NCBI RefSeq assembly: GCF_000167195.1
Contig: NZ_AADV02000001.1
Location: 186,001-250,000, forward strand
Source of the DNA: Crocosphaera watsonii WH 8501
GTDB taxonomy: Bacteria; Cyanobacteriota; Cyanobacteriia; Cyanobacteriales; Microcystaceae
Direction: 5' to 3'
Length of the DNA stretch: 64,000 bases
Shown: positions 1 to 64,000 of the stretch, one piece after another
How the letters are laid out: every line of letters starts with the position of its first letter
Position numbering within the stretch: position 1 is the first letter of the stretch
The notes under the pieces: model-generated
Databases searched by the model: none
Told to the model about the DNA's origin: nothing
Seen by the model: only the letters and a program-made list of their open reading frames with translations
Position numbers and translations under genes: made by a program

Positions 1-1244
1 GATTTATTAGTCTTCAAATACTGTTCCCAATCACGGGGTAAAACCACAGCTAATTTTCTGGCAGCCCACAAATTTACATAAGAAAGAAGTGTTAGTTTAA
101 ACCAATTTTCTTCATGATGTACATCGGGAGTTAAATAAGATGTCATCAATAATCTTTGTTTACCAAATCGAAAAAGATGTTCCATGTCATAACGTTGTCG
201 ATAACACTGATAACAATCAACTAAACTTAACTCATCGCGCCGAGAACCAATAACAATAAGCCACATAGGTTTCCAAATACTATTTCTTTCTTGAGCTCTG
301 ACAACAATCTGGAGTAAAGTAAAGGGGTGATTGTTCATTTTATAGTTTTTAGTTCCTCTCATTAACATCTGTTTTCATCCCGAAATAGTCACTGTTAATT
401 GACGACCTTTTTTCGTTGTAAAGGGAACATGATGAACTTCATCAGGTTCAGTCCAAGTTTGGTCATCTTTAAGGTCAAATTTATCCCCATACCAACGGGG
501 ATGTCCCGAAGTTTTGGCTTGATTTGGATCCCGAATAAATTGACGATAAAAAACTCGGTCACTTCTAACTCTTGTAATAGTAACTACGTCTTCATGCTTA
601 ACTTGTTCCCCAATAAAATCCTTTTGGCTGTAGTCACTATCAGCCACTAAGACAGATAATTTATCAGAAAATAAAGAACTTTGCCAGATTTTTTTTAGTT
701 GTTGATTGCCTTGATTTACTCCTTTATGTTTAGAGGGAACTCGCTCTCCTGATAAGGGGACAGCCCAAGGGACTTTTTCTGTGTCTATTTGGTCAGGTAA
801 AGCGCAGACAACGGAATAACAATGTCCAATATTAATGGGTTTATTTCCCTTAATTGGATTGGGGTAATGAATAAAGGTTTTATCCGCTAACGTTTCGGCA
901 AACGGTCGTGGACAGGGAGTTGTGTCAATACCAAATAAGATATAATGTTTTGAAGTGGGAGGAATTGTTCTCGATACCGCTGAAAATAAAGTCTCAATTC
1001 TCTGTTCATAATTAGGGTCAGTTTGAGTGGGTAAAAACTATTGAATTCCTCTATATAAACTGTTATAATCTCTTCTAAATAAAGGATTGAGAGACAATTC
1101 AACGACTGAGTGAGCTTGTTGGTTACTGGAGAGGGCATCGAGTAATTCTATAATAGTTTCTTTTCTAGCTTTTAGTCCTTGGAAGAGGTTAGACCTCCAC
1201 ACCAGGAATTCCTCGACAGACGTAGCCGTTTCATTTTTGGTCAT
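1..1244 (-). pseudogene. IS4/IS701-type DDE transposase, copy A, two nonsense codons
   Basis: The reading frame starts at 1244 with MTKNETATSVEEF and runs off the left edge. It matches the 479-codon transposase frame at 40213-41652. Two stop codons interrupt it: TAG at 1040-1038, where copy B has GAG (Glu), and TGA at 377-375, where copy B has TGG (Trp). The catalytic C-terminal part carries Y-RQ-R-YDM-E-HLFRFG-K, a match to the Y(2)R(3)E(6)K signature of the IS4 superfamily; in this copy it lies near 120-170. The gene cannot make full-length transposase unless both stops are read through. Family placement between IS4 and IS701 is not certain. Confidence 0.85.
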
Positions 1245-1268
1245 TTTTAAAATTTATTACCTTATAAA

Positions 1269-1290
1269 TTAGCGGAATATATACGCTAAC
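1269..1290. promoter_or_regulatory. Imperfect palindrome between the two divergent IS genes, copy A
   Basis: TTAGCG-GAATATATA-CGCTAAC lies in the 79-bp gap between the transposase start (1244) and the start of the 131-residue gene (1324). It resembles the palindromes just inside both ends of the element (1808-1829 here; 39629-39650 and 41734-41755 in copy B). The position suits an operator controlling both genes, but no binding protein is known from the sequence alone. Confidence 0.5.
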
Positions 1291-1323
1291 GTCAAAAGAG
1301 GTTGTTTGTTATAGTTAAGGCTA

Positions 1324-1719
1324 ATGTCATCACATTCCGAACTTAAGACCAGTCAAGATGTCCACCTGAGAGCCAAACAAATTAAGAGTCTAATTCGCTC
1401 TCTTAAACAGAAAATAAAGAAAATTGAACGGGAAGGGGAAGTAGCACCAGCTAATTGTCATATTATTCGTTATCAGGTTAATGGAAAGGGAACAATCTAC
1501 TGGTATTATAAACTACAGGCTGCTGAATCAATTTTTCCTATGGCCACTAATAATGAGAAAAAAACCAAATATAAATATTTAGGACGAGCCGAAAGTTCTG
1601 CTCATATTGATGCTGTAGAAAAACTCACTAGAAGAAATCTCATTGATGAATTAGAACGAGTCATTCAATCTCTAACGGAAAGCTACTTAGATATCTATAT
1701 TGGAACCGAAACTGAATGA
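1324..1719 (+). CDS. IS-borne accessory protein, 131 aa, unknown function (copy A)
   Basis: I do not recognise the family. The protein is charged and mostly helical-looking: a Lys-rich N-terminal helix (residues about 15-40, LRAKQIKSLIRSLKQKIKK), a middle part with GTIYWYYKLQ (about 57-66) and a Lys-rich KKTKYKYLGRA segment (about 79-89), then a helical C-terminus. The ATG at 1324 is chosen because it is the start shared with the copy at 40133. It is divergent from the transposase, within the same element. Both copies are intact and differ at only one residue (Glu or Gly in LGRA-E/G-SSAH), while both transposases are broken. A DNA-binding or regulatory role is inference from the basic N-terminus and the nearby palindromes. 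Confidence 0.75.
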   Translation: MSSHSELKTSQDVHLRAKQIKSLIRSLKQKIKKIEREGEVAPANCHIIRYQVNGKGTIYWYYKLQAAESIFPMATNNEKKTKYKYLGRAESSAHIDAVEKLTRRNLIDELERVIQSLTESYLDIYIGTETE

Positions 1720-1803
1720 AGCTATTTAATATTTAAAATCCCCTAAAAAGATGGAAAGAGAGTTTTTAAAATCACCTTAATTCTCTATTTTAGCTCTGGA
1801 GAT

Positions 1804-3135
1804 ATGTTTAGCGTAAAATTTACGCTAACAATTGTTTTTTGTCCAAAGTCCAATAACCTTCATCAAGAGGTTAAGAAAAAAGGCCCTTTTACCGAGGCAG
1901 GGATTAAACAATTTTTGACGGAACTCTTACCCATCCTAGAGTATATCCATTCTCAGAAAGTCATTCACCGTGACATCAAACCCGCTAACCTCATTCGCTC
2001 TCAAAAAGACAGTAAACTGGTGTTGATTGACTTTGGAGCCGTGAAAAATCAAGTCAATTCTATGGTAGCCAATAACACTCAAACCGCCTTTACCGCTTTT
2101 GCCGTGGGAACTGCCGGTTTTGCTCCTCCCGAACAAATGGCTATGCGTCCTGTTTACGCCAGTGATATTTATGCGGTGGGTGTTACCTGTGTGTACTTAT
2201 TAACCGCTAAAACCCCTAAAGATATTGGTTGTGACCCCGAAACTGGGGAAATTGCTTGGGAACCCTACGTGGATATTAGCTATTCCTTGGCCAAAGTTCT
2301 CAAAAAGATGTTAGAGGTATCGGTTAAACATCGCTACAAGTCAGCCGAACAAGTCCTAGATGCTATGGCCATGGCCCCTTATGAACAAGGGATGCAAGAT
2401 AGTATGACCACCATGATCTCAGGGTTCAAGACTTCCGGTAGCCCATCAACTCCCAATTGTTCCGTGAGTACAGGTTTAATTACTACATCACCATCGACGA
2501 GAACTCGAGGAAATACCGTTTCTTCCGTTTCTACTGAACTCAATAAACCTGTCTCTATTAGCGTTAACCGTGGAGGTGGAGGTGGAGGTGGTGCGGCTGC
2601 ACCAGGAAGTGTTTATAATATGGCTCATGGGGCAACTTCTACCCGTCGTCGTGGCCGTGGAAAAACTGCTTTTTCTGATGCCACGGAACCTAAAAAAAAG
2701 AAGAAAAAATGGCGAAGTAAAACCTTATTAAAAGCTTACAATAAAGGTCGTCGGGATTTTGCTCATCAAGAATTAAATGAACTCAATTTATCCAAAGCTT
2801 TTTTACCAGGAATTAATTGTTATGACTCCAAATTAAGTCGTATTAATTTACAAGGCGCTGAGTTATCTCGTGCGGATCTTGGCCGAGCAGATTTAAGCGA
2901 AGCTATTATGAAAAATGCTAATCTTAATGAAGCTTATTTGGGTTATGCTAACCTCAATGGAGCGGATTTAAGGGGGGCTAATTTATGTGGAGCTAATTTG
3001 AATTATGCTAACCTACAAGGGGCTAATCTTTGTGGGGTCGATCTCAATAGTGCTAGAATTACTGAGGCTCAATTATCCGTAGCAAAAACCAATTGGCGTA
3101 CAGTTATGCCTAGTGGAAAAAGAGGTTTTTGGTAA
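1804..3135 (+). pseudogene. Ser/Thr protein kinase with pentapeptide repeats, N-lobe lost to IS
   Basis: The open frame has 443 codons, but about the first 16 are IS sequence. The remaining kinase part has the catalytic loop HRDIKPAN (residues 55-62), DFG (76-78) and an activation-segment end GTAGFAPPEQ. The glycine-rich loop, the ATP-anchoring Lys and the helix-C Glu, all expected before residue 20, are missing, so ATP binding should fail. After the kinase come a Ser/Thr-rich linker, a run of glycines (about 259-266), a run of lysines (about 297-302), and a C-terminal block of pentapeptide repeats A(D/N)LxX (about 350-420). This architecture is common in cyanobacterial SpkB-like kinases. The C-terminal half is still open, so the decapitation may be recent. 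Confidence 0.85.
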
Positions 3136-3166
3136 GGTATTTCCTGTTCTATAAAGATTAAAAACC

Positions 3167-3604
3167 ATGAATAAAGTAGAAATTAAAAATACTAACTATC
3201 AAGATAATTTAGAAGCTATTGAAAATATCAGAATCCGTGTTTTTCAACAAGAACAGGGGGTAGATCCGGCTTTAGAATTTGATGGTTACGATGATTATTG
3301 TGTTCATTTTATAGCTTATTTAGCTCAAAAACCCATAGGAACAACAAGAATTAGATATATTGATGAAGATACTGTTAAAATTGAACGATTGGCTGTTTTA
3401 TCGACCGCAAGAGGTCAAGGGGTAGGCACAGCATTAATGAAAGAGGCGATCGCCTTTATTAAAGAACAAGAAAAATATAAGCAAATTGTTATTCATGCTC
3501 AAGTTTATGTTCAAAGTTTGTACGAAAAATTAGGCTTTGAACCAGTAGGCGATCTCTTTACAGAAGGGGAAATTATTCATATAAAAATGGTTAAATACAT
3601 CTAG
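3167..3604 (+). CDS. GNAT-family N-acetyltransferase
   Basis: A 145-residue protein with the GNAT fold signature: the acetyl-CoA loop RGQGVGTAL follows an ERLAVL strand (residues about 74-92). It probably transfers an acetyl group from acetyl-CoA to a small-molecule or protein amine; the substrate cannot be read. It lies 31 bp after the kinase remnant and about 90 bp before crtD, all on the same strand. Length is normal for a one-domain GNAT and no lesion is visible. Confidence 0.85.
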   Translation: MNKVEIKNTNYQDNLEAIENIRIRVFQQEQGVDPALEFDGYDDYCVHFIAYLAQKPIGTTRIRYIDEDTVKIERLAVLSTARGQGVGTALMKEAIAFIKEQEKYKQIVIHAQVYVQSLYEKLGFEPVGDLFTEGEIIHIKMVKYI

Positions 3605-3695
3605 AATTTATTAATTATCCATTATTCGTTGTTTCGGAATTACAAATAAATATATAATGAGAAAAATATAAACTTTTATAACAAAAATTTAAACT

Positions 3696-5201
3696 GTGTC
3701 TAAACAAGCTATAGTCGTGGGAGCAGGAATTGGGGGCTTAACGGCCGGGGCATTACTAGCCCGTCGAGGGTATGATGTAAGCTTATATGAACAGGCTTAT
3801 GTACCTGGGGGTTGTGCCTCAACCTTCAAACGTCGGGGGTTTACCTTCGATGTGGGAGCAACCCAAGTGGCAGGGTTAGAACCCGGAGGCATTCATCACC
3901 GCATTTTTGAAGAATTAGAGATTGACTTACCCCCGGTTACTCCCTGTGATCCCGCTTGTGCGGTTTTTTTACCCGGAGAAACCCAACCGATCAATGTTTG
4001 GCGTGATCCTGAAAAATGGCAACAAGAAAGACAACAACAGTTCCCCGGAAGCGAACCCTTTTGGCAATTATTAGCTAAACTATTTCAAGCAAGTTGGCAG
4101 TTTCAAGGGCGAGATCCTGTCTTACCTCCTCGCAACCTTTGGGATCTTTGGCAACTCACCAGCGCGCTACGGTTAGATACTTTAATTACAGTTCCTTTTA
4201 CCTTGATGACGGTGGGGGATGCTTTACGGTTGTATGGAATATATAACGATCGCAGATTAAAAACCTTCCTTGATTTACAGTTAAAATTATATTCTCAAGT
4301 GGATACTGATGAAACCGCTTTATTGTATGCAGCTACAGCGTTAGGAGTATCCCAGGAACCCCAAGGATTATATCATTTACAAGGGAGTATGCAGGTATTG
4401 AGCGATCGCTTAGTAGAAGGGTTAAAAAAATACGGCGGAAAACTCTTCACCGGCCATTCTGTTGAGAAAATAGAAACCCTTAAGGATAAGAAAACTAAAG
4501 TTACTATTCGTGTTCGCAAAACAGGGGAAACCATCACCAAAATAGCAGATCATGTGGTGACTAATGTTCCTGTACAAAATTTAGTAAAAATGATTGATAC
4601 ACCGACTAAACCTGGGTTTAACCTGTATCAACAAAGGGTTGATAAACTGCCCGAAGCGTCTGGGGCCTTTGTTATTTATTTGGGGGTTGATGAAAAAGCT
4701 ATCCCCGAAAGTTGTCCCCCTCATCTGCAATTTTTCTATGATTATGATGGCATTATTGGGGAAAATAATTCCTTGTTTGTTTCTGTGAGTAAACCTGGAG
4801 ATGGTAGGGCAAAAAAAGGACAAAGAACAATTATTGCCTCTAGTTTCACCGATACTCAAATATGGAACAATATAAGTGAAGAGAAATATCAACAATTAAA
4901 ACAACAATATAGCCAAGAAGCGATCGCCCGTTTGAGTAACTATTTCCACCTCAATGCTGACACTATTATTCACCAAGAAGCAGCCACCCCTCGCACTTTT
5001 GCCTACTATACAGCTAGGGATAAAGGGATAGTAGGAGGTGTTGGCCAACGGGTGTCTACTTTTGGTCCGTTTGGTATCGCTACCCGTACCCCGATGAAAA
5101 ATATTTGGTTAGTGGGAGACTCTACCCACCCCGGAGAAGGTACAGCAGGGGTCAGTTATTCGGCCTTAACTGCTGTTAGACAAATCGAAAGGATGACCTA
5201 A
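3696..5201 (+). CDS. crtD: C-3',4' desaturase CrtD (carotenoid biosynthesis)
   Basis: A 501-residue FAD-dependent desaturase of the CrtI/CrtD/CrtH superfamily. The Rossmann motif VVGAGIGGLTAG is at residues 7-18, followed by the PGG motif (37-39), and the C-terminal FAD motif LVGDSTHPGEGTAGVSYSAL is near the end. The N-terminal sequence GGCASTFKRRGFTFDVGATQVAGLEPGGI is characteristic of cyanobacterial CrtD, not of the isomerase CrtH. CrtD introduces the 3',4' double bond of myxol. The start codon is GTG at 3696. The pathway partners cruF and cruG lie far downstream at 50261-52383. CrtH-like paralogue function is the main alternative. Confidence 0.85.
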   Translation: MSKQAIVVGAGIGGLTAGALLARRGYDVSLYEQAYVPGGCASTFKRRGFTFDVGATQVAGLEPGGIHHRIFEELEIDLPPVTPCDPACAVFLPGETQPINVWRDPEKWQQERQQQFPGSEPFWQLLAKLFQASWQFQGRDPVLPPRNLWDLWQLTSALRLDTLITVPFTLMTVGDALRLYGIYNDRRLKTFLDLQLKLYSQVDTDETALLYAATALGVSQEPQGLYHLQGSMQVLSDRLVEGLKKYGGKLFTGHSVEKIETLKDKKTKVTIRVRKTGETITKIADHVVTNVPVQNLVKMIDTPTKPGFNLYQQRVDKLPEASGAFVIYLGVDEKAIPESCPPHLQFFYDYDGIIGENNSLFVSVSKPGDGRAKKGQRTIIASSFTDTQIWNNISEEKYQQLKQQYSQEAIARLSNYFHLNADTIIHQEAATPRTFAYYTARDKGIVGGVGQRVSTFGPFGIATRTPMKNIWLVGDSTHPGEGTAGVSYSALTAVRQIERMT

Positions 5202-5210
5202 AATTAACGT

Positions 5211-5250
5211 GAGTTCGGAGTTCGGAGTTCGGAGTTCGGAGTTCGGAGTT
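5211..5250 (+). repeat. Tandem heptad array GAGTTCG, 5.7 copies
   Basis: Forty bases are a perfect tandem of GAGTTCG starting nine bases after the crtD stop. The same unit or its complement occurs at 18945-18977, 26685-26726, 42534-42606 and, diverged, 50163-50190. This matches the short tandemly repeated (STRR-type) heptads known in cyanobacteria. Confidence 0.95.
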
Positions 5251-5344
5251 ATGATTTTCTTAAGGAGAGAATGAAGGTTTCAGACTTCTCATTTGAGTTA
5301 GTTTTCTAGAAATTTCCTTATATCGAACTCAGGCTAAAAATAAT

Positions 5345-5376
5345 GGTTGTGAAGGTTTTTAAGCACCTTCACAACC
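5345..5376. terminator. Bidirectional hairpin between convergent crtD and ctaB
   Basis: GGTTGTGAAGG and its exact complement CCTTCACAACC form an 11-bp stem with a 10-base loop. On the minus strand it is followed by a T-rich stretch (ATTATTTTTAG), which fits termination of ctaB; it may also end crtD transcription. Confidence 0.65.
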
Positions 5377-5410
5377 TTGATACTTCAACTAAAGGACATA
5401 TTCAGTACCA

Positions 5411-6355
5411 TTAGCTAACAAAATTGATTATCACCATGAACACTTCACGGGTAAGAGGTAAACTATCTACTACCATCGCAGTACATAACAACATTAGATA
5501 AAGGATAGAAAACTTAAACAGAGATTTTGCCATATCCTTATCAAAGGGGTTTTGTTTCAGTAACCAGGTTTTCTTGATAAATATCGCCCCTAATAATATA
5601 GCGATCGCTCCATATAACCAACCAGAAGCACCCACAGGATAGACTAACAACAGGGTACAAGGAATCACTAATAAGGTATACCACCAAATTTGACGCACCG
5701 TTGATTCTTCTCCTTCGATGACGGGCATCATAGGAACATTAACCTGAGCATAATCATCCTTGATCATCAAAGCCAAAGCCCAGAAATGGGGAGGAGTCCA
5801 GAGGAAAATAATGGCAAATAAAATCCAAGGGGCCCAACTGAGATCCCCTGTTACAGCAGCCCAACCCACTAAAGGAGGAATGGAACCTGCTGCCCCACCA
5901 ATAACGATATTTTGAGGGGTATTGCGCTTGAGGAAATGGGTATATACCAGCATATAAAAGACAATGCCGGACATAGCTAATAAACCACTGAGAAGGTTTA
6001 TATAGGCAAGAAAAAGACTAAAAGACATCACCCCTAACACCACTGCAAAAATGAGGGCGTGACTAGATTGAACTCGGCCAGAAGGGATGGGACGGGTTCT
6101 AGTCCGCAACATTTCGTAGTCAATGTCGCGATCGTAGATACAGTTCATCACTTGCGCTGAAGCGGCTGCGAGGGTTCCTCCTAATAAGGTAATGAAGAGT
6201 TTAAAAGAGTCCACTTCACCTTTAGAGGCCATCCACATCGAAGCGGCCGTGGTGATTAATAATAGAGGAATAATCCTCGGTTTGGTTAGTTGGTAATAAC
6301 TTCTAACCACTTGTAAAAGGTTCTCGTTACGACGGACAAGATCAGTCCCAATCAT
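5411..6355 (-). CDS. ctaB: Protoheme IX farnesyltransferase (heme O synthase)
   Basis: A 314-residue UbiA-superfamily membrane prenyltransferase that converts heme B plus farnesyl diphosphate to heme O in the membrane. The first Asp-rich motif is seen as N71-CIY-D75-R-D77-I-D79, followed by RTRTRPIPSGR; about nine hydrophobic segments follow. The early YYQLTKPRI motif (residues about 20-28) is typical of CtaB. It sits about 85 bp downstream of ctaA on the same strand and the two probably form an operon supplying heme A for cytochrome c oxidase. Confidence 0.95.
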   Translation of the reverse strand: MIGTDLVRRNENLLQVVRSYYQLTKPRIIPLLLITTAASMWMASKGEVDSFKLFITLLGGTLAAASAQVMNCIYDRDIDYEMLRTRTRPIPSGRVQSSHALIFAVVLGVMSFSLFLAYINLLSGLLAMSGIVFYMLVYTHFLKRNTPQNIVIGGAAGSIPPLVGWAAVTGDLSWAPWILFAIIFLWTPPHFWALALMIKDDYAQVNVPMMPVIEGEESTVRQIWWYTLLVIPCTLLLVYPVGASGWLYGAIAILLGAIFIKKTWLLKQNPFDKDMAKSLFKFSILYLMLLCTAMVVDSLPLTREVFMVIINFVS

Positions 6356-6439
6356 TAATTCACACCAAATTCTATGGATTGATAGGTTATTGTGCTAAGC
6401 ACGAAAAAATAGGAAATGGAAAGGCAAAAACACTGATTT

Positions 6440-7348
6440 TTAGGCTTTTGCATCTCGCATCCCCAAGGTTGTCAAGGCGACTAAGGTAGCAAATAAAGCA
6501 GCCCCGACGGTATGATGGGTTACGGTTAAGGGTTCTACCTGTAAATGGAGGTAAAAGGTAGCTACCCCTAAGAGGACCTGCAACACAACGATCCCACCAG
6601 CAACCCAAGCTAGTTTTCTGAGGGTTGGATGAAGCGCCGGAGTTCGCCAGGCGGTGGCAACAACGGCTAAGGTGGCTAAGGTAGCAGGAACCACACCGAT
6701 AATATGACTATTCATCACAGCGCATAGTTGGGAACCGCCAAAGCATTGATGCAGGGCCCAACGGGAACCAACTAAGGCCCCTAATAAGCACTGCACATAG
6801 ACTAAAATAGCTGCTGTCAGGCTAACCCATCGCAGTGTGCCGGCAGTGGTGGTGCCTTGGTAGGGGGTTAAACAGAGGGCAATGATCACTAAGCTGGCAA
6901 AGAAGAGGAGGGCGGTTCCTAAATGGGCGGTGACAATATCAAACCGCAACATTTGGGTGACGGTTAAACCCCCTAAGATACATTGAAAGACAATCAGTCC
7001 TAATGCTCCTAAACAAGCCCAGGGTAGCCATTTGGGGAGTTCTTTGCGAAACCACCAAGATAGTCCTACTAAGGCCAGGGTACTTAAACCAATGAGGGAA
7101 GCATCTAAGCGATGAAACCATTCTAAGAAGACTTGCAGGTTCATTTGTTGGGTGGGGACTAACTGACCATAACATAGGGGCCAGTCGGGACAAGCTAACC
7201 CGGCATTCATCACCCTTGTGGCACTGCCTACGGCCATTAAGAGTAGGGTAGCGATCGCGATTTTCCACACCAAAAATCTCATCCATTTTTGGACCTTCGG
7301 GCGATCGCTGGTGGTGGTTATTCGTCCTGTAAGAACAGATTCTGTCAT
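6440..7348 (-). CDS. ctaA: Heme A synthase
   Basis: A 302-residue, eight-helix membrane protein that oxidises the C8 methyl of heme O to the formyl group of heme A. The Cys pair in LACPDWPLCYG (C53, C59) and the heme-ligand histidines in EWFHRLDAS (H79), TAHLGTA, ALHQCFGG and VTHHTVGA are all present. The N-terminus has a roughly 25-residue cytoplasmic lead before the first helix. It is the upstream gene of the ctaA-ctaB pair. No oxidase subunit genes are next to it; instead the accessory island begins upstream, so the usual cta neighbourhood has been interrupted or is arranged elsewhere. Confidence 0.95.
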   Translation of the reverse strand: MTESVLTGRITTTSDRPKVQKWMRFLVWKIAIATLLLMAVGSATRVMNAGLACPDWPLCYGQLVPTQQMNLQVFLEWFHRLDASLIGLSTLALVGLSWWFRKELPKWLPWACLGALGLIVFQCILGGLTVTQMLRFDIVTAHLGTALLFFASLVIIALCLTPYQGTTTAGTLRWVSLTAAILVYVQCLLGALVGSRWALHQCFGGSQLCAVMNSHIIGVVPATLATLAVVATAWRTPALHPTLRKLAWVAGGIVVLQVLLGVATFYLHLQVEPLTVTHHTVGAALFATLVALTTLGMRDAKA

Positions 7349-7577
7349 AGCATCCTAATTACTTTATTTAACAGATTTTCTTGTTAGCAAAATGTTGATT
7401 TTGCTACAAAATTTTGTCTCTTTAAAAGTAGAGCTAGTCAGATTCTACTGAAGGGTTTCTGATTTGTGACGGAATTTTTAGGAACTTTTCCTAATCTTTT
7501 GATTAGGTTAATAATGCCTTTACTTAAGTTAACAAACCGAGACTTAAATTTAATTATGTTTTAATCTATTAGCAGGG

Positions 7578-7919
7578 TTAAGCGATGGCAAAGTTTGTAT
7601 ATTTCCGACTTTCAGGATCATGAAATGCTAAAACAATATCTTCTTTTGGTACACTTTCTCTTAAGAATTCATTTGCGATCCCTTCTTCTGTCCAATCTTC
7701 TTCTATATAGATTTTATTATTTTTAATGCGGATATGTACATGAGTGTTGTTAATTCTTTTTTGATTTACCCAAGCTATAGACATCCATAAATAATGATCA
7801 TGATTTTCATCAAATATCAAACAAGTTTCATACTTTCTTTTAGATGAACGATTAGCAATTTCATCATATTCTGTTAAAATTTTTTTGATGATTTGACGAT
7901 ACTTAACTAAGTTATCCAT
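7578..7919 (-). CDS. XisI-family protein (orphan)
   Basis: A 113-residue protein of the XisI (fdxN element excision-controlling factor) family. Diagnostic features are the N-terminal helix ([18 protein letters not shown]) and the conserved C-terminal segment [15 protein letters not shown] followed by [14 protein letters not shown]. XisI usually lies directly after xisH; no xisH is visible here. In heterocyst formers XisH/XisI act with XisF in DNA excision, but most family members occur in genomes without that element and their job is unknown. A second family member lies at 10532-10873. Confidence 0.85.
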
Positions 7920-7979
7920 TTTATGCTTACTTTTCTATATATATTTATTATAGGCGATCAGCAGAATTCAACCCATGTT

Positions 7980-8312
7980 TTAAGATAAAGTTATTATTCC
8001 TATGCTATTGTCTTGTGAAAAATCACTAATAATTTGATAATTATTTCTCAGTAATGATTCTATCATCCTTGTAGAACAGTTACCTATACGAATCCAAATA
8101 ACTTTAGGAGGAAATCCTTTTAATATCAAGAGTTCATTAAAATCTGAATCTTTGGTAACAATAATATAATCTTGTTGTTTAGCTATTTCCCAGATAATGT
8201 TATCATTTTCTCGATCTAATCCCATCAAATATAAATGATTAGAGTTGGGATATAAATCAGCTAATCGCTTGACTAAACTAGGGGAAAGATTATGATCAAA
8301 AAGGAGTTTCAT
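7980..8312 (-). CDS. DUF5615 PIN-like toxin candidate
   Basis: The start is placed at the ATG at 8312 (MKLLFDHNLSP), because this gives the family N-terminus and a 4-base ATGA overlap with the DUF433 gene upstream. The 110-residue protein has the DUF5615 pattern: D6 in LLFDHNLSP, then IIVTKDSDFNEL and the VIWIRIGNC strand. DUF5615 proteins are PIN-like nucleases paired with DUF433 antitoxins. It is the last gene of a three-gene run (HicB-like, DUF433, DUF5615). Confidence 0.85.
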   Translation of the reverse strand: MKLLFDHNLSPSLVKRLADLYPNSNHLYLMGLDRENDNIIWEIAKQQDYIIVTKDSDFNELLILKGFPPKVIWIRIGNCSTRMIESLLRNNYQIISDFSQDNSIGIITLS

Positions 8313-8545
8313 GATTGAATAATTAAGGTTTGACGTTCCCGATCTGCTGCATAACTGAGACAAGCTAAAATATCTTCTTTTGTTAAATAAGGAAAGTCCT
8401 CTAAAATCTCCTCATAAGTCATTCCGGAAGCAAGATAAGATAAAACATCATAAACAGTAATTCTCATGCCTCTAATGCAAGGTTTTCCGCTACGTTTTCC
8501 AGGTTCTATGGTGATAATATCTTGGTAATTCATAATATTAGGCAT
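8309..8545 (-). CDS. DUF433 antitoxin-like protein
   Basis: A 78-residue protein with the DUF433 winged-helix signature: IEPGKRSGKPCIRGMRITVYDVLSYLASGMT followed by the EILEDFPYLTKEDILACLSYAADRE segment. The family is the usual partner of DUF5615 nucleases and probably binds DNA and neutralises the toxin. The ATG at 8545 is preferred over the one at 8533 because only the former has a purine-rich AAGAAAAG upstream. It overlaps the HicB-like stop by eight bases and the toxin start by four, which suggests translational coupling. Confidence 0.85.
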   Translation of the reverse strand: MPNIMNYQDIITIEPGKRSGKPCIRGMRITVYDVLSYLASGMTYEEILEDFPYLTKEDILACLSYAADRERQTLIIQS

Positions 8546-8801
8546 AAACTTTTCTTATTTCGTATATTTCAGAAGATTCAGAATCTTCAATGGTTAAAAA
8601 TTCATGGAGTTCATCAATATGAAGGGGACGAGAATAAACATTTTTTTCACTATTATAAACTTCTGAAAAAGATTCAATGGCTTCTTTGAGTTTATCAATA
8701 GCTTGTTCTGGAGTTTCTCCTTGTCCCACTAATCCGTTTTCGAGACATAGTGAAACCCAATAATGTGCGCTTTTTCTGATTATAAATGTATAAAAATTCA
8801 T
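8538..8801 (-). CDS. HicB-like antitoxin-family protein
   Basis: An 87-residue protein with the HicB/UPF0150 fold pattern: an N-terminal strand pair (FYTFIIRKSAHYWVSLCLENG), the loop GLVGQGETPEQAIDKLKEAIESF, and a short acidic tail. HicB proteins normally pair with a HicA RNase; no hicA is seen beside it. Here it is translationally linked to the DUF433/DUF5615 pair, so it may act as an added regulator of that module. The role is inference. Confidence 0.75.
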   Translation of the reverse strand: MNFYTFIIRKSAHYWVSLCLENGLVGQGETPEQAIDKLKEAIESFSEVYNSEKNVYSRPLHIDELHEFLTIEDSESSEIYEIRKVYA

Positions 8802-8854
8802 TTCATTATTGATATTTAATATTTCTTTAAAGTAATGATAAAAAAAATAGTATA

Positions 8855-10501
8855 TTAACTTAGTAAATCTTTAGGTATTTCAAAATTATCTTTTAATTGT
8901 TTCATGTATTGATTTAGTTTTCTTAAAACATAGTCAGCCATATTGCCTGGAGTCTTATTATTAGTATAACAAAATTCTAGACACACTAACTTATCATTTG
9001 TATCTACTAAAATATCAGGTCTAATATTTGTTAAATGAGGATGAGGTTTCTCAGCAACAAAGTCCAAATTATGTTCTGAGTTGTTAAAGACATCTTGTAA
9101 AGCTAAACAAACAGCTTTGTTAAACTTTTGATCACTAATTTTCTTGTCAGATATATCCTTGTTTATTTTTTCAAAAGCTGGCGTTGCATTTTTTAAACCC
9201 TTTTCTACTCTACCACTTTTTCTTTTTCCACCTGTAATAGAAACTCCTGACAATTGTAAATATAAAGGAGTTGTGCTGAGTGTTTTCTTTGCATTGCTTT
9301 TAATGCACCAATGTTGTAAAATATTATACTTATCTCGGTTCAATAAATCCTCTTTTGGAATAGGAATTTCTGCATCTTTTGCATAAGCAGCGATACAGCT
9401 TACTAAAGCATTTGTCGGTAAATACATAATTTTAGTAGTTAGCATACGACTACTTAAAGCTAAAGTAAGACGTTGAGGTTTCCAATCAGCTTTTCTTTGA
9501 TTATTGTCGCTAATATAGACAAATAGGGATTTATAATCGGCATTCCACATTTCATTAATTATGTCTGGGGTTTGCTTGGCAAAGCGTGCGACTATATCTT
9601 CTGCTTCAGGATAAAAAAATATAAACCAGACTTCTGTTGGTTTAGGAACATTTTTGACAATTCCAGATATATAATCAGTTCTTTCTTCCCAAAGACTTCT
9701 TATATCTTTGAGATAATCTCTAATCAAGTGTTTTTCTTGTGCTTTCTTTTCATAACCTTTCTTTAAGTTTTCAAGATCATTATCAGTTAATTGAAACTCA
9801 TAGCAACTTTTACCTTCGTTAAAAAACATGATTGTTTTTTTAGCAATATTTGGATATTCATCCAAGGGAGGACCTGTAAAATTTATAGCAGGTCTTATTC
9901 TATGAAACATAGTACTAGAAAAGCTTTTAGCAAATTCTTGCATATTTTCTAAATCTTCTCTAACTGTTACAGGCCAAATAATGAGAATTGGATACTTACG
10001 AAGTAGTCCATTTAAGTCTCTAAAAAAAGCTTTTACATTATTATTATCTTCATCGTTTAAATTTTCTAAGTAATCAATTACAATACATAGTTTATCATTG
10101 CTCTGATTATTCTCTGAAAAGAAATCCCTCGCTTCTTTTTTTATTTGTTTTAGTAATTGTTTTAATTTTATGTCAGACTTATTTTCATAGTCTAATTCAC
10201 TAGCATCTATGGAAACTATTGATTGTATGGGAATATGTTTTTGAAATTTAAGTGAACTGATGAAAGTTGATTTTCCAACTCCCGATACACCATATAAGAA
10301 TAGCAAATAACCGGCATTTTCAATATCTAGAACAACTTGAATAATTTGTTTTTCAAATTGAGTAACTGGAACAATTAAATCAACAAGTCTAGATTTATCT
10401 TTTCCAATTTTTTTTAAAATTTCTTCATAAGTAAATGGCAAAAATAAATCATTTTCACTTCTCTCATTTTTATTTGAAAATTCAGGATGTACTTCAGTCA
10501 T
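8855..10501 (-). CDS. P-loop ATPase with nuclease-like C-terminal domain, unknown function
   Basis: I do not recognise a named family. The 548-residue protein has a Walker A motif GVSGVGKST (residues about 71-79) and a Walker B-like strand LCIVIDYLENL (about 133-143), so the N-terminal third is an ATPase resembling AAA/STAND types. The C-terminal part contains RPDILVDTNDKLVCLEFCYTN (about 500-520): an Asp followed after about ten residues by E-x-C in a strand, which resembles the PD-(D/E)xK core with an unusual Cys where Lys is expected. It lies 31 bp after an XisI-family gene on the same strand. A defence or DNA-processing role is inference. Confidence 0.7.
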   Translation of the reverse strand: MTEVHPEFSNKNERSENDLFLPFTYEEILKKIGKDKSRLVDLIVPVTQFEKQIIQVVLDIENAGYLLFLYGVSGVGKSTFISSLKFQKHIPIQSIVSIDASELDYENKSDIKLKQLLKQIKKEARDFFSENNQSNDKLCIVIDYLENLNDEDNNNVKAFFRDLNGLLRKYPILIIWPVTVREDLENMQEFAKSFSSTMFHRIRPAINFTGPPLDEYPNIAKKTIMFFNEGKSCYEFQLTDNDLENLKKGYEKKAQEKHLIRDYLKDIRSLWEERTDYISGIVKNVPKPTEVWFIFFYPEAEDIVARFAKQTPDIINEMWNADYKSLFVYISDNNQRKADWKPQRLTLALSSRMLTTKIMYLPTNALVSCIAAYAKDAEIPIPKEDLLNRDKYNILQHWCIKSNAKKTLSTTPLYLQLSGVSITGGKRKSGRVEKGLKNATPAFEKINKDISDKKISDQKFNKAVCLALQDVFNNSEHNLDFVAEKPHPHLTNIRPDILVDTNDKLVCLEFCYTNNKTPGNMADYVLRKLNQYMKQLKDNFEIPKDLLS

Positions 10502-10531
10502 TTTTATCTACTCCAATTATAGTGTAAGTGT

Positions 10532-10873
10532 TTACGCGATCTCAAAGTCTGTATGTTTACGAGTTTCGGCATCATAAAAAGCTAAAACAATATCCTCTTT
10601 TGGGACATCTCCTCTTAATAACTCATTAGCAATACCTTCCTCTGTCCAATCTTCTTCTATCCAAATTTTATCATTTTTAATTCTAACATAAACAGAAATG
10701 GCTTTCACTCGTTCGCCATTTTTCCAACCAATATTAAACCAAAGATATTGACTTCTTAGATCATCAAATATTAAAGTTTCATCGATATCAGGATCAGTTA
10801 CCTGAGATGAGAGTTTTTCATACTCTAGAAGAATTTTTTTAATTAAACTTTGATAGTGAGTTATTTTATCCAT
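10532..10873 (-). CDS. XisI-family protein (second copy, orphan)
   Basis: A 113-residue protein similar to the one at 7578-7919: the N-terminal helix MDKITHYQSLIKKILLEYEKL and the conserved [34 protein letters not shown] block. The ATG at 10873 (MDKIT) is chosen because family members begin this way. The frame is open further upstream and runs without a stop into the broken Phd-like gene, so an accidental fusion may have occurred. No xisH is present. It probably shares a transcript with the ATPase gene downstream. Confidence 0.85.
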   Translation of the reverse strand: MDKITHYQSLIKKILLEYEKLSSQVTDPDIDETLIFDDLRSQYLWFNIGWKNGERVKAISVYVRIKNDKIWIEEDWTEEGIANELLRGDVPKEDIVLAFYDAETRKHTDFEIA

Positions 10874-11065
10874 ATTAAGCATTTTCTTGACTTCATCTAA
10901 TGAATAAGATGGACTATCTTTTTCTTCTTCTTTTGCTTCTTTTAAATCTTCTAAATCTTCTAAGTATTCCAGTCATTGTTTAATTTTAAGGAACTCTTCG
11001 TAGGATAAAACAGCAAACTCTTTCTTTCCATTCCTAGTTAAAAATGTAGGACGAAATTCAATCAT
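10874..11065 (-). pseudogene. Phd/YefM-like antitoxin, stop codon and fused to XisI frame
   Basis: An ATG at 11065, seven bases after a strong AAGGAG, begins MIEFRPTFLTRNGKKEFAVLSYEEFLKIKQ, the N-terminal half of a Phd/YefM-type antitoxin. Codon 31 is TGA (10975-10973). The frame then continues as LEYLEDLEDLKEAKEEEKD and SPSYSLDEVKKMLN and, with no antitoxin stop, passes straight into the XisI gene. No RelE/Doc-type toxin follows. This looks like an antitoxin whose toxin gene and stop were deleted, joining it to xisI. Confidence 0.65.
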
Positions 11066-11106
11066 TTTTATCTCCTTAATTTAATTCTCTCAAAAATTTA
11101 CGTTAA

Positions 11107-11123
11107 GGTGGGCAATGCCCACC
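11107..11123. repeat. Short dispersed palindrome GGTGGGCAATGCCCACC
   Basis: A perfect 8-bp inverted repeat around one base, followed by CTAC, just after the acnB stop. A related GTAGGGTGGGCAAAT occurs at 25151-25165 and the matching AATTTGCCCAC at about 25202. It may serve as a terminator-like element for acnB; it belongs to the GTAGGGTGGG-type dispersed repeats frequent in cyanobacteria. Confidence 0.6.
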
Positions 11124-11131
11124 CTACGATG

Positions 11132-13768
11132 TTAACTTAAAGCACCTGCTGGAATGCCTAAAATATATTCAATTTTGGGTATTTCTTCTAAGGGAATAAC
11201 TCTTCCTTCTTCTTCAAATCCTGCTATTTGATCAAAGTTCAAATAACGGTATAATTCATCGGCAAAAGGATCAATTTTTTGGGTGACAATCTCCATATAT
11301 TCCTCAACAGTGGGTATTTTTCCTAATAAGGCACACACAGCAGCTAACTCCGCAGAACCTAAGTAAACTTGCGCCCCTTTACCCATACGATTATTAAAGT
11401 TACGGGTAGAGGTAGAAAACACAGTAGCATTATCTTCTACTCTTGCTTGGTTGCCCATACATAAAGAACATCCAGGCATTTCTGTCCTTGCACCTGATGC
11501 AGCAAACACACCATAAATACCTTCTTCTCGTAGCTGTTTTTCATCCATTCTGGTTGGGGGACAAATCCATAAAACAGATTTAATGCGTCCTGCCCCTTCT
11601 AAAATTTTGGCAGCAGCCCTATAATGTCCAATATTGGTCATACAGGAACCGATAAACACTTCATCTACTTTATCCCCTGCACATTCAGACATCAATTTAA
11701 TATTATCAGGGTCATTGGGTGCAGCAATAATTGGTTCTTTGATCTCGCTTAAGTTAACTTCGATAACATCAGCATATTCTGCTGTTTCATCTGCCTCCAT
11801 TAAAACAGGATTTTTTAACCATTCTTCCATTTTTGAAGCCCGACGCATCAACGTTTTAGGATCTTCATAACCCCGTGCCACCATATTTTTAATTAAGGAA
11901 ACATTGGAACGCAAATATTCAGCGATGGTATCTTTTCCTAACTTAATAGTTGACCCGGCACAAGACCTTTCTGCTGTTGCGTCGGTTAATTCAAAAGCTT
12001 GTTCTACTTTTAAATCAGGTAATCCTTCCATCTCCATAATACGACCATTGAAAACATTAATTTTGTTCTCTTTGGAAACAGTTAACTTACCTTCTTGTAT
12101 GGCAACCCAAGGAATAGCATTAACAATATCTCTTAAAGTTACTCCCGGCTGCAACTCTCCACTAAACTTAACTAATACTGATTCTGGCATATCCAAAGGC
12201 ATAACCCCCAACGCTGCTGCAAAGGCAACTAAACCGGAACCAGCAGGGAAGGAGATACCCAAGGGAAAACGAGTATGAGAGTCTCCCCCAGTTCCCACTG
12301 TATCGGGTAATAACATCCGGTTTAACCAAGAATGGATGATACCGTCCCCTGGTTTCAACGCTACACCTCCACGGGTAGAAAAGAAGTCCGGTAAGTCTTT
12401 ATGGGTGTTGATGTCAACCGGTTTGGGATAAGCTGCGGTATGACAGAAACTTTGTAGGGTTAAGTCTGCGTTGAACCCTAAACAAGCTAACTCTTTCAAC
12501 TCATCCCTAGTCATGGGTCCTGTGGTATCCTGGGAACCAACGGTGGTCATCATGGGTTCACAAGATGTTCCGGGTCTAACCCCAGGCAAACCGCAAGCTT
12601 TACCTACCATTTTCTGCGCTAAAGTGAAGCCAGGTATCCCCCCGTCTTCGACACCCCCCTTACTAAGGGGGGAAGGGGGGATCGGACGGACAAATAGGGT
12701 ACTGGGTTCCAGTCCCAATGCTTCACGGGTTTTATCCGTTAATGCGCGTCCAATGAGTAAAGGAATGCGTCCCCCGGCCCGAACTTCGTCTAAAATGGTT
12801 TCAGGTTTGCGCTCAAAGGTGGCAATAATGTCTCCTTCTTCGTTGGCAACTTCTCCTTTGTAGGGATAGATGATGATCACGTCCCCGGTTTCCATGTCGG
12901 AAACATCGCATTCGATGGGAAAGGCCCCGGAGTCTTCTGCGGTGTTGAAGAAAATAGGGGCTATTTTCCCCCCCAAAATGTAGCCTCCAGCCCGTTTATT
13001 GGGGACAAAAGGTATATCATGTCCAATGTGCCATAAAACGGAGTTAATAGCTGATTTACGGGAGGAACCTGTACCGACTACATCCCCAACATAAGCCACA
13101 GGATAGCCTTTTTCCTTGAGTCTAGCAATGGTTGCAATACCTTCTGGCATTTTTGACTCTAACATAGCCAACCCATGCAGGGGAATATCGGGACGAGTTG
13201 TTGCATGGGGTGCGGGAGATAGGTCGTCAGTATTAGTTTCTCCTGGGACTTTAAAAACGGTGACGTTGATGCTTTCGGGGACTTGGGGTTTATTTGTGAA
13301 CCAAGTAGCTTCGGCCCATGCGTCGATGACTTGTTTAGCGTAGGGGTTGCTTTGGGAGAGTTCTAAGACTTCGTTAAATGCGTCAAAGACTAACAGGGTT
13401 TTGCTGAGTGCGGTGGCTGCTTCTGAGGCTAAGGTGGTGTCAGAAGATTTCAGCAAGTCTACCAATGACTGTACATTATAACCGCCCATCATGGTTCCTA
13501 ATAAGTCGATCGCCCCTTGAGGGGAGATGAGGGGACAGGTTATTTCTTCTTTGGCGATCGCTGTTAAAAACCCTGCTTTCACATAAGCTGCTTCATCCAC
13601 ACCAGGGGGAACTCTATCCCGTAATAAGCTCAAAAGTTCTTCTTTTTGGTCTTCCGGAGGATGTTTTAAGAGTTCACATAGTTGCGATGTTTGTTCTGCG
13701 GTTAAAGGTAAGGGAGGAATACCAAGTTTGGATCTTTCTGCTGCGTGTTTGTGATAGTTTTCTAACAT
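11132..13768 (-). CDS. acnB: Aconitate hydratase B
   Basis: An 878-residue AcnB, the TCA-cycle enzyme that isomerises citrate to isocitrate through a [4Fe-4S] cluster. The AcnB order is seen: an N-terminal HEAT-like domain (to about 160), the swivel domain ([14 protein letters not shown]), then the catalytic domains with cluster cysteines in [10 protein letters not shown] and [10 protein letters not shown]. An insertion of about 15-20 residues near position 365 ([17 protein letters not shown]) is encoded by a palindromic dispersed repeat at 12636-12682. The insert is in frame, in the linker before [14 protein letters not shown], so activity is probably kept. An AGGAGAC sits before the ATG at 13768. 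Confidence 0.95.
12636..12682. repeat. Palindromic C/G-run repeat inside acnB
   Basis: CCCCCCTTACTAAGGGGGG followed by AAGGGGGGATC, with a further CCCCCC upstream. A close relative, with TTTTTAA in the centre, lies upstream of thrS at 32585-32615. Inside acnB it is read as PPSPLSKGG, a peptide that such cyanobacterial repeats commonly encode when they fall in coding sequence. Confidence 0.85.
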
Positions 13769-13973
13769 TTAGTAGTGTCTCCTTTTCTTCACATTTACTT
13801 AAGGTGTTGCGATGAGGACTTTTTAGGGTATCTCTTCTAAGGGTATCAAGTTTATTTGTTAATAGTGTTTAGGCATTTCTTAAGTTTTCTTGGAAGTGGT
13901 GTTAGGGTTGGGTTATATATCTTCAACCATTGTTGGATTACAATAAATAAATGTAATACATAACCACAAAACT

Positions 13974-15488
13974 ATGATTGACTTATCGAAATTAGAAAAA
14001 AGTCCTGAAACAACAAAAGTTGAAGCGTCAAATAATATTTTTAGTGAACTAGGAAAAAACACTTATAGTTATTTAGATGTAATTTCTGAATTAATTGATA
14101 ATTCAATAGCAGCTAGAAGAACAGATATGATTCTTGAAGTAACTATTAAACTTTATTTTAATCAAAAGAATAAAGTAAGACTATTTAGTATTACTGATAA
14201 TGCAAACGGTATTTCTCAAGATAAATTAGGAATAGCAATTACTCCTGCTGGAGTACAATCTTGCCAATCCTTAAATGAACACGGTTTAGGAATGAAACAA
14301 GCAATTGCTGCTTTAGGAAAACTTAAATATTTAGCAACAAAAACTATATAGGATTCCAAAGCAAGAGTGATTAAAGAGTTTTCTTTTGGCGAATTAACTA
14401 CTTATTATACATCCGAATTCAATCAAGAATCAGGAACAGAAATTTCTATCACCGATCTCAAATCAATAGTAAATGTTACCCAAACATCAGTAACGAATAC
14501 TTTAACCCCATATTTAGGAGAAAGGTATAGGAGATTTTTAGCACCTGATAATAAAATAATGAACTTAAAATTATTGTTCCTAGAAGAAAGTGAGCAAACT
14601 TCATTATTTCAAGATTCAGGTTATAACATAAAAAGAGAATGGATAGTAAAGGAAGTAAAGCCTATATATTTTCACCCATTTAAAAGAGAAAACAAACCAG
14701 TATTTCTAAAACATCCGATTTCTGGGAAAGGATGGAAAGCAGAGCTAACTTTTGGATATGCACCTCAAGATAAAGAATATGAAGAATTAGGGTTAAAGAT
14801 TCCTAATAAATTTCAGCCCTATTATGTTTCAATCAAAAGACAAGGATTAGACGTATTATTACATGATAGAGTAATTTTATTTCATCAATTATTTGAACTT
14901 GACATTGTTCCTAATAGACACGCAGACTATAATACTATTCGAGGAGAAATTGATCTTAAAGAAGGTTTTGAAACAGCAATCACGAAAAATTCTATTATAG
15001 AAGATAATAATTTTCGACACTGTTTAGAAAAAGTGAGAAAAATACTTAAAGGAGAAGAACCTGGACCAAAAAAAGAAAAGAAAAATTATTTACGACGTAG
15101 ATCAGTTCCTGATGAACTTCCAGAAAAACTATTAAGAGATAGATTGGCTGAACACTTAGAAAATCATCCTATTTTCAAAAAAGATAAAGTCAACAAAGAA
15201 TATGTACTTGAAGGAATAGAAGGTTATATTGATATTTTGGCAGATCAAGAAGTTTGGGAAATTAAAACATCACAAGCAAATGCTTTAGATATTTATCAAT
15301 TATTTATGTATATGGATGTTGGTGGTTTTGATAACGGTTATTTAGTAGCGCAAGATTTTTCAGGAGGGGCTAAAGTTGCTATCGATTTTATCAAGAATAA
15401 ACATAATAAAGAGATAATATTAGCAAAGCACACAGATTTTCCTATTACACATCCTCCTAGTGATGAAGAACGTTCAGAATATTATTGA
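13974..15488 (+). pseudogene. GHKL ATPase with nuclease-like C-terminus, one amber codon
   Basis: The frame is open for 504 codons except for a TAG at 14349-14351; TI-stop-DSKARVIKEF continues without any shift. Before the stop lie the GHKL (Hsp90/MutL/MORC type) ATP-binding motifs: ELIDNSIAA (N box), DNANGIS (G1) and NEHGLGMKQA (G2). After it comes a transducer-like part and, near residue 425, EGYIDILADQEVWEIKTSQ, which fits the D-x(n)-E-x-K core of PD-(D/E)xK nucleases. The combination suggests a DNA-targeting, possibly defensive ATPase-nuclease. I know no exact named family. As written it makes a 125-residue fragment unless the stop is suppressed or internal restart occurs. Confidence 0.75.
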
Positions 15489-15657
15489 TAATAATTCATA
15501 AAGCTAGAATCAATGAATAAATGAAACATCAATCAGGTAGCGATCTCGAATAGATAAGTTTTACGGTGCGCTGGATTAATTTTAAGCTAGAATAGTTATA
15601 TTGAAATACAAAACTGTAACTGTAAATATGACAAAAGTAGAAATTAAGGAAAAAGTT

Positions 15658-15873
15658 ATGAAGACTAAAAAACTCATTGAATCTGAACTTGAGAACTTAA
15701 CAGAAGAACAACTTAATCAAGTTTATGATGTTATCAAAAACTTGAATGATTCTGTAACAGTAGAAACTAAACCTAGTTTAATGTCTAAGTTAAGTCAAAT
15801 CAAAATTGATGCACCTGAAAACTTCTCAACTCAAATTGCTGATAGTTTAGGAAGAGATATCAGTGAAGAATAA
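15658..15873 (+). CDS. Antitoxin of a PIN toxin pair (unclassified)
   Basis: The ATG at 15658 (MKTKKLIESELENL) is preferred because AAGGAA lies just upstream; earlier in-frame starts at 15601 (TTG) and 15628 (ATG) lack one. The 71-residue product has a helical N-terminus (ELENLTEEQLNQVYDVIKNL) and an acidic, flexible C-terminus (QIADSLGRDISEE), as in many VapB-type antitoxins. The stop overlaps the PIN toxin start by 11 bases. Assignment rests mainly on this coupling. Confidence 0.7.
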   Translation: MKTKKLIESELENLTEEQLNQVYDVIKNLNDSVTVETKPSLMSKLSQIKIDAPENFSTQIADSLGRDISEE

Positions 15874-16267
15874 AATATTTGTTGATACACTGTTTATTGT
15901 TGCTTTAATTAACAAAAGAGATCAATATCATCCTAAAGCATTAAAATTAGCACAACAAGTTGAGAATTATCCTTTAATTACCACTGATGCAGTTTTGCTA
16001 CAAGTTGGTAACAGTTTAGCGGGTAATTATAGAAATGAAGCGATTAATATAATTGAAATTTTTTTACAATCTGATGACATTGAAATTATCCATTTAACTC
16101 CTGAATTGTTCAATAAAGCAATAGAACTATATAAAAAATATCAAGACAAACAATGGGGATTAGTTGATTGTGTTTCTTTTGTTGTCATGGAAGAAAATAA
16201 TATCAATAAAGCATTAACTTTTGATAAACATTTTATTCAAGCAGGTTTTCAAGCATTGATGAGATAA
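15863..16267 (+). CDS. PIN-domain toxin (VapC-like RNase)
   Basis: A 134-residue PIN domain. Acidic residues in the expected places are D8 (IFVDTLF), an acidic pair near the middle, D101 (GLVDCVSF) and D119 (ALTFDKHF). VapC-type PIN proteins are Mg-dependent RNases. The start is GTG at 15863, inside the end of the antitoxin gene. The classical VapC Asn/Glu after the first Asp (usually DTNV-like) reads DTLFIVAL here, as in the subgroup of cyanobacterial PIN proteins with DTLF. Confidence 0.85.
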   Translation: MKNKIFVDTLFIVALINKRDQYHPKALKLAQQVENYPLITTDAVLLQVGNSLAGNYRNEAINIIEIFLQSDDIEIIHLTPELFNKAIELYKKYQDKQWGLVDCVSFVVMEENNINKALTFDKHFIQAGFQALMR

Positions 16268-16283
16268 ATTTTAACCTAAAATA

Positions 16284-16391
16284 GCTACATCATTAGTAGC
16301 AGAAGCAGGAAATGAAGTAATTATTGCTACTACAAATGTTAAACATTTATCTCAGTTTACCGATGCACGAGATTGGAAATTAATTAAATAG
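16284..16391 (+). pseudogene. C-terminal remnant of a second PIN toxin
   Basis: Too short to stand as a gene: an open stretch of 35 codons reading SLVAEAGNEVIIATTNVKHLSQFTDARDWKLIK and a TAG stop. ATTNxxHLxxF.DAR.W is the usual ending of VapC/PIN proteins. It directly follows the intact PIN gene but is not a repeat of it, so another toxin gene once ended here and the rest has been deleted. Confidence 0.65.
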
Positions 16392-16459
16392 TAATATTTA
16401 TGTTAACACCAAATAAGGAGTCTGAGTGATACAATTACCTTATCAGACTTTTATTGTTT

Positions 16460-16921
16460 TCAAGAGATAGAATAAAAAGACTCTAAGGCTATTTTTTGAA
16501 TGGTAGTTAAAGGTTGATTAAACTTAAGAGCGATCGCAGAACAATCTTCATATTCTGGATGTACATTAATAATAGTTTTATTATCTCCTTTTCCTTTAGT
16601 TGCTATCTTAATCCTAACTTCTCCATATTTGGTATTAACTATTTTAATTTCTCGCTCTAAAATTGAACGTTTCTCAATAGATTGACGAATACCTAATGTA
16701 GTTGTTTCTCGAAAAATAATCTCCTCACAAATATCTATTTTATCAACAGGACAAATAACCGTTAATAAAATACCAGGCCGTGACTTTTTCATCATCACAG
16801 ACTGTGTAAACACATCTAACGCCCCTTGCTTTAATAAAATATCCAAGACATAGCCAAAAACTTGCGGACTGAGATCATCTATTTGGGTTTCTAAAACAGC
16901 AACTATGTCGACATTACTGTT
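16460..16921 (-). CDS. larC: LarC C-terminal part, read after a -1 frameshift
   Basis: This frame has no start of its own near its beginning. It reads [20 protein letters not shown], the conserved entry of the LarC2 (former DUF111) domain, and continues for 153 residues to a TGA. It follows larC's first part across an A9 run (16928-16920): the -1 frame AAC-AGT-AAT joins GAA-AAA-AAA. The joined protein is 414 residues, normal for LarC. LarC inserts nickel into the pincer cofactor of lactate racemase and relatives. In Lactobacillus LarC is also made by frameshifting between larC1 and larC2. An internal ATG at 16846 would lose the conserved entry. Confidence 0.85.
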
Positions 16922-17703
16922 TTTTTTTCTGTCACACTTTCCCCTATCCAGAGACGCAAAATATTAGGAATGGATAAATCTTGTGATCCTGCACCTAACC
17001 CCACTTTTTCTAATACCATATTAGGAGGTTGACCAAAACTTTTAACCAGTGTAACAGCGATCGCCGCCCCTGTTGGTGTCACTAATTCTTTGTCAATCTT
17101 GTTACTATAAATAGGAACCTGACGGGACTCCCATAGCTTCAACACCGCCGGCACCGGTACAGGTAAACGGCCATGGGCGGCCCACACCGTTCCCCCACCA
17201 GTAGGTAACGCCGAACAGTATAACGTCTGAATATCCAAATAATCTAGCCCCAGACAAGTACCGACAATGTCCACTATGGCATCCGTTGCCCCCACTTCGT
17301 GGAAATGTACCTTTTCCGCTTTTACCCCGTGTACGGCACCTTCTGCAACGGCTAAACGACGGAATATATCCAGACTCCATTCTGTCACCCGTGACGGTAA
17401 GTTAGCTTGTTGAATCATGCTTTCAATTTCAGGAAGATGACGAGCGGGGGTATGATGGTGATGGTGGTGATGGTGATGGTCATGATCATCATCCTTAAGC
17501 AAGTTAACATGAACCTTAGTGGCCTGTTGCCCATTGCGCTGTACCTTTTCTTGACTTAACTCATATTCGTGGTCAATTTTTAACTCTTTGAGTTGCTCAA
17601 TCAAGTATTCTAAAGGAACACCACTATCAACTAAAGCCCCTAAACACATATCTCCGGCAATACCTGTCACACAGTCTAAATAAGCTATTTTGGTCATAGT
17701 CAT
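16903..17703 (-). CDS. larC: LarC N-terminal part (nickel insertion for pincer cofactor)
   Basis: A 266-residue frame with the LarC hallmark start ([19 protein letters not shown]), a His-rich loop [12 protein letters not shown] (residues about 74-84) likely used for metal binding, the [16 protein letters not shown] motif, and PTGGGTV...HGRLPVP...ELVTPTGAA. It ends soon after the A9 run with KKTVMST; a -1 shift there gives the full protein (see the C-terminal part). The start lies head to head with the TsaC-like gene: the two start codons share two bases (17702-17703), so any promoters must lie inside the opposite gene. Confidence 0.9.
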
Positions 17704-18355
17704 GGCTATTCTATACGATTTACACCCTAAAAACCCTCAAAATCATCGCATTGACGAAATATGTTCTGCTCTAAGACAAGGGGCGATTATGCTATACCCT
17801 ACAGATACAGTGTATGCGATCGGGTGCGATCTTAATAGTAAATCGGCCGTGCAACGGGTACGACAATTAAAGCAATTATCTAATGATAAACCCTTGACTT
17901 TTTTGTGTTCTTCTCTATCCAATATTGCTAAATATGCAGGGGTAGAGGATGAAGCTTATCGTGTTATGAAAAGGTTAATTCCTGGGCCTTATACCTTTTT
18001 ATTACCAGCTACCAAAGCTGTGCCAAAATTAGTCATGAGTCCTAAGCGAAAAAGTACAGGTATTCGAGTACCAGATCACCCTATTTGTCAAGCTATTTTA
18101 CAAGGTTTAGAAAATCCCATTGTTTCTACTTCTGCTCATTTACCGGATGAAGATGGGGAGTTTCCTACTCTTGGCTTAGAAAAAGTAAAATTATTTGACA
18201 TTTTAGAAAATCAAGTTGATATTATTATTGATAATAGTTTAGAACCTGGTTTTGAGGTGTCTACTATTTTAGACATGACTTCCGATCCCCCTTCCATTAT
18301 TCGTCAGGGGTTGGGATGGGAAGAATTACAAAATTGGGTGAAGCTTCAAGTTTAA
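17702..18355 (+). CDS. TsaC/Sua5/YrdC/YciO-family protein
   Basis: A 217-residue protein of the Sua5-YciO-YrdC superfamily. The KxR-SxN-type nucleotide site is recognisable: [13 protein letters not shown] near residue 36, [18 protein letters not shown], and [11 protein letters not shown], then STSAH. Members form threonylcarbamoyl-AMP for tRNA t6A37 (TsaC) or have unknown roles (YciO). Cyanobacteria often encode more than one, so the exact role is open. The ATG at 17702 (MAILYDLHP) is chosen as the family-like start. Divergent from larC. Confidence 0.85.
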
Positions 18356-18383
18356 TTCAGTTATCAGTTACCAATTACCAGTT

Positions 18384-18929
18384 ATGAAAGTTATTCAAAC
18401 AAAAATTCCTGATGTTGTTATTATTGAACCCCGTATCTTTGGGGATGATCGTGGCTTTTTTTATGAAAGTTATAACCACAAAGCGTTTACAGAAGCAACG
18501 GGAATAAGCAGAAATTTTGTCCAAGATAATCATTCCAAATCGGAGAGAAATGTATTACGAGGACTGCATTATCAACTTCAACAAACCCAAGGAAAATTAG
18601 TCCGTGTCGTTACAGGAGAAGTGTTAGATGTAGCAGTGGATATTCGCAAAAGTTCCCCGACTTTTGGACAATGGGTAAGCTGTCTTTTAAGTGCTGAAAA
18701 TAAACGTCAATTTTGGGTTCCCGAAGGATTCGCTCACGGTTTTGTTGTGTCATCGGATGCTGCCGAATTTCTTTACAAAACCACTGATTATTACGCTCCA
18801 GAACATGAAAGAAGTATTCTTTGGAATGATCCTGATCTTGCCATAGATTGGCAATTAAAAGGAGAACCCAAATTATCAAAAAAAGATCAAGAAGGTTTAC
18901 CTTTTAAACAAGCAGAAGTATTTTATTAA
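18384..18929 (+). CDS. rfbC: dTDP-4-dehydrorhamnose 3,5-epimerase
   Basis: A 181-residue cupin-fold epimerase of dTDP-L-rhamnose synthesis (cytoplasm). Family motifs are present: IIEPRIFGDDRGFFYESY (residues about 13-30), the catalytic His in VLRGLHYQ, VRVVTGEVLDVAVDIRKSSPTFG, and VPEGFAHGFVV, followed by YKTTDYYAPEHE. Length is standard. No other rml/rfb gene is beside it. It is followed after 15 bases by a heptad array. Confidence 0.95.
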   Translation: MKVIQTKIPDVVIIEPRIFGDDRGFFYESYNHKAFTEATGISRNFVQDNHSKSERNVLRGLHYQLQQTQGKLVRVVTGEVLDVAVDIRKSSPTFGQWVSCLLSAENKRQFWVPEGFAHGFVVSSDAAEFLYKTTDYYAPEHERSILWNDPDLAIDWQLKGEPKLSKKDQEGLPFKQAEVFY

Positions 18930-19411
18930 ATAATTTTTGAATCTGAGTTCGGAGTTCGGAGTTCGGAGTTCGGAGTTTTTTTGGACAATCAGGGTTCAAG
19001 ACTCTTGATGAAGGATCAGTTGTCTATAAATTTCCTTATCTCGAACTCAGGTTAAGGGGATTCCTCGTACCTCACCAATGACAGTTAATACCAAATCCGA
19101 TTGTCAAAACCTCTTTATAGTTTTGCTCTCCTTCCTCCCACACTCCCCACCTTTCCCACACTCCCCACCCTCCTCAACTAGCAAGACAAAAGGGGTATCT
19201 AAATGGGATTTAGTACAAGGGGGTAGAAAATGTCCTAATTAATTTTGTTTATTTTTTATAACCGATCTTAGGGTTTATCTCTTATGAGTATGTACAACCC
19301 CTGATACTCAGAGAAAAAACCCTGATAATTTGCTCATAAGCACTGAGGAAATAATCAAAATATCTTTCTACAATGAAATCACATTCGATAAAGTATTGAG
19401 GTTTGTGTAAG
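18930..19411. other. Intergenic stretch, repeats only
   Basis: It holds the GAGTTCG array (18945-18977), the shared downstream segment ATTTCCTTATCTCGAACTCAGG-like also seen after the array at 5211-5250, and C-rich tandem CACACTCCCCACC repeats near 19138-19170. Short open frames on either strand have no recognisable character. I see no gene. Confidence 0.6.
18945..18977 (+). repeat. Tandem heptad array GAGTTCG, 4.7 copies
   Basis: Thirty-three bases of perfect GAGTTCG tandem just after rfbC. Same unit, same orientation relative to the upstream gene as at 5211-5250. Confidence 0.95.
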
Positions 19412-20079
19412 ATGGTTTTCACCTCAAGTGATAGCAAACAGGAAACAAAACAGTTAGTAACCAATTTTGAGCATCCTTTAAAAAAGAAACAGGTAGTATC
19501 ATTGATTGGAATGAATCTCGTAATATTCTCACCAGCGAAGACTTCATTCTAGGTTTAATTGAAGGACTAGAAGAAGAAATTGGTAGTGCTGCTGGAGTCA
19601 TTGCTTATAACATAGGTAAAGACTGGGGAAAACGAGATGCAGACTTTTTTAAAGAGTGGCTTTATGCTGAATATGAATATAAGAAACCCCTCAATCAAAT
19701 GAACCTTAATTATGTCTTAGAAGCCTGGTGGTGGTCTTTCACAGCGCAAGGTTGGGGTAACTGGGAAGTAGATATGAGTGAGCAGAAAAATGGCTTTATG
19801 TTTGTCAATATTTTTGATTCTGCTGTGGCACGAACTTTAGGAGATGTAGGTAAACCAGTTTGTCATATTTATGCTGGTTTATTAGCTGGATTTTTTACTA
19901 AGTTAGTCAATAAAGACCTTAATGCTATCGAAATTCAATGTTATGCCATGGGGGAAACCTATTGTAAGTTTTTAGTAGGGAAACAAGACAGGGTTGACGC
20001 TGCAACTTTCTGGTTAAACGAAGGGGCCTTAGCTAAAGACATCGAAAAGAAATTACATCATGGGGAGTATCTTAAATGA
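19412..20079 (+). pseudogene. V4R-domain protein with a one-base frameshift
   Basis: The gene begins with ATG at 19412 (MVFTSSDSKQETKQLVTNFEHP) and, in the -1 frame, continues FKKETGSIIDWNESRNILTSEDFILG to a stop at 20079. The frames meet at CCTTTAAAAAAG (19476-19487); one extra T would restore a 223-residue protein. The body has the V4R (4-vinyl reductase) pattern: EEEIGSAAGVIAYNIGKDWG, and C-terminal AGLLAGFF and EIQCYAMGETYCKFLVG with its conserved Cys pair. V4R domains bind small ligands or metals and occur beside pigment and regulatory genes. Either the gene is freshly broken or the A/T run hides a sequence error. Confidence 0.75.
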
Positions 20080-20345
20080 TGAGTAGGCAAACATGGTCTA
20101 CCCGGATTTCTCACAAATTAATTTGAAAGCCCAATCCAGAGATGAAAAATGATAATTTTTAGGACTAATAGAAATTTTGAATATAGATGAATAAAAAAAT
20201 TGACTTTGATTATCCAAAAATTGAGTTTAAGAGGGAATAATTATATTAACTTTTGATTTTCTCCACGATAAATAAGACTAAATGAAAGTATCAGTCAGTC
20301 AACAACTTATGATAGATATCTTTTTTTAAAAACAACTTATTCTAC

Positions 20346-21818
20346 TTATCCAGTATTAGGAATAGTTTTAATTCTTTTGTTAGCAATAGATAAAATATCT
20401 TGATAAGGACAAGCACTAGCTATAGCGATAATAATTCTTCTACAACTAATCTTTATTCTGGCTCCCAACTTAAGAAGATTTAGACGTATTCTTCCCACAG
20501 TTGCTTTAGCCAATGAAGTTTTTTTTAAACAGTGTTGACGAAAAGCATTTATGAGAACATAAGCCCAGGAATGTATCCATAATCTTAGTTGATTACTTTG
20601 AAATGTTTGAGTTTAATTTCTATCAGCTAACAAGTCTAATTGTTGTTCTTTAATCCGATTTTCCATCTCGCCTCTCGGACAGTATTTTTTTGTATAAAGT
20701 TTTGAGGGTGGAATTTTTGAAGCGGGCAAAGATGTCACCACATGGCGCATTTTTAAGCCATCACTTCCATAACAAACTTTTGTCACTACTCTTCTTTGAC
20801 AACTCCATGACTTTTCTGTTTTATAACGAATAGAGCGATACCAAGTAGAAATTGGTACTAATTTTTTAACTTCTTCTAAATCTTCTTTTTTCTGAAATAA
20901 ACTATCCATTAATTCAGTTATTGGAGCTAGTTTTTTTTCATATTCATGTTTGGCTTTTTCAATTACATCATCCGCTCGTAACTTAAGAACGCCATTTGTT
21001 CCCATAGCTATAACATAATCAACTAAAGGCTGATTTTCACAAAAATAGAAGATTTCTTCACGGGCATAGGCACTATCACCCCTAACTAGGATATGAGTCT
21101 CTGACCATTTTTCTCTAATTAGTCCGATAATTCTTTGTAATTCGTCTAAGGCTCCATCGGCTGGATCTACATTAGATGAACGAAGTTTAGCCACTAATAA
21201 ATGATGCCCACAGAAAATATATAAAGGAGCATAACATACTCCGTGATAATAACTATTAAAAAATGCCCCTTCTTGATTACCATGTACTTGGTCATCCGTG
21301 ACATCCATATCTAATATAATACTTAAGGGAGGTTTTTTATAAGACTCTAAAAAAAATTCGACAAAAGATTTTTCAATGGCTTCAAAGTTGGGTTCTATTT
21401 TATGATAACGACTCGTTTTTTGGTCGAGAATAGTCTCAGGACAATATTCCAATCTATTAATTGTACTTTTTCCAGCTAACCATCCCTTTTTATCTTCAAG
21501 TTCATTAAGCTTTTCTAAAGCGATCTTAAGGGCAGGATCGTGACGTAATTTATCATGGTCATTGACATCTTCATAGCCTAAAATAATTCCATAAAGCCTT
21601 TGTGCTAATAACTCATGAACGGAATGATCTACATAAGATTGATGACGATGATCTTGAAAACAGTTACCAAACTTCTCCGTAATTCCCAGTTTTTTATCCA
21701 ACTCAGCTATCCAGACAATCCCCGCATCTGAAGTGATTAGTCCCCCATCAAAATTAGCGATTAGATGATTTCCAAGAAAAAGTTTCCCACCCATTATCAG
21801 AATCTGTTTGTAGAACAT
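20346..21818 (-). pseudogene. IS1380-family transposase, one nonsense codon
   Basis: The frame begins at 21818 with MFYKQILIMGGKLF and shows IS1380 features: NFDGGLITSDAGIVWIAELD, an ILDMDVTDDQVHGNQEG stretch with catalytic Asp residues, and ILVRGDSAYAREEI. A TAA at 20615-20613 (after LDLLADRN) interrupts it; the same frame then continues TQTFQSNQLRLWIHSWAYVL for another 88 codons to a stop at 20346. The full protein would be about 490 residues, the normal family length, so a single base change separates it from an intact gene. A 9-bp hairpin (GTTCGCGGA/TCCGCGAAC) upstream at 21845-21868 may mark the element end. Confidence 0.85.
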
Positions 21819-21981
21819 CTCAAATAAGCGAAAAGGGAAAAATAAAAAGTTGTTCGCGGATACTTTCCGCGAACAAAAACCTCCCTATCTAAAAGAAAGA
21901 AATACGCTAACTTTTAAATTAGCTTTGACTATTTTTAAAAAGGAAATTCACTTAATTTTACACTCTTATTAACTTTTTAGA

Positions 21982-23192
21982 CTAACTGGGTCTAATCAAA
22001 ATATCCCATTTAGGTAAGTGAGGATTACGTTCTAAACGTTTCTCAATTTCCTTCATCTCTTTTTTCGTTAAAGAAATGCCTTTTTGATAAACTTTTTTAC
22101 TTAACTTAACTATCGGATTTAAGCCTTTCCATGTCATAGTTTTTACCCAAGCTAACATCGTTTGAGCATTTCTCAGAAGTGTTCCTTTCCAATGCCTCTC
22201 TAAAATTCCCCAACATCTTTCTATGGGATTATATTTACTGTGATAAGGAGGAAAATATAGTAATTGAATAGATTTCTTAGTTTGGTCGGCAAACTCTACC
22301 ATTCTCTTCAAAAATTGCCTTCTTATTCCACTATTTTCTGGTCCATTATCAACTTTAATTTGGATGTTCTCTAGTTGCTGCTTTTCAGTTATACTCAGAC
22401 TTGTCCACCATTGCTCCAAGTTATCTACCATGAAATCACTCGTTTTATAAGAACTTCCAAAAGTTACATAAAGTTGCCCTGTATCTTCATCTACAATCCC
22501 ACAAGGAACGTATTTTTCTTTAGTTCCCATATCATGATCTTGAGCTTGATTATAACCTCTGGTTTGTCCGCCACGTGAATATTCTCCTATTTCCACAGTT
22601 GCTTTACAATCCATACTTAAACGTTTCACAGAAGGGTCTTTTTTTCTATCTTTTTTCTCTATATTCTCGAAGATAGCGTCCGTCTCCGAGATTTTTTTTT
22701 AGGTTTAGCTTTTACCACTTTTCTTAATCGATAGCCCAAACGATTTAAAATATCTGCCATTGTCGAGTCAGCAGGAACCTCCTCTCTATTATATCCTAGA
22801 TTTCTTAATTGTTTAATGGCTTCAGCCGCCGTTAATCTTGTATAGGCAATGGGGTTATTAAATGTGGGGTTTTGTTGTGCGTGAGCTTCGGCTATTTCTT
22901 TCAATGATTGGGCAACTATTGGGTATCTTTCCTCCCATTTTTTACATCCACTATTGACTGATTGTAATCCTAAACACACTATCCCAGTTCGTTTTTCATG
23001 TAATCCAAGTTGAACATTTTTTCTCCCCCAACCAAACACGATTTCGGTTTGTCTGGCACTTCCTCCACAATACTTGAGACACATTTCAGCTTGAAATGAA
23101 CGACGCTCTGCTCCCGTCATTTTTGAGGCTGCTAAACGTAAATCATCGACCATCGACGGGGTTAAGGGATGATTTGTCTGTTTTAGCTTCAA
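21982..23192 (-). CDS. ISAzo13-family transposase, -1 frameshift at A9
   Basis: Two overlapping frames make one transposase. The first (23192-22659) starts MKLKQTNHPLTPSMVDDLRLA and ends ...KPKKKSRRRTLSSRI. The second, in the -1 frame, reads KKISETDAIFENIEKKDRKK-DPSVKRLSMDCKATVEIGEYSRGG and ends at 21982. They meet at a run of nine A (CCT-A9-TCT, 22692-22700), the same type of slip site as in larC above. The joined product is 403 residues. Catalytic residues fit: D in SMDCKA, D in VDNGPENSG, E in YNPIERCWGILE. ISAzo13 members include some with programmed frameshifting, so this copy may be functional. Confidence 0.85.
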
Positions 23193-23716
23193 TTTACTCT
23201 CTCTAATCTTTTTACCTCTTCATTTTAATCTATTTCTTCTGTTTTTTCAGACGAGCCAATTATGAAATTTTAAAGTTGTGTACCAAGATCCGCTAACTCT
23301 CTGTTCCTTTTATTTCTTGAAAGCCTTTAGTCCAAGCGATTACCCCCTATGGGAAAAGCTTTCTCGGAAATCACCTTATTTCTTTTCCTTTCTGTTTACT
23401 AAAGTTGATTACTTGACGAGGGGTTCGGGGATGACTGGGACTCATTAAATCAGTTTAAGGTAAATTGCTTTAATAATTAAATTATAGCATATTTTATTCT
23501 AACAATCTAGTACTATTAGAGATTTTATTAATAATTTTTTTGGAAAAATGAGTGATTGATTTATCTTTTCATCTTTGTCTAATTCGGGTTGATTTTAACT
23601 TAAAATCTGACAACAGACTGTTGGTTGGGGAAATATGCGATCGCTCTGTTCAAACCCACTTCCTGTAAGGCTTCTGTGTTTGGCGATCGCAGATTTTGTG
23701 AGAAATTCGGGATAAG
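23193..23716. other. Intergenic stretch
   Basis: It probably contains the right end of the ISAzo13 element and the lipase promoter. Two HIP1 sites (GCGATCGC) lie near 23637 and 23682. I see no RNA gene and no convincing small gene; the one short open frame has no ribosome site and overlaps the lipase start. Confidence 0.5.
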
Positions 23717-24947
23717 ATGTCAAACTCTCAACCACAAGCAGGACAAGGTTCGCCTTTTGATTTTTTCACTCCCGAGTTATCACCCCCCGAAGATCATACA
23801 CAATCAAAACCTAACTTTGACAATGCCTACATCTGCGCCAATATTTCTGAACTTTGTTATTTAAGTTCTGTAAATGCAAAACACATGAATATAGGGTATG
23901 AAGAAGCCGTGCGCTCGACTCTATATAGTTGGGGATGTAGTTATGAAGATGTTCAAAAAACTATCTTTATTGATAGTCAAGACATTGAAGACATTCCAGA
24001 TGATAGTGAAAATATTGATGACAACAAAAAGAAATATATTGCCGAAACCCAATAATAACGGTATTTTTCATAAAAATACCGTTATTATTGGGTTTCGTGG
24101 GTCTGAAAAAAAAGTCGGCGACTGGGCCATAAATCTAAAAATCCATTCTCGGATACTTGATTATACAGACAGACAAGACGGAAGAGAGAATCTTTTATCC
24201 GTTATTAGCAGTAAAGAACAAAGGGTGCATCGTGGCTTTTTACGAGCTTTTAAAGCACTTCTTGTTAACCAAGACTATCATGACTGGGTGATGAAACAAC
24301 TAGGAGCCGCAGAGAATGTCTGGTTAACGGGACATAGTTTAGGAGGTGCGATCGCTATTCTTGCTGCTAACTATTTACTGGAGCAAGTAGAGCCAAAAAT
24401 CAATGTATCTGGTGTTTATACCTTTGGTGCGCCTCGTGTTGGGAATAGTCATTATCGCGATCACATTAATGATAAATTCAAGTCTCAATACTGGCGGTTT
24501 ATGAATGATAATGATCCCGTTCCAGATATTCCTTTTCCTGAATTAATTTATCGTTATTCCCGTGAAGGATGTATGCTGCGTCTCAATAATATCAATGGAA
24601 ATTACGATATCTTACGTAGGATTGATCAAGAGGGAAAAAGAATCAGATTAGGCCGTTATAATGGTAAACCTAACTCTGTAAATGATCATAATCTAGGTGG
24701 AGCGGGTAGCTATTGTGAGAGACTATTTTCTCTAGCTTCTCAAGCTCAACCAATGACCTTTAAACACTTGAAGGAAAAGGGAAATAAGCGACAAATCAAA
24801 GGTATTACTCCTGAGATTTCTGTTTTTCAAACAATAGATTCTCTTTTAAAGCAAGGAGTATCAGATGAAACAATTGCTCAAGCATTAAAAGTTGATTTAA
24901 AAATTGTCAAAAAGGCCAGAAACTCCGACTTTCCGTACAGTGATTAA
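23717..24947 (+). pseudogene. Lipase (class 3) family protein, frame broken at a perfect hairpin
   Basis: The first frame (MSNSQPQAGQGSPFDFFTPEL...KKKYIAETQ) stops at 24055; the second frame carries the catalytic domain: NTVIIGFRGSEKKVGDWAINL, the nucleophile GHSLGGAIAILAANYLLEQV, VYTFGAPRVGN, NDNDPVPDIPF and a late His (NDHNLGG). These are the Ser-Asp-His triad regions of lipase_3 enzymes, which hydrolyse acylglycerols. The break is a 55-bp perfect hairpin at 24043-24097 whose left arm copies KNTVIIGFR in reverse. The total length would be about 410 codons with one base removed. A helical C-terminal tail (SLLKQGVSDETIAQALKVD) resembles a helix-turn-helix. Confidence 0.8.
24043..24097. repeat. 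Perfect hairpin, 26-bp arms and 3-base loop, inside the lipase gene
   Basis: CGAAACCCAATAATAACGG-TATTTTT pairs exactly with AAAAATA-CCGTTATTATTGGGTTTCG around CAT. The right arm encodes conserved lipase sequence, so the left arm is the likely newcomer. The reading frame shifts within this element. Confidence 0.95.
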
Positions 24948-25449
24948 ACCGATTAACTAGCGTTTTATCCTTGTTTTCCCTAACCTGTATTTTTGGCAAC
25001 TCAATCCTAATTTTAGTAATTTAAAGAATTAAATAATAGTCGATTAGTGAGGAATATTTTTGAGAAAACAATTGCTAAACAAGGGAACAGATTAGCTAAA
25101 CTATCTAAACATAAAATGATACAAGAAATATTACCCAAATGAATTTCATTGTAGGGTGGGCAAATATTATAAGTCCGATAATCAAATTGAGATCATCATA
25201 CAATTTGCCCACTTAACCCTTAACCTCATAAACTTCTTTACACTATAAAGTACCAAAATAGCAACGCTTTTAATATAAATTGATAATGTGTTGTAACTCT
25301 TAATAAAAAGGGGGTGTCACTAACGGCAGAAAGGCTGGTAGACTGTGATTCAGGGATCGTAAATTCCTGCTAAAAAATGTAACAATCTTGTTACATTTTT
25401 TAGCAAAACGAGTCCTTAATCGATTGAAAAAAGTCTTTTTAAACAAGCT
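24948..25449. other. Intergenic stretch upstream of acsF
   Basis: It holds a GTAGGGTGGGCAAAT...ATTTGCCCAC dispersed repeat (25151-25212) and the perfect hairpin at 25368-25405. No gene or tRNA was seen. The acsF promoter must lie here. Confidence 0.6.
25368..25405 (+). promoter_or_regulatory. Perfect 18-bp inverted repeat in the acsF leader
   Basis: TGCTAAAAAATGTAACAA and its exact complement surround TC, ending 44 bases before the acsF ATG. As RNA it would be a long stem; as DNA it could be a repressor site (GTAACAA-TC-TTGTTAC core). There is no T-run after it, so a simple terminator is unlikely. Confidence 0.6.
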
Positions 25450-26526
25450 ATGGTCAATACCCTTCAAAAATCTGAATTTGACGAAATGCGTCCTGGGATC
25501 AAGGTCCCGGCCAAAGAAACTATCCTAACTCCTCGTTTTTATACCACCGACTTTGATGCGGTGGCCAAAATGGATATTTCAGTGAACGAAGAGGAATTAA
25601 AAGCCATTCTCGAGGAATTTCGTACTGATTATAACCGTCATCATTTTGTCCGTCGTGGAGAATTTGCTCAAACCTGGGAACACATTGATGGGGATACCCG
25701 TCGTTTGTTTGTAGAATTTTTAGAACGTTCCTGTACAGCAGAATTTTCCGGGTTCCTTCTCTACAAAGAGTTAGGGAGACGCTTAAAAAATAAAAGCCCC
25801 ATTTTGGCTGAATGTTTTACCCTGATGTCCCGTGATGAAGCACGTCACGCTGGTTTCCTCAATAAAGCCTTATCTGATTTTAATCTGTCTTTGGATTTAA
25901 GTTTCTTAACAAAGAGTCGCAGTTATACTTTCTTCCAGCCTAAGTTTATTTTTTATGCGACATATTTATCCGAAAAAATTGGTTATTGGCGTTATATCAC
26001 CATTTTCCGCCACTTAGAAAAGCATCCCGAAGACAAAATCTATCCTATTTTCAATTTCTTTGAAAACTGGTGTCAAGATGAAAACCGTCACGGTGACTTT
26101 TTCGATGCCATCATGAAAGCAACCCCTAACATACTAAACAATTGGAAAGCCCGTCTATGGTGTCGTTTCTTCTTGTTATCCGTATTTGCAACCATGTATC
26201 TCAATGATATCCAACGGTCTGATTTTTATGCAGCGATTGGACTAGATGCACGGGAATATGATAAATATGTTATTGAGAAGACCAACGAAACAGCAGGAAA
26301 GGTTTTCCCTGTGGTTTTAGATGTGGAAAATCCTGAATTTTACGGCAGACTAGAAACTTGCGTCAAAAACAACGAAAAATTACGAGAAATTGACGCTTCA
26401 AACAGTCCAGCCCCTGTGAAGTTCCTCAGAAAACTACCTGCTTTTGTTTCCAATGGAGTTCAGTTTATTAAACTGTATTTCGTGAAACCTATTCGGGTTG
26501 ATCATCTAGAAGGAACGGTTCGTTAA
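25450..26526 (+). CDS. acsF: Mg-protoporphyrin IX monomethyl ester oxidative cyclase
   Basis: A 358-residue AcsF/CHL27/ChlA-type diiron enzyme that forms ring E of chlorophyll using oxygen, at the thylakoid or plasma membrane. The ferritin-like helices carry the iron ligands: E in [28 protein letters not shown], and C-terminal [13 protein letters not shown]. The N-terminal [24 protein letters not shown] is the conserved family start. Cyanobacteria often have an aerobic and a microaerobic isoform; I cannot say which this is. A hairpin precedes it and a terminator follows. Confidence 0.95.
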
Positions 26527-26554
26527 AAGTTTTGAGTTAGTTTACGTTTTAAGC

Positions 26555-26576
26555 ACCCGCTAAGGCGGGTTTTTTT
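26555..26576 (+). terminator. Rho-independent terminator of acsF
   Basis: ACCCGC-TAAG-GCGGGT followed by seven T, 28 bases after the acsF stop. Confidence 0.9.
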
Positions 26577-26684
26577 ATAGTTTCAAATTGTACGGGGTCA
26601 ACGGCCGTTGACCCCTACAGAAAGGAAATTTATAGGCAACTGCTCAAAATCACGAGTCTTAAACCCTGATTATTTCATGGAAAA

Positions 26685-26726
26685 AACTCCGAACTCCGAA
26701 CTCCGAACTCCGAACTCCGAACTCCG
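26685..26726 (-). repeat. Tandem heptad array AACTCCG, 6 copies
   Basis: Forty-two perfect bases (the complement of GAGTT-CG), 22 bases after the glmU stop. Relative to the upstream gene it has the same orientation as the arrays behind crtD and rfbC. Confidence 0.95.
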
Positions 26727-26748
26727 CGCCTCACGTCTACAGGGTTGT

Positions 26749-28128
26749 TTATGATTTTTTTTGCGCCATTTTCGCCTTCCAATCCTCAATAATTCTTTGT
26801 CGTTGTCTGGCAATAACTAAAGCATGATCCGGAACATCATTAGTAACAACCGATCCGGCAGCTACAGTTACCTCCTCACCTAGTGTAACCGGTGCAACAA
26901 ACACACTATTGGCTCCGGTTTTGGTGCGATCGCCGATAATAGTTTGATGCTTCCGATAACCATCATAATTAGCTGTAATGGTTCCTGCACCCACATTTAC
27001 CTCTTGCCCCAGAGTCGCATCCCCAAGATAGGTTAAATGGGCGACATTGCTCTTATCTCCTACCTGAGTCTTTTTAATCTCCACAAAATTACCAATACGG
27101 CAAGATGCTTCTATTTTTGCCTCTCCTCGTAAATGGGTATAGGGGCCAACACGACAGTTATCAGCAACTTCAGAATCAGCAATAACCGAATAAAGTGCCG
27201 TCACCTGTTCCCCAATGGTACTATTTTCAACGAGACTTCCCGGGCCAATACGACTTTTTGCCCCGATAGAAGTATTACCCCGTAAATGGGTTTGGGGTTC
27301 GAGGATGACATCAGGAGCAAGGGTAACAGTATCATCGATGGTAATACTATCAGCATCGATCATGGTTACACCTACACTCATCCAATGCTTTTTGATACGA
27401 TCTTGTAAGATATCGTTAGCAATAGAAAGTTGATAGCGATCATTTATACCATTTATTTCGTAATAATCTTCTACATCAACAGCCATTACAGGGTTGAGAT
27501 AATCCACAACCTCGGTTAAATAGTATTCTTTTTGGTCGTTATTAGTGGAAAGTTTCGGTAAAGCTTCGGCTAGTTTTGACCAGTTGAAACAGTATATTCC
27601 GCCGTTAACCCGATTATTCTGTTTTTGTGCCGCGTTACAGTCCCGATCTTCGACAATTTGGCTAACTTGGTTGTTCCCATCGCAGAAAACTCTTCCATAC
27701 CCTTTGGGGTTGGGTAAATTTGCTGTTAATAAAGTGGCTGCGTTATTATTTTTTTGATGAATCTGGAGTAAATTTTCTAAGGTTTCAGGGCGTAATAAAG
27801 GAGCATCCCCGTTTAAAACCAATAAATCTCCTTCAAAACCTTGTAAGTGGGGTAATAATTGCTGTATAGCGTGTCCTGTCCCTAATTGTTCCCTTTGTTC
27901 TACAAATTCGAGGGATGAGCTATGCTCAAAAGACTGTTTAACTTGTTCCCCTTCATAACCAATGATAATCAGTTTTCGAGACGGGGCAATTAGATGACAA
28001 CTATCGATCACCCGTTGTACTAGCGATCGCCCCCCTAAAGTGTGTAATACTTTAGGTAAGTCAGACTTCATCCGTGTTCCTTTACCGGCTGCCAGAATTG
28101 CTACTGCTACCATATTTCTATCCATCAA
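26749..28128 (-). CDS. glmU: Bifunctional GlcNAc-1-P uridyltransferase / GlcN-1-P acetyltransferase
   Basis: A 459-residue GlmU making UDP-GlcNAc for peptidoglycan and lipopolysaccharide in the cytoplasm. The N-terminal pyrophosphorylase domain has [22 protein letters not shown] (residues about 12-33). The C-terminal left-handed beta-helix starts near 255 with hexapeptide repeats, including [22 protein letters not shown] and [11 protein letters not shown]. Length is standard. The ATG at 28128 begins [15 protein letters not shown]; a start at the inner Met of MVAVAIL is also possible. Confidence 0.95.
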
Positions 28129-28178
28129 CAGTCCCGAAAAGAGTATATCCTGTCCTGTGTGTTTTGGATAGGGGTGTG

Positions 28179-28222
28179 TTAATTAATAATTAATAATTAA
28201 TAGTTAATAATTGACAATTTAC
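28179..28222. repeat. AT-rich tandem TAATAAT-type heptads
   Basis: TTAATTAATAATTAATAAT and following TAATAGTTAATAATTGAC repeat a seven-base period between glmU and the cupin gene, in their promoter region. Similar AT repeats occur at 61733-61760 and 61800-61835. Confidence 0.7.
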
Positions 28223-28236
28223 AATATTTATGATTT

Positions 28237-28563
28237 ATGGATAATATTTTTCATTTTACCCATCAATTGATTGACCAAGAGATTTTTGAGACTATTGTTA
28301 ATAGTAGAAATGTGAAAATTGAGCGTATTATTTCTACGGGACAAACCACTCCTAAAGACAGTTGGTATGATCAAGAGCAAGATGAGTGGGTGATTTTATT
28401 ACAAGGACAAGCTACTTTATTATTCTTTGATAATTCCTCAATTAAGCTTAAATCTGGAGATTATTTATTAATTAAAGCTCATCAAAAACACCGAGTTACT
28501 TTTACCAGTATTGATCCTCCTTATATTTGGTTGGCTATTCATGGTAATTTGTCATTAAACTAA
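28237..28563 (+). CDS. Cupin-domain protein
   Basis: A 108-residue single cupin. It shows the pattern of motif 1 in ILLQGQATLLFFDN (with EWVILLQG) and motif 2 in GDYLLIKAHQKHRVTFT, the H residue in HQKHRV being a possible metal ligand. The usual His pair of motif 1 is not evident, so metal binding may differ. Single-cupin proteins act as small dioxygenases, isomerases or binding proteins; the substrate is unknown. Divergent from glmU. Confidence 0.85.
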   Translation: MDNIFHFTHQLIDQEIFETIVNSRNVKIERIISTGQTTPKDSWYDQEQDEWVILLQGQATLLFFDNSSIKLKSGDYLLIKAHQKHRVTFTSIDPPYIWLAIHGNLSLN

Positions 28564-28597
28564 GTTGGCGTATTCATTCATTATTAATTGTTAATTT

Positions 28598-29371
28598 TCA
28601 AACGATTCTCCCAGGATTTAACCAACGTAAAATTTCATTTTTGAGACGATATAAATCACGAGAAAAAGCTTGTTTTACCCACTGGCCAACAGCATCTAAA
28701 GGGGTAAAAATTTCCCCTGCTTCCCACTTTATGTCCTGTGATAATGGTGTTAAATGATTCCCTGATAAAGTTTGTAAAGCAATTAAGTTAGGGTATTTAT
28801 CGTCTAAAATTGGTTCTAAAATCTTAGTTTCATCTATATTATCATCAGTAAATTTTACCAACAAATTACGTCTAACTAGGTAATCTTTTTCTATAATAAG
28901 TTTAGTTTCATCGGTAGAAGGAGTGAATTCTAGGTTAAGATAATTTTCGATATCTAATTGTTCTAGAAAAGGAATAGCTTTTTTAACAGGATAATTATTA
29001 AAAGAAATGAGAACATTTCCGGCCCTTTCCACAGAAAAAAGACTACCAATTAATAAATGAAGTTTACAACCCATACTATGACCGATACCATAAATAGGTA
29101 GATAACCTTGTCCTAGAGAATTATTGGTTTGGAGACGGTCTAAAATGCCCTCAAAACGGTTAAGAACATTACGGGCGATCGCTAAATGATCAAAGGTATT
29201 GACAAAAGGAGTGGCAATGATAGCATAGCCCTCTTTTGCCAATTCTTCCAGTAGCCAACGATAGGTAAAATTAGGGGCTGTTCCTACAAAAGCACCACCC
29301 AAAAAATGAATGATAGCGATGGGGTATCTAGGTACTAAAACAGAACTTCCTGAGATTTCAAGCCATTCCAT
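28598..29371 (-). CDS. DUF1350 family protein (alpha/beta-hydrolase-like)
   Basis: A 257-residue protein of DUF1350, widespread in cyanobacteria and plastids. IIHFLGGAFVGTAPNFTYRWLLEELAKEGY (residues about 20-49) and the nucleophile-elbow-like GIGHSMGCKL (about 108-117) resemble an alpha/beta hydrolase, but function is not established. It lies 20 bp downstream of the repeat protein gene on the same strand, so they are probably cotranscribed. Confidence 0.9.
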   Translation of the reverse strand: MEWLEISGSSVLVPRYPIAIIHFLGGAFVGTAPNFTYRWLLEELAKEGYAIIATPFVNTFDHLAIARNVLNRFEGILDRLQTNNSLGQGYLPIYGIGHSMGCKLHLLIGSLFSVERAGNVLISFNNYPVKKAIPFLEQLDIENYLNLEFTPSTDETKLIIEKDYLVRRNLLVKFTDDNIDETKILEPILDDKYPNLIALQTLSGNHLTPLSQDIKWEAGEIFTPLDAVGQWVKQAFSRDLYRLKNEILRWLNPGRIV

Positions 29372-29391
29372 AATCGATTAAATTTAAGCAG

Positions 29392-31311
29392 TTAAGGGGT
29401 ATTATCAGAGCCTTCAGTATCAAGAATTGGTACAAACTGGTTTTCTGGAACCAAAGAAGGGGGAATTTGTGGTTTTGCTGGTCGTAATGATTTATTCCAT
29501 GCCTTAATTTGGGTTTGAGCAGAGCCATAAGCAGCACTATCACGAGGAATCATCTTCGCTAATTTTACTGCTTCGGGCAATAAAGAACGATTAGCCATTC
29601 TTTGAGCCATAGAGAGTAATTGAAAACTCCAGCGATCTAGAGCTTGTTTCGCTCTATAACTAACATCTGTTGAAGAGGGAATTTTCCTCACCACAGAGAT
29701 AGCAGAGACCAAAGACTGAGGGGTTTGGGGTTGGGCTATTAAATAAGCCTCTTGTAAGTTCTTTTGGGCGCGGATTTCCCTTTGCCATTTGTTAATATTG
29801 TTCTGAGCTTCTTGATAGAGAACCCGTCCCGAGCCAATTTGCCTAGCAGCACTGATAGCAGCGTCGTAGTCTTTGCCAGCACCTAAAGCAATGGCTTGAT
29901 TGAGAATGGGTTGATCTTCTTTGCGTTGGATCGTAACACGCCACTTCCTGATCTCTTTTTGAGCCTCATTGTGAAGGGTACGCCCCGAACCGATGGACTG
30001 TGCCTGGGCGATGGCCTGTCTTAAGTCAGAAAGACTACCACCTGCGGCTGAACTACGGGCTTGATCAAGAATGGGTTGGTCTTCTCGTAGTTGGATAGTA
30101 GTAGTCCATTGAGTAATCTCCTGTCTCGCTTCTTGATAACGGGGGTTTCTCGAAGGAACCATCTCTGCCGTTGCAATGGCAGCATTCAAGTCATCAATGC
30201 TACCTCCCGAGGCCAAGTTCCGGGCCTCTTGTAGATTAGTTACATCTTGTACTTCTAATTTGAAGCGGCTAATCAAATCTTGGGCTTCTTGATAAAGGGG
30301 ACGATCCTCGTCGATTTCTTCGAGACCTAAAATAGCAATTTCTAGGTTTTCTACTGTACCTGTTTGGGCATCTAAACCTGCGCTGGCCATGGTTCTCCAG
30401 TCTGCTATTTCCTCGGATAAGGCTAGACTATCGGGGAGTTGGTTAACTACATCAGATAAACTCGACCAACGACGAGCATCGATTAAACCGTCTATATGAT
30501 CGCTTATTTTCTCTTTAGCATCGGCGATCAGGTTTTGTGCCTCTTGGTAAGCGTAGCTCTCAGAGGAAATCTCTTCAGCATCGGCGATCGCTTTTAACCA
30601 GTTATCAATTCCCCCACGACGTAAGATACGATAAGCATCATCCAGACGACGACTCTCTTCTTGAGCCAATTGGATCTTATTAACTGTTTCATCGTATCTG
30701 GTGGTTGCCCAATACTTATTGGATACACTCAAGAGATTGACTGCTTCTCTAAAAGCGAAATTCCAATTAGACTTGCGTAATTCTTCTTCCACCTTCGCAA
30801 AAATTTCTTCTCCTTCTCCCCAGATACTGCGCCACTTTTCAATTCTTTCTTCTATCAGCCCATAAACCTGTACATTTTCAGGAACACGACGGGCTGTTTC
30901 GATGGCTCCTTCTAACTTACCCCGTTGAAATTCATTTTCAGCTATATCCAGGATAGCCACCGCCCATTCTTCTACATTACGATTAATTTCGTTTCTTAAG
31001 GGGTGATCGCTTGGCAGTGCTTCCACTAGGTTAATTGCCCGTAGGAAGCTATCTACTGTCCCTTGTTCTGCTTCCACCTGGGCGCAGTAGATCCGCTTGG
31101 ATGCTGAAGCAATTGGCCAAAAAATACGAACACATTGGGGGGATTTTGGCAACCTCAACAACATGGATGTTGCTGCAAAACCAACGGTTCCAGAAACGAT
31201 AATCAGAGCGATCGCCCAGAACTGCCAAGGAATTTGACTGGTTCGCAGAGCTATACGACCTAGTAGAGCGGTGTGATTTGCAGTAGTGCCTTGATTTGTC
31301 GATTGTTCCAT
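29392..31311 (-). CDS. Membrane-anchored protein with degenerate helical repeats
   Basis: I do not recognise a named family. The 639-residue protein has one hydrophobic segment (residues about 29-54, IPWQFWAIALIIVSGTVGFAATSML) and then a long soluble part made of about ten degenerate 45-60-residue units. Each unit has a pattern like GGSLSDLRQAIAQAQSI...EAQKEI.KW, a TPR-like or tetratricopeptide-derived solenoid. It probably projects a protein-binding scaffold from the membrane. It precedes the DUF1350 gene and is divergent from accD. Confidence 0.75.
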   Translation of the reverse strand: MEQSTNQGTTANHTALLGRIALRTSQIPWQFWAIALIIVSGTVGFAATSMLLRLPKSPQCVRIFWPIASASKRIYCAQVEAEQGTVDSFLRAINLVEALPSDHPLRNEINRNVEEWAVAILDIAENEFQRGKLEGAIETARRVPENVQVYGLIEERIEKWRSIWGEGEEIFAKVEEELRKSNWNFAFREAVNLLSVSNKYWATTRYDETVNKIQLAQEESRRLDDAYRILRRGGIDNWLKAIADAEEISSESYAYQEAQNLIADAKEKISDHIDGLIDARRWSSLSDVVNQLPDSLALSEEIADWRTMASAGLDAQTGTVENLEIAILGLEEIDEDRPLYQEAQDLISRFKLEVQDVTNLQEARNLASGGSIDDLNAAIATAEMVPSRNPRYQEARQEITQWTTTIQLREDQPILDQARSSAAGGSLSDLRQAIAQAQSIGSGRTLHNEAQKEIRKWRVTIQRKEDQPILNQAIALGAGKDYDAAISAARQIGSGRVLYQEAQNNINKWQREIRAQKNLQEAYLIAQPQTPQSLVSAISVVRKIPSSTDVSYRAKQALDRWSFQLLSMAQRMANRSLLPEAVKLAKMIPRDSAAYGSAQTQIKAWNKSLRPAKPQIPPSLVPENQFVPILDTEGSDNTP

Positions 31312-31525
31312 AGTGCTACAGACTTTAAAAAGTCTCTCTTTCTCCTCATCAAACCATTCTATTATGCCTTGTGTCGGTAATTATGCTTAATTTTTTTGTC
31401 AAAACCCTAGACACAACAAGACTTAATGATAATGTAGCGCAAAGTCTTGGGTTTTTGATCGATCTCCGATGATAAAATAGAAACAGTCTCAGCCATAAAT
31501 AATTATTAATTTTAGATTTTATACT

Positions 31526-32485
31526 ATGTCCATATTTGATTGGTTTGCTAAACAAGAAAAGTCAGAACCCACTATCCAACAACAGCAGCAAGAACGGGAA
31601 ATAGCCGATGGTTTATGGACTAAGTGCGAAGCTTGTGGGGCCTTAACCTATACTAAGGACCTTCAAGTTAATCAACTGGTTTGTACGGAATGTGGTCATC
31701 ATTTTCGTGTGGAAAGTTCCGAACGCATTGCCCAGTTAATCGATAGAAATACCTGGAAACCCATCAACGAAAATCTTACCCCCACCGATCCCCTCAAATT
31801 CTGCGATCGCAAACCCTACAGCGATCGCATTCAGGACACCCAGGAAAAAACCGGGTTAGTTGATGCAGTGCAAACGGGAACAGGATTAATTGATGGTCTA
31901 CCTTTGGCTTTGGGGGTGATGGACTTCCGCTTTATGGGTGGTAGTATGGGTTCTGTGGTAGGGGAAAAACTCTGCCGTCTTATTGAACACGCTACCTCGG
32001 AACGTTTCCCTGTGGTGATTATCTGTGCTTCTGGTGGGGCAAGGATGCAGGAAGGGATGTTAAGTTTGATGCAAATGGCTAAAATTTCTGGGGCCCTGGA
32101 ACGTCATCGTAATGATAAGTTACTCTATATACCTGTTTTATCCCATCCTACCACTGGAGGAGTGACCGCAAGTTTTGCTATGTTGGGAGATATTATTTTA
32201 GCTGAACCCAACGCTACCATTGGTTTTGCCGGTCGACGGGTGATTGAACAAACTTTAAGGGAAAAATTACCGGATGGTTTCCAAAAGTCGGAATATTTAT
32301 TAAAACATGGTTTTGTGGATGCCATTGTTTCCCGTACTCAACTGAAAAGAACTTTAGCTCAACTAATTAGTATTCATCAACCTTTTTTCCCTGTACTCCC
32401 TCCTCTTGATGTCAACCATAAACATCATCACGTAGAAGAGGTTGCCTTAAAAATAGATGGAAAACAGTTATCAATTGATAATTGA
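31526..32485 (+). CDS. accD: Acetyl-CoA carboxylase carboxyltransferase subunit beta
   Basis: A 319-residue AccD, which with AccA transfers CO2 from biotin to acetyl-CoA in fatty-acid synthesis. The N-terminal zinc ribbon has C34-x2-C37 and C53-x2-C56. The crotonase-like core shows [28 protein letters not shown] and [22 protein letters not shown]. The C-terminal tail is His-rich (HKHHH). The ATG at 31526 gives the standard length. Confidence 0.95.
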
Positions 32486-32496
32486 TAATTGACATA

Positions 32497-32520
32497 GATC
32501 CCGTTATTAACGACGGGATC
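32497..32520. terminator. Hairpin after accD
   Basis: GATCCCGT and ACGGGATC form a perfect 8-bp stem around an 8-base loop, 11 bases after the accD stop. No T-run follows, so it is a possible terminator or transcript-stabilising stem only. Confidence 0.5.
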
Positions 32521-32584
32521 TAATTCGGTTGAGAACCTCTTATTGGGTGATTTCCACACTTGAATATACCTGCTTTTCCAATTA

Positions 32585-32615
32585 TTCCCCCCTTTTTAAG
32601 GGGGGTTAGGGGGGA
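32585..32615. repeat. Palindromic C/G-run repeat upstream of thrS
   Basis: CCCCCCTTTTTAAGGGGGG followed by TTAGGGGGGATC. It is the intergenic relative of the repeat embedded in acnB at 12636-12682. Confidence 0.85.
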
Positions 32616-32680
32616 TCGTAAGGGATCTCCTTTATCAGAAATCACCTTGAAATATTCAGTTAATTCGTTTGTGGATATTT

Positions 32681-32723
32681 CGATAATGATTATCAACTTA
32701 GGTTATCATGATAATGATCATCA
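32681..32723 (+). promoter_or_regulatory. Two Zur-box-like palindromes upstream of thrS
   Basis: Box 1 (32681-32695) is CGATAAT-G-ATTATCA, with a perfect 6-1-6 core. Box 2 (32709-32723) is TGATAAT-G-ATCATCA. Both fit the cyanobacterial Zur consensus TGATAAT-N-ATTATCA with one mismatch each and lie 17-59 bases upstream of the start. Zur is the zinc-sensing Fur-family repressor. In Anabaena a duplicated threonyl-tRNA synthetase is known to be Zur-controlled. Confidence 0.75.
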
Positions 32724-32739
32724 TTATAATAATTTACCA

Positions 32740-34614
32740 ATGGTCAGTCAGTTAACTCAGTCTCCCTTGTCAATCGCCAACCCAGAAAAACTAGAGCGCA
32801 TTCGTCACACTTGCGCCCACGTCATGGCAATGGCAGTACAAATCCTCTTTCCAGAGACAAAAGTTACCATTGGTCCCACTACAGATAAAGGTTTTTATTA
32901 CGATTTTGATCGCCCACAACCTTTTGCCCCTGAAGAGTTGAAAAAAATTACCAAGCAAATGCGCTTTATTATTAAAGCTAATTTGCCGATTATTCGTGAA
33001 GAGATCACTAGAGAAGAAATGAAGGCGGAAATCGAACAGTTAGGGGAACCTTATAAACTAGAGATTTTAGATAGCATCCCTGAAGGAGAAACCATTACTC
33101 GTTATTACATCGGAAGTACCGACGGTGATGGATTGCCCAATGTAGGACAAAAGCTCAAAGATGCTTTACCGGAACCCTCCTCAATTAAACCTGTCAAAAT
33201 TCCTTCTACGGTATCTTGGTGGGATCTTTGTGCAGGACATCATATTAACTATACAGGGGAGATTAACCCCAAAGCTTTCGCTTTAGAAAGCGTAGCTGGG
33301 GCATACTGGCGGGGAGATGAAACCAAAGCCCAATTACAACGTATTTATGGCACTGCTTGGGAAACCCCCGAACAATTAGATGCTTATTTAAAACAACGGG
33401 AAGAAGCTAAACGCCGAGATCATCGCAAACTAGGAAAAGAGCTAAAACTGTTTAGCATTCAGGAAAATGCTGGTGGTGGTTTGGTATTTTGGCATCCTCG
33501 CGGTGCAAAGATGCGCTACGTCATTGAAGATTATTGGCGCAAGGCTCATTTAGATGGAGGTTACGAACTCCTCTATACTCCCCACGTTGCTAACTTAGAT
33601 TTGTGGAAAACATCGGGACATTTTGATTTTTATCGGGAAAATATGTTTGATTCGATGAAGATTGAGGAACAAGCTTATCAAATCAAACCCATGAACTGTC
33701 CTTTTCATGTTTTAACCTATAAAAATGAACTCCATTCCTATCGAGAATTCCCTTTACGCTGGGCAGAATTAGGGACAGTATATCGCTATGAACGTTCTGG
33801 GGTTCTACATGGTTTGATGCGGGTGCGGGGTTTTACTCAAGATGATGCTCATGTTTTCTGTTTACCCACACAAATTGCCTCAGAAATTCTCGGTGTACTC
33901 AATTTAACAGAGAAGATTCTTTCTGATTTTGGCTTTAAAGACTATGAAGTTAATCTTTCCACTCGCCCAGATAAATCAGTGGGAACAGATGAGGGTTGGG
34001 AGTTGGCAACTCAAGCTTTAGTAGAAGCATTAAATGGCAAGGGTTGGGACTATATTGAGGATAAGGGAGGCGGTGCTTTCTATGGTCCTAAAATCGATAT
34101 CAAAATCAAGGATGCTATTGGACGGACTTGGCAATGTTCTACTATCCAGGTAGATTTTAACTTACCAGAACGCTTTGACATGGAATATGTAGCTGTGGAT
34201 GGTTCTCGTCAACGTCCTATTATGATTCATCGGGCAATTTTTGGGTCTTTAGAGCGTTTTTATGGAATTTTAATCGAAAACTATGCAGGAGATTTTCCTT
34301 TATGGTTAGCACCTATCCAATTACGTTTGTTACCAGTTAGTGAAGCACAAATAGAATATGGGGAAACTGTGGTTGCTACCCTAAAACAGGCTGGTTATCG
34401 GGTAGAAATAGACTGCACGGGGGAACGTTTGGGCAAACAAATACGTAATGCTGAACTAGAGAAAATTCCTGTGGTGGCCATAGTTGGAAAAAAAGAAGTT
34501 GAAACTCAAACTTTGAGTATTCGTACTCGCCAACAAGGAGATATTGGGACTATGACTTTGACTGAGTTGAAGGAAAGTTTCAAGAGTGCGATCACTAATA
34601 AGGCGAATATTTAG
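32740..34614 (+). CDS. thrS: Threonine-tRNA ligase, probably zinc-regulated
   Basis: A class II synthetase of 624 residues that charges tRNA-Thr. The start is set at ATG 32740 (MVSQLTQSPLS); the frame is open upstream but that part translates a dispersed repeat and the Zur-like boxes. There is no N-terminal TGS domain, as usual in cyanobacteria. The editing domain has HTCAHVMAMA and LCAGHH. The catalytic core has MNCPFH (zinc-ligand Cys), RYERSGVLHGLMRVRGFTQDDAH (motif 2) and RPIMIHRAIFGSLERF (motif 3). The anticodon-binding domain ends the protein. The upstream boxes suggest induction under zinc shortage. Confidence 0.95.
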   Translation: MVSQLTQSPLSIANPEKLERIRHTCAHVMAMAVQILFPETKVTIGPTTDKGFYYDFDRPQPFAPEELKKITKQMRFIIKANLPIIREEITREEMKAEIEQLGEPYKLEILDSIPEGETITRYYIGSTDGDGLPNVGQKLKDALPEPSSIKPVKIPSTVSWWDLCAGHHINYTGEINPKAFALESVAGAYWRGDETKAQLQRIYGTAWETPEQLDAYLKQREEAKRRDHRKLGKELKLFSIQENAGGGLVFWHPRGAKMRYVIEDYWRKAHLDGGYELLYTPHVANLDLWKTSGHFDFYRENMFDSMKIEEQAYQIKPMNCPFHVLTYKNELHSYREFPLRWAELGTVYRYERSGVLHGLMRVRGFTQDDAHVFCLPTQIASEILGVLNLTEKILSDFGFKDYEVNLSTRPDKSVGTDEGWELATQALVEALNGKGWDYIEDKGGGAFYGPKIDIKIKDAIGRTWQCSTIQVDFNLPERFDMEYVAVDGSRQRPIMIHRAIFGSLERFYGILIENYAGDFPLWLAPIQLRLLPVSEAQIEYGETVVATLKQAGYRVEIDCTGERLGKQIRNAELEKIPVVAIVGKKEVETQTLSIRTRQQGDIGTMTLTELKESFKSAITNKANI

Positions 34615-34693
34615 CTTCTTCGGCAAGAAGCCCCACGCTGTATTTTCCAAAAAAACACCGACAAATCAGCGTGGGATGAATTGCCGTCCGAAA

Positions 34694-34890
34694 TTACTCG
34701 TTAGGACGAGTTTGATTTTCAATGTATTTTCTGAGAGTAGAAATAGTTACACCACCACAAGAAGCTATGAAATAAGAACTATTCCAGAAAACCTCTTTCC
34801 AATAAAATTTATTGATTTGCTCTGGAAATTCCTGCCTTAATTTACGACTAGAGACACTTTTAAAATTATTGACAAACTTGCTTAACTCCG
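34694..34890 (-). pseudogene. IS200/IS605 TnpA, C-terminal remnant
   Basis: Only the last 65 or so residues remain (LSKFVNNFKSVSSRKLRQEF ... YWKEVFWNSSYFIASCGGVTISTLRKYIENQ). The nucleophile Tyr in KYIENQ is kept, but the HUH metal site is lost where the IS630 element begins at 34891. The right flank has an IS200-type hairpin (CCCCACGCTG near 34631 with CAGCGTGGG near 34668). Not able to transpose alone. Confidence 0.85.
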
Positions 34891-36272
34891 TAGTGCAGCT
34901 TAGCAAAAATAATCCACCAGTCACTTATGATCTTTAAAGCCCTTAAATTTCCAAACGAACGGCTTAGCAAAATGTTGATTAAAGTAATCAATAAAATTGA
35001 GAATTTTTTGGGATAGTTCTTCAGTTGAACGGACAGTAATTCTTTTGAGTAAACGCCGGACTAAGATCGAAAACCAACACTCAATTTGATTAAGCCACGA
35101 TGTATGTTTGGGAATATAAACAAAGCGAATTCGATGAGATTCATCTGATAAAAAATCTGCTCTGCTGTCCATAGATTGCAAAATCCCCTCCTTTCCTTTT
35201 CTCCCCAAATCAATAGTAATTCCACAGCTTTCTGCTACTAATTTGACTAAGCTTTCCGATTTATGAGTGTTGAGTTGATCTACAATAAAAATCCATTCTG
35301 CTTTTTCATCAATCTTAATCGTTCTCTGGATATGTTCAGAAAAATCTTGTTCTGTTCTTGTCGGTCCAATAGAGGGACTAACAACTTTTCCTCTTGCCAC
35401 ATCCCAGTTCGCAATCAAGCTTAAAGTTCCGTGTCTTTCATATTCAAATTCGATTTTTTCTACTTGTTTAGGCTTGATTCTTTTGTTCGGAAATAATCTC
35501 TCAAGAGCTTGAATCCCTGTCATTTCATCTGTACTAATTAAATGAATTCCTTGTTCTAACAAAGTTTTAGCTTCTTGATGAAGTTCACAGATATATTTGA
35601 CTTGCTTTTTAAATTTTAAGGGATCATCAATTTTGGCATTTAACCAGTAACGAACGAGATGTGGTTGTAATGTCGCTTCTTTTTAAAAAACGCCCCACAC
35701 TACGGGGGGAAATCTTTTCGACAATTCCTCTTTTTATGGCTTCATCCGCCAACTCTGAAGGTGTCCAATGGCTCACTGGTCTGTCTGATTTTTCACATTC
35801 TTCACAAGCGATCTCTACAATCTGGACTACTTGTTCGACCGTAAAGGATTTTGTTGTTCCAGGTCTTGGGCGATCGCTTAAAATTCCTTTGATCAAGACC
35901 ATTAATGCTTTCTCCGTTACCTGTTGTTCTTCGGCGGCACTCAGTTTTTCTCTCTCCTCAAACCATCGCGATCGCCACTGACGCACTTGTACTCGGTCTA
36001 ATTCTAATCTTCGACTAATCGAACTATTGCTCTCTCCTGATGCTGCGGCTAAGATTAGCTTGGCTCGTCTAACAAGGCGATAGGGGTTTGTTGTCCCTCT
36101 CACTATTTGTTGGAGTACTGTTTTCTGTAGGTTGGAGAGGTTAATTGGCAATGCTTTTATCATGGACATCAACTTCGAGATTCTTCCGTTAGTTTCATTG
36201 AAACACATTGTCGTGGCTAGTCACGAAAGTTTCTGTAAAAATCTGGTGGATTACTTTCGCCAAGCTGCACTA
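34891..36272. mobile_element. IS630-family element, complete copy
   Basis: About 30-bp terminal repeats: TAGTGCAGCTTAGCAAAAAT... at the left and, reversed, the matching end with GC-AAGCTGCACTA at 36272. TA stands at both ends, the IS630 target signature. Left flank is the IS200 remnant and right flank is an IS1634 remnant, so the element sits exactly at the joint of two other elements. Further copies are at 36920-37657 (5' part) and 58094-58887 (3' part). Confidence 0.9.
34921..36208 (-). CDS. IS630-family transposase (two frames, +1 shift)
   Basis: ORFA (36208-35627; probable start [11 protein letters not shown] at 36169) holds the helix-turn-helix part, with ISRRLELDRVQVRQWRSRW and a C-terminal WTPSELADEAIKRG...SVGRFLK. 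ORFB is entered by skipping one base at T6-A5 (CGT-TTT-TTA-AAA-a-GAA), giving EATLQPHLVRYWLN and ending at 34921. The DDE residues are in ORFB: STDEMTG, IVDQLNTHKS and SWLNQIECWFS. The same T6-A5 junction is unchanged in copy 36984-37565, which favours a programmed shift over a random lesion. Confidence 0.85.
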
Positions 36273-36582
36273 GTCCATTGATTAAAATAGACTTAACTAC
36301 TGTACCTGCTGAGATTTTTTCTCTAACATCTATTCCTAATTTATTATTAATTATTTTGACTATTCCTATTTCATCAATTAAACCAGCTACTATCCCTAAA
36401 TGGTCTAAATTTTTAACTTGTATTTCTTCTAAATAAGACATTTTTCGCTCTTTTTTTACAGAGGAAACAACTTAAACAATTATCCCACTTTTTTGTCTTC
36501 AAGAGCTTAAGCAATTATACTTAATTATTAACCCCAGGCTTGTAGTATTTAATGCTACTTTTTGAAGTGCGGAATCTGGGTT
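36273..36582 (-). pseudogene. IS1634-type element remnant (N-terminal transposase piece)
   Basis: It equals the start-side end of the full element at 56083-58093: the terminal sequence GCGGAATCTGGGTT at 36569-36582 and the first 57 codons of transposase (MSYLEEIQVKNLDHLGIVAG ... SILINGL) from 36441. Beyond that the frame runs into IS630 sequence. The right end sits inside the gene fragment at 36583-36919, so the IS1634 element had inserted into that gene before most of it was deleted. Confidence 0.85.
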
Positions 36583-36919
36583 GAACATCAAGTTGGTACT
36601 GAAAGCTATAGGGAATGGTTTCTGGGTCTCCTACTATGAGCAGATAATAAGGCATTTTGTCAGGATCGGCAGGACCGGGCCCTACTCCATGACGGGCCAG
36701 AAACTTACTTTTTGTCTCTCCTGGACGATAGCCCTTGACTCCCCTGTATTCTTGATAGTAATGCTCATGGTTCTGGGTGGCTTGCTGTTGGCGATGCTCT
36801 AATAGTTCTTTGAGGGCTTCGAGAATGGCGGGATCGATATCATGAGGGAAAATTACTCCCCATCCCGTTTCTGCCAAGTTTTTGGGATCTATTCCCTCCA
36901 TCGGAGCAAAATTAGCGTC
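36583..36919 (-). pseudogene. Internal fragment of a large gene (peptidase C25-like region suspected)
   Basis: Between an IS1634 end and an IS630 end lie about 112 codons of a host gene with both ends missing: [59 protein letters not shown] and [25 protein letters not shown]. The [17 protein letters not shown] stretch recalls the region before gingipain/C25- or caspase-like domains in large bacterial proteins. This family assignment is memory-based and weak. Nothing of the catalytic part is present. Confidence 0.5.
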
Positions 36920-37657
36920 TAGTGCAGCTTGGCGAAAGTAATCCACCAGATTTTTACAGAAACTTTCGTGACTAGCCACGACAATGTGTTTCAATGAAAC
37001 TAACGGAAGAATCTCGAAGTTGATGTCCATGATAAAAGCATTGCCAATTAACCTCTCCAACCTACAGAAAACAGTACTCCAACAAATAGTGAGAGGGACA
37101 ACAAACCCCTATCGCCTTGTTAGACGAGCCAAGCTAATCTTAGCCGCAGCATCAGGAGAGAGCAATAGTTCGATTAGTCGAAGATTAGAATTAGACCGAG
37201 TACAAGTGCGTCAGTGGCGATCGCGATGGTTTGAGGAGAGAGAAAAACTGAGTGCCGCCGAAGAACAACAGGTAACGGAGAAAGCATTAATGGTCTTGAT
37301 CAAAGGAATTTTAAGCGATCGCCCAAGACCTGGAACAACAAAATCCTTTACGGTCGAACAAGTAGTCCAGATTGTAGCGATCGCTTGTGAAGAATGTGAA
37401 AAATCAGACAGACCAGTGAGCCATTGGACACCTTCAGAGTTGGCGGATGAAGCCATAAAAAGAGGAATTGTCGAAAAGATTTCCCCCCGTAGTGTGGGGC
37501 GTTTTTTAAAAAGAAGCGACATTACAACCACATCTCGTTCGTTACTGGTTAAATGCCAAAATTGATGATCCCTTAAAATTTAAAAAGCAAGTCAAATATA
37601 TCTGTGAACTTCATCAAGAAGCTAAAACTTTGTTAGAACAAGGAATTCATTTAATTA
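36920..37657 (+). pseudogene. IS630 element, copy 2, 5' part cut by an IS5-type element
   Basis: It starts with the terminal repeat TAGTGCAGCTTGGCGAAAGT and carries ORFA (36984-37565) that differs from copy 1 at one residue (Ala for Glu in VQIV-A/E-IACEEC; the DNA change creates a HIP1 site). ORFB begins after the T6-A5 junction but ends at 37657 where the IS5-type element starts. The rest of ORFB is not on the other side of that element, so a deletion followed. Together with copy 1 it forms an inverted pair around 36273-36919. Confidence 0.9.
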
Positions 37658-39348
37658 GGGTTTGCTGAATAAAAGCAAAACCCTATTCTTTAAAAGGTTA
37701 CACCCATATTCGCGATCGCAAAAAAGATCAGCTTTGTCGGCTACAAACCGCTATAATTGGTAGAAACACCTCCCAGTTGTTGGTCAAGAACAAATGTATC
37801 GAAAAGAGGAGCAACCTTTACCGCCCCCAGAAAAATTTGAATTACCTTTCGAGGGCAAATTGTCCCCCAATAATCGTTGGGTAATCATGGCAGAGTTGAT
37901 ACCTTGGGATGATTTTGAGGAAGAATATGCTAAACTTCTTTCAGCAGAAAAAGGTGCGCCAGCCAAACTATTTAGAATGGCATTAGGGACATTAATTATT
38001 AAGGAAAAATTAGGAACAAGTGATAGAGAAACTATAGAACAGATTAGAGAAAATCCCTATCTACAATACTTTATAGGTTTAAATTGTTATCAACAAGAGC
38101 CACCACTGGAATCTTCAATGCTAGTTCATTTTAGGAAAAGAATTGATGGAGAATTGATAAACAAAATCAATAAAAAAATAGTAAAAAGAGAAATAGACAA
38201 GAGTGATAAAGAAGTAAAAAAAAAGGATTGTCTCCAAGAAAAAGGAGAAAAAATAAAAAATAAAGGTAAACTAATTTTAGATGCGACTTGTGCGCCAGCA
38301 GACATCAAATACCCAACGGATTTAGGCATATTAAATCAAGCCAGAATTGAGACAGAAAGAATAATAGATAATCTTTATAAACCATTAAGAGTAAAATTGA
38401 GAAAAAAGCCGAGAACTTCTAGAATAATTGCTAGAAAGGAATACTTAAAAGTAGCTAAAAAACGAAAAGTATCTTATCAAGAAAGAAGAAAAGCTATCGG
38501 GAAACAGTTAAAATACCTTAAGAAAAATTTAGGAAATATAGAAGACTTAATTCAAGCTGGGGCTTCCCTGGAAAATCTGAGTAAAAGACAGAAAAATTGT
38601 CTAGAGACTATCAAAAAAGTTTATGAACAACAACAGTCAATGTGGGAGAATAAGACCCAGAGTGTTCCTCAAAGAATTGTAAGTTTAACTCAACCGCATA
38701 TTCGTCCAATAGTGAGGGGAAAAGTAGGAAAACCAATAGAGTTTGGAGCTAAACTCTCAGTAAGCTGTGTAGATAACTATGTGTTTCTAGACAAAATAAG
38801 TTGGGAAAACTTCAATGAATCTTGTCATTTAAAAGAACAAGTAGAAAAGTATAAAGAAACGTTTGGCTATTATCCCGAATCCGTCCATGTAGATAAAATT
38901 TATCGAACTAGGGAAAACAGAAATTGGTGTAAGGAAAGAGGGATAAGAATCAGTGGTCCGAAGTTAGGAAGACCTCCGAAAAATGTCAGTGAAGAAGAAA
39001 AGAAACAAGCCCACTCCGATGAATGCTTCCGTAATGCTATTGAGGGAAAGTTTGGACAAGCTAAACGAAGATTTAGCCTAAATCTCGTGATGACAAAACT
39101 CCCTGAAACCTCCATTACATCTATTGCTATTACATTTTTATTTGTCAATCTTTCTAAACTTCTGAGGCAGTTTTTGTCGCTTTTTTTGTCCTTATTTACT
39201 AATAATAGAACAGGGGAACTCATCAAACCGCCTTTCATTAATTTTGATTATACTTTAAACAATTTTTATGTACTAAAACTTATTGATTTGTCAGAAAATT
39301 CTTGGTCAAAAGTGGCATAAATTTTGGAGAAACTTTTTCAGCAAACCC
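37658..39348. mobile_element. IS5/IS1182-type element, intact copy
   Basis: Bounded by GGGTTTGCTGAA at the left and TTCAGCAAACCC at the right; 1691 bp. The left flank ends TTAATTA, as does that of copy 2, but the right flank is AAATAGC instead of a duplicate, so the right side was changed after insertion. Confidence 0.85.
37794..39320 (+). CDS. IS5/IS1182-type DDE transposase, intact
   Basis: A 508-residue transposase. The N-terminal DUF772-like part reads WVIMAELIPWDDFEEEYAKL ... MALGTLIIKEKLGTSDRETIEQIRENPYLQYFIGL. Catalytic residues are likely D in LILDATCAPADI, D in ESVHVDKIYRT and E in RNAIEGKFGQAKRRF. A Lys-rich linker separates the parts. The start ATG at 37794 follows a short leader. 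The second copy at 59435-61124 carries two inactivating changes, so only this one can supply the enzyme. Confidence 0.9.
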   Translation: MYRKEEQPLPPPEKFELPFEGKLSPNNRWVIMAELIPWDDFEEEYAKLLSAEKGAPAKLFRMALGTLIIKEKLGTSDRETIEQIRENPYLQYFIGLNCYQQEPPLESSMLVHFRKRIDGELINKINKKIVKREIDKSDKEVKKKDCLQEKGEKIKNKGKLILDATCAPADIKYPTDLGILNQARIETERIIDNLYKPLRVKLRKKPRTSRIIARKEYLKVAKKRKVSYQERRKAIGKQLKYLKKNLGNIEDLIQAGASLENLSKRQKNCLETIKKVYEQQQSMWENKTQSVPQRIVSLTQPHIRPIVRGKVGKPIEFGAKLSVSCVDNYVFLDKISWENFNESCHLKEQVEKYKETFGYYPESVHVDKIYRTRENRNWCKERGIRISGPKLGRPPKNVSEEEKKQAHSDECFRNAIEGKFGQAKRRFSLNLVMTKLPETSITSIAITFLFVNLSKLLRQFLSLFLSLFTNNRTGELIKPPFINFDYTLNNFYVLKLIDLSENSWSKVA

Positions 39349-39604
39349 CAAATAGCTTGACGGCGTTTTTTCGGATCTTTTTCTTGCAATTCGTCAAGCA
39401 ATGTTTCAACTTCATCTCCACTGGGAATACGGGTTGTTTTTTGAATGGCAACAACATCTTCTGAATCTGGTGTTTCCAACGTTACTTCTGGATCCATTTG
39501 CGATTCAATTTGATTGTTATCATATGAAAACAATGGAGTTTTAGGTTCTGGTTTGTTGTTATGATCCTCATAATTTTCATCAAAGTTGGTGCTTGTTGTT
39601 GTAT
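39349..39604 (-). pseudogene. Fragment of an unknown host gene between two IS elements
   Basis: About 85 codons on the minus strand, bounded by IS copy B at its start and the IS5-type element at its end. It reads TTTSTNFDENYED, a Pro/Glu/Ser-rich stretch, then SGDEVETLLDELQEKDPKKRRQAIWGL. The last part looks like the start of a HEAT-like repeat (KDPxxRRxAIWGL), and the acidic stretch like a linker. No function can be given. Confidence 0.5.
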
Positions 39605-39737
39605 TGGACTTTGGATAAAAAACAATTGTTAGCGTAAATTTTACGCTAAACATATCTCCAGAGCTAAAATAGATAATTAAGGTGATTTTAAAAACTCTCT
39701 TTCCATCTTTTTAGGGGATTTTAAATATTAAATAGCT

Positions 39738-40133
39738 TCATTCAGTTTCGGTTCCAATATAGATATCTAAGTAGCTTTCAGTTAGAGATTGAATGACTCG
39801 TTCTAATTCATCAATGAGATTTCTTCTAGTGAGTTTTTCTACAGCATCAATATGAGCAGAACTTCCGGCTCGTCCTAAATATTTATATTTGGTTTTTTTC
39901 TCATTATTAGTGGCCATAGGAAAAATTGATTCAGCAGCCTGTAGTTTATAATACCAGTAGATTGTTCCCTTTCCATTAACCTGATAACGAATAATATGAC
40001 AATTAGCTGGTGCTACTTCCCCTTCCCGTTCAATTTTCTTTATTTTCTGTTTAAGAGAGCGAATTAGACTCTTAATTTGTTTGGCTCTCAGGTGGACATC
40101 TTGACTGGTCTTAAGTTCGGAATGTGATGACAT
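39738..40133 (-). CDS. IS-borne accessory protein, 131 aa, unknown function (copy B)
   Basis: Identical to the copy at 1324-1719 except for Gly in place of Glu in LGRA-G-SSAH. The shared ATG is at 40133; an upstream in-frame ATG exists only in this copy, created by a base difference in the leader. It faces away from the transposase across an 79-bp gap with a palindrome. Being intact in both copies while the transposase is broken in both suggests it is the better preserved gene of this element. Confidence 0.75.
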   Translation of the reverse strand: MSSHSELKTSQDVHLRAKQIKSLIRSLKQKIKKIEREGEVAPANCHIIRYQVNGKGTIYWYYKLQAAESIFPMATNNEKKTKYKYLGRAGSSAHIDAVEKLTRRNLIDELERVIQSLTESYLDIYIGTETE

Positions 40134-40166
40134 TAGCCTTAACTGTAACAAACAACCTCTTTTGAT

Positions 40167-40188
40167 GTTAGCGTATATATTCCGCTAA
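40167..40188. promoter_or_regulatory. Imperfect palindrome between the two divergent IS genes, copy B
   Basis: GTTAGCG-TATATATTC-CGCTAA in the gap between the accessory gene and the transposase. Same site as 1269-1290 in copy A. Confidence 0.5.
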
Positions 40189-40212
40189 TTTATAAGGTAA
40201 TAAATTTTAAAA

Positions 40213-41652
40213 ATGACCAAAAATGAAACGGCTACGTCTGTCGAGGAATTCCTGGTGTGGAGGTCTAACCTCTTCCAAGGACTAAAAGCTAGAAAAGAAA
40301 CTATTATAGAATTACTCGATGCCCTCTCCAGTAACCAACAAGCTCACTCAGTCGTTGAATTGTCTCTCAATCCTTTATTTAGAAGAGATTATAACAGTTT
40401 ATATAGAGGAATTCAAGAGTTTTTACCCACTCAAACTGACCCTAATTATGAACAGAGAATTGAGACTTTATTTTCAGCGGTATCGAGAACAATTCCTCCC
40501 ACTTCAAAACATTATAACTTATTTGGTATTGACACAACTCCCTGTCCACGACCGTTTGCCGAAACGTTAGCGGATAAAACCTTTATTCATTACCCCAATC
40601 CAATTAAGGGAAATAAACCCATTAATATTGGACATTGTTATTCCGTTATCTGCGCTTTACCTGACCAAATAGACACAGAAAAAGTCCCTTGGGCTGTCCC
40701 CTTATCAGGAGAGCGAGTCCCCTCTAAACATAAAGGAGTAAATTAAGGCAATCAACAACTAAAAAAAATCTGGCAAAGTTCTTTATTTTCTGATAAATTA
40801 TCTGTCTTAGTGGCTGATAGTGACTACAGCCAAAAGGATTTTATTGGGGAACAAGTTAAGCATGAAGACGTAGTTACTATTACAAGAGTTAGAAGTGACC
40901 GAGTTTTTTATCGTCAATTTATTCGGGACCCAAATCAAGCCAAAACTTCGGGACATCCCCGTTGGTATGGGGATAAATTTGACCTTAAAGATGACCAAAC
41001 TTGGACTGAACCTGATGAAGTTCATCATGTTCCCTTTACAACGAAAAAAGGTCGTCAATTAACAGTGACTATTTCGGGATGGAAACAGATGTTAATGAGA
41101 GGAACTAAAAACTATAAAATGAACAATCACCCCTTTACTTTACTCCAGATTGTTGTCAGAGCTCAAGAAAGAAATAGTATTTGGAAACCTATGTGGCTTA
41201 TTGTTATTGGTTCTCGGCGCGATGAGTTAAGTTTAGTTGATTGTTATCAGTGTTATCGACAACGTTATGACATGGAACATCTTTTTCGATTTGGTAAACA
41301 AAGATTATTGATGACATCTTATTTAACTCCCGATGTACATCATGAAGAAAATTGGTTTAAACTAACACTTCTTTCTTCTGTAAATTTGTGGGCTGCCAGA
41401 AAATTAGCTGTGGTTTTACCCCGTGATTGGGAACAGTATTTGAAGACTAATAAATCCATCAAAATCACCCCTAGTCTAGTTCAAAGAGACTTTTCAAGAA
41501 TAATTACGACCTTGGGGACTTTCGCCAAATTTCCCAAACGTCGAGGTTTTTCTTCCGGACGTATTAAAGGTTACAAAAAAGCCCCACGAACTCGTCATGA
41601 TGTTATCAAGAAAGGGAGCAAAAAATCAACTGAAAACTTAAAAGCTCCTTAG
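40213..41652 (+). pseudogene. IS4/IS701-type DDE transposase, copy B, one nonsense codon
   Basis: A 479-codon frame interrupted only by TAA at 40744-40746, where copy A has CAA (KHKGVN-Q-GNQQLKKIW). An Asp-containing VADSDYSQKDFIG follows at 40808 and the Y(2)R(3)E(6)K signature YRQRYDMEHLFRFGK lies near 41250-41295. The basic C-terminus (RRGFSSGRIKGYKKAPRTRH) is typical. Copy A lacks this stop but has two others, so neither copy is intact while a recombinant of the two could be. Confidence 0.85.
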
Positions 41653-41779
41653 TTTTCCTCAGAATCTATAGATTAGCCCTATTTGTCAGCCAATTTTATT
41701 GACTGATACAGAGCCGATATTTTGGGATTTTAGTTCAGCGTAAAATATACGCTAACAAACTTTTTTTGTCCAAAGTCCA

Positions 41780-42238
41780 ATGAATAAGAACATACTCTTT
41801 TAAACTGGGACAAGTTTGATAATCACTGAATTTTTGACCTCTATCAAATGCTTCTGTTGATTTCGATAATACCTCTATTATCAAAAGAGGATAAAGAATA
41901 AAATCATCTGTATTATTAATCTCCCTTTCATCACAAACAACTGCAATATCTGGATAATAATAACAATTTGCTTCTTCCAATCTAACCTTAATATCTGAAT
42001 TTAAAACAAGACAAGGACTATTTTCTAAATGATTACCGAGAATCATAGTCAAATTACTTGCTAAAACAATATGAGACTTTTTTGCCCCTACCATTGCATA
42101 AACTTGTCCCTTTCGGTATTCATGTTTGATAGGACTAACTCTTTCTCCCTCTAAATATGTTTCTGGAGATATATAAAAAAATTGATTATTTGTTATCATA
42201 ATTGATGTATTAGTTTCTACCCCTGCATAAGTCCCCAT
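41780..42238 (-). pseudogene. Uma2-family (PD-(D/E)xK-like) protein, C-terminus cut by IS
   Basis: About 150 residues of a Uma2/DUF820 protein: SPETYLEGERVSPIKHEYRKGQVYAMVGAKKSHI, then YYYPDIAVVCD and LYPLLIIEVLSKSTEAFDRGQKFSDYQ, and LKEYVLI. The D and E-V-L-S residues are the family's nuclease-like core. The last 14 codons (after VLIHW) come from the IS end at 41779. The start may be at 42238 or at the inner Met of MITNNQFF (42199). Uma2 proteins are very numerous in cyanobacteria and of unknown role. Confidence 0.85.
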
Positions 42239-42604
42239 CTGAGTTAATTATACTCTATATTTATTATGTCTATGTCGAGACAAGAGCAATTAAAGATCCT
42301 TGGATAATTGTAGGGTGTATTAGCGTAGCGTAATACACCAAAAAACCTAATATTACTGCGTTACGGCCTAAAAAAATGGTAGCTTATTCCAATTACAAAC
42401 AACTCCAGTAAACCTAATACAGACTAATGGATTGTTTTTACTAAAATGGTGGGTTACGACGGATTATTATCTTCTTATTATTACCTAAATTATAGCCGTC
42501 TAACCCACCCTACATTCTGAAAGATTCTTTTTTCTCCGAACTCCGAACTCCGAACTCCGAACTCCGAACTCCGAACTCCGAACTCCGAACTCCGAACTCC
42601 GAAC
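42239..42604. other. Intergenic stretch with dispersed repeats
   Basis: It holds GTAGGGTGTATTAGCGTAGC-GTAATACACC (hairpin-forming, 42311-42340), an inverted GGTGGGTTACGACGG ... CCGTCTAACCCACCC pair (42448-42512) and the long heptad array. No gene seen. Confidence 0.7.
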
Positions 42605-42606
42605 TC
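42534..42606 (-). repeat. Tandem heptad array CTCCGAA, 10.4 copies
   Basis: Seventy-three perfect bases, the longest of the heptad arrays in the window. It runs into the cobN stop codon: the stop TGA (42607-42605) uses the last two bases of the array. Confidence 0.95.
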
Positions 42607-45600
42607 ATTTCTCTTCAATTTTCCCCTCTGCATCATGCACAATACTCCTTAAATTATCCAGGGTATTACTATCAACATCTTGCCATAAACCTCTTTGATT
42701 TGCTTCTAATAATCTTTCCGCCATATCTCGCAACGCCCAAGGATTTTTTTCTTGAATAAATTGTTGCACCGTTTCATCAAATAAATAAGCTTCTGCTACT
42801 CCTTGATACATAAAATCCTCCACACAGTTTGCTGTTGCATCATAAGCAAATAAATAATCAACCGTTGCTGACATCTCAAACGCCCCTTTATAACCATGTC
42901 TCATCACCCCTTTAATCCATTTTGGGTTAATTACCCTGGAACGATATACCCTAGCAATCTCTTCTTTTAATCGTCTAACCTTGGGATGAGCAGCAATAGC
43001 ATTATCTCCAAAATAAGTCTCAGGATTTTTACCCGTTAACGCTCTCACAGCGACGGTTAAACCACCTTGAAACTGATAATAGTCATCGGAATCTAAAAGA
43101 TCATGTTCTCGATTATCTTGGTTATGTAAGACAATTTGTAACTGTTTTAAACGTCTCTCAAATACTTCAGGAACTCCACGACCAACTCCATTTTGATCAT
43201 AAGCGTAACAACTCCAATTAATGTAAGCATTTGCCAAATCTTGCTCATTTTGCCAATTTTGTGCCTCAATTAATCCCTGTAAACCAGCACCATAAGCACC
43301 AGGTTTTGAGCCAAAAATTCGATAACCAGATTTCAATTTTGCTTGTTCTTCCGTTAACCCCTGTTGCTGCCAAAATGCCTTTTCTTCCTCCACCTTTGCT
43401 GCTAAGGGATTAATACTTTTTGATTCTTCCAAGCTTGACACATCTTTGATAACTTTGTACAATAACTGTAGTAAGTTAGGGAAACTATCTCTAAAAAATC
43501 CCGATACCCGTACCGTTACATCCACACGGGGTCGCCCTAACACCGATGGTTTAAGTATTTCATAATCTACCACCCGACGAGATAACCCATCCCAGATCGG
43601 CTGTACTCCTAATAAAGCCAATACCTGGGCAATATCATCACCTCCGGTGCGCATAGTAGAAGTCCCCCAGATGGAAATAGCGAGGGTTTGGGGGTATTCT
43701 CCGTTATCTTGAGTATAACGCTCAATGAGGGTTTCTGCTGCTTTTCTACCCACATCCCAAGCGGTTTGGGTGGGTATAGCGCGGATATCCACAGAATAAA
43801 AGTTGCGTCCGGTGGGTAGAACTTCTGGCCTACCTCTGGTGGGTGCGCCAGATGCACCGCTAGGGACATATTTTCCGTTTAAACCTCTCAATAAGTTAGT
43901 GATTTCTTGGGGGGTTTCATAGAGGTTTGGCAGTAAAAAAGTTTTGCTCCAGTTTAGTTCTTTTTGGGTACAAGGTAAATGATTAAACTGTTCAATGTTA
44001 TCACTATTAATAAGGTTTTCTACTAGGGTTTGAGCGTAAGTTTCTAAGACTTCAATAACATCCCCAATAATACGACACTGTTTTAAATTAAAACAAATTT
44101 CTTCAGGTATTATTTTAGATGAGTTTGCATAAGAGAATGATTCCTCTAAGTTAGCAGTTAAGGGATTAACATCTAAGTTAAAATCTGTTGCTAGTGCTGT
44201 AATTAAACCCATTCTATCTAAACTAGGATAACGAGTAATAGAGATAACTAAATCTCTTAACTGTGTATCTTTGGGACAACTTCCTAGAATATGTAAACCG
44301 TCCCTTATTTGTGCTTCTTTTAGTTCACATAAATAACCGTCAGCAATAGTTAGAAATTGAGACAAACTATCATTATTTATGCTATTTATTCCTAAGTCTT
44401 GATTGAGATTGGTTTCTGTAACTAAACTGGTGATGCGATCGCCGATTATTTTTAGTCGTTTGGGGTCTAAAGTTTGTGCTTCGTAATATTCATCTATCAA
44501 TGTTTCTAACTGTTCTAAATTACCGTATAATTCTGCACGGGTTAAAGGAGGTGTTAAATGGTCTAAAATCACCGCATGGGAACGACGTTTTGCCTGGGAA
44601 CCTTCCCCTGGATCATTAACAATAAAAGGATAAAAATTAGGAATAGTTGCTAAGGTTATTTCTGGATAACAAGTTGATGACAAAGCCAAACTTTTACCTG
44701 GTAGCCATTCTAAGTTACCATGTTTACCAACATGGATAATAGCTGCTGCCTGAAAATGATGTTTTAACCAATAATAATAAGCTAGATAATGGGGGGTGGG
44801 TTCTAAGTCTGGTGCATGGTAATTTAAACTAGGGTCAAAATCATAACCTCTAGAGGGTTGAATACCAATAAAAATATTACCTAATTGAATACCAGAAATA
44901 GGATAAGAGGTAACATTATTAACTTCAGGAATATCACCCCAACGCTGTGTAATCTCTTGTTGAGTTTCTAGGGGTAAGGTTTGAAAATATTGTTCATATT
45001 CTGAACAAGAAATAGATTGATTAACGGGACGTAACTCTTTACTTTCGGGATCATTGGTAATACCTTGGGTTAATCTTTGTATTAGTTCATTTCCTGTTCT
45101 TGGTATATCTTTAATACTGTAACCTTCCTCTTGTAATGCTTGTAAAATATTGATACAACTTGCAGGAGTATCTAAACCAACACCATTAGCTATTCTGCCA
45201 TCTTTATTAGGATAATTAGCTAAAATCAGAGCAATTTTTCTTTCTTTAACTGGAGTATGATTAAGCTTAATAAAATTAGCAGCTAACTCGCTAACAAAAT
45301 TAAGTCTATCTTCTACAGATTCATAAACAATGACATCGGTTTCTAACTGCTCATTCCAGGTTTTTACTGACTTAAAAGAAACAGCACGAGTGATTATTTT
45401 ACCGTCAACTTCCGGTAAAGCAATATTCATGGCTACATCTCTAGGATTTAATCCTTGAAAGCTATCCAACCACTGTTCTTTTGTGCCACTACTAAAGATA
45501 ACTTGTAAGATAGGGATATCTAATATTTGCCATAAATGACTACAAGAATTATCATCTATTTTACCCAAAGAGAAACTGGTTGTATTCAAGATTAACGGGA

Positions 45601-46360
45601 TAGGATGATCCGATAGAGACTGACAATAATCAATCAATTTATTTTGAACATCCAGATCCCGTAAAGAAGAGATAAAAAGAGGAATAGGATTAATTTGTTT
45701 CTCAAATAAACTTTTACATAAAGCATCAATAGGTTGTAAATTTCCGGCTAAATAATGGGAACGATAAAAGAGAATAACAATATTAGCAAAATCAGTCTTA
45801 TTTTCGAGATTGTTCTTATATACACCAAAATCAGGAACAATAGTCGGTTCAACAGGATTATAATTAGTTTGCCAACAAAGATCCGAAATAAATTTTAAAC
45901 CATTTAACCAATTTTCTTGACCACCTTGAGTTAAATAACGCCATAATTTATGACTGTGTGAAAAAGTAACAGTAGAATGACTCATTAACGTTTCATCTAA
46001 ATTGTCATCCCCAGGTAAAATAAAGAGTGTAACCTCATTTAACTCAGCAACTTCTTTGATAACTTCCAACCCGTAAGGCCAATAAGATCGACCCCCCAAT
46101 AATCGTAAAATAATAACTTTAGACTGGGATAAAACTTCTTCAGCATAAGTATCAATACTTAATTGCTGTTGTAATTGGAGAATATTTGTAGCACGTATTG
46201 CAGGAAAATGATCCGGCAAAAAAGGCAAACAAGTAGCTAAACTTTGAATATCTGTATCTGCTGAGCTTAAAAAGATGATTGGGGCCGAGTTTTGTTCGAT
46301 AAAGATAACTCCCTCTTGCTCAGCACTCCAACCTCCAGGTGTAGCAGCTATACGGTGCAT
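42605..46360 (-). CDS. cobN: Cobaltochelatase subunit CobN
   Basis: A 1251-residue CobN/BchH-family large subunit. The start MHRIAATPGGWSAEQEGVIF is typical of cyanobacterial CobN, and the core has HVGKHGNLEWLPGKSLALS, VPSGASGAPTRGRPEVLPTGRNFYSVD and RVDVTVRVSGFFRD. It uses ATP, with small AAA subunits, to insert cobalt into a corrin (cobalamin or pseudocobalamin synthesis). The related ChlH would differ in these motifs. No cobalamin riboswitch is visible upstream. The stop codon abuts a heptad array. Confidence 0.9.
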   Translation of the reverse strand: MHRIAATPGGWSAEQEGVIFIEQNSAPIIFLSSADTDIQSLATCLPFLPDHFPAIRATNILQLQQQLSIDTYAEEVLSQSKVIILRLLGGRSYWPYGLEVIKEVAELNEVTLFILPGDDNLDETLMSHSTVTFSHSHKLWRYLTQGGQENWLNGLKFISDLCWQTNYNPVEPTIVPDFGVYKNNLENKTDFANIVILFYRSHYLAGNLQPIDALCKSLFEKQINPIPLFISSLRDLDVQNKLIDYCQSLSDHPIPLILNTTSFSLGKIDDNSCSHLWQILDIPILQVIFSSGTKEQWLDSFQGLNPRDVAMNIALPEVDGKIITRAVSFKSVKTWNEQLETDVIVYESVEDRLNFVSELAANFIKLNHTPVKERKIALILANYPNKDGRIANGVGLDTPASCINILQALQEEGYSIKDIPRTGNELIQRLTQGITNDPESKELRPVNQSISCSEYEQYFQTLPLETQQEITQRWGDIPEVNNVTSYPISGIQLGNIFIGIQPSRGYDFDPSLNYHAPDLEPTPHYLAYYYWLKHHFQAAAIIHVGKHGNLEWLPGKSLALSSTCYPEITLATIPNFYPFIVNDPGEGSQAKRRSHAVILDHLTPPLTRAELYGNLEQLETLIDEYYEAQTLDPKRLKIIGDRITSLVTETNLNQDLGINSINNDSLSQFLTIADGYLCELKEAQIRDGLHILGSCPKDTQLRDLVISITRYPSLDRMGLITALATDFNLDVNPLTANLEESFSYANSSKIIPEEICFNLKQCRIIGDVIEVLETYAQTLVENLINSDNIEQFNHLPCTQKELNWSKTFLLPNLYETPQEITNLLRGLNGKYVPSGASGAPTRGRPEVLPTGRNFYSVDIRAIPTQTAWDVGRKAAETLIERYTQDNGEYPQTLAISIWGTSTMRTGGDDIAQVLALLGVQPIWDGLSRRVVDYEILKPSVLGRPRVDVTVRVSGFFRDSFPNLLQLLYKVIKDVSSLEESKSINPLAAKVEEEKAFWQQQGLTEEQAKLKSGYRIFGSKPGAYGAGLQGLIEAQNWQNEQDLANAYINWSCYAYDQNGVGRGVPEVFERRLKQLQIVLHNQDNREHDLLDSDDYYQFQGGLTVAVRALTGKNPETYFGDNAIAAHPKVRRLKEEIARVYRSRVINPKWIKGVMRHGYKGAFEMSATVDYLFAYDATANCVEDFMYQGVAEAYLFDETVQQFIQEKNPWALRDMAERLLEANQRGLWQDVDSNTLDNLRSIVHDAEGKIEEK

Positions 46361-46455
46361 TACAACTCCTTAACATTTAAAGAAAATCAATTTTCAGGAT
46401 AGGATAGGAAAACGGAGAGATTCTATTCAAGGATTATGTCTCTTTTCCTCTAGCC

Positions 46456-48744
46456 TTGTCCAATGTGATGAATCCTGTTTCAAAGTCTATTTTACGTCGA
46501 ACTTTACCTATAAGTATATTCGAGAAACTTTGTTCTCTTTGGCGAGAGCTAATGGAGATAGAAGGTTCTTCGGCAATATTACTCAATGATTCCATAATAT
46601 ACCCAGAAATAACAGATATTTCTGAAATTTTAGGGGCAAAAAAATTCTATCTGCTGCTATCTTCCCAATTATGTGCCTTATTGCAAGGTACACTTAACGA
46701 TTCTTCCCTATCTTATCAGGTTATTATTACTTGCGATCCCCAAGCGATCGCAGAGTTTACCCACAAGTTAGAGCAGCACCTCGATAATAGCTCTCCTTGG
46801 CGTAAGCGATTGATTCCCTACATAGAACCCCATTTACCCCAATCAAACCCCCTAGAAACCCATTTTAACAGCCGTCTGTGGAATATTTTAGTACCTGAGT
46901 TCTCGGAAACTTCAGACGTGATGTACGAGGGACTGAGAACTTGTGAACCAGTAGAAGAAGCATTGCGTCAACAAGTTGCTCAAGAAAGGTTATTAAATCA
47001 ATTAATTGGTCAAATTCATCAAAGTTTAGAATTATCAGTTATTTTAGAAACAGCCGTCAGGGAATTACGCAGTTTTTTAGAGGTTGATCGTCTATTTATC
47101 TATAAATTTAGAGAAAAATATCTCTCAACATCTGAGTCAGAGAAAATACAAAATCTAGGTGGTTTAGTAACCTACGAATCAAGGGTTTCTCAAAGTATTC
47201 CTTCTTTATTAAATGTTGTCGCCGAAGACGTTTGTTTTGCTACTATACCCGAATATCAACATAAATATCGTCAAGGGGAAATTGTTGCTATTGAAGATGT
47301 AGAAAGACAATATTCAGCATCCTTATGTTTAAGTCAATTTTTAGAAAAATATTGGATACTCTCAAAATTAATTGCTCCTATTATAGTCGAGGGTGAATTA
47401 TGGGGACTATTAATTGCTCATCAATGTTTCAAAAAAAGACAATGGTTAGAGAGTGAAAAAGCCTTTTTAGGACAGATAGGAGAACATTTAGCTGTTGCTA
47501 TTTATCAAGCACAATTATATGCTCAAGTACAAGAACAAAAAAATACTTTTGAACAGCGAGTGATTGAAAGCACCCAAGCACTGCGAGATACCTTAATTGC
47601 TTCCCAAGCAGCAAATCATTCTAAAAGCGAATTTTTGGGTAATATGAGTCATGAACTACGCACTCCTTTAACTTGTATTATTGGTTTATCTGGAACCCTA
47701 TTACATTGGTCACAGGAAGGCTTAAACTTGCCCGTAGATAAACAAAGGAAATATCTAGATACCATTCAAAATAGTGGCAAGCATTTGCTAGATATGATCA
47801 ATGAAATTCTAGAATATTCTAACTTACAATCCGGTAAGTATGTATTATCTGTTCGATATTTTTCCTTGACAAAAGTAGCTAAAAATGTTATGCAAAGAGT
47901 CAGTGATGAATCAGAACATCGTCGCATTAATTTGGAACTAGATTTACAAATAGAACCCCAGAAAGATAGCTTTTCTGCTGACCCGGAAAGGGTACAACAA
48001 ATACTTTATCATCTACTCAATAATGCTTTAAAATTCACATCAAAAAATGGAAAAGTTACCTTAAGAGTTTGGTTAGAAAAAAATCAACTTTGCCTGGAAG
48101 TAGAAGACACGGGAATTGGTATAGAAGAAGAAAAAATACCCTTATTATTTGAGTCATTTCAACAACTAGAAAACTCTCGTAGACGAGTTTATGGTGGCAC
48201 AGGATTAGGGTTAGCATTAACTAAACAATTAGTAGAACTTCATGGAGGAACTATTGAAGTAGAATCTATCATTAATAAGGGTTCTACTTTTACTGTCAGA
48301 ATTCCTAGTCAACCCCAAAATAAAGCAAAATTAGTCAGTCAATCAGAAAAAAATCAAGCTTTATTTACAAAAAATAAGACCATAGTTCTAGTAGAAAGCA
48401 ATGAAGAGATTGCTACCTTAATTGGGGAATTATTAACAGCAGCAAATTATCATTTTATTTGGTTAATGGATGGAACAAAAGTTATTAAAAAGATTGAACT
48501 ACTTGAACCATCAGCAGTTATCTTAGATAAAGAACTATCGAAGATTATTGAAATTAACGATTCCTTGAAACAATACCCAGAAACTAAAGACACAAAAGTT
48601 TTAATATTAAGAAATGAAATTACTTCAAAGGAATGGACAGAAATTTCTAAAATGGGCATAGATGACTATTTAATTAAACCCATTCAACCGAATCTTTTAT
48701 TAAAGCGAGTTAATGCTTTAATTTTTAACAATAATGAATCGTAA
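46456..48744 (+). CDS. Hybrid histidine kinase (GAF, HisKA, HATPase, receiver)
   Basis: A 762-residue signalling protein. Order: an N-terminal region of about 150 residues resembling sensory extensions of cyanobacterial kinases; a phytochrome-type GAF domain (about 175-350); a short coiled coil; HisKA with the phospho-His in FLGNMSHELRTPLT (about 397-410); HATPase with NNALKF (N box), DTGIGI (G1) and GGTGLGLALTKQ (G2); and a C-terminal receiver-like domain in which the usual first acidic pair and the Lys of IKPIQP can be found. The Asp of the receiver reads VILDKELS. The start is TTG at 46456 or ATG at 46468. The signal sensed is unknown. Confidence 0.85.
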   Translation: MSNVMNPVSKSILRRTLPISIFEKLCSLWRELMEIEGSSAILLNDSIIYPEITDISEILGAKKFYLLLSSQLCALLQGTLNDSSLSYQVIITCDPQAIAEFTHKLEQHLDNSSPWRKRLIPYIEPHLPQSNPLETHFNSRLWNILVPEFSETSDVMYEGLRTCEPVEEALRQQVAQERLLNQLIGQIHQSLELSVILETAVRELRSFLEVDRLFIYKFREKYLSTSESEKIQNLGGLVTYESRVSQSIPSLLNVVAEDVCFATIPEYQHKYRQGEIVAIEDVERQYSASLCLSQFLEKYWILSKLIAPIIVEGELWGLLIAHQCFKKRQWLESEKAFLGQIGEHLAVAIYQAQLYAQVQEQKNTFEQRVIESTQALRDTLIASQAANHSKSEFLGNMSHELRTPLTCIIGLSGTLLHWSQEGLNLPVDKQRKYLDTIQNSGKHLLDMINEILEYSNLQSGKYVLSVRYFSLTKVAKNVMQRVSDESEHRRINLELDLQIEPQKDSFSADPERVQQILYHLLNNALKFTSKNGKVTLRVWLEKNQLCLEVEDTGIGIEEEKIPLLFESFQQLENSRRRVYGGTGLGLALTKQLVELHGGTIEVESIINKGSTFTVRIPSQPQNKAKLVSQSEKNQALFTKNKTIVLVESNEEIATLIGELLTAANYHFIWLMDGTKVIKKIELLEPSAVILDKELSKIIEINDSLKQYPETKDTKVLILRNEITSKEWTEISKMGIDDYLIKPIQPNLLLKRVNALIFNNNES

Positions 48745-48754
48745 ATTAAGTAAA

Positions 48755-48824
48755 CAGTTATCAGTTATCAGTTACCAGTTATCAGTTATCAGTTATCAGT
48801 TATCAGTTACCAGTTATCAGTTAA
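48755..48824 (+). repeat. Tandem heptad array CAGTTAT/CAGTTAC, 10 copies
   Basis: Ten seven-base units, alternately CAGTTAT and CAGTTAC, in the 98-bp gap between the kinase and nanE. Shorter stretches of the same unit follow the TsaC-like gene (18359-18384) and the RDD gene (50131-50150). Confidence 0.95.
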
Positions 48825-48842
48825 AGAGTTAAATTTTGTCTT

Positions 48843-49511
48843 ATGCTCATTCCAGAATCTAGTTTAATTGTCTCTTGTCAAGCACCAGTTGATTCTCCAT
48901 TATTTGAGCCAAAAATGATTGCTGCTATGGCTAAAGCTTCTATTAATCAAGGGGCAAAAGGAATCAGAATTAATACCCCCGATCATGTTAAAGAAGTGAG
49001 AAAAGAATTACCCAATACTCCTATTATTGGACTGTGGAAACAAGATTATTCAGGGTATGATATTTATATAACACCCTGTTATCAAGATGCAGTGGCGATC
49101 GCAGAAGCAGGGGCAGATATTATTGCCATCGATGGCACTCTAAGACAACGTCCCGGAGGAGAAAAATTAGCCGATTTAATTGACAATATTCACCAAAAAT
49201 TAGGAAAATTAGTAATGGCTGATGTTGATACCATAGAAAGTGCTATAGCCTCAGCGAAAGCAGGGGCTGATTTTGTGGGAACTACCCTTTATGGGTATAC
49301 CAAAGAAACAGAAAACTTTAACCCTCCAGGATTTTCCCTATTAGAAGAAATGAGTCAAAAATTAAAGGTTCCTATTATTGCAGAAGGGGGAATATCTACC
49401 CCAGAAAATGCCAAAAAAGCCCTAGAATATGGTGCTTATTCCGTTGTGGTAGGAACCGCAATTACAGGAATTGATTTAAAAGTAAAAGCTTTTCAAGCAA
49501 TGTTTAAATAA
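48843..49511 (+). CDS. nanE: Putative N-acetylmannosamine-6-phosphate 2-epimerase
   Basis: A 222-residue TIM-barrel enzyme of the NanE family, converting ManNAc-6-P to GlcNAc-6-P. Family motifs are seen: SLIVSCQAPVDSPL, PIIGLWKQDYSGYDIYITP, GADIIAIDGTLRQRPGGE, the catalytic MADVDTIESA, GADFVGTTLYGYT, and PIIAEGGISTPENA. No other sialic-acid catabolic gene is near; in cyanobacteria the enzyme probably serves amino-sugar recycling. The RDD-protein gene follows after 10 bases. Confidence 0.9.
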   Translation: MLIPESSLIVSCQAPVDSPLFEPKMIAAMAKASINQGAKGIRINTPDHVKEVRKELPNTPIIGLWKQDYSGYDIYITPCYQDAVAIAEAGADIIAIDGTLRQRPGGEKLADLIDNIHQKLGKLVMADVDTIESAIASAKAGADFVGTTLYGYTKETENFNPPGFSLLEEMSQKLKVPIIAEGGISTPENAKKALEYGAYSVVVGTAITGIDLKVKAFQAMFK

Positions 49512-49521
49512 GCAAAAGATT

Positions 49522-50130
49522 ATGGATTCTAATCAATTACCACCCAGTTATCGACGGTTTCCCAAAGTTCCTGTAGATCGCCGTGCCTATGCTTTTTTAC
49601 TCGACTTTGTAACAGTATTGTTTCTGAGTTCTTTTTTTAAAGGATTGGTTAAAGACCTAGTTTTCCTGGTGATTTGGTTAATTTTACGGGTAATTGTTGT
49701 AGAAAAAAATAAAGGTCAAAGTTTAGGAAGTTGGTCTTTTGATATTAAAGTTATTGATCTTAGATTTCTACGAGTTCCTGGGTTAAAAGAACTAACCAAA
49801 CGAGAAGCCATTTTAGGATTTGCTGCTATGTTAGCAATGGTGGGATTAAACATTAATTTTAAGAATGGTCTATCCATGTTAATCTTTATCACTCCCCTAA
49901 TTATTGATTGTGGGCTGGCTATCGGGGATGAAGAATATAATCAAGCCTTTCATGATAAAATTAGCAACACCATTGTTATTCAGACTAAGCGTGGGTTTTC
50001 CTTAGATTTGCGCCTCAAGAAACTCTGGAAAATTATCAAAGAAAAAATACAAAGTCGTCAAAAGCAACAACCAAGGTATCGGGATGATTATTACTACGAC
50101 GATTACGACGACTACGATGATCAATATTGA
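49522..50130 (+). CDS. RDD-family membrane protein
   Basis: A 202-residue membrane protein. The RDD motif appears as the Arg in VDRRAYAFLLDF (residues about 18-29) with the Asp at 28; two to four hydrophobic segments follow (about 48-62, 94-120, 122-135). The C-terminus is soluble, basic, then extremely Asp/Tyr-rich (DDYYYDDYDDYDD). RDD proteins may be transporters or channels, but the role here is unknown. Probably cotranscribed with nanE. Confidence 0.85.
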   Translation: MDSNQLPPSYRRFPKVPVDRRAYAFLLDFVTVLFLSSFFKGLVKDLVFLVIWLILRVIVVEKNKGQSLGSWSFDIKVIDLRFLRVPGLKELTKREAILGFAAMLAMVGLNINFKNGLSMLIFITPLIIDCGLAIGDEEYNQAFHDKISNTIVIQTKRGFSLDLRLKKLWKIIKEKIQSRQKQQPRYRDDYYYDDYDDYDDQY

Positions 50131-50162
50131 ATCAGTTACCAGTTAGCAGTTACCAATATACA

Positions 50163-50190
50163 AACTCCGAACCCCGAACTCCGGACTCCG
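50163..50190 (-). repeat. Diverged heptads AACTCCG, 4 units
   Basis: AACTCCG-AACCCCG-AACTCCG-GACTCCG, a decayed version of the other arrays, between the RDD gene and cruF. Confidence 0.85.
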
Positions 50191-50260
50191 AAAAAATATT
50201 ATATTTTTTTCATAAAGTTTTGTAAACTAGAGTTTAACACATAGACATTGATAGAAACTC

Positions 50261-51151
50261 ATGACAACCCTTACCCGCGTTGAACGCAGTCTTGTGATCG
50301 GCCATATTTTATCGATGGCCTTTGGTTTAGCAGGATTATTGTTAGTATTGCCCCATCCCGATTTTATTGCTAGTTTACCGCCCATCGGCAAAACTGCCTT
50401 TGCTTGGTCTATGGCTGGCGGTGGCGTAATGTATATGTTGTTAGGAATGTCGGCAGTTGCCGTCTATGCTTATCGTACCTTGGGGGTATGGCATTCGTTG
50501 GGCTTTATGTTACCGGCCTTAGCAATTTCCTTAACCAGTGAATTACTAGGAACCAGTACAGGGTTTCCCTTTGGTCACTATCGCTATTTAACAGGGTTAG
50601 GCTACAAAATTGCTGGCTTAGTTCCCTTTACCATCCCCTTATCTTGGTTTTATTTAGGATTTAGTGCTTATTTAATTGCCCGTGCAGGATTAAATAATAA
50701 AATTTCTCAGAATTGGCTGAAAATGGTTGCTTCAATCACTTTGGGTGCCATCTTCTTAACTGCTTGGGATTTTGTCTTAGATCCAGCCATGAGTCAAACA
50801 ACCTTGCCCTTTTGGGTTTGGGAACAACCCGGGGCGTTTTTTGGAATGCCTTATCAAAACTTTGCTGGATGGTTCGGCACAGGTGCCGTATTTATGACCG
50901 TTGCTACCTTAATTTGGAAGGTTAAACCCTTTAATTTTCCTCAAAGCAACTTAGGAGTACCTTTAGCTATCTATGTCAGTAATTTTGCCTTTGCTATGAT
51001 CATGAGTTTAGCGGCCGGCATCTATATCCCTGTTTTATTAGGGTTAATCGTCGGTTTACTTCCCGTGTTGGTGTTGTATCGTTTAGCTGATAGCCAAACA
51101 GATGCTAATATCTCCGAAAATCTCGTCAAGGTGTCATTCAATAATGGATAA
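50261..51151 (+). CDS. cruF: Gamma-carotene 1'-hydroxylase CruF
   Basis: A 296-residue polytopic membrane protein of the cyanobacterial CruF type, hydrating the psi end of gamma-carotene in myxol (plectaniaxanthin) synthesis. Features are TSELLGTSTGFPFGHYRYLTGLG, TAWDFVLDPAMSQ and PYQNFAGWFGTG, which contain the conserved His and Asp residues of the family, with about seven hydrophobic segments. The gene is directly followed by cruG (20 bp), the usual partner. Its pathway partner crtD is at 3696-5201. Confidence 0.9.
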   Translation: MTTLTRVERSLVIGHILSMAFGLAGLLLVLPHPDFIASLPPIGKTAFAWSMAGGGVMYMLLGMSAVAVYAYRTLGVWHSLGFMLPALAISLTSELLGTSTGFPFGHYRYLTGLGYKIAGLVPFTIPLSWFYLGFSAYLIARAGLNNKISQNWLKMVASITLGAIFLTAWDFVLDPAMSQTTLPFWVWEQPGAFFGMPYQNFAGWFGTGAVFMTVATLIWKVKPFNFPQSNLGVPLAIYVSNFAFAMIMSLAAGIYIPVLLGLIVGLLPVLVLYRLADSQTDANISENLVKVSFNNG

Positions 51152-51171
51152 TTGACAAGGAATCATGGATC

Positions 51172-52383
51172 ATGGAGTCTTCTATTTTGTTGAATGATAC
51201 GGTTATCGCTGTTATTTCTCTGTCTGTGTTACTGTTTCAAGGAACAGCAACCCTTATTTTGTTGTCCCGTCTGCTCAAAGGGGCGATCCGTCGCCCACCC
51301 CTAAAACCTCAATCAGCCGACCCTGAAATGTTGGGTAAAGTGAGTGTGGTGGTTCCCACCCTCAACGAAGCAGAACGCATTACACCCTGTTTAGAGGGGT
51401 TAGGACAACAAACTTATGAAGTACGAGAAATTATTGTTGTTGACAGTAATTCTCAAGATGGAACTCAAGAACTGGTGAAAAACGCAGGACTAAGCGATCC
51501 TCGTTTTCGCCTGATCACCGATGATCCTTTACCTTCGGGATGGGTTGGCCGCCCTTGGGCTTTACATAATGGCTTTTTATATAGTTCTCCTCGTAGTGAG
51601 TGGGTATTGGGCATCGATGCCGATACCCAACCCCAACGGGGGTTAGTAGCTAGTTTAGTTAGGGCGGCGGAGGAAGAGGGTTATGACATGGTATCGTTGT
51701 CCCCTCAGTTTATCCTCAGAGATGCTGGGGAATGGTGGTTACAACCGGCTTTATTGATAACCTTATTGTATCGTTTTGATTCGGCTGGGGTGAGAAACCA
51801 AAAACCAGAGAGAGTGATGGCTAATGGTCAATGTTTTCTCTCCCGTCGTTCTGTTTTAGAAGCATTGGATGGTTATAGCTGCGCTTCTGGTTCTTTTTGT
51901 GATGACGTTACTCTAGCCCGTGAAGCTGCGAAACAGGGCTTTAAGGTGGGATTTTTGGATGGGAAGAACTTAATTCGGGTGAGAATGTACGAAGGTGTCC
52001 AAGAAACCTGGAAAGAATGGGGGCGATCGCTGGATCTTAAAGATGCTGCTTCCACTTCTCAAGTTTGGGGTGATTTCACTTTATTATTATTGACTCAAGC
52101 TTTACCTTTATTATTGTTAATTGTTTTAGCTAGTTTGTGGTTGGTTGGGGAGCATTTTCTCCTTTTACAACTGGCGATCGCCTTAAATATTCTCTTAGTT
52201 ATTATTCGTTTTGCCTTATTATTTGCTGTTTTTCCTTCCTATTACAAAGATAAGTCTTTATTAGTTAGATCATTATTATTTTGGTTATCTCCTTTGGCCG
52301 ATCCTCTAGCAGTGTTGAGAATCTTTTTATCCTCTTTACAAACCCCGAAACAATGGCGAGGAAGAAGTTATGGTAATGAGTGA
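51172..52383 (+). CDS. cruG: 2'-O-glycosyltransferase CruG
   Basis: A 403-residue GT2-type glycosyltransferase: one N-terminal membrane helix, then VSVVVPTLNEAERITPCLEGL (start of the GT-A domain), GIDADTQPQRG (DxD), a further SFCDDVTLAREA (ED-type acceptor Asp), a Q/R-containing segment GRSLDLKD, and three hydrophobic segments at the C-terminus. CruG attaches the sugar at the 2'-hydroxyl of myxol, giving myxoxanthophyll. It forms a pair with cruF and its stop overlaps the start of a restriction-enzyme remnant. Confidence 0.9.
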   Translation: MESSILLNDTVIAVISLSVLLFQGTATLILLSRLLKGAIRRPPLKPQSADPEMLGKVSVVVPTLNEAERITPCLEGLGQQTYEVREIIVVDSNSQDGTQELVKNAGLSDPRFRLITDDPLPSGWVGRPWALHNGFLYSSPRSEWVLGIDADTQPQRGLVASLVRAAEEEGYDMVSLSPQFILRDAGEWWLQPALLITLLYRFDSAGVRNQKPERVMANGQCFLSRRSVLEALDGYSCASGSFCDDVTLAREAAKQGFKVGFLDGKNLIRVRMYEGVQETWKEWGRSLDLKDAASTSQVWGDFTLLLLTQALPLLLLIVLASLWLVGEHFLLLQLAIALNILLVIIRFALLFAVFPSYYKDKSLLVRSLLFWLSPLADPLAVLRIFLSSLQTPKQWRGRSYGNE

Positions 52384-52990
52384 CAATTATCAACCTAGAT
52401 TATTTGGGATTAATCAATCGAATCGAGACTTTACAAAAAAATCAAGTTGGGGTAAAAATCAATTTAATAGTTCTTTCCCAGCAGCATTAGCTTGTTATAT
52501 GAGTTGTAAAAATTTACAACCAGTTTATTTAAAACTTAATCATGATTTAACAGTTAATCATGGCAAAATTGATGTATCTTCTTTATTTGGTTTACATTAT
52601 GATAATTGCTTAGATATATTTATGTGGAGTAATTTAGCTTTTACTCGTTTATTTATAGATGCAGCAAAATCTGAATTAAATTCAGATAAAATAACTCGTC
52701 ATAAAATGTGTGTTGTCTGGTTAGCAAAAATGTTGTATGACTTTGCTAATACCAGTAAAATTAATCATACAGCTACTATAGATGAGATATCTTTAAACAC
52801 AAAAAATGATAAAGCGTTTGCCTTAAGTGGTTCTAAAACTCATCAATATATGAAATCACCAGAATTAACCAAACCAAGAATTAAACAAGAAGAAATTAAT
52901 AATATAATTTTAGGAGGCGGAGAAAAATTATTGAGTCCAGAAAGAAGATTTGATGCAATTATTCTTAACACACCTAATCTATTCGATTGA
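52376..52990 (+). pseudogene. HindVP-like type II restriction endonuclease, truncated
   Basis: A 204-residue frame starting MSDNYQPRLFGINQSNRDFTKKSSWGKNQFNSSFPAALACYMSCK. This opening (PxLFGxxxSNRDF...WGKNQFNSSFP) is that of the HindVP family of type II endonucleases, and a mid-part DNCLDIFMWSNLAF follows. It ends at TGA (52988-52990) after RRFDAIILNTPNLFD, well short of the family's usual length of about 300-350 residues. The frame then runs on into methyltransferase sequence. It starts inside the end of cruG. Confidence 0.7.
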
Positions 52991-52993
52991 AAT

Positions 52994-53502
52994 AGATTTA
53001 AAATATATAGAGTATCTGAAAAAAAGAAAGCGTTTTTTTTGATTGGTGTTCATCAAGGAAAAGATAATGAACTTATTCCATACTTAGAAAAAAAATTATC
53101 TAAAAAATCCATGACAGTTAGGGACTATATGGGAATAAACTGGGAATAGAGTATTATTATCGACATCCTAGAAGTTATAAAAGAAGAGGGATTTTCAGTA
53201 TTGATGAACCCAGTCCAACCATACGAGGTGTTAATAGACCGATTCCTAAAACCTATCAAAAACATCCTGGTGATGTTGTTCCCTTATCGTCCAATGTTCG
53301 TCCTTTAACTACTCAGGAAAGAAGTTATATTCAAACGTTCCCTGATAACTTTATTTGGGAAGGTTCAAAAACAAATTTAGAGCAAATGATTGGTAATGCA
53401 GTTCCTGTTAAACTAGCTGAATATGTAGCTAATGCTATCCTTGATTATGTTTCTACTTCAAACATTATTAAAGTTCAACAGCTAAGCTTACCTATATTCT
53501 AA
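52994..53502 (+). pseudogene. C5-cytosine methyltransferase, C-terminal remnant with frameshift
   Basis: The first part reads FKIYRVSEKKKAFFLIGVHQ (motif VIII-like, compare KRxFxIGV) and ends with a stop at about 53150. The next frame begins KLGIEYYYRHPRSYKRRGIF, then SIDEPSPTIRGVNRPIP, then motif IX-like RPLTTQERSYIQTFPDNF and motif X QMIGNAVPVKLAEYVANAIL. The catalytic motif IV (PCQ) and all N-terminal motifs are missing. With the endonuclease remnant this is a decayed restriction-modification pair, with the middle deleted. Confidence 0.75.
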
Positions 53503-53519
53503 AATTGAGGATTAAGAAA

Positions 53520-53888
53520 ATGAGCAATAAAAAATGGTTTATTTTAATGATAGTAGCTGTTTTAGGTTCATGTAATGGTTCATGGTTTGCAAGAGGATTG
53601 TATGATGAATTAATGTTTTATAAAGGGTATGTTCATCTAATCAACGGAACTAAAGAGCAAAAAAACATTGAGCTAATTTTCCCATCAGGAGAATAAAGAA
53701 AGGCAAACATCCATCCTGGTAAGTCGAGGACTTTTTTTGTTTTAAATACAGGTGAAGGTTCCATAACCGTTAACTTGGACGGTCAAGAGATTGATAAAGT
53801 TGGATATGTGGTAGTTCCTAACTCTCCCATAGCCATTGTAGCCATGGAGGATAGAGCAATCTTCTCGATCATATCGATTCAAAGATAA
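53520..53888 (+). pseudogene. Small lipoprotein-like or exported protein, one nonsense codon
   Basis: The ATG at 53520 starts MSNKKWFILMIVAVLGSCNG, a short signal peptide with a possible lipobox (L-G-S-C). After GTKEQKNIELIFPSGE there is a TAA (53694-53696), and the same frame continues RKANIHPGKSRTFFVLNTGE-GSITVNLDG to a stop at 53888. The full product would be about 121 residues with a beta-rich C-terminal half. No family recognised. One base change separates it from an intact gene. Confidence 0.6.
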
Positions 53889-54035
53889 GCTTCAGAACAC
53901 AGATTTTCTAGATATCTCCACAAATCACTAATTTTTACTGAATTAAATTTGACGGCTGAACAGATTTTTCAGGCTGAAAAATGAGGATTAATGAAAAAAT
54001 GACTCAAACCCCCATTCTCTGCTTAAAACAATCAT

Positions 54036-54061
54036 AACTCCTAACTCCTAACTCCTAACTC
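54036..54061 (-). repeat. Tandem heptads AACTCCT, about 3.7 units
   Basis: AACTCCT x3 plus AACTC; one base different per unit from the AACTCCG arrays. Confidence 0.9.
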
Positions 54062-54153
54062 ACCTTTCTAGATATCCTCACCTAAATTACCTAAACTTCC
54101 ACACCTTACCCCTATCCCTTAAGAAAAACTTTCCCATTCTTTGACCTAAACCC

Positions 54154-54180
54154 TTAGCACTCGTAGCATAAGAGTGCTAA
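54154..54180 (+). promoter_or_regulatory. CIRCE operator (HrcA binding site)
   Basis: A perfect TTAGCACTC-N9-GAGTGCTAA, ending 88 bases before the groEL start. HrcA represses through CIRCE and is released by heat shock. Confidence 0.97.
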
Positions 54181-54262
54181 ATTAACATAAGTGGGAAAAA
54201 GGCAACCCTGGTCTGAATCATTGCCAGAAGTCCCATCATGAAGGCGTTATAGGAGTAACTAG

Positions 54263-55957
<1,695 letters not shown>

Positions 55958-55996
55958 AAGCTTTTATCCCTCGTTCATTCACCATGAAACCTTGCA

Positions 55997-56031
55997 AGAG
56001 ACGCTATAGTTAGCGTCTCTTTGCATTTTTT
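55997..56031 (+). terminator. Rho-independent terminator of groEL
   Basis: AGAGACGCTA-TAGT-TAGCGTCTCT followed by TTGCATTTTTT, 40 bases after the groEL stop. Confidence 0.9.
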
Positions 56032-56082
56032 CTAAAAAGCTTTTGAGTTATAGCAGTACAAAAAAAGATTAGGAAATACTGT

Positions 56083-58093
56083 AACCCAGATTCCGCACTT
56101 CAAAATGTAGTATAAAAAAATACATAGTTTTAAAAAGTCCGAAAATCATACCTGGGCAAGAATATTTCTCTTTTCATTAAATTTTTAGGAAAAATAATCA
56201 AATTAAGAAGATTTATACTCATTGAAAACTTAGCAAGACTCAGCACAAACGAAGGAGAGTTTCCTCTTCTCATTTGATATCATTAGACTCTTATTCTTTT
56301 ATTATTTTTGCTTTATCCAATTCAATTTATAGATAATATCTTTGACAAGATGCAGGTAATAAACTCAATATAAAACGCCTTTCTTCTGTTAAATTGACAA
56401 TTTGTTTAACTCCGTTTAAAATCACATAATGAATACCTTGAAAACATTGAAATATCCACCTCAAAGTCGGACGCAATGTTACTTTCCCTACTTGATTATT
56501 TATTCCTTTTTTGACTCTTTTTAAACAATTTCTTAATTCTCTTTGCCCCAAGTTATAAATCAACAAACACAAAGACATTAAAAATAAAATTGTTTCTATT
56601 CTTTCTGGTTTTTCAACGAAGAAACTATCAGTAAAAAATAAGGGATCTTTCAAAAATCGAAATCCTCTTTCCGTAGATTGCTGGTTTTTATAAGTTATCA
56701 GAATTTCACTAGCTTCTAATTTATTTTCCTCTACTAAGTTAGTTGCTAAAATAAATTTTCCTGCTTCTTTAGTCTTTCTACTTATCTCTTCATCTTTTTT
56801 GATGATCAGACTAATCATTTTATAAATCTTTTCCTTTTTTTTCGAGTAAGTTTCAATCAGTTCAACTTCTTTTATTTCCAACAATTTCAATTTTTTATTA
56901 ATAGCTTTTAATTTATATCGAGCAGCTTGAGGATGTTCAAATTCTTCAGATTGTATTTCTTTAAGAAATTTTTGGGATTTCTTCTCTTCTTGGGAAAGTT
57001 GTTTTTCTAGTTTTTCCAAATCACTTTTCTGTCTTTTTTCACTCAAGACTATTAACCAAGTTTGCTTGATTCCACCATAAGTAACAATTTCTTCTTTCCA
57101 GGTATAACTTTCTAAATTTAGGTCACTTCTTTTTTCTTTATCTTCATCTTTTACTTCTTCCACCTCTATATTTTGCACTAATTCTTTTGCTTTTTTTATG
57201 GTCATTGGAACTCTCGTTATCCATTTTAAATGTTGGATTAGTTGGAGATTTTCTTGACCATATAAAGCACTATCACAAACCATGATACTATCAAACTTTA
57301 TTTGCTTTTTGAATTCTACTAAAACTTTTCCAAATACAGCTTTATCAGATTCATTTCCATCTCCTACTCTCACAAATAATGGAATATCTCCATCTTGGCT
57401 TGTTATTAAATCCAAGACACATTGTTTTAAGTCTGGTCTATGATCCCGAGAATATCCTTTCTTAATAAAAATTGGTCTTTCTTTAATGATTTTTTCTTCT
57501 TCCTGTTTCTCTTTATCTTCTTCCCTTTTATATTCTCCATCTAAATGAAATGATGTGGAATCTAAATGGGAGTATTTAAGGTCTATTTTAAATTTTTTAA
57601 TTACTTCTAAAACTACTTCAATAAAAATATCATTTAGTCCATATTTATATAATTCATCCATTACTCTCCCAATTTTATCATCATTAAGGTAATCAGTTTT
57701 AATTCTTTCTCCTAACAATTTCTCAATGGCTTTATCTTGAAAAAACTGACTGAATAAATATAGAGGTCTTGAAACAAATCCTAGTCCATTGATTAAAATA
57801 GACTTAACTACTGTACCTGCTGAGATTTTTTCTCTAACATCTATTCCTAATTTATTATTAATTATTTTGACTATTCCTATTTCATCAATTAAACCAGCTA
57901 CTATCCCTAAATGGTCTAAATTTTTAACTTGTATTTCTTCTAAATAAGACATTTTTCGCTCTTTTTTTACAGAGGAAACAACTTAAGCAATTATCCCACT
58001 TTTTTGTCTTCAAGAGATTAAGAAATTATACTTAATTATTACCCCCAGGCTTGTAGTGTTTAATGCTACTTTTTGAAGTGCGGAATCTGGGTT
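56083..58093. mobile_element. IS1634-type element, complete copy
   Basis: A 2011-bp element with inverted ends AACCCAGATTCCGCACTT (left) and GTGCGGAATCTGGGTT (right). Its right end joins directly to an IS630 element missing its first half, with no target duplication visible. A remnant of a second copy is at 36273-36582. Confidence 0.9.
56327..57952 (-). CDS. IS1634-family transposase
   Basis: A 541-residue transposase starting MSYLEEIQVKNLDHLGIVAG. An early Asp region reads SHLDSTSFHLDGEY, the second is SIMVCDSALYGQENL, and the Glu part lies in QSTERGFRFLKDP with the characteristic Y-x-x-R-like region before it. The protein is rich in Lys/Glu coiled-coil segments between the catalytic parts, as usual for IS1634. 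It appears intact, so it may be the active source. Confidence 0.9.
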   Translation of the reverse strand: MSYLEEIQVKNLDHLGIVAGLIDEIGIVKIINNKLGIDVREKISAGTVVKSILINGLGFVSRPLYLFSQFFQDKAIEKLLGERIKTDYLNDDKIGRVMDELYKYGLNDIFIEVVLEVIKKFKIDLKYSHLDSTSFHLDGEYKREEDKEKQEEEKIIKERPIFIKKGYSRDHRPDLKQCVLDLITSQDGDIPLFVRVGDGNESDKAVFGKVLVEFKKQIKFDSIMVCDSALYGQENLQLIQHLKWITRVPMTIKKAKELVQNIEVEEVKDEDKEKRSDLNLESYTWKEEIVTYGGIKQTWLIVLSEKRQKSDLEKLEKQLSQEEKKSQKFLKEIQSEEFEHPQAARYKLKAINKKLKLLEIKEVELIETYSKKKEKIYKMISLIIKKDEEISRKTKEAGKFILATNLVEENKLEASEILITYKNQQSTERGFRFLKDPLFFTDSFFVEKPERIETILFLMSLCLLIYNLGQRELRNCLKRVKKGINNQVGKVTLRPTLRWIFQCFQGIHYVILNGVKQIVNLTEERRFILSLLPASCQRYYL

Positions 58094-58887
58094 AAAAAGA
58101 AGCGACATTACAACCACATCTCGTTCGTTACTGGTTAAATGCCAAAATTGATGATCCCTTAAAATTTAAAAAGCAAGTCAAATATATCTGTGAACTTCAT
58201 CAAGAAGCTAAAACTTTGTTAGAACAAGGAATTCATTTAATTAGTACAGATGAAATGACAGGGATTCAAGCTCTTGAGAGATTATTTCCGAACAAAAGAA
58301 TCAAGCCTAAACAAGTAGAAAAAATCGAATTTGAATATGAAAGACACGGAACTTTAAGCTTGATTGCGAACTGGGATGTGGCAAGAGGAAAAGTTGTTAG
58401 TCCCTCTATTGGACCGACAAGAACAGAACAAGATTTTTCTGAACATATCCAGAGAACGATTAAGATTGATGAAAAAGCAGAATGGATTTTTATTGTAGAT
58501 CAACTCAACACTCATAAATCGGAAAGCTTAGTCAAATTAGTAGCAGAAAGCTGTGGAATTACTATTGATTTGGGGAGAAAAGGAAAGGAGGGGATTTTGC
58601 AATCTATGGACAGCAGAGCAGATTTTTTATCAGATGAATCTCATCGAATTCGCTTTGTTTATATTCCCAAACATACATCGTGGCTTAATCAAATTGAGTG
58701 TTGGTTTTCGATCTTAGTCAGGCGTTTACTCAAAAGAATTACTGTCCGTTCAACTGAAGAACTATCCCAAAAAATTCTCAATTTTATTGATTACTTTAAT
58801 CAACATTTTGCTAAGCCGTTCGTTTGGAAATTTAAGGGCTTTAAAGATCATAAGTGACTGGTGGATTATTTTTGCTAAGCTGCACTA
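58094..58887 (+). pseudogene. IS630 element, copy 3, ORFB half only
   Basis: It begins exactly at the A5 run of the frameshift site (AAAAAGAAGCGACATT), right after the IS1634 end, and contains the whole ORFB catalytic part (58216-58857) with STDEMTG, IVDQLNTHKS and WLNQIECWFS, ending with the terminal repeat and TA at 58886-58887. ORFA and the left end are lost, so the IS1634 insertion, or a following deletion, removed them. No start codon of its own is suitable. Confidence 0.9.
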
Positions 58888-59137
58888 GTAGGCCACCAAT
58901 AAAAGCTAGGGGTAATAAAACAAGAGGGTTGTTTGTATTTTGTTGGTCAAACCACTGTTGATAACGGTTTTCTACAATAGAAATTAATCTTTCAACAGGA
59001 TGGCCAATAACTGTCCCTAAAGTGAGAACAAGAATTAAAGCAAGTAAACCTAATCCGAAATAAAGTAACCATTTTTTTGAGATTTTAGGACGGCCTAAAT
59101 TCTTCTTTTTGGGTAATGATTTCTTTACTTGAGTCAT
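58888..59137 (-). pseudogene. CcdA/DsbD-like membrane protein, N-terminal fragment
   Basis: Eighty-odd residues from MTQVKKSLPKKKNLGRPKIS: a basic N-terminus, one hydrophobic helix (about 25-45), then NRYQQWFDQQNTNNPLVLLPLAFIGGLL. The PLAFIGGLL stretch precedes the conserved Ser-Pro-Cys of CcdA/DsbD-type transmembrane thiol carriers involved in cytochrome c maturation, but the gene is cut there by the IS630 end. The family call is inferred from this short segment only. Confidence 0.6.
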
Positions 59138-59434
59138 GAAAATCTCTGTGTGACTGACAATAAGGGGGAGATGGGGAGACTGGGAGACTGGGAGATGGGG
59201 AGACTGGGTGATGGGGTGAGGAGATGACTGATAATTGATAATTTATAACTGATAACTGACTCAAAAACTTACTAATTAATAGCTTTATCCAACACCTTTT
59301 GATAGTCTTCAATATGGGGATTATTATGAAGAACTCGTCAATAAATGATAGAGAAAAGAGAAGTCTGAAGTAGAGAAAATCTCGACTAAAATCTCAGACT
59401 TCTACATTTGGCCACAATAAAATAAAATTAATTA
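59138..59434. other. Stretch with GGGAGACT-type tandem repeats and a C-terminal gene remnant
   Basis: 59165-59225 consists of degenerate 8-mers (GGGAGACT, GGGAGATG). 59276-59336 on the minus strand reads RVLHNNPHIEDYQKVLDKAIN then stop, the tail of a vanished gene upstream of the CcdA-like fragment. The remainder shows nothing recognisable. Confidence 0.5.
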
Positions 59435-61124
59435 GGGTTTGCTGAATAAAAGCAAAACCCTATTCTTTAAAAGGTTACACCCATATTCGCGATCGCAAAA
59501 AAGATCAGCTTTGTCGGCTACAAACCGCTATAATTGGTAGAAACACCTCCCAGTTGTTGGTCAAGAACAAATGTATCGAAAAGAGGAGCAACCTTTACCG
59601 CCCCCAGAAAAATTTGAATTACCTTTCGAGGGCAAATTGTCCCCCAATAATCGTTGGGTAATCATGGCAGAGTTGATACCTTGGGATGATTTTGAGGAAG
59701 AATATGCTAAACTTTTTTCAGCAGAAAAAGGTGCGCCAGCCAAACTATTTAGAATGGCATTAGGGACATTAATTATTAAGGAAAAATTAGGAACAAGTGA
59801 TAGAGAAACTATAGAACAGATTAGAGAAAATCCCTATCTACAATACTTTATAGGTTTAAATTGTTATCAACAAGAGCCACCACTGGAATCTTCAATGCTA
59901 GTTCATTTTAGGAAAAGAATTGATGGAGAATTGATAAACAAAATCAATAAAAAAATAGTAAAAAGAGAAATAGACAAGAGTGATAAAGAAGTAAAAAAAA
60001 AGGATTGTCTCCAATAAAAAGGAGAAAAAATAAAAAATAAAGGTAAACTAATTTTAGATGCGACTTGTGCGCCAGCAGACATCAAATACCCAACGGATTT
60101 AGGCATATTAAATCAAGCCAGAATTGAGACAGAAAGAATAATAGATAATCTTTATAAACCATTAAGAGTAAAATTGAGAAAAAAGCCGAGAACTTCTAGA
60201 ATAATTGCTAGAAAGGAATACTTAAAAGTAGCTAAAAACGAAAAGTATCTTATCAAGAAAGAAGAAAAGCTATCGGGAAACAGTTAAAATACCTTAAGAA
60301 AAATTTAGGAAATATAGAAGACTTAATTCAAGCTGGGGCTTCCCTGGAAAATCTGAGTAAAAGACAGAAAAATTGTCTAGAGACTATCAAAAAAGTTTAT
60401 GAACAACAACAGTCAATGTGGGAGAATAAGACCCAGAGTGTTCCTCAAAGAATTGTAAGTTTAACTCAACCGCATATTCGTCCAATAGTGAGGGGAAAAG
60501 TAGGAAAACCAATAGAGTTTGGAGCTAAACTCTCAGTAAGCTGTGTAGATAACTATGTGTTTCTAGACAAAATAAGTTGGGAAAACTTCAATGAATCTTG
60601 TCATTTAAAAGAACAAGTAGAAAAGTATAAAGAAACGTTTGGCTATTATCCCGAATCCGTCCATGTAGATAAAATTTATCGAACTAGGGAAAACAGAAAT
60701 TGGTGTAAGGAAAGAGGGATAAGAATCAGTGGTCCGAAGTTAGGAAGACCTCCGAAAAATGTCAGTGAAGAAGAAAAGAAACAAGCCCACTCCGATGAAT
60801 GCTTCCGTAATGCTATTGAGGGAAAGTTTGGACAAGCTAAACGAAGATTTAGCCTAAATCTCGTGATGACAAAACTCCCTGAAACCTCCATTACATCCAT
60901 TGCTATTACATTTTTAGTTGTCAATCTTTCTAAACTTCTGAGGCAGTTTTTGTCGCTTTTTTTGTCCTTATTTACTAATAATAGAACAGGGGAACTCATT
61001 AAACCGCCTTTCATTAATTTTGATTATACTTTAAACAATTTTTATGTACTAAAACTTATTGATTTGTCAGAAAATTCTTGGTCAAAAGTGGCATAAATTT
61101 TGGAGAAACTTTTTCAGCAAACCC
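59435..61124. mobile_element. IS5/IS1182-type element, copy 2, with target duplication
   Basis: Same ends as copy 1 (GGGTTTGCTGAA / TTCAGCAAACCC). It is one base shorter. TAATTA stands on both sides (59429-59434 and 61125-61130), a likely target duplication, so this copy sits where it first inserted. Confidence 0.9.
59571..61096 (+). pseudogene. IS5/IS1182-type transposase, nonsense codon plus 1-bp deletion
   Basis: Almost identical to the intact gene at 37794-39320. A TAA (60015-60017) replaces the GAA after KKKDCLQ, and one A is missing from the A6 run at about 60232-60237 (KVAK-KRKVSYQ), shifting the frame. The C-terminal third reopens from 60416 with PQRIVSLTQPHIRPI and the DDE Glu segment. 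Inactive. Confidence 0.9.
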
Positions 61125-61482
61125 TAATTACCCTCCTATTCTCTGCTTTGTCTCGTAACCATCGCCAAGAATCTAATAAATTTAAAGACGAAACTTGTTT
61201 ATCTTTCCAGATAGGATACTTAGTATTAATTAACCATTTTCTAGCTTTTTGCCATTTATTTTCCCCTTGATAACCCTCCTCTCTTAGCTTGGGGAAAATA
61301 CTCTTAGACCAACTGTCTCTGAAAATAACTTCAGGTGGTGATTTTAGCTTACCATTATCCGTTAATTCACGTTCTAAAACCTCTGCTAACTGTTTATTAT
61401 TAAGGTCAGAATTATCAGATAATAACCGTTGAATAAAAGTTAATTCTATCTTAGAGGATAAAATTATGTGTGACCCAAACAA
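61125..61482 (-). pseudogene. Unknown protein, C-terminus cut by the IS5-type element
   Basis: About 117 residues of host sequence: IELTFIQRLLSDNSDLNNKQ, LAEVLERELTDNGKLKSPPEV, KLREEGYQGENKWQKARKWLI and SLNLLDSWRWLRDKAENR. It looks like a real helical protein but belongs to no family I know. The last few codons are IS sequence. The start at 61482 is uncertain because it overlaps a plus-strand frame at 61466. Confidence 0.5.
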
Positions 61483-61648
61483 GACCTATTTATTTTCAAA
61501 AGTACCCAACTTAACCGTAATTAGTGTTAGTGCGTTCTCATTTATAACCCTTATTATCTTAACTGCTATAATCACCGATTTCATAGGGGTAATTGATATT
61601 AACCTGCAACCCGATGGAGCAAAAATTAAAATTGATACACGAAAATGA
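61466..61648 (+). CDS. Small membrane protein, 60 aa, unknown
   Basis: MCDPNKTYLFSKVPNLTVIS followed by one hydrophobic helix (residues about 18-42, ISVSAFSFITLIILTAIITDFIGVI) and a charged end with a GAKIKIDTRK tail. GAGGAT lies 11 bases before the ATG. It overlaps the start of the opposite-strand gene by 17 bases. No family recognised; its reality rests on the ribosome site and the membrane helix. Confidence 0.45.
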   Translation: MCDPNKTYLFSKVPNLTVISVSAFSFITLIILTAIITDFIGVIDINLQPDGAKIKIDTRK

Positions 61649-61861
61649 TAGTCAGTCCACCTGCTACTATCTCTCTTTTGTTAAAGTTGAAAAACCCTTG
61701 TGATTTCTGAATTCTAGAATCCTTCCCGAATAATTAATAGTTAATAGTTCATAATTAAGGTTTGAGGTTCCTCCCCTTGAAAGCGCACCAAGCAGGGGTA
61801 ATTATTAATTATTAATTGTTCATTGTTAATTGCTGAACCAGACACCGATGGAAGTATTAAT

Positions 61862-62635
61862 CTAACGCAGTATTTCTAAAACCTTACTACTGTTGAACAA
61901 TAGCCCAATTGTGCTTGTAACACTTAACATTACCAGCACCCAATTTCCTAAAATCGCTGCTACCATTGTCGCAGCAAGAATAGTAAACAGGGAGAAAAAG
62001 AAGGCTGTCCTCACACCAAAAATCACTGGAATCGTGGGAACACCGGCAATACGATCGCCTTGTGTATCTCTGATGTCATTGAGATTGGCAATTGATGCTA
62101 TCATGAGACTCTCATAGAGCATTCCTCCGATGATTGGGAAGCTCCAAGGGACACCACTTACTGTCATTGGCACAATAAAGGTAAGAATGACCCAGAGGAC
62201 GACTATAAGAGCCGTTTTAACCCCTGGTATTTTTTTAAGACTTCCACCATTGGGAAGAATTGGGAGACTATAGGCAAATGCGAGTCCTATGGTACTCATA
62301 ATAGGAAAGATTGCCGCTGGTCGTAACAGCATTGCGATGAAGCTGATAACTACTGCGATCGCACATGAGTAAACCATGAAAGTATAATGCGATCGCAACC
62401 AATTAGTCCGTTGTGGCGCATTGATGATATCTGATTCCTCACTTAAATCGTGCATGCGGTCATAACTGTACGTCAAAAACCCTAATAACCCAGTCAGGAG
62501 GAGAACCACACTATCCGGCTCACATTCTGCCAAAGAGTAGAATAGCAGAGTGTATAGTACGGCCGAGACTATGACCAACCCATTGCCATATCGTAGAAAA
62601 TCCCTAATAAATGTTCCACTGCTTCTAAAATTCAT
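61862..62635 (-). CDS. UbiA-family prenyltransferase
   Basis: A 257-residue membrane protein with about eight hydrophobic segments. Two Asp-rich motifs are visible: SYDRMHDLSEESD (residues about 57-69), a variant of NxxxDxxxD, and NLNDIRDTQGDRIAGVPTIPV (about 184-204). UbiA enzymes transfer prenyl groups to aromatic or other acceptors. It is too divergent to name the substrate; ChlG, UbiA and CtaB are unlikely from the motif context. The Gly/Ala-rich sequence and isolated position suggest an accessory gene. Confidence 0.8.
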   Translation of the reverse strand: MNFRSSGTFIRDFLRYGNGLVIVSAVLYTLLFYSLAECEPDSVVLLLTGLLGFLTYSYDRMHDLSEESDIINAPQRTNWLRSHYTFMVYSCAIAVVISFIAMLLRPAAIFPIMSTIGLAFAYSLPILPNGGSLKKIPGVKTALIVVLWVILTFIVPMTVSGVPWSFPIIGGMLYESLMIASIANLNDIRDTQGDRIAGVPTIPVIFGVRTAFFFSLFTILAATMVAAILGNWVLVMLSVTSTIGLLFNSSKVLEILR

Positions 62636-62713
62636 AACTCACCGTTCGCTCAAACTTCTGAACTATTTATAATGATAATGGCTAAAAAGCTTCGACGAAA
62701 AAATGACCATATC

Positions 62714-63006
62714 AGTGCGATCGCTAATCTTGTAGGTTGGGTTGAGAAACGAAACCCAACATCGATAATCTATCGTTTCCTAACATTAAGAATACTTAAC
62801 CCAATAATTTCATCTCCTTGATAACGAATAATAATATCATCATCAGTTAACTCGCTATCATCAGCAGATAAAGCAGGTTGATGAAAATTGATATATAAAA
62901 CATCTGCTTCTGCATCATAAGCTGTCCAAAAATTTTGTTTCGGAAGATTCTTAATTGTTTTAGCTAAACTAAGATAAGATTGAAGATTAATATGAGTGAT
63001 AGCCAT
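62714..63006. repeat. Direct duplicate, left copy (DUF2283 gene and flank)
   Basis: AGTGCGATCGCT...TTGTAGGTTG and everything up to the DUF2283 gene recur with few changes at 63751-64000. The two copies flank the ParD/ParE pair. Confidence 0.9.
62770..63006 (-). CDS. DUF2283 family protein
   Basis: A 78-residue protein with the DUF2283 pattern AYDAEADVLYINFHQPALSADDSE followed by DDIIIRYQGDEIIGLSILN. The family is small, all-beta and of unknown function; members are frequent near toxin-antitoxin genes. The start ATG at 63006 gives MAITHINLQSYLSL. A near-identical gene lies at 63807 onwards. Confidence 0.85.
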   Translation of the reverse strand: MAITHINLQSYLSLAKTIKNLPKQNFWTAYDAEADVLYINFHQPALSADDSELTDDDIIIRYQGDEIIGLSILNVRKR

Positions 63007-63138
63007 TTTATTTCCTAAAAGTAAACCTAATACTGATTTTAAAAAAGCTCAAAATTTAGACATTATTGTAGTATATCCTGAAACTTAGCTATAATTAGAA
63101 AGAATAAAAAAATCAAAAATCAGGAATTTATTTAACCA

Positions 63139-63411
63139 ATGAATATCACTTTAAGTCCAGAACAAGAAAAGTTTATTCAATCACAAATTGCTAGGGGAAA
63201 ATATACAAATATTCAGCAGGTGATTGATTCTGCTTTAAAATTGTTAGAAAAACAAGACCAAAATTATGAACAATGGCTGGATGAAACTCGCCAAAAAGTT
63301 AAGGTAGGTTTAGAACAATTAGAAAGGGGAGATAAGGTTGATGGTGAAGTTGTTATTGCTCAATTAGAAGCAAAATTTAAGCGTATGAGAGAGGAAAATT
63401 TTAATGAGTAA
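63139..63411 (+). CDS. ParD-like antitoxin
   Basis: A 90-residue ParD/CC2985-type antitoxin: MNITLSPEQEKFIQSQIARG with KYTNIQQVIDSALKLLEK is the ribbon-helix-helix DNA-binding part, and the C-terminal half binds the toxin. It overlaps the toxin start by eight bases. It should repress its own operon. Confidence 0.9.
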   Translation: MNITLSPEQEKFIQSQIARGKYTNIQQVIDSALKLLEKQDQNYEQWLDETRQKVKVGLEQLERGDKVDGEVVIAQLEAKFKRMREENFNE

Positions 63412-63709
63412 GTATAGTCTTTCTCAAGAAGCTATTCATGATTTGGATGAGATTTCTAGTTATTTTGCTCAAGTTAGTATAGAAGCAGGAGAACGTTTTG
63501 TTAAACGGTTTGCTGATAAGTGTAGAAATTTAATTAAGTTTCCCAGTATGGGACGCAGTTATTCTGAAATTATGCCTAGTTTACGGGGTGTTCCTCTTGA
63601 TGGTTATATCATTTTATATCAGGTGAAGGGTGAAGAAATTGAAGTTGTTAGGGTTGTTAGTGGATACCGCGATTTAGATTCTCTTTTTTCAAATGAGGAG
63701 GAAAGTTAA
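63404..63709 (+). CDS. ParE/RelE-family toxin
   Basis: A 101-residue toxin: MSKYSLSQEAIHDLDEISSYFA at the start, RFADKCRNLIKFPSMGRSYSEI, and IILYQVKGEEIEVVRVVSGYRDL at the end, all typical of ParE. ParE toxins poison DNA gyrase. It is the second gene of the ParD/ParE operon and appears intact. Confidence 0.9.
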   Translation: MSKYSLSQEAIHDLDEISSYFAQVSIEAGERFVKRFADKCRNLIKFPSMGRSYSEIMPSLRGVPLDGYIILYQVKGEEIEVVRVVSGYRDLDSLFSNEEES

Positions 63710-63750
63710 GGTGCATTAAATTTCATTAATTGTTTTCTCTTTACTAATGA

Positions 63751-64000
63751 AGTGCGATCGCTGATCTTGTAGGTTGTGTTGAGAAACGAAACCCAACACC
63801 GATAATCTATTGTTTCCTAACATTGAGAATACTTAACCCAATAATCTCGTCACCTTGATAACGAATAATAATATCATCGTCGGTTAATTCGCTATCATCA
63901 GCAGATAAAGCAGGTTGATGAAAATTGATATAAAGAATATCTGCTTCTGCATCATAAGCTGTCCAAAAATCTTGTTTAGGAAGATTCTTAATTGTTTTAG
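63751..64000. repeat. Direct duplicate, right copy (runs off window)
   Basis: Matches 62714 onwards at about nine in ten bases or better, in the same orientation. Confidence 0.9.
63807..64000 (-). CDS. DUF2283 family protein, second copy (partial)
   Basis: The C-terminal 64 codons of a gene near-identical to 62770-63006. Its last residue is Gln instead of Arg (VRKQ then TAG). The start lies beyond the window. Confidence 0.85.
   Translation of the reverse strand, partial: KTIKNLPKQDFWTAYDAEADILYINFHQPALSADDSELTDDDIIIRYQGDEIIGLSILNVRKQ

Follow-up and report, generated by a model that had tools for sequence, protein, structure and literature searches.

The window analysed here, a 64,000-nucleotide stretch of the Crocosphaera watsonii WH 8501 genome, contains two copies of an insertion sequence, each with a transposase gene and a small gene in the opposite direction. 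Copy 1 is truncated by the window start, so that just one of its ends lies within the window. The features of both copies are as follows.

Copy 1
1..1244, minus strand: transposase, starting at 1244, broken by stops and extending beyond the window edge
1269..1289, no strand: operator palindrome, exact in the pattern scan
1324..1719, plus strand: small gene, 131 aa, intact; an ORF whose product differs at one residue from the copy 2 protein
1808..1828, no strand: near-end palindrome, exact in the pattern scan
1842..1854, minus strand: terminal inverted repeat (TIR), from copy comparison
Copy 2
39603..41781, no strand: whole element, 2179 bp, ends ATTGGACTTTGGA / TCCAAAGTCCAAT; limits from comparison with copies elsewhere in the genome
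39603..39615, plus strand: TIR on the small-gene side, from the ends and copy comparison
39628..39650, no strand: near-end site, exact palindrome core 39629-39649; sole terminator-like match within 39500-41900
39738..40133, minus strand: small gene, 131 aa, intact; from the ORF, family searches and an AlphaFold2 model of window protein P0001
40167..40189, no strand: operator site between the divergent genes, exact palindrome core 40168-40188
40213..40746, plus strand: N-terminal part of the transposase, broken by an in-frame stop; NF041680 E 3.4e-50, DDE_5 E 1.9e-19
40810..41652, plus strand: C-terminal part of the transposase; NF041680 E 3.4e-97
41735..41755, no strand: far-end palindrome, from the pattern scan; one mismatch in a half-site
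41769..41781, minus strand: TIR on the transposase side, from the ends and copy comparison

The original prediction described an intact 131-residue gene opposite to the transposase in both copies, and this is confirmed at 1324-1719 (plus strand) and 39738-40133 (minus strand). Matching palindromes at the ends and between the genes, also described there, are present, with three in copy 2, but they measure 21 bp and not 22. Both copies do carry a transposase gene as claimed, but it is interrupted in each, the intact versions lying in other copies of the genome; an open 479-aa frame is present at locus L036, where both end sites are 25 bp from the element tips. The palindrome TTAGCG-N9-CGCTAA, allowing one mismatch, was found five times in the window, always within the two element copies, as compared with a mean of 0.07 and a maximum of 1 in shuffles.

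Assignment of the transposase to an IS4 or IS701 type could not be upheld. Whole copies from this genome match NCBIfam model NF041680 over its full length with 533 bits (cut-off 440), the two halves of the broken window copy scoring 171 and 326 separately, and the Pfam domain is DDE_5. The C-terminal part of the window copy reached only 48 bits against the IS701 model NF049999 (cut-off 170), and the window element only 17 bits against the IS4 models (cut-offs 152 and 115).

Elsewhere in the genome we found 100 matches to the small gene and 111 to the C-terminal part of the transposase, fragments included, most of them >90% identical. By hand count of the matches listed, 66 of 77 full-length small genes were stop-free, as were 29 of 66 full-length transposase C-terminal parts in the 482-aa frame. 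Because the two genes differ in length, these counts do not show that the small gene is specially retained, and the idea of selective retention was dropped. No clear target-site duplications were seen in the copy flanks examined (copy L048 may show CCAT), and a promoter scan of the element gave matches not above those of shuffles. Open reading frames also cross the element ends: a 443-aa frame at 1804-3135, with kinase-like and pentapeptide-like stretches recognized by eye, has its listed ATG inside the near end of copy 1; a 115-aa frame at 39306-39653 has its listed ATG inside the near end of copy 2; and a 167-aa frame at 41735-42238 enters from outside and stops inside the far end of copy 2.

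Judged from sequence comparison, the small protein forms a separate family, absent from the libraries searched. Searches of Pfam, PHROGs and PDB sequences, and of NCBIfam for the window protein, gave no match above cut-off or beyond noise, and BLASTP showed no similarity to the two parts of its own transposase (E 18 and 5.1). Among the 30 plasmid records listed out of 41, the matching stretch was annotated as a hypothetical protein or not at all, a few bearing an additional overlapping name. An AlphaFold2 model of P0001 from a 44-row alignment is confident (mean pLDDT 91.7) and predicts a helix at 4-37, strands at 45-53, 58-66 and 83-87, and a helix at 92-129. Foldseek found nothing at E 0.001 for this model in PDB and BFVD, an absence that is no proof of a new fold. 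DUF6788 (PF20586), which we take to share a similar aromatic/glycine strand pattern and insertion-sequence neighbours, was considered as kin and is unsupported at profile level: PF20586 has 0 matches in the C. watsonii genome that holds 100 small-protein matches and, across 59 genomes, one match in one genome, below cut-off.

Small-protein matches, some weak, occur in 16 of the 59 genomes and in 27 of 386 cyanobacterial genomes spread over the phylum, our own included in both counts. A search of genome contigs, started from one peptide pattern, yielded 127 relative stretches. The best 80 of these were kept, and all are titled cyanobacteria except L120, a Gracilibacteria MAG; with a single starting pattern and only the best 80 of 127 retained, spread outside cyanobacteria is not excluded. 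L120 shares 2849 identical bases with L058, from a genome of the window's own cyanobacterial family, and is therefore probably misbinned.

These relatives do not keep to one kind of element. Small-protein homologues lie in cyanobacterial elements with seven transposase types, a breadth that the original prediction had not anticipated:

NF041680 (window type): TIR TTGGACTTTGGACAAAA; passes the curated cut-off
IS4 NF033592 (L117): TIR CAATACTGCTCGGTTAAGG; passes the curated cut-off
Tn5-like IS4 NF033590 (L151): TIR CTGACTTTTCACGGGATGTGGAAAAG; passes the curated cut-off
ISKra4 NF033572 (L148, L059): TIR of such elements GGGAGCATCCCA, in L111 CGGGTGAGCGAAAAAATGG; passes the curated cut-off
IS1182 NF033551 (L102): TIR CTGATACTGTTGATGAACTTAACAAAAG; passes the curated cut-off
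rve/DUF6399 type (L092, L082): TIR GGCTACCAACTTAAGGCGGGACAA; no NCBIfam cut-off passed
IS701-like type (L055 and kin): no NCBIfam cut-off passed

Types were told apart by family model and TIR, which leaves remote kinship possible; all hosts are DDE or rve, several with Pfam DDE_Tnp_1, so that "different" does not mean without remote kinship. In most types the small gene and the transposase gene diverge; in the Tn5-like and most of the ISKra4 types the small gene follows the transposase gene on one strand. IS5 was dropped as a host type. At L069 an IS5 gene stands beside the small gene, yet a 586-bp stretch surrounding the latter is 74% identical to the ISKra4-type element L111, so the IS5 gene is probably there by chance.

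What most of these elements share is the palindrome. In 61 non-redundant loci drawn from 115 candidates, the site consensus is RTTMKCK-N9-MGMKAAY, with a 9-bp spacer. Allowing one mismatch, 52 of 60 loci with sequence carry a near-end site after the small gene and 45 of 60 an operator site before it; one or the other is present in 58 of 61 loci and both in 39. The remaining 22 lack one or both gene-side sites, with L113, L136 and L145 lacking both and L108 and L128 falling short because their contigs end. Background was low, with 3 matches in 150,836 flank bases outside elements and an average of 0.23 loci with a site in shuffled near-end windows. Since the consensus was drawn from the same loci, a less biased figure is the count of perfect 7-bp dyads at spacing 9, which takes no account of the consensus: downstream windows had one in 32 of 60 loci (0.6 in shuffles), upstream windows in 21 of 60 (0.9 in shuffles). 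Other odd spacings were also raised, as expected of arms around one centre.

In many loci a third site marks the far end. It was found 600-2300 bp upstream in 29 of the 45 loci with enough sequence, where about 1.5 were expected from the flank rate; in same-strand types it lies upstream of the transposase gene, and in the IS701-like elements checked there was none. TIRs stand directly outside both end sites in 25 of the 27 elements that have both (L131 and L143 fail), better than all of 100 shuffles. They comprise about eight sequences, with the TIR tip 25-70 bp from the end site. The operator and near-end sites of a locus agree in class at four variable positions more often than in any of 1000 shuffles (54 pairs, a figure inflated by related loci).

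Is the site tied to the gene or to the transposase? We retrieved 30 transposase loci for each of four types, 120 in total, without selecting for the small gene. The 7 loci with the gene had an exact site in 5 cases and a site with at most one mismatch in all 7, versus 3 and 15 of the 113 loci without it (Fisher 6e-6 for the exact site). Two of the 7 represent one place and two are in our own genome (L252, L280), and many of the 113 are partial or distant transposase relatives. The small gene does not always accompany this transposase, a point the original prediction had wished to see checked: 29 of 30 NF041680 loci fetched lack it. Palindromes do covary with the gene, a second check it had called for, with 28 of those 29 also lacking an exact site. 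It had named relatives without the gene, or palindromes that vary independently of it, as evidence against itself; such relatives exist, but they are mostly without the site too, so it is not refuted, one true exception (L254) aside. L254, in genome G118, belongs to NF041680, shares the TIR of the window element and has TTCGCG-type end sites at 1360-1382 and 3390-3412, with no trace of the small gene between them; it possibly depends on protein supplied in trans. The other exceptions, L189 and L192, are partial IS4 copies whose site follows the C-terminal end of the transposase, the position of the far end.

The same association appears between genomes: 11 of 23 genomes with a small-gene match have RTTCGCG-N9-CGCGAAY, against 9 of the other 326 (Fisher 8e-10). 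This test rests on two hand-counted lists and assumes that the genomes scanned for sites were among those searched for the gene. Genomes without a match are mostly unlisted, and the 23 include weak matches (G055, G223).

Two further elements of our own genome bear similar palindromes. A high-copy IS66-family element (L308-L313; in L308 the site is at 1959) has one TTAGCGGAGATTATCCGCTAA N9 dyad after its transposase, a pattern present at 298 places in the genome versus 0 for the reversed pattern. Another high-copy element (L335-L338, L313), whose transposase we take to be ISAzo13-like, has GTTCGCGGAAAGTATCCGCGAAC after that gene; RTTCGCG-N9-CGCGAAY has 51 sites in the genome versus 0 for the reversed pattern. 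No small gene was found in the stretches examined of either element, among the places listed (the first of the 298 and six of the 51), and in one of the two a T-rich stretch follows the palindrome. Terminators are one possibility for these dyads; another is that they are borrowed sites served in trans.

We compared the half-site consensus with every not-too-gappy alignment column in 67 family members. Eleven of 78 rows were dropped, L052 and L083 as not reading through residue 85 and L173, L145, L172, L136, L109, L138, L132, L124 and L128 as truncated or with a doubtful or no site; none seen contradicted the rule that follows. Half-site position 4 is C in all 60 proteins with His85 and A in all 7 with Tyr85, and residue 85 is the sole column matching one-to-one, column 101 also separating A from C with several residues per class. 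Position 7 is G in 59 of 59 proteins with Lys63 and T in 8 of 8 with Gln63; columns 83 and 65 likewise distinguish T from G, but here either each class has several residues or the difference is confined to the Gln63 clade. The G or A of position 1 is associated for the most part with residue 54 (Gly 45/51, Gln 13/15). Residues 63 and 85 fall in strands of the predicted sheet and residue 54 at the turn after the first strand. Half-site letters track small-protein residues across different transposases, in line with the covariation that the original prediction had asked to see tested.

The Tyr85/A rows form two clades, one of NF041680 hosts (L036, L051, L079) and one of L111, L059, L069 and L170, of which L059 is of ISKra4 type; a single clade is rejected (AU p 0.016). 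Two independent origins give a sign test p of 0.5, which could not reach 0.05, and Gln63/T has one origin, in one clade. Residues 85 and 63 were also spotted by eye before the formal column scan. Elements with the single TIR TTGGACTTTGGACAAAA have two site classes, TTAGCG in L036 and L078 and TTCGCG in L096, and their small proteins belong to different deep clades (L078 enters the tree as the identical locus L051), as if gene and sites had been exchanged together. In ISKra4-type elements, too, the sites are of more than one class: ATTCGCG, GTTCGCG or TTA type.

Sequence comparison shows that the gene family exists, that it lies inside the TIRs of different elements, and that its sites keep one spacing and covary with the protein. 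That the protein would bind these sites is strongly inferred, without binding data. On balance, we consider it probable that it is a sequence-specific DNA-binding regulator that acts at the operator and both ends to restrain its element, gene and sites forming a portable cassette. As a non-transposase DNA-binding protein, by inference a dimer, it would read two 7-bp half-sites 9 bp apart through its three-stranded sheet. Bound to the operator, it is inferred to repress its own gene and the transposase; bound at the ends, it might mask the DNA next to the TIRs or block transcription from outside. In same-strand types the far-end site could serve as transposase operator. The element would thereby limit its own activity, and this inferred effect on transposition may tighten with rising copy number, likewise an inference. 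The self-regulating element of the original prediction, with the small protein at ends and operator, is supported to this extent, binding and the effect on transposition being inferred. The cassette would have been acquired by different insertion-sequence families. With somewhat more reserve we lean towards a broader claim: a transposase-independent unit of one small DNA-binding protein and its three sites has repeatedly entered about seven cyanobacterial insertion-sequence families and evolves a simple code (residues 54, 63 and 85 versus half-site positions 1, 7 and 4), and it may act in trans on site-only elements, giving cross-family regulation in one genome.

The alternative that deserves most attention, unlikely in our estimation, is a positive architectural co-factor that joins or bends both ends for the transposase, the operator merely serving autoregulation. 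End sites close inside the TIRs are where a synapsis factor would sit, and the two long predicted helices could bridge sites. However, a factor that serves several transposase families is unlikely to contact each of them specifically, a far-end site is missing from the IS701-like elements checked, and 113 of the 120 fetched relatives of four transposases do without the small gene. Service of one protein family to different transposases favours a contact-free mechanism, such as repression or a roadblock, over a co-factor role. Should the palindromes instead be terminators or hairpins that keep transcription from entering the element, with the small gene an unrelated passenger, the terminator-like match at 39629-39649 and the palindromes of the two gene-less high-copy elements, one followed by Ts, would be accounted for. 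We judge this improbable: only 1 of 3 copy 2 palindromes scored as an intrinsic terminator, for which each site would need a GC-containing stem followed by a T-run, and the one match found does not exceed the shuffle mean of 1.6. Nor would terminators be expected to keep a fixed N9 spacer, to use a conserved half-site code, to recur between the divergent genes, to be rare where transposase relatives lack the gene, or to covary in their half-sites with protein residues.

A position 25-70 bp from the tips would also suit sub-terminal repeats bound by the transposase. To this we give scarcely any credence, as one palindrome class goes with different transposases and TIRs, most gene-less relatives of the same transposases lack it, and one palindrome lies beside the small gene inside the element. 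It is very doubtful, too, that the small gene is a selfish or immunity cassette without control over transposition, its sites only autoregulating and flanking it. Two of the three sites do flank the gene, and no others were seen in the IS701-like elements checked; against this, the third site recurs far upstream in 29 of 45 loci, with ~1.5 expected, and directly inside the opposite TIR in 25 of 27 elements tested.

A small protein that restrains its element from operator and ends has partial precedents. To our knowledge, where an insertion sequence encodes its own regulator, this is mostly a piece of the transposase. InsA of IS1 and OrfA of IS2 are reading frames that are also part of their transposases. 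In the portions of the sources available, both products repress transposase expression, OrfA at a position next to the left repeat's inner end (PMC8944449, PMC3299598). As far as those portions go, they are nearest to the small protein in role as element-encoded repressors of transposase, the role of the small protein being inferred; in contrast to them, it has no similarity to its own transposase, forms a separate family and is common to different transposase families. TnpR of Tn3 is encoded by a small gene divergent from the transposase, and the sites between the genes (res) repress both. The window element likewise has a divergent small gene with sites between the genes, but no recombinase domain is among the Pfam matches shown for the small protein, its sites are at both ends too, and it serves several insertion-sequence families. 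The c repressor of phage Mu has operators that overlap DNA needed for transposition. It resembles the small protein as an element repressor (inferred for the latter) with operators at transposition DNA; unlike it, the small protein has no family match and its hosts are insertion sequences, not phage.

Extra genes inside insertion sequences, unknown ORFs included, are known from a survey of the IS4 family (PMC2266710). In the part of that survey available, no tie of such passengers to matching end sites or to several transposase families is stated (PMC2266710). No description of such a cassette was found in the open PMC literature, searched without ISfinder or subscription papers. We rate a transposase-independent, portable control module as categorically new, the presumed role in self-restraint of an insertion sequence being already known. 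If the proposal is true, transposons of different families exchange control modules, which might account for elements regulating one another in cyanobacteria rich in insertion sequences, and a DNA-binding family (binding inferred) has been absent from the libraries searched here. His85 and Tyr85 proteins against TTC and TTA sites provide a direct and cheap test.

The small-protein family also has a longer, distant branch (L062, L072, L073, L074, L180). No recognizable DDE transposase adjoins L062 or L072-L074, and L062, L072, L074 and L180 have no Pfam family above cut-off. The gene adjoining L062 and L180 is presumably Rpn-like, and at L073 and L074 two genes of the branch stand in tandem.
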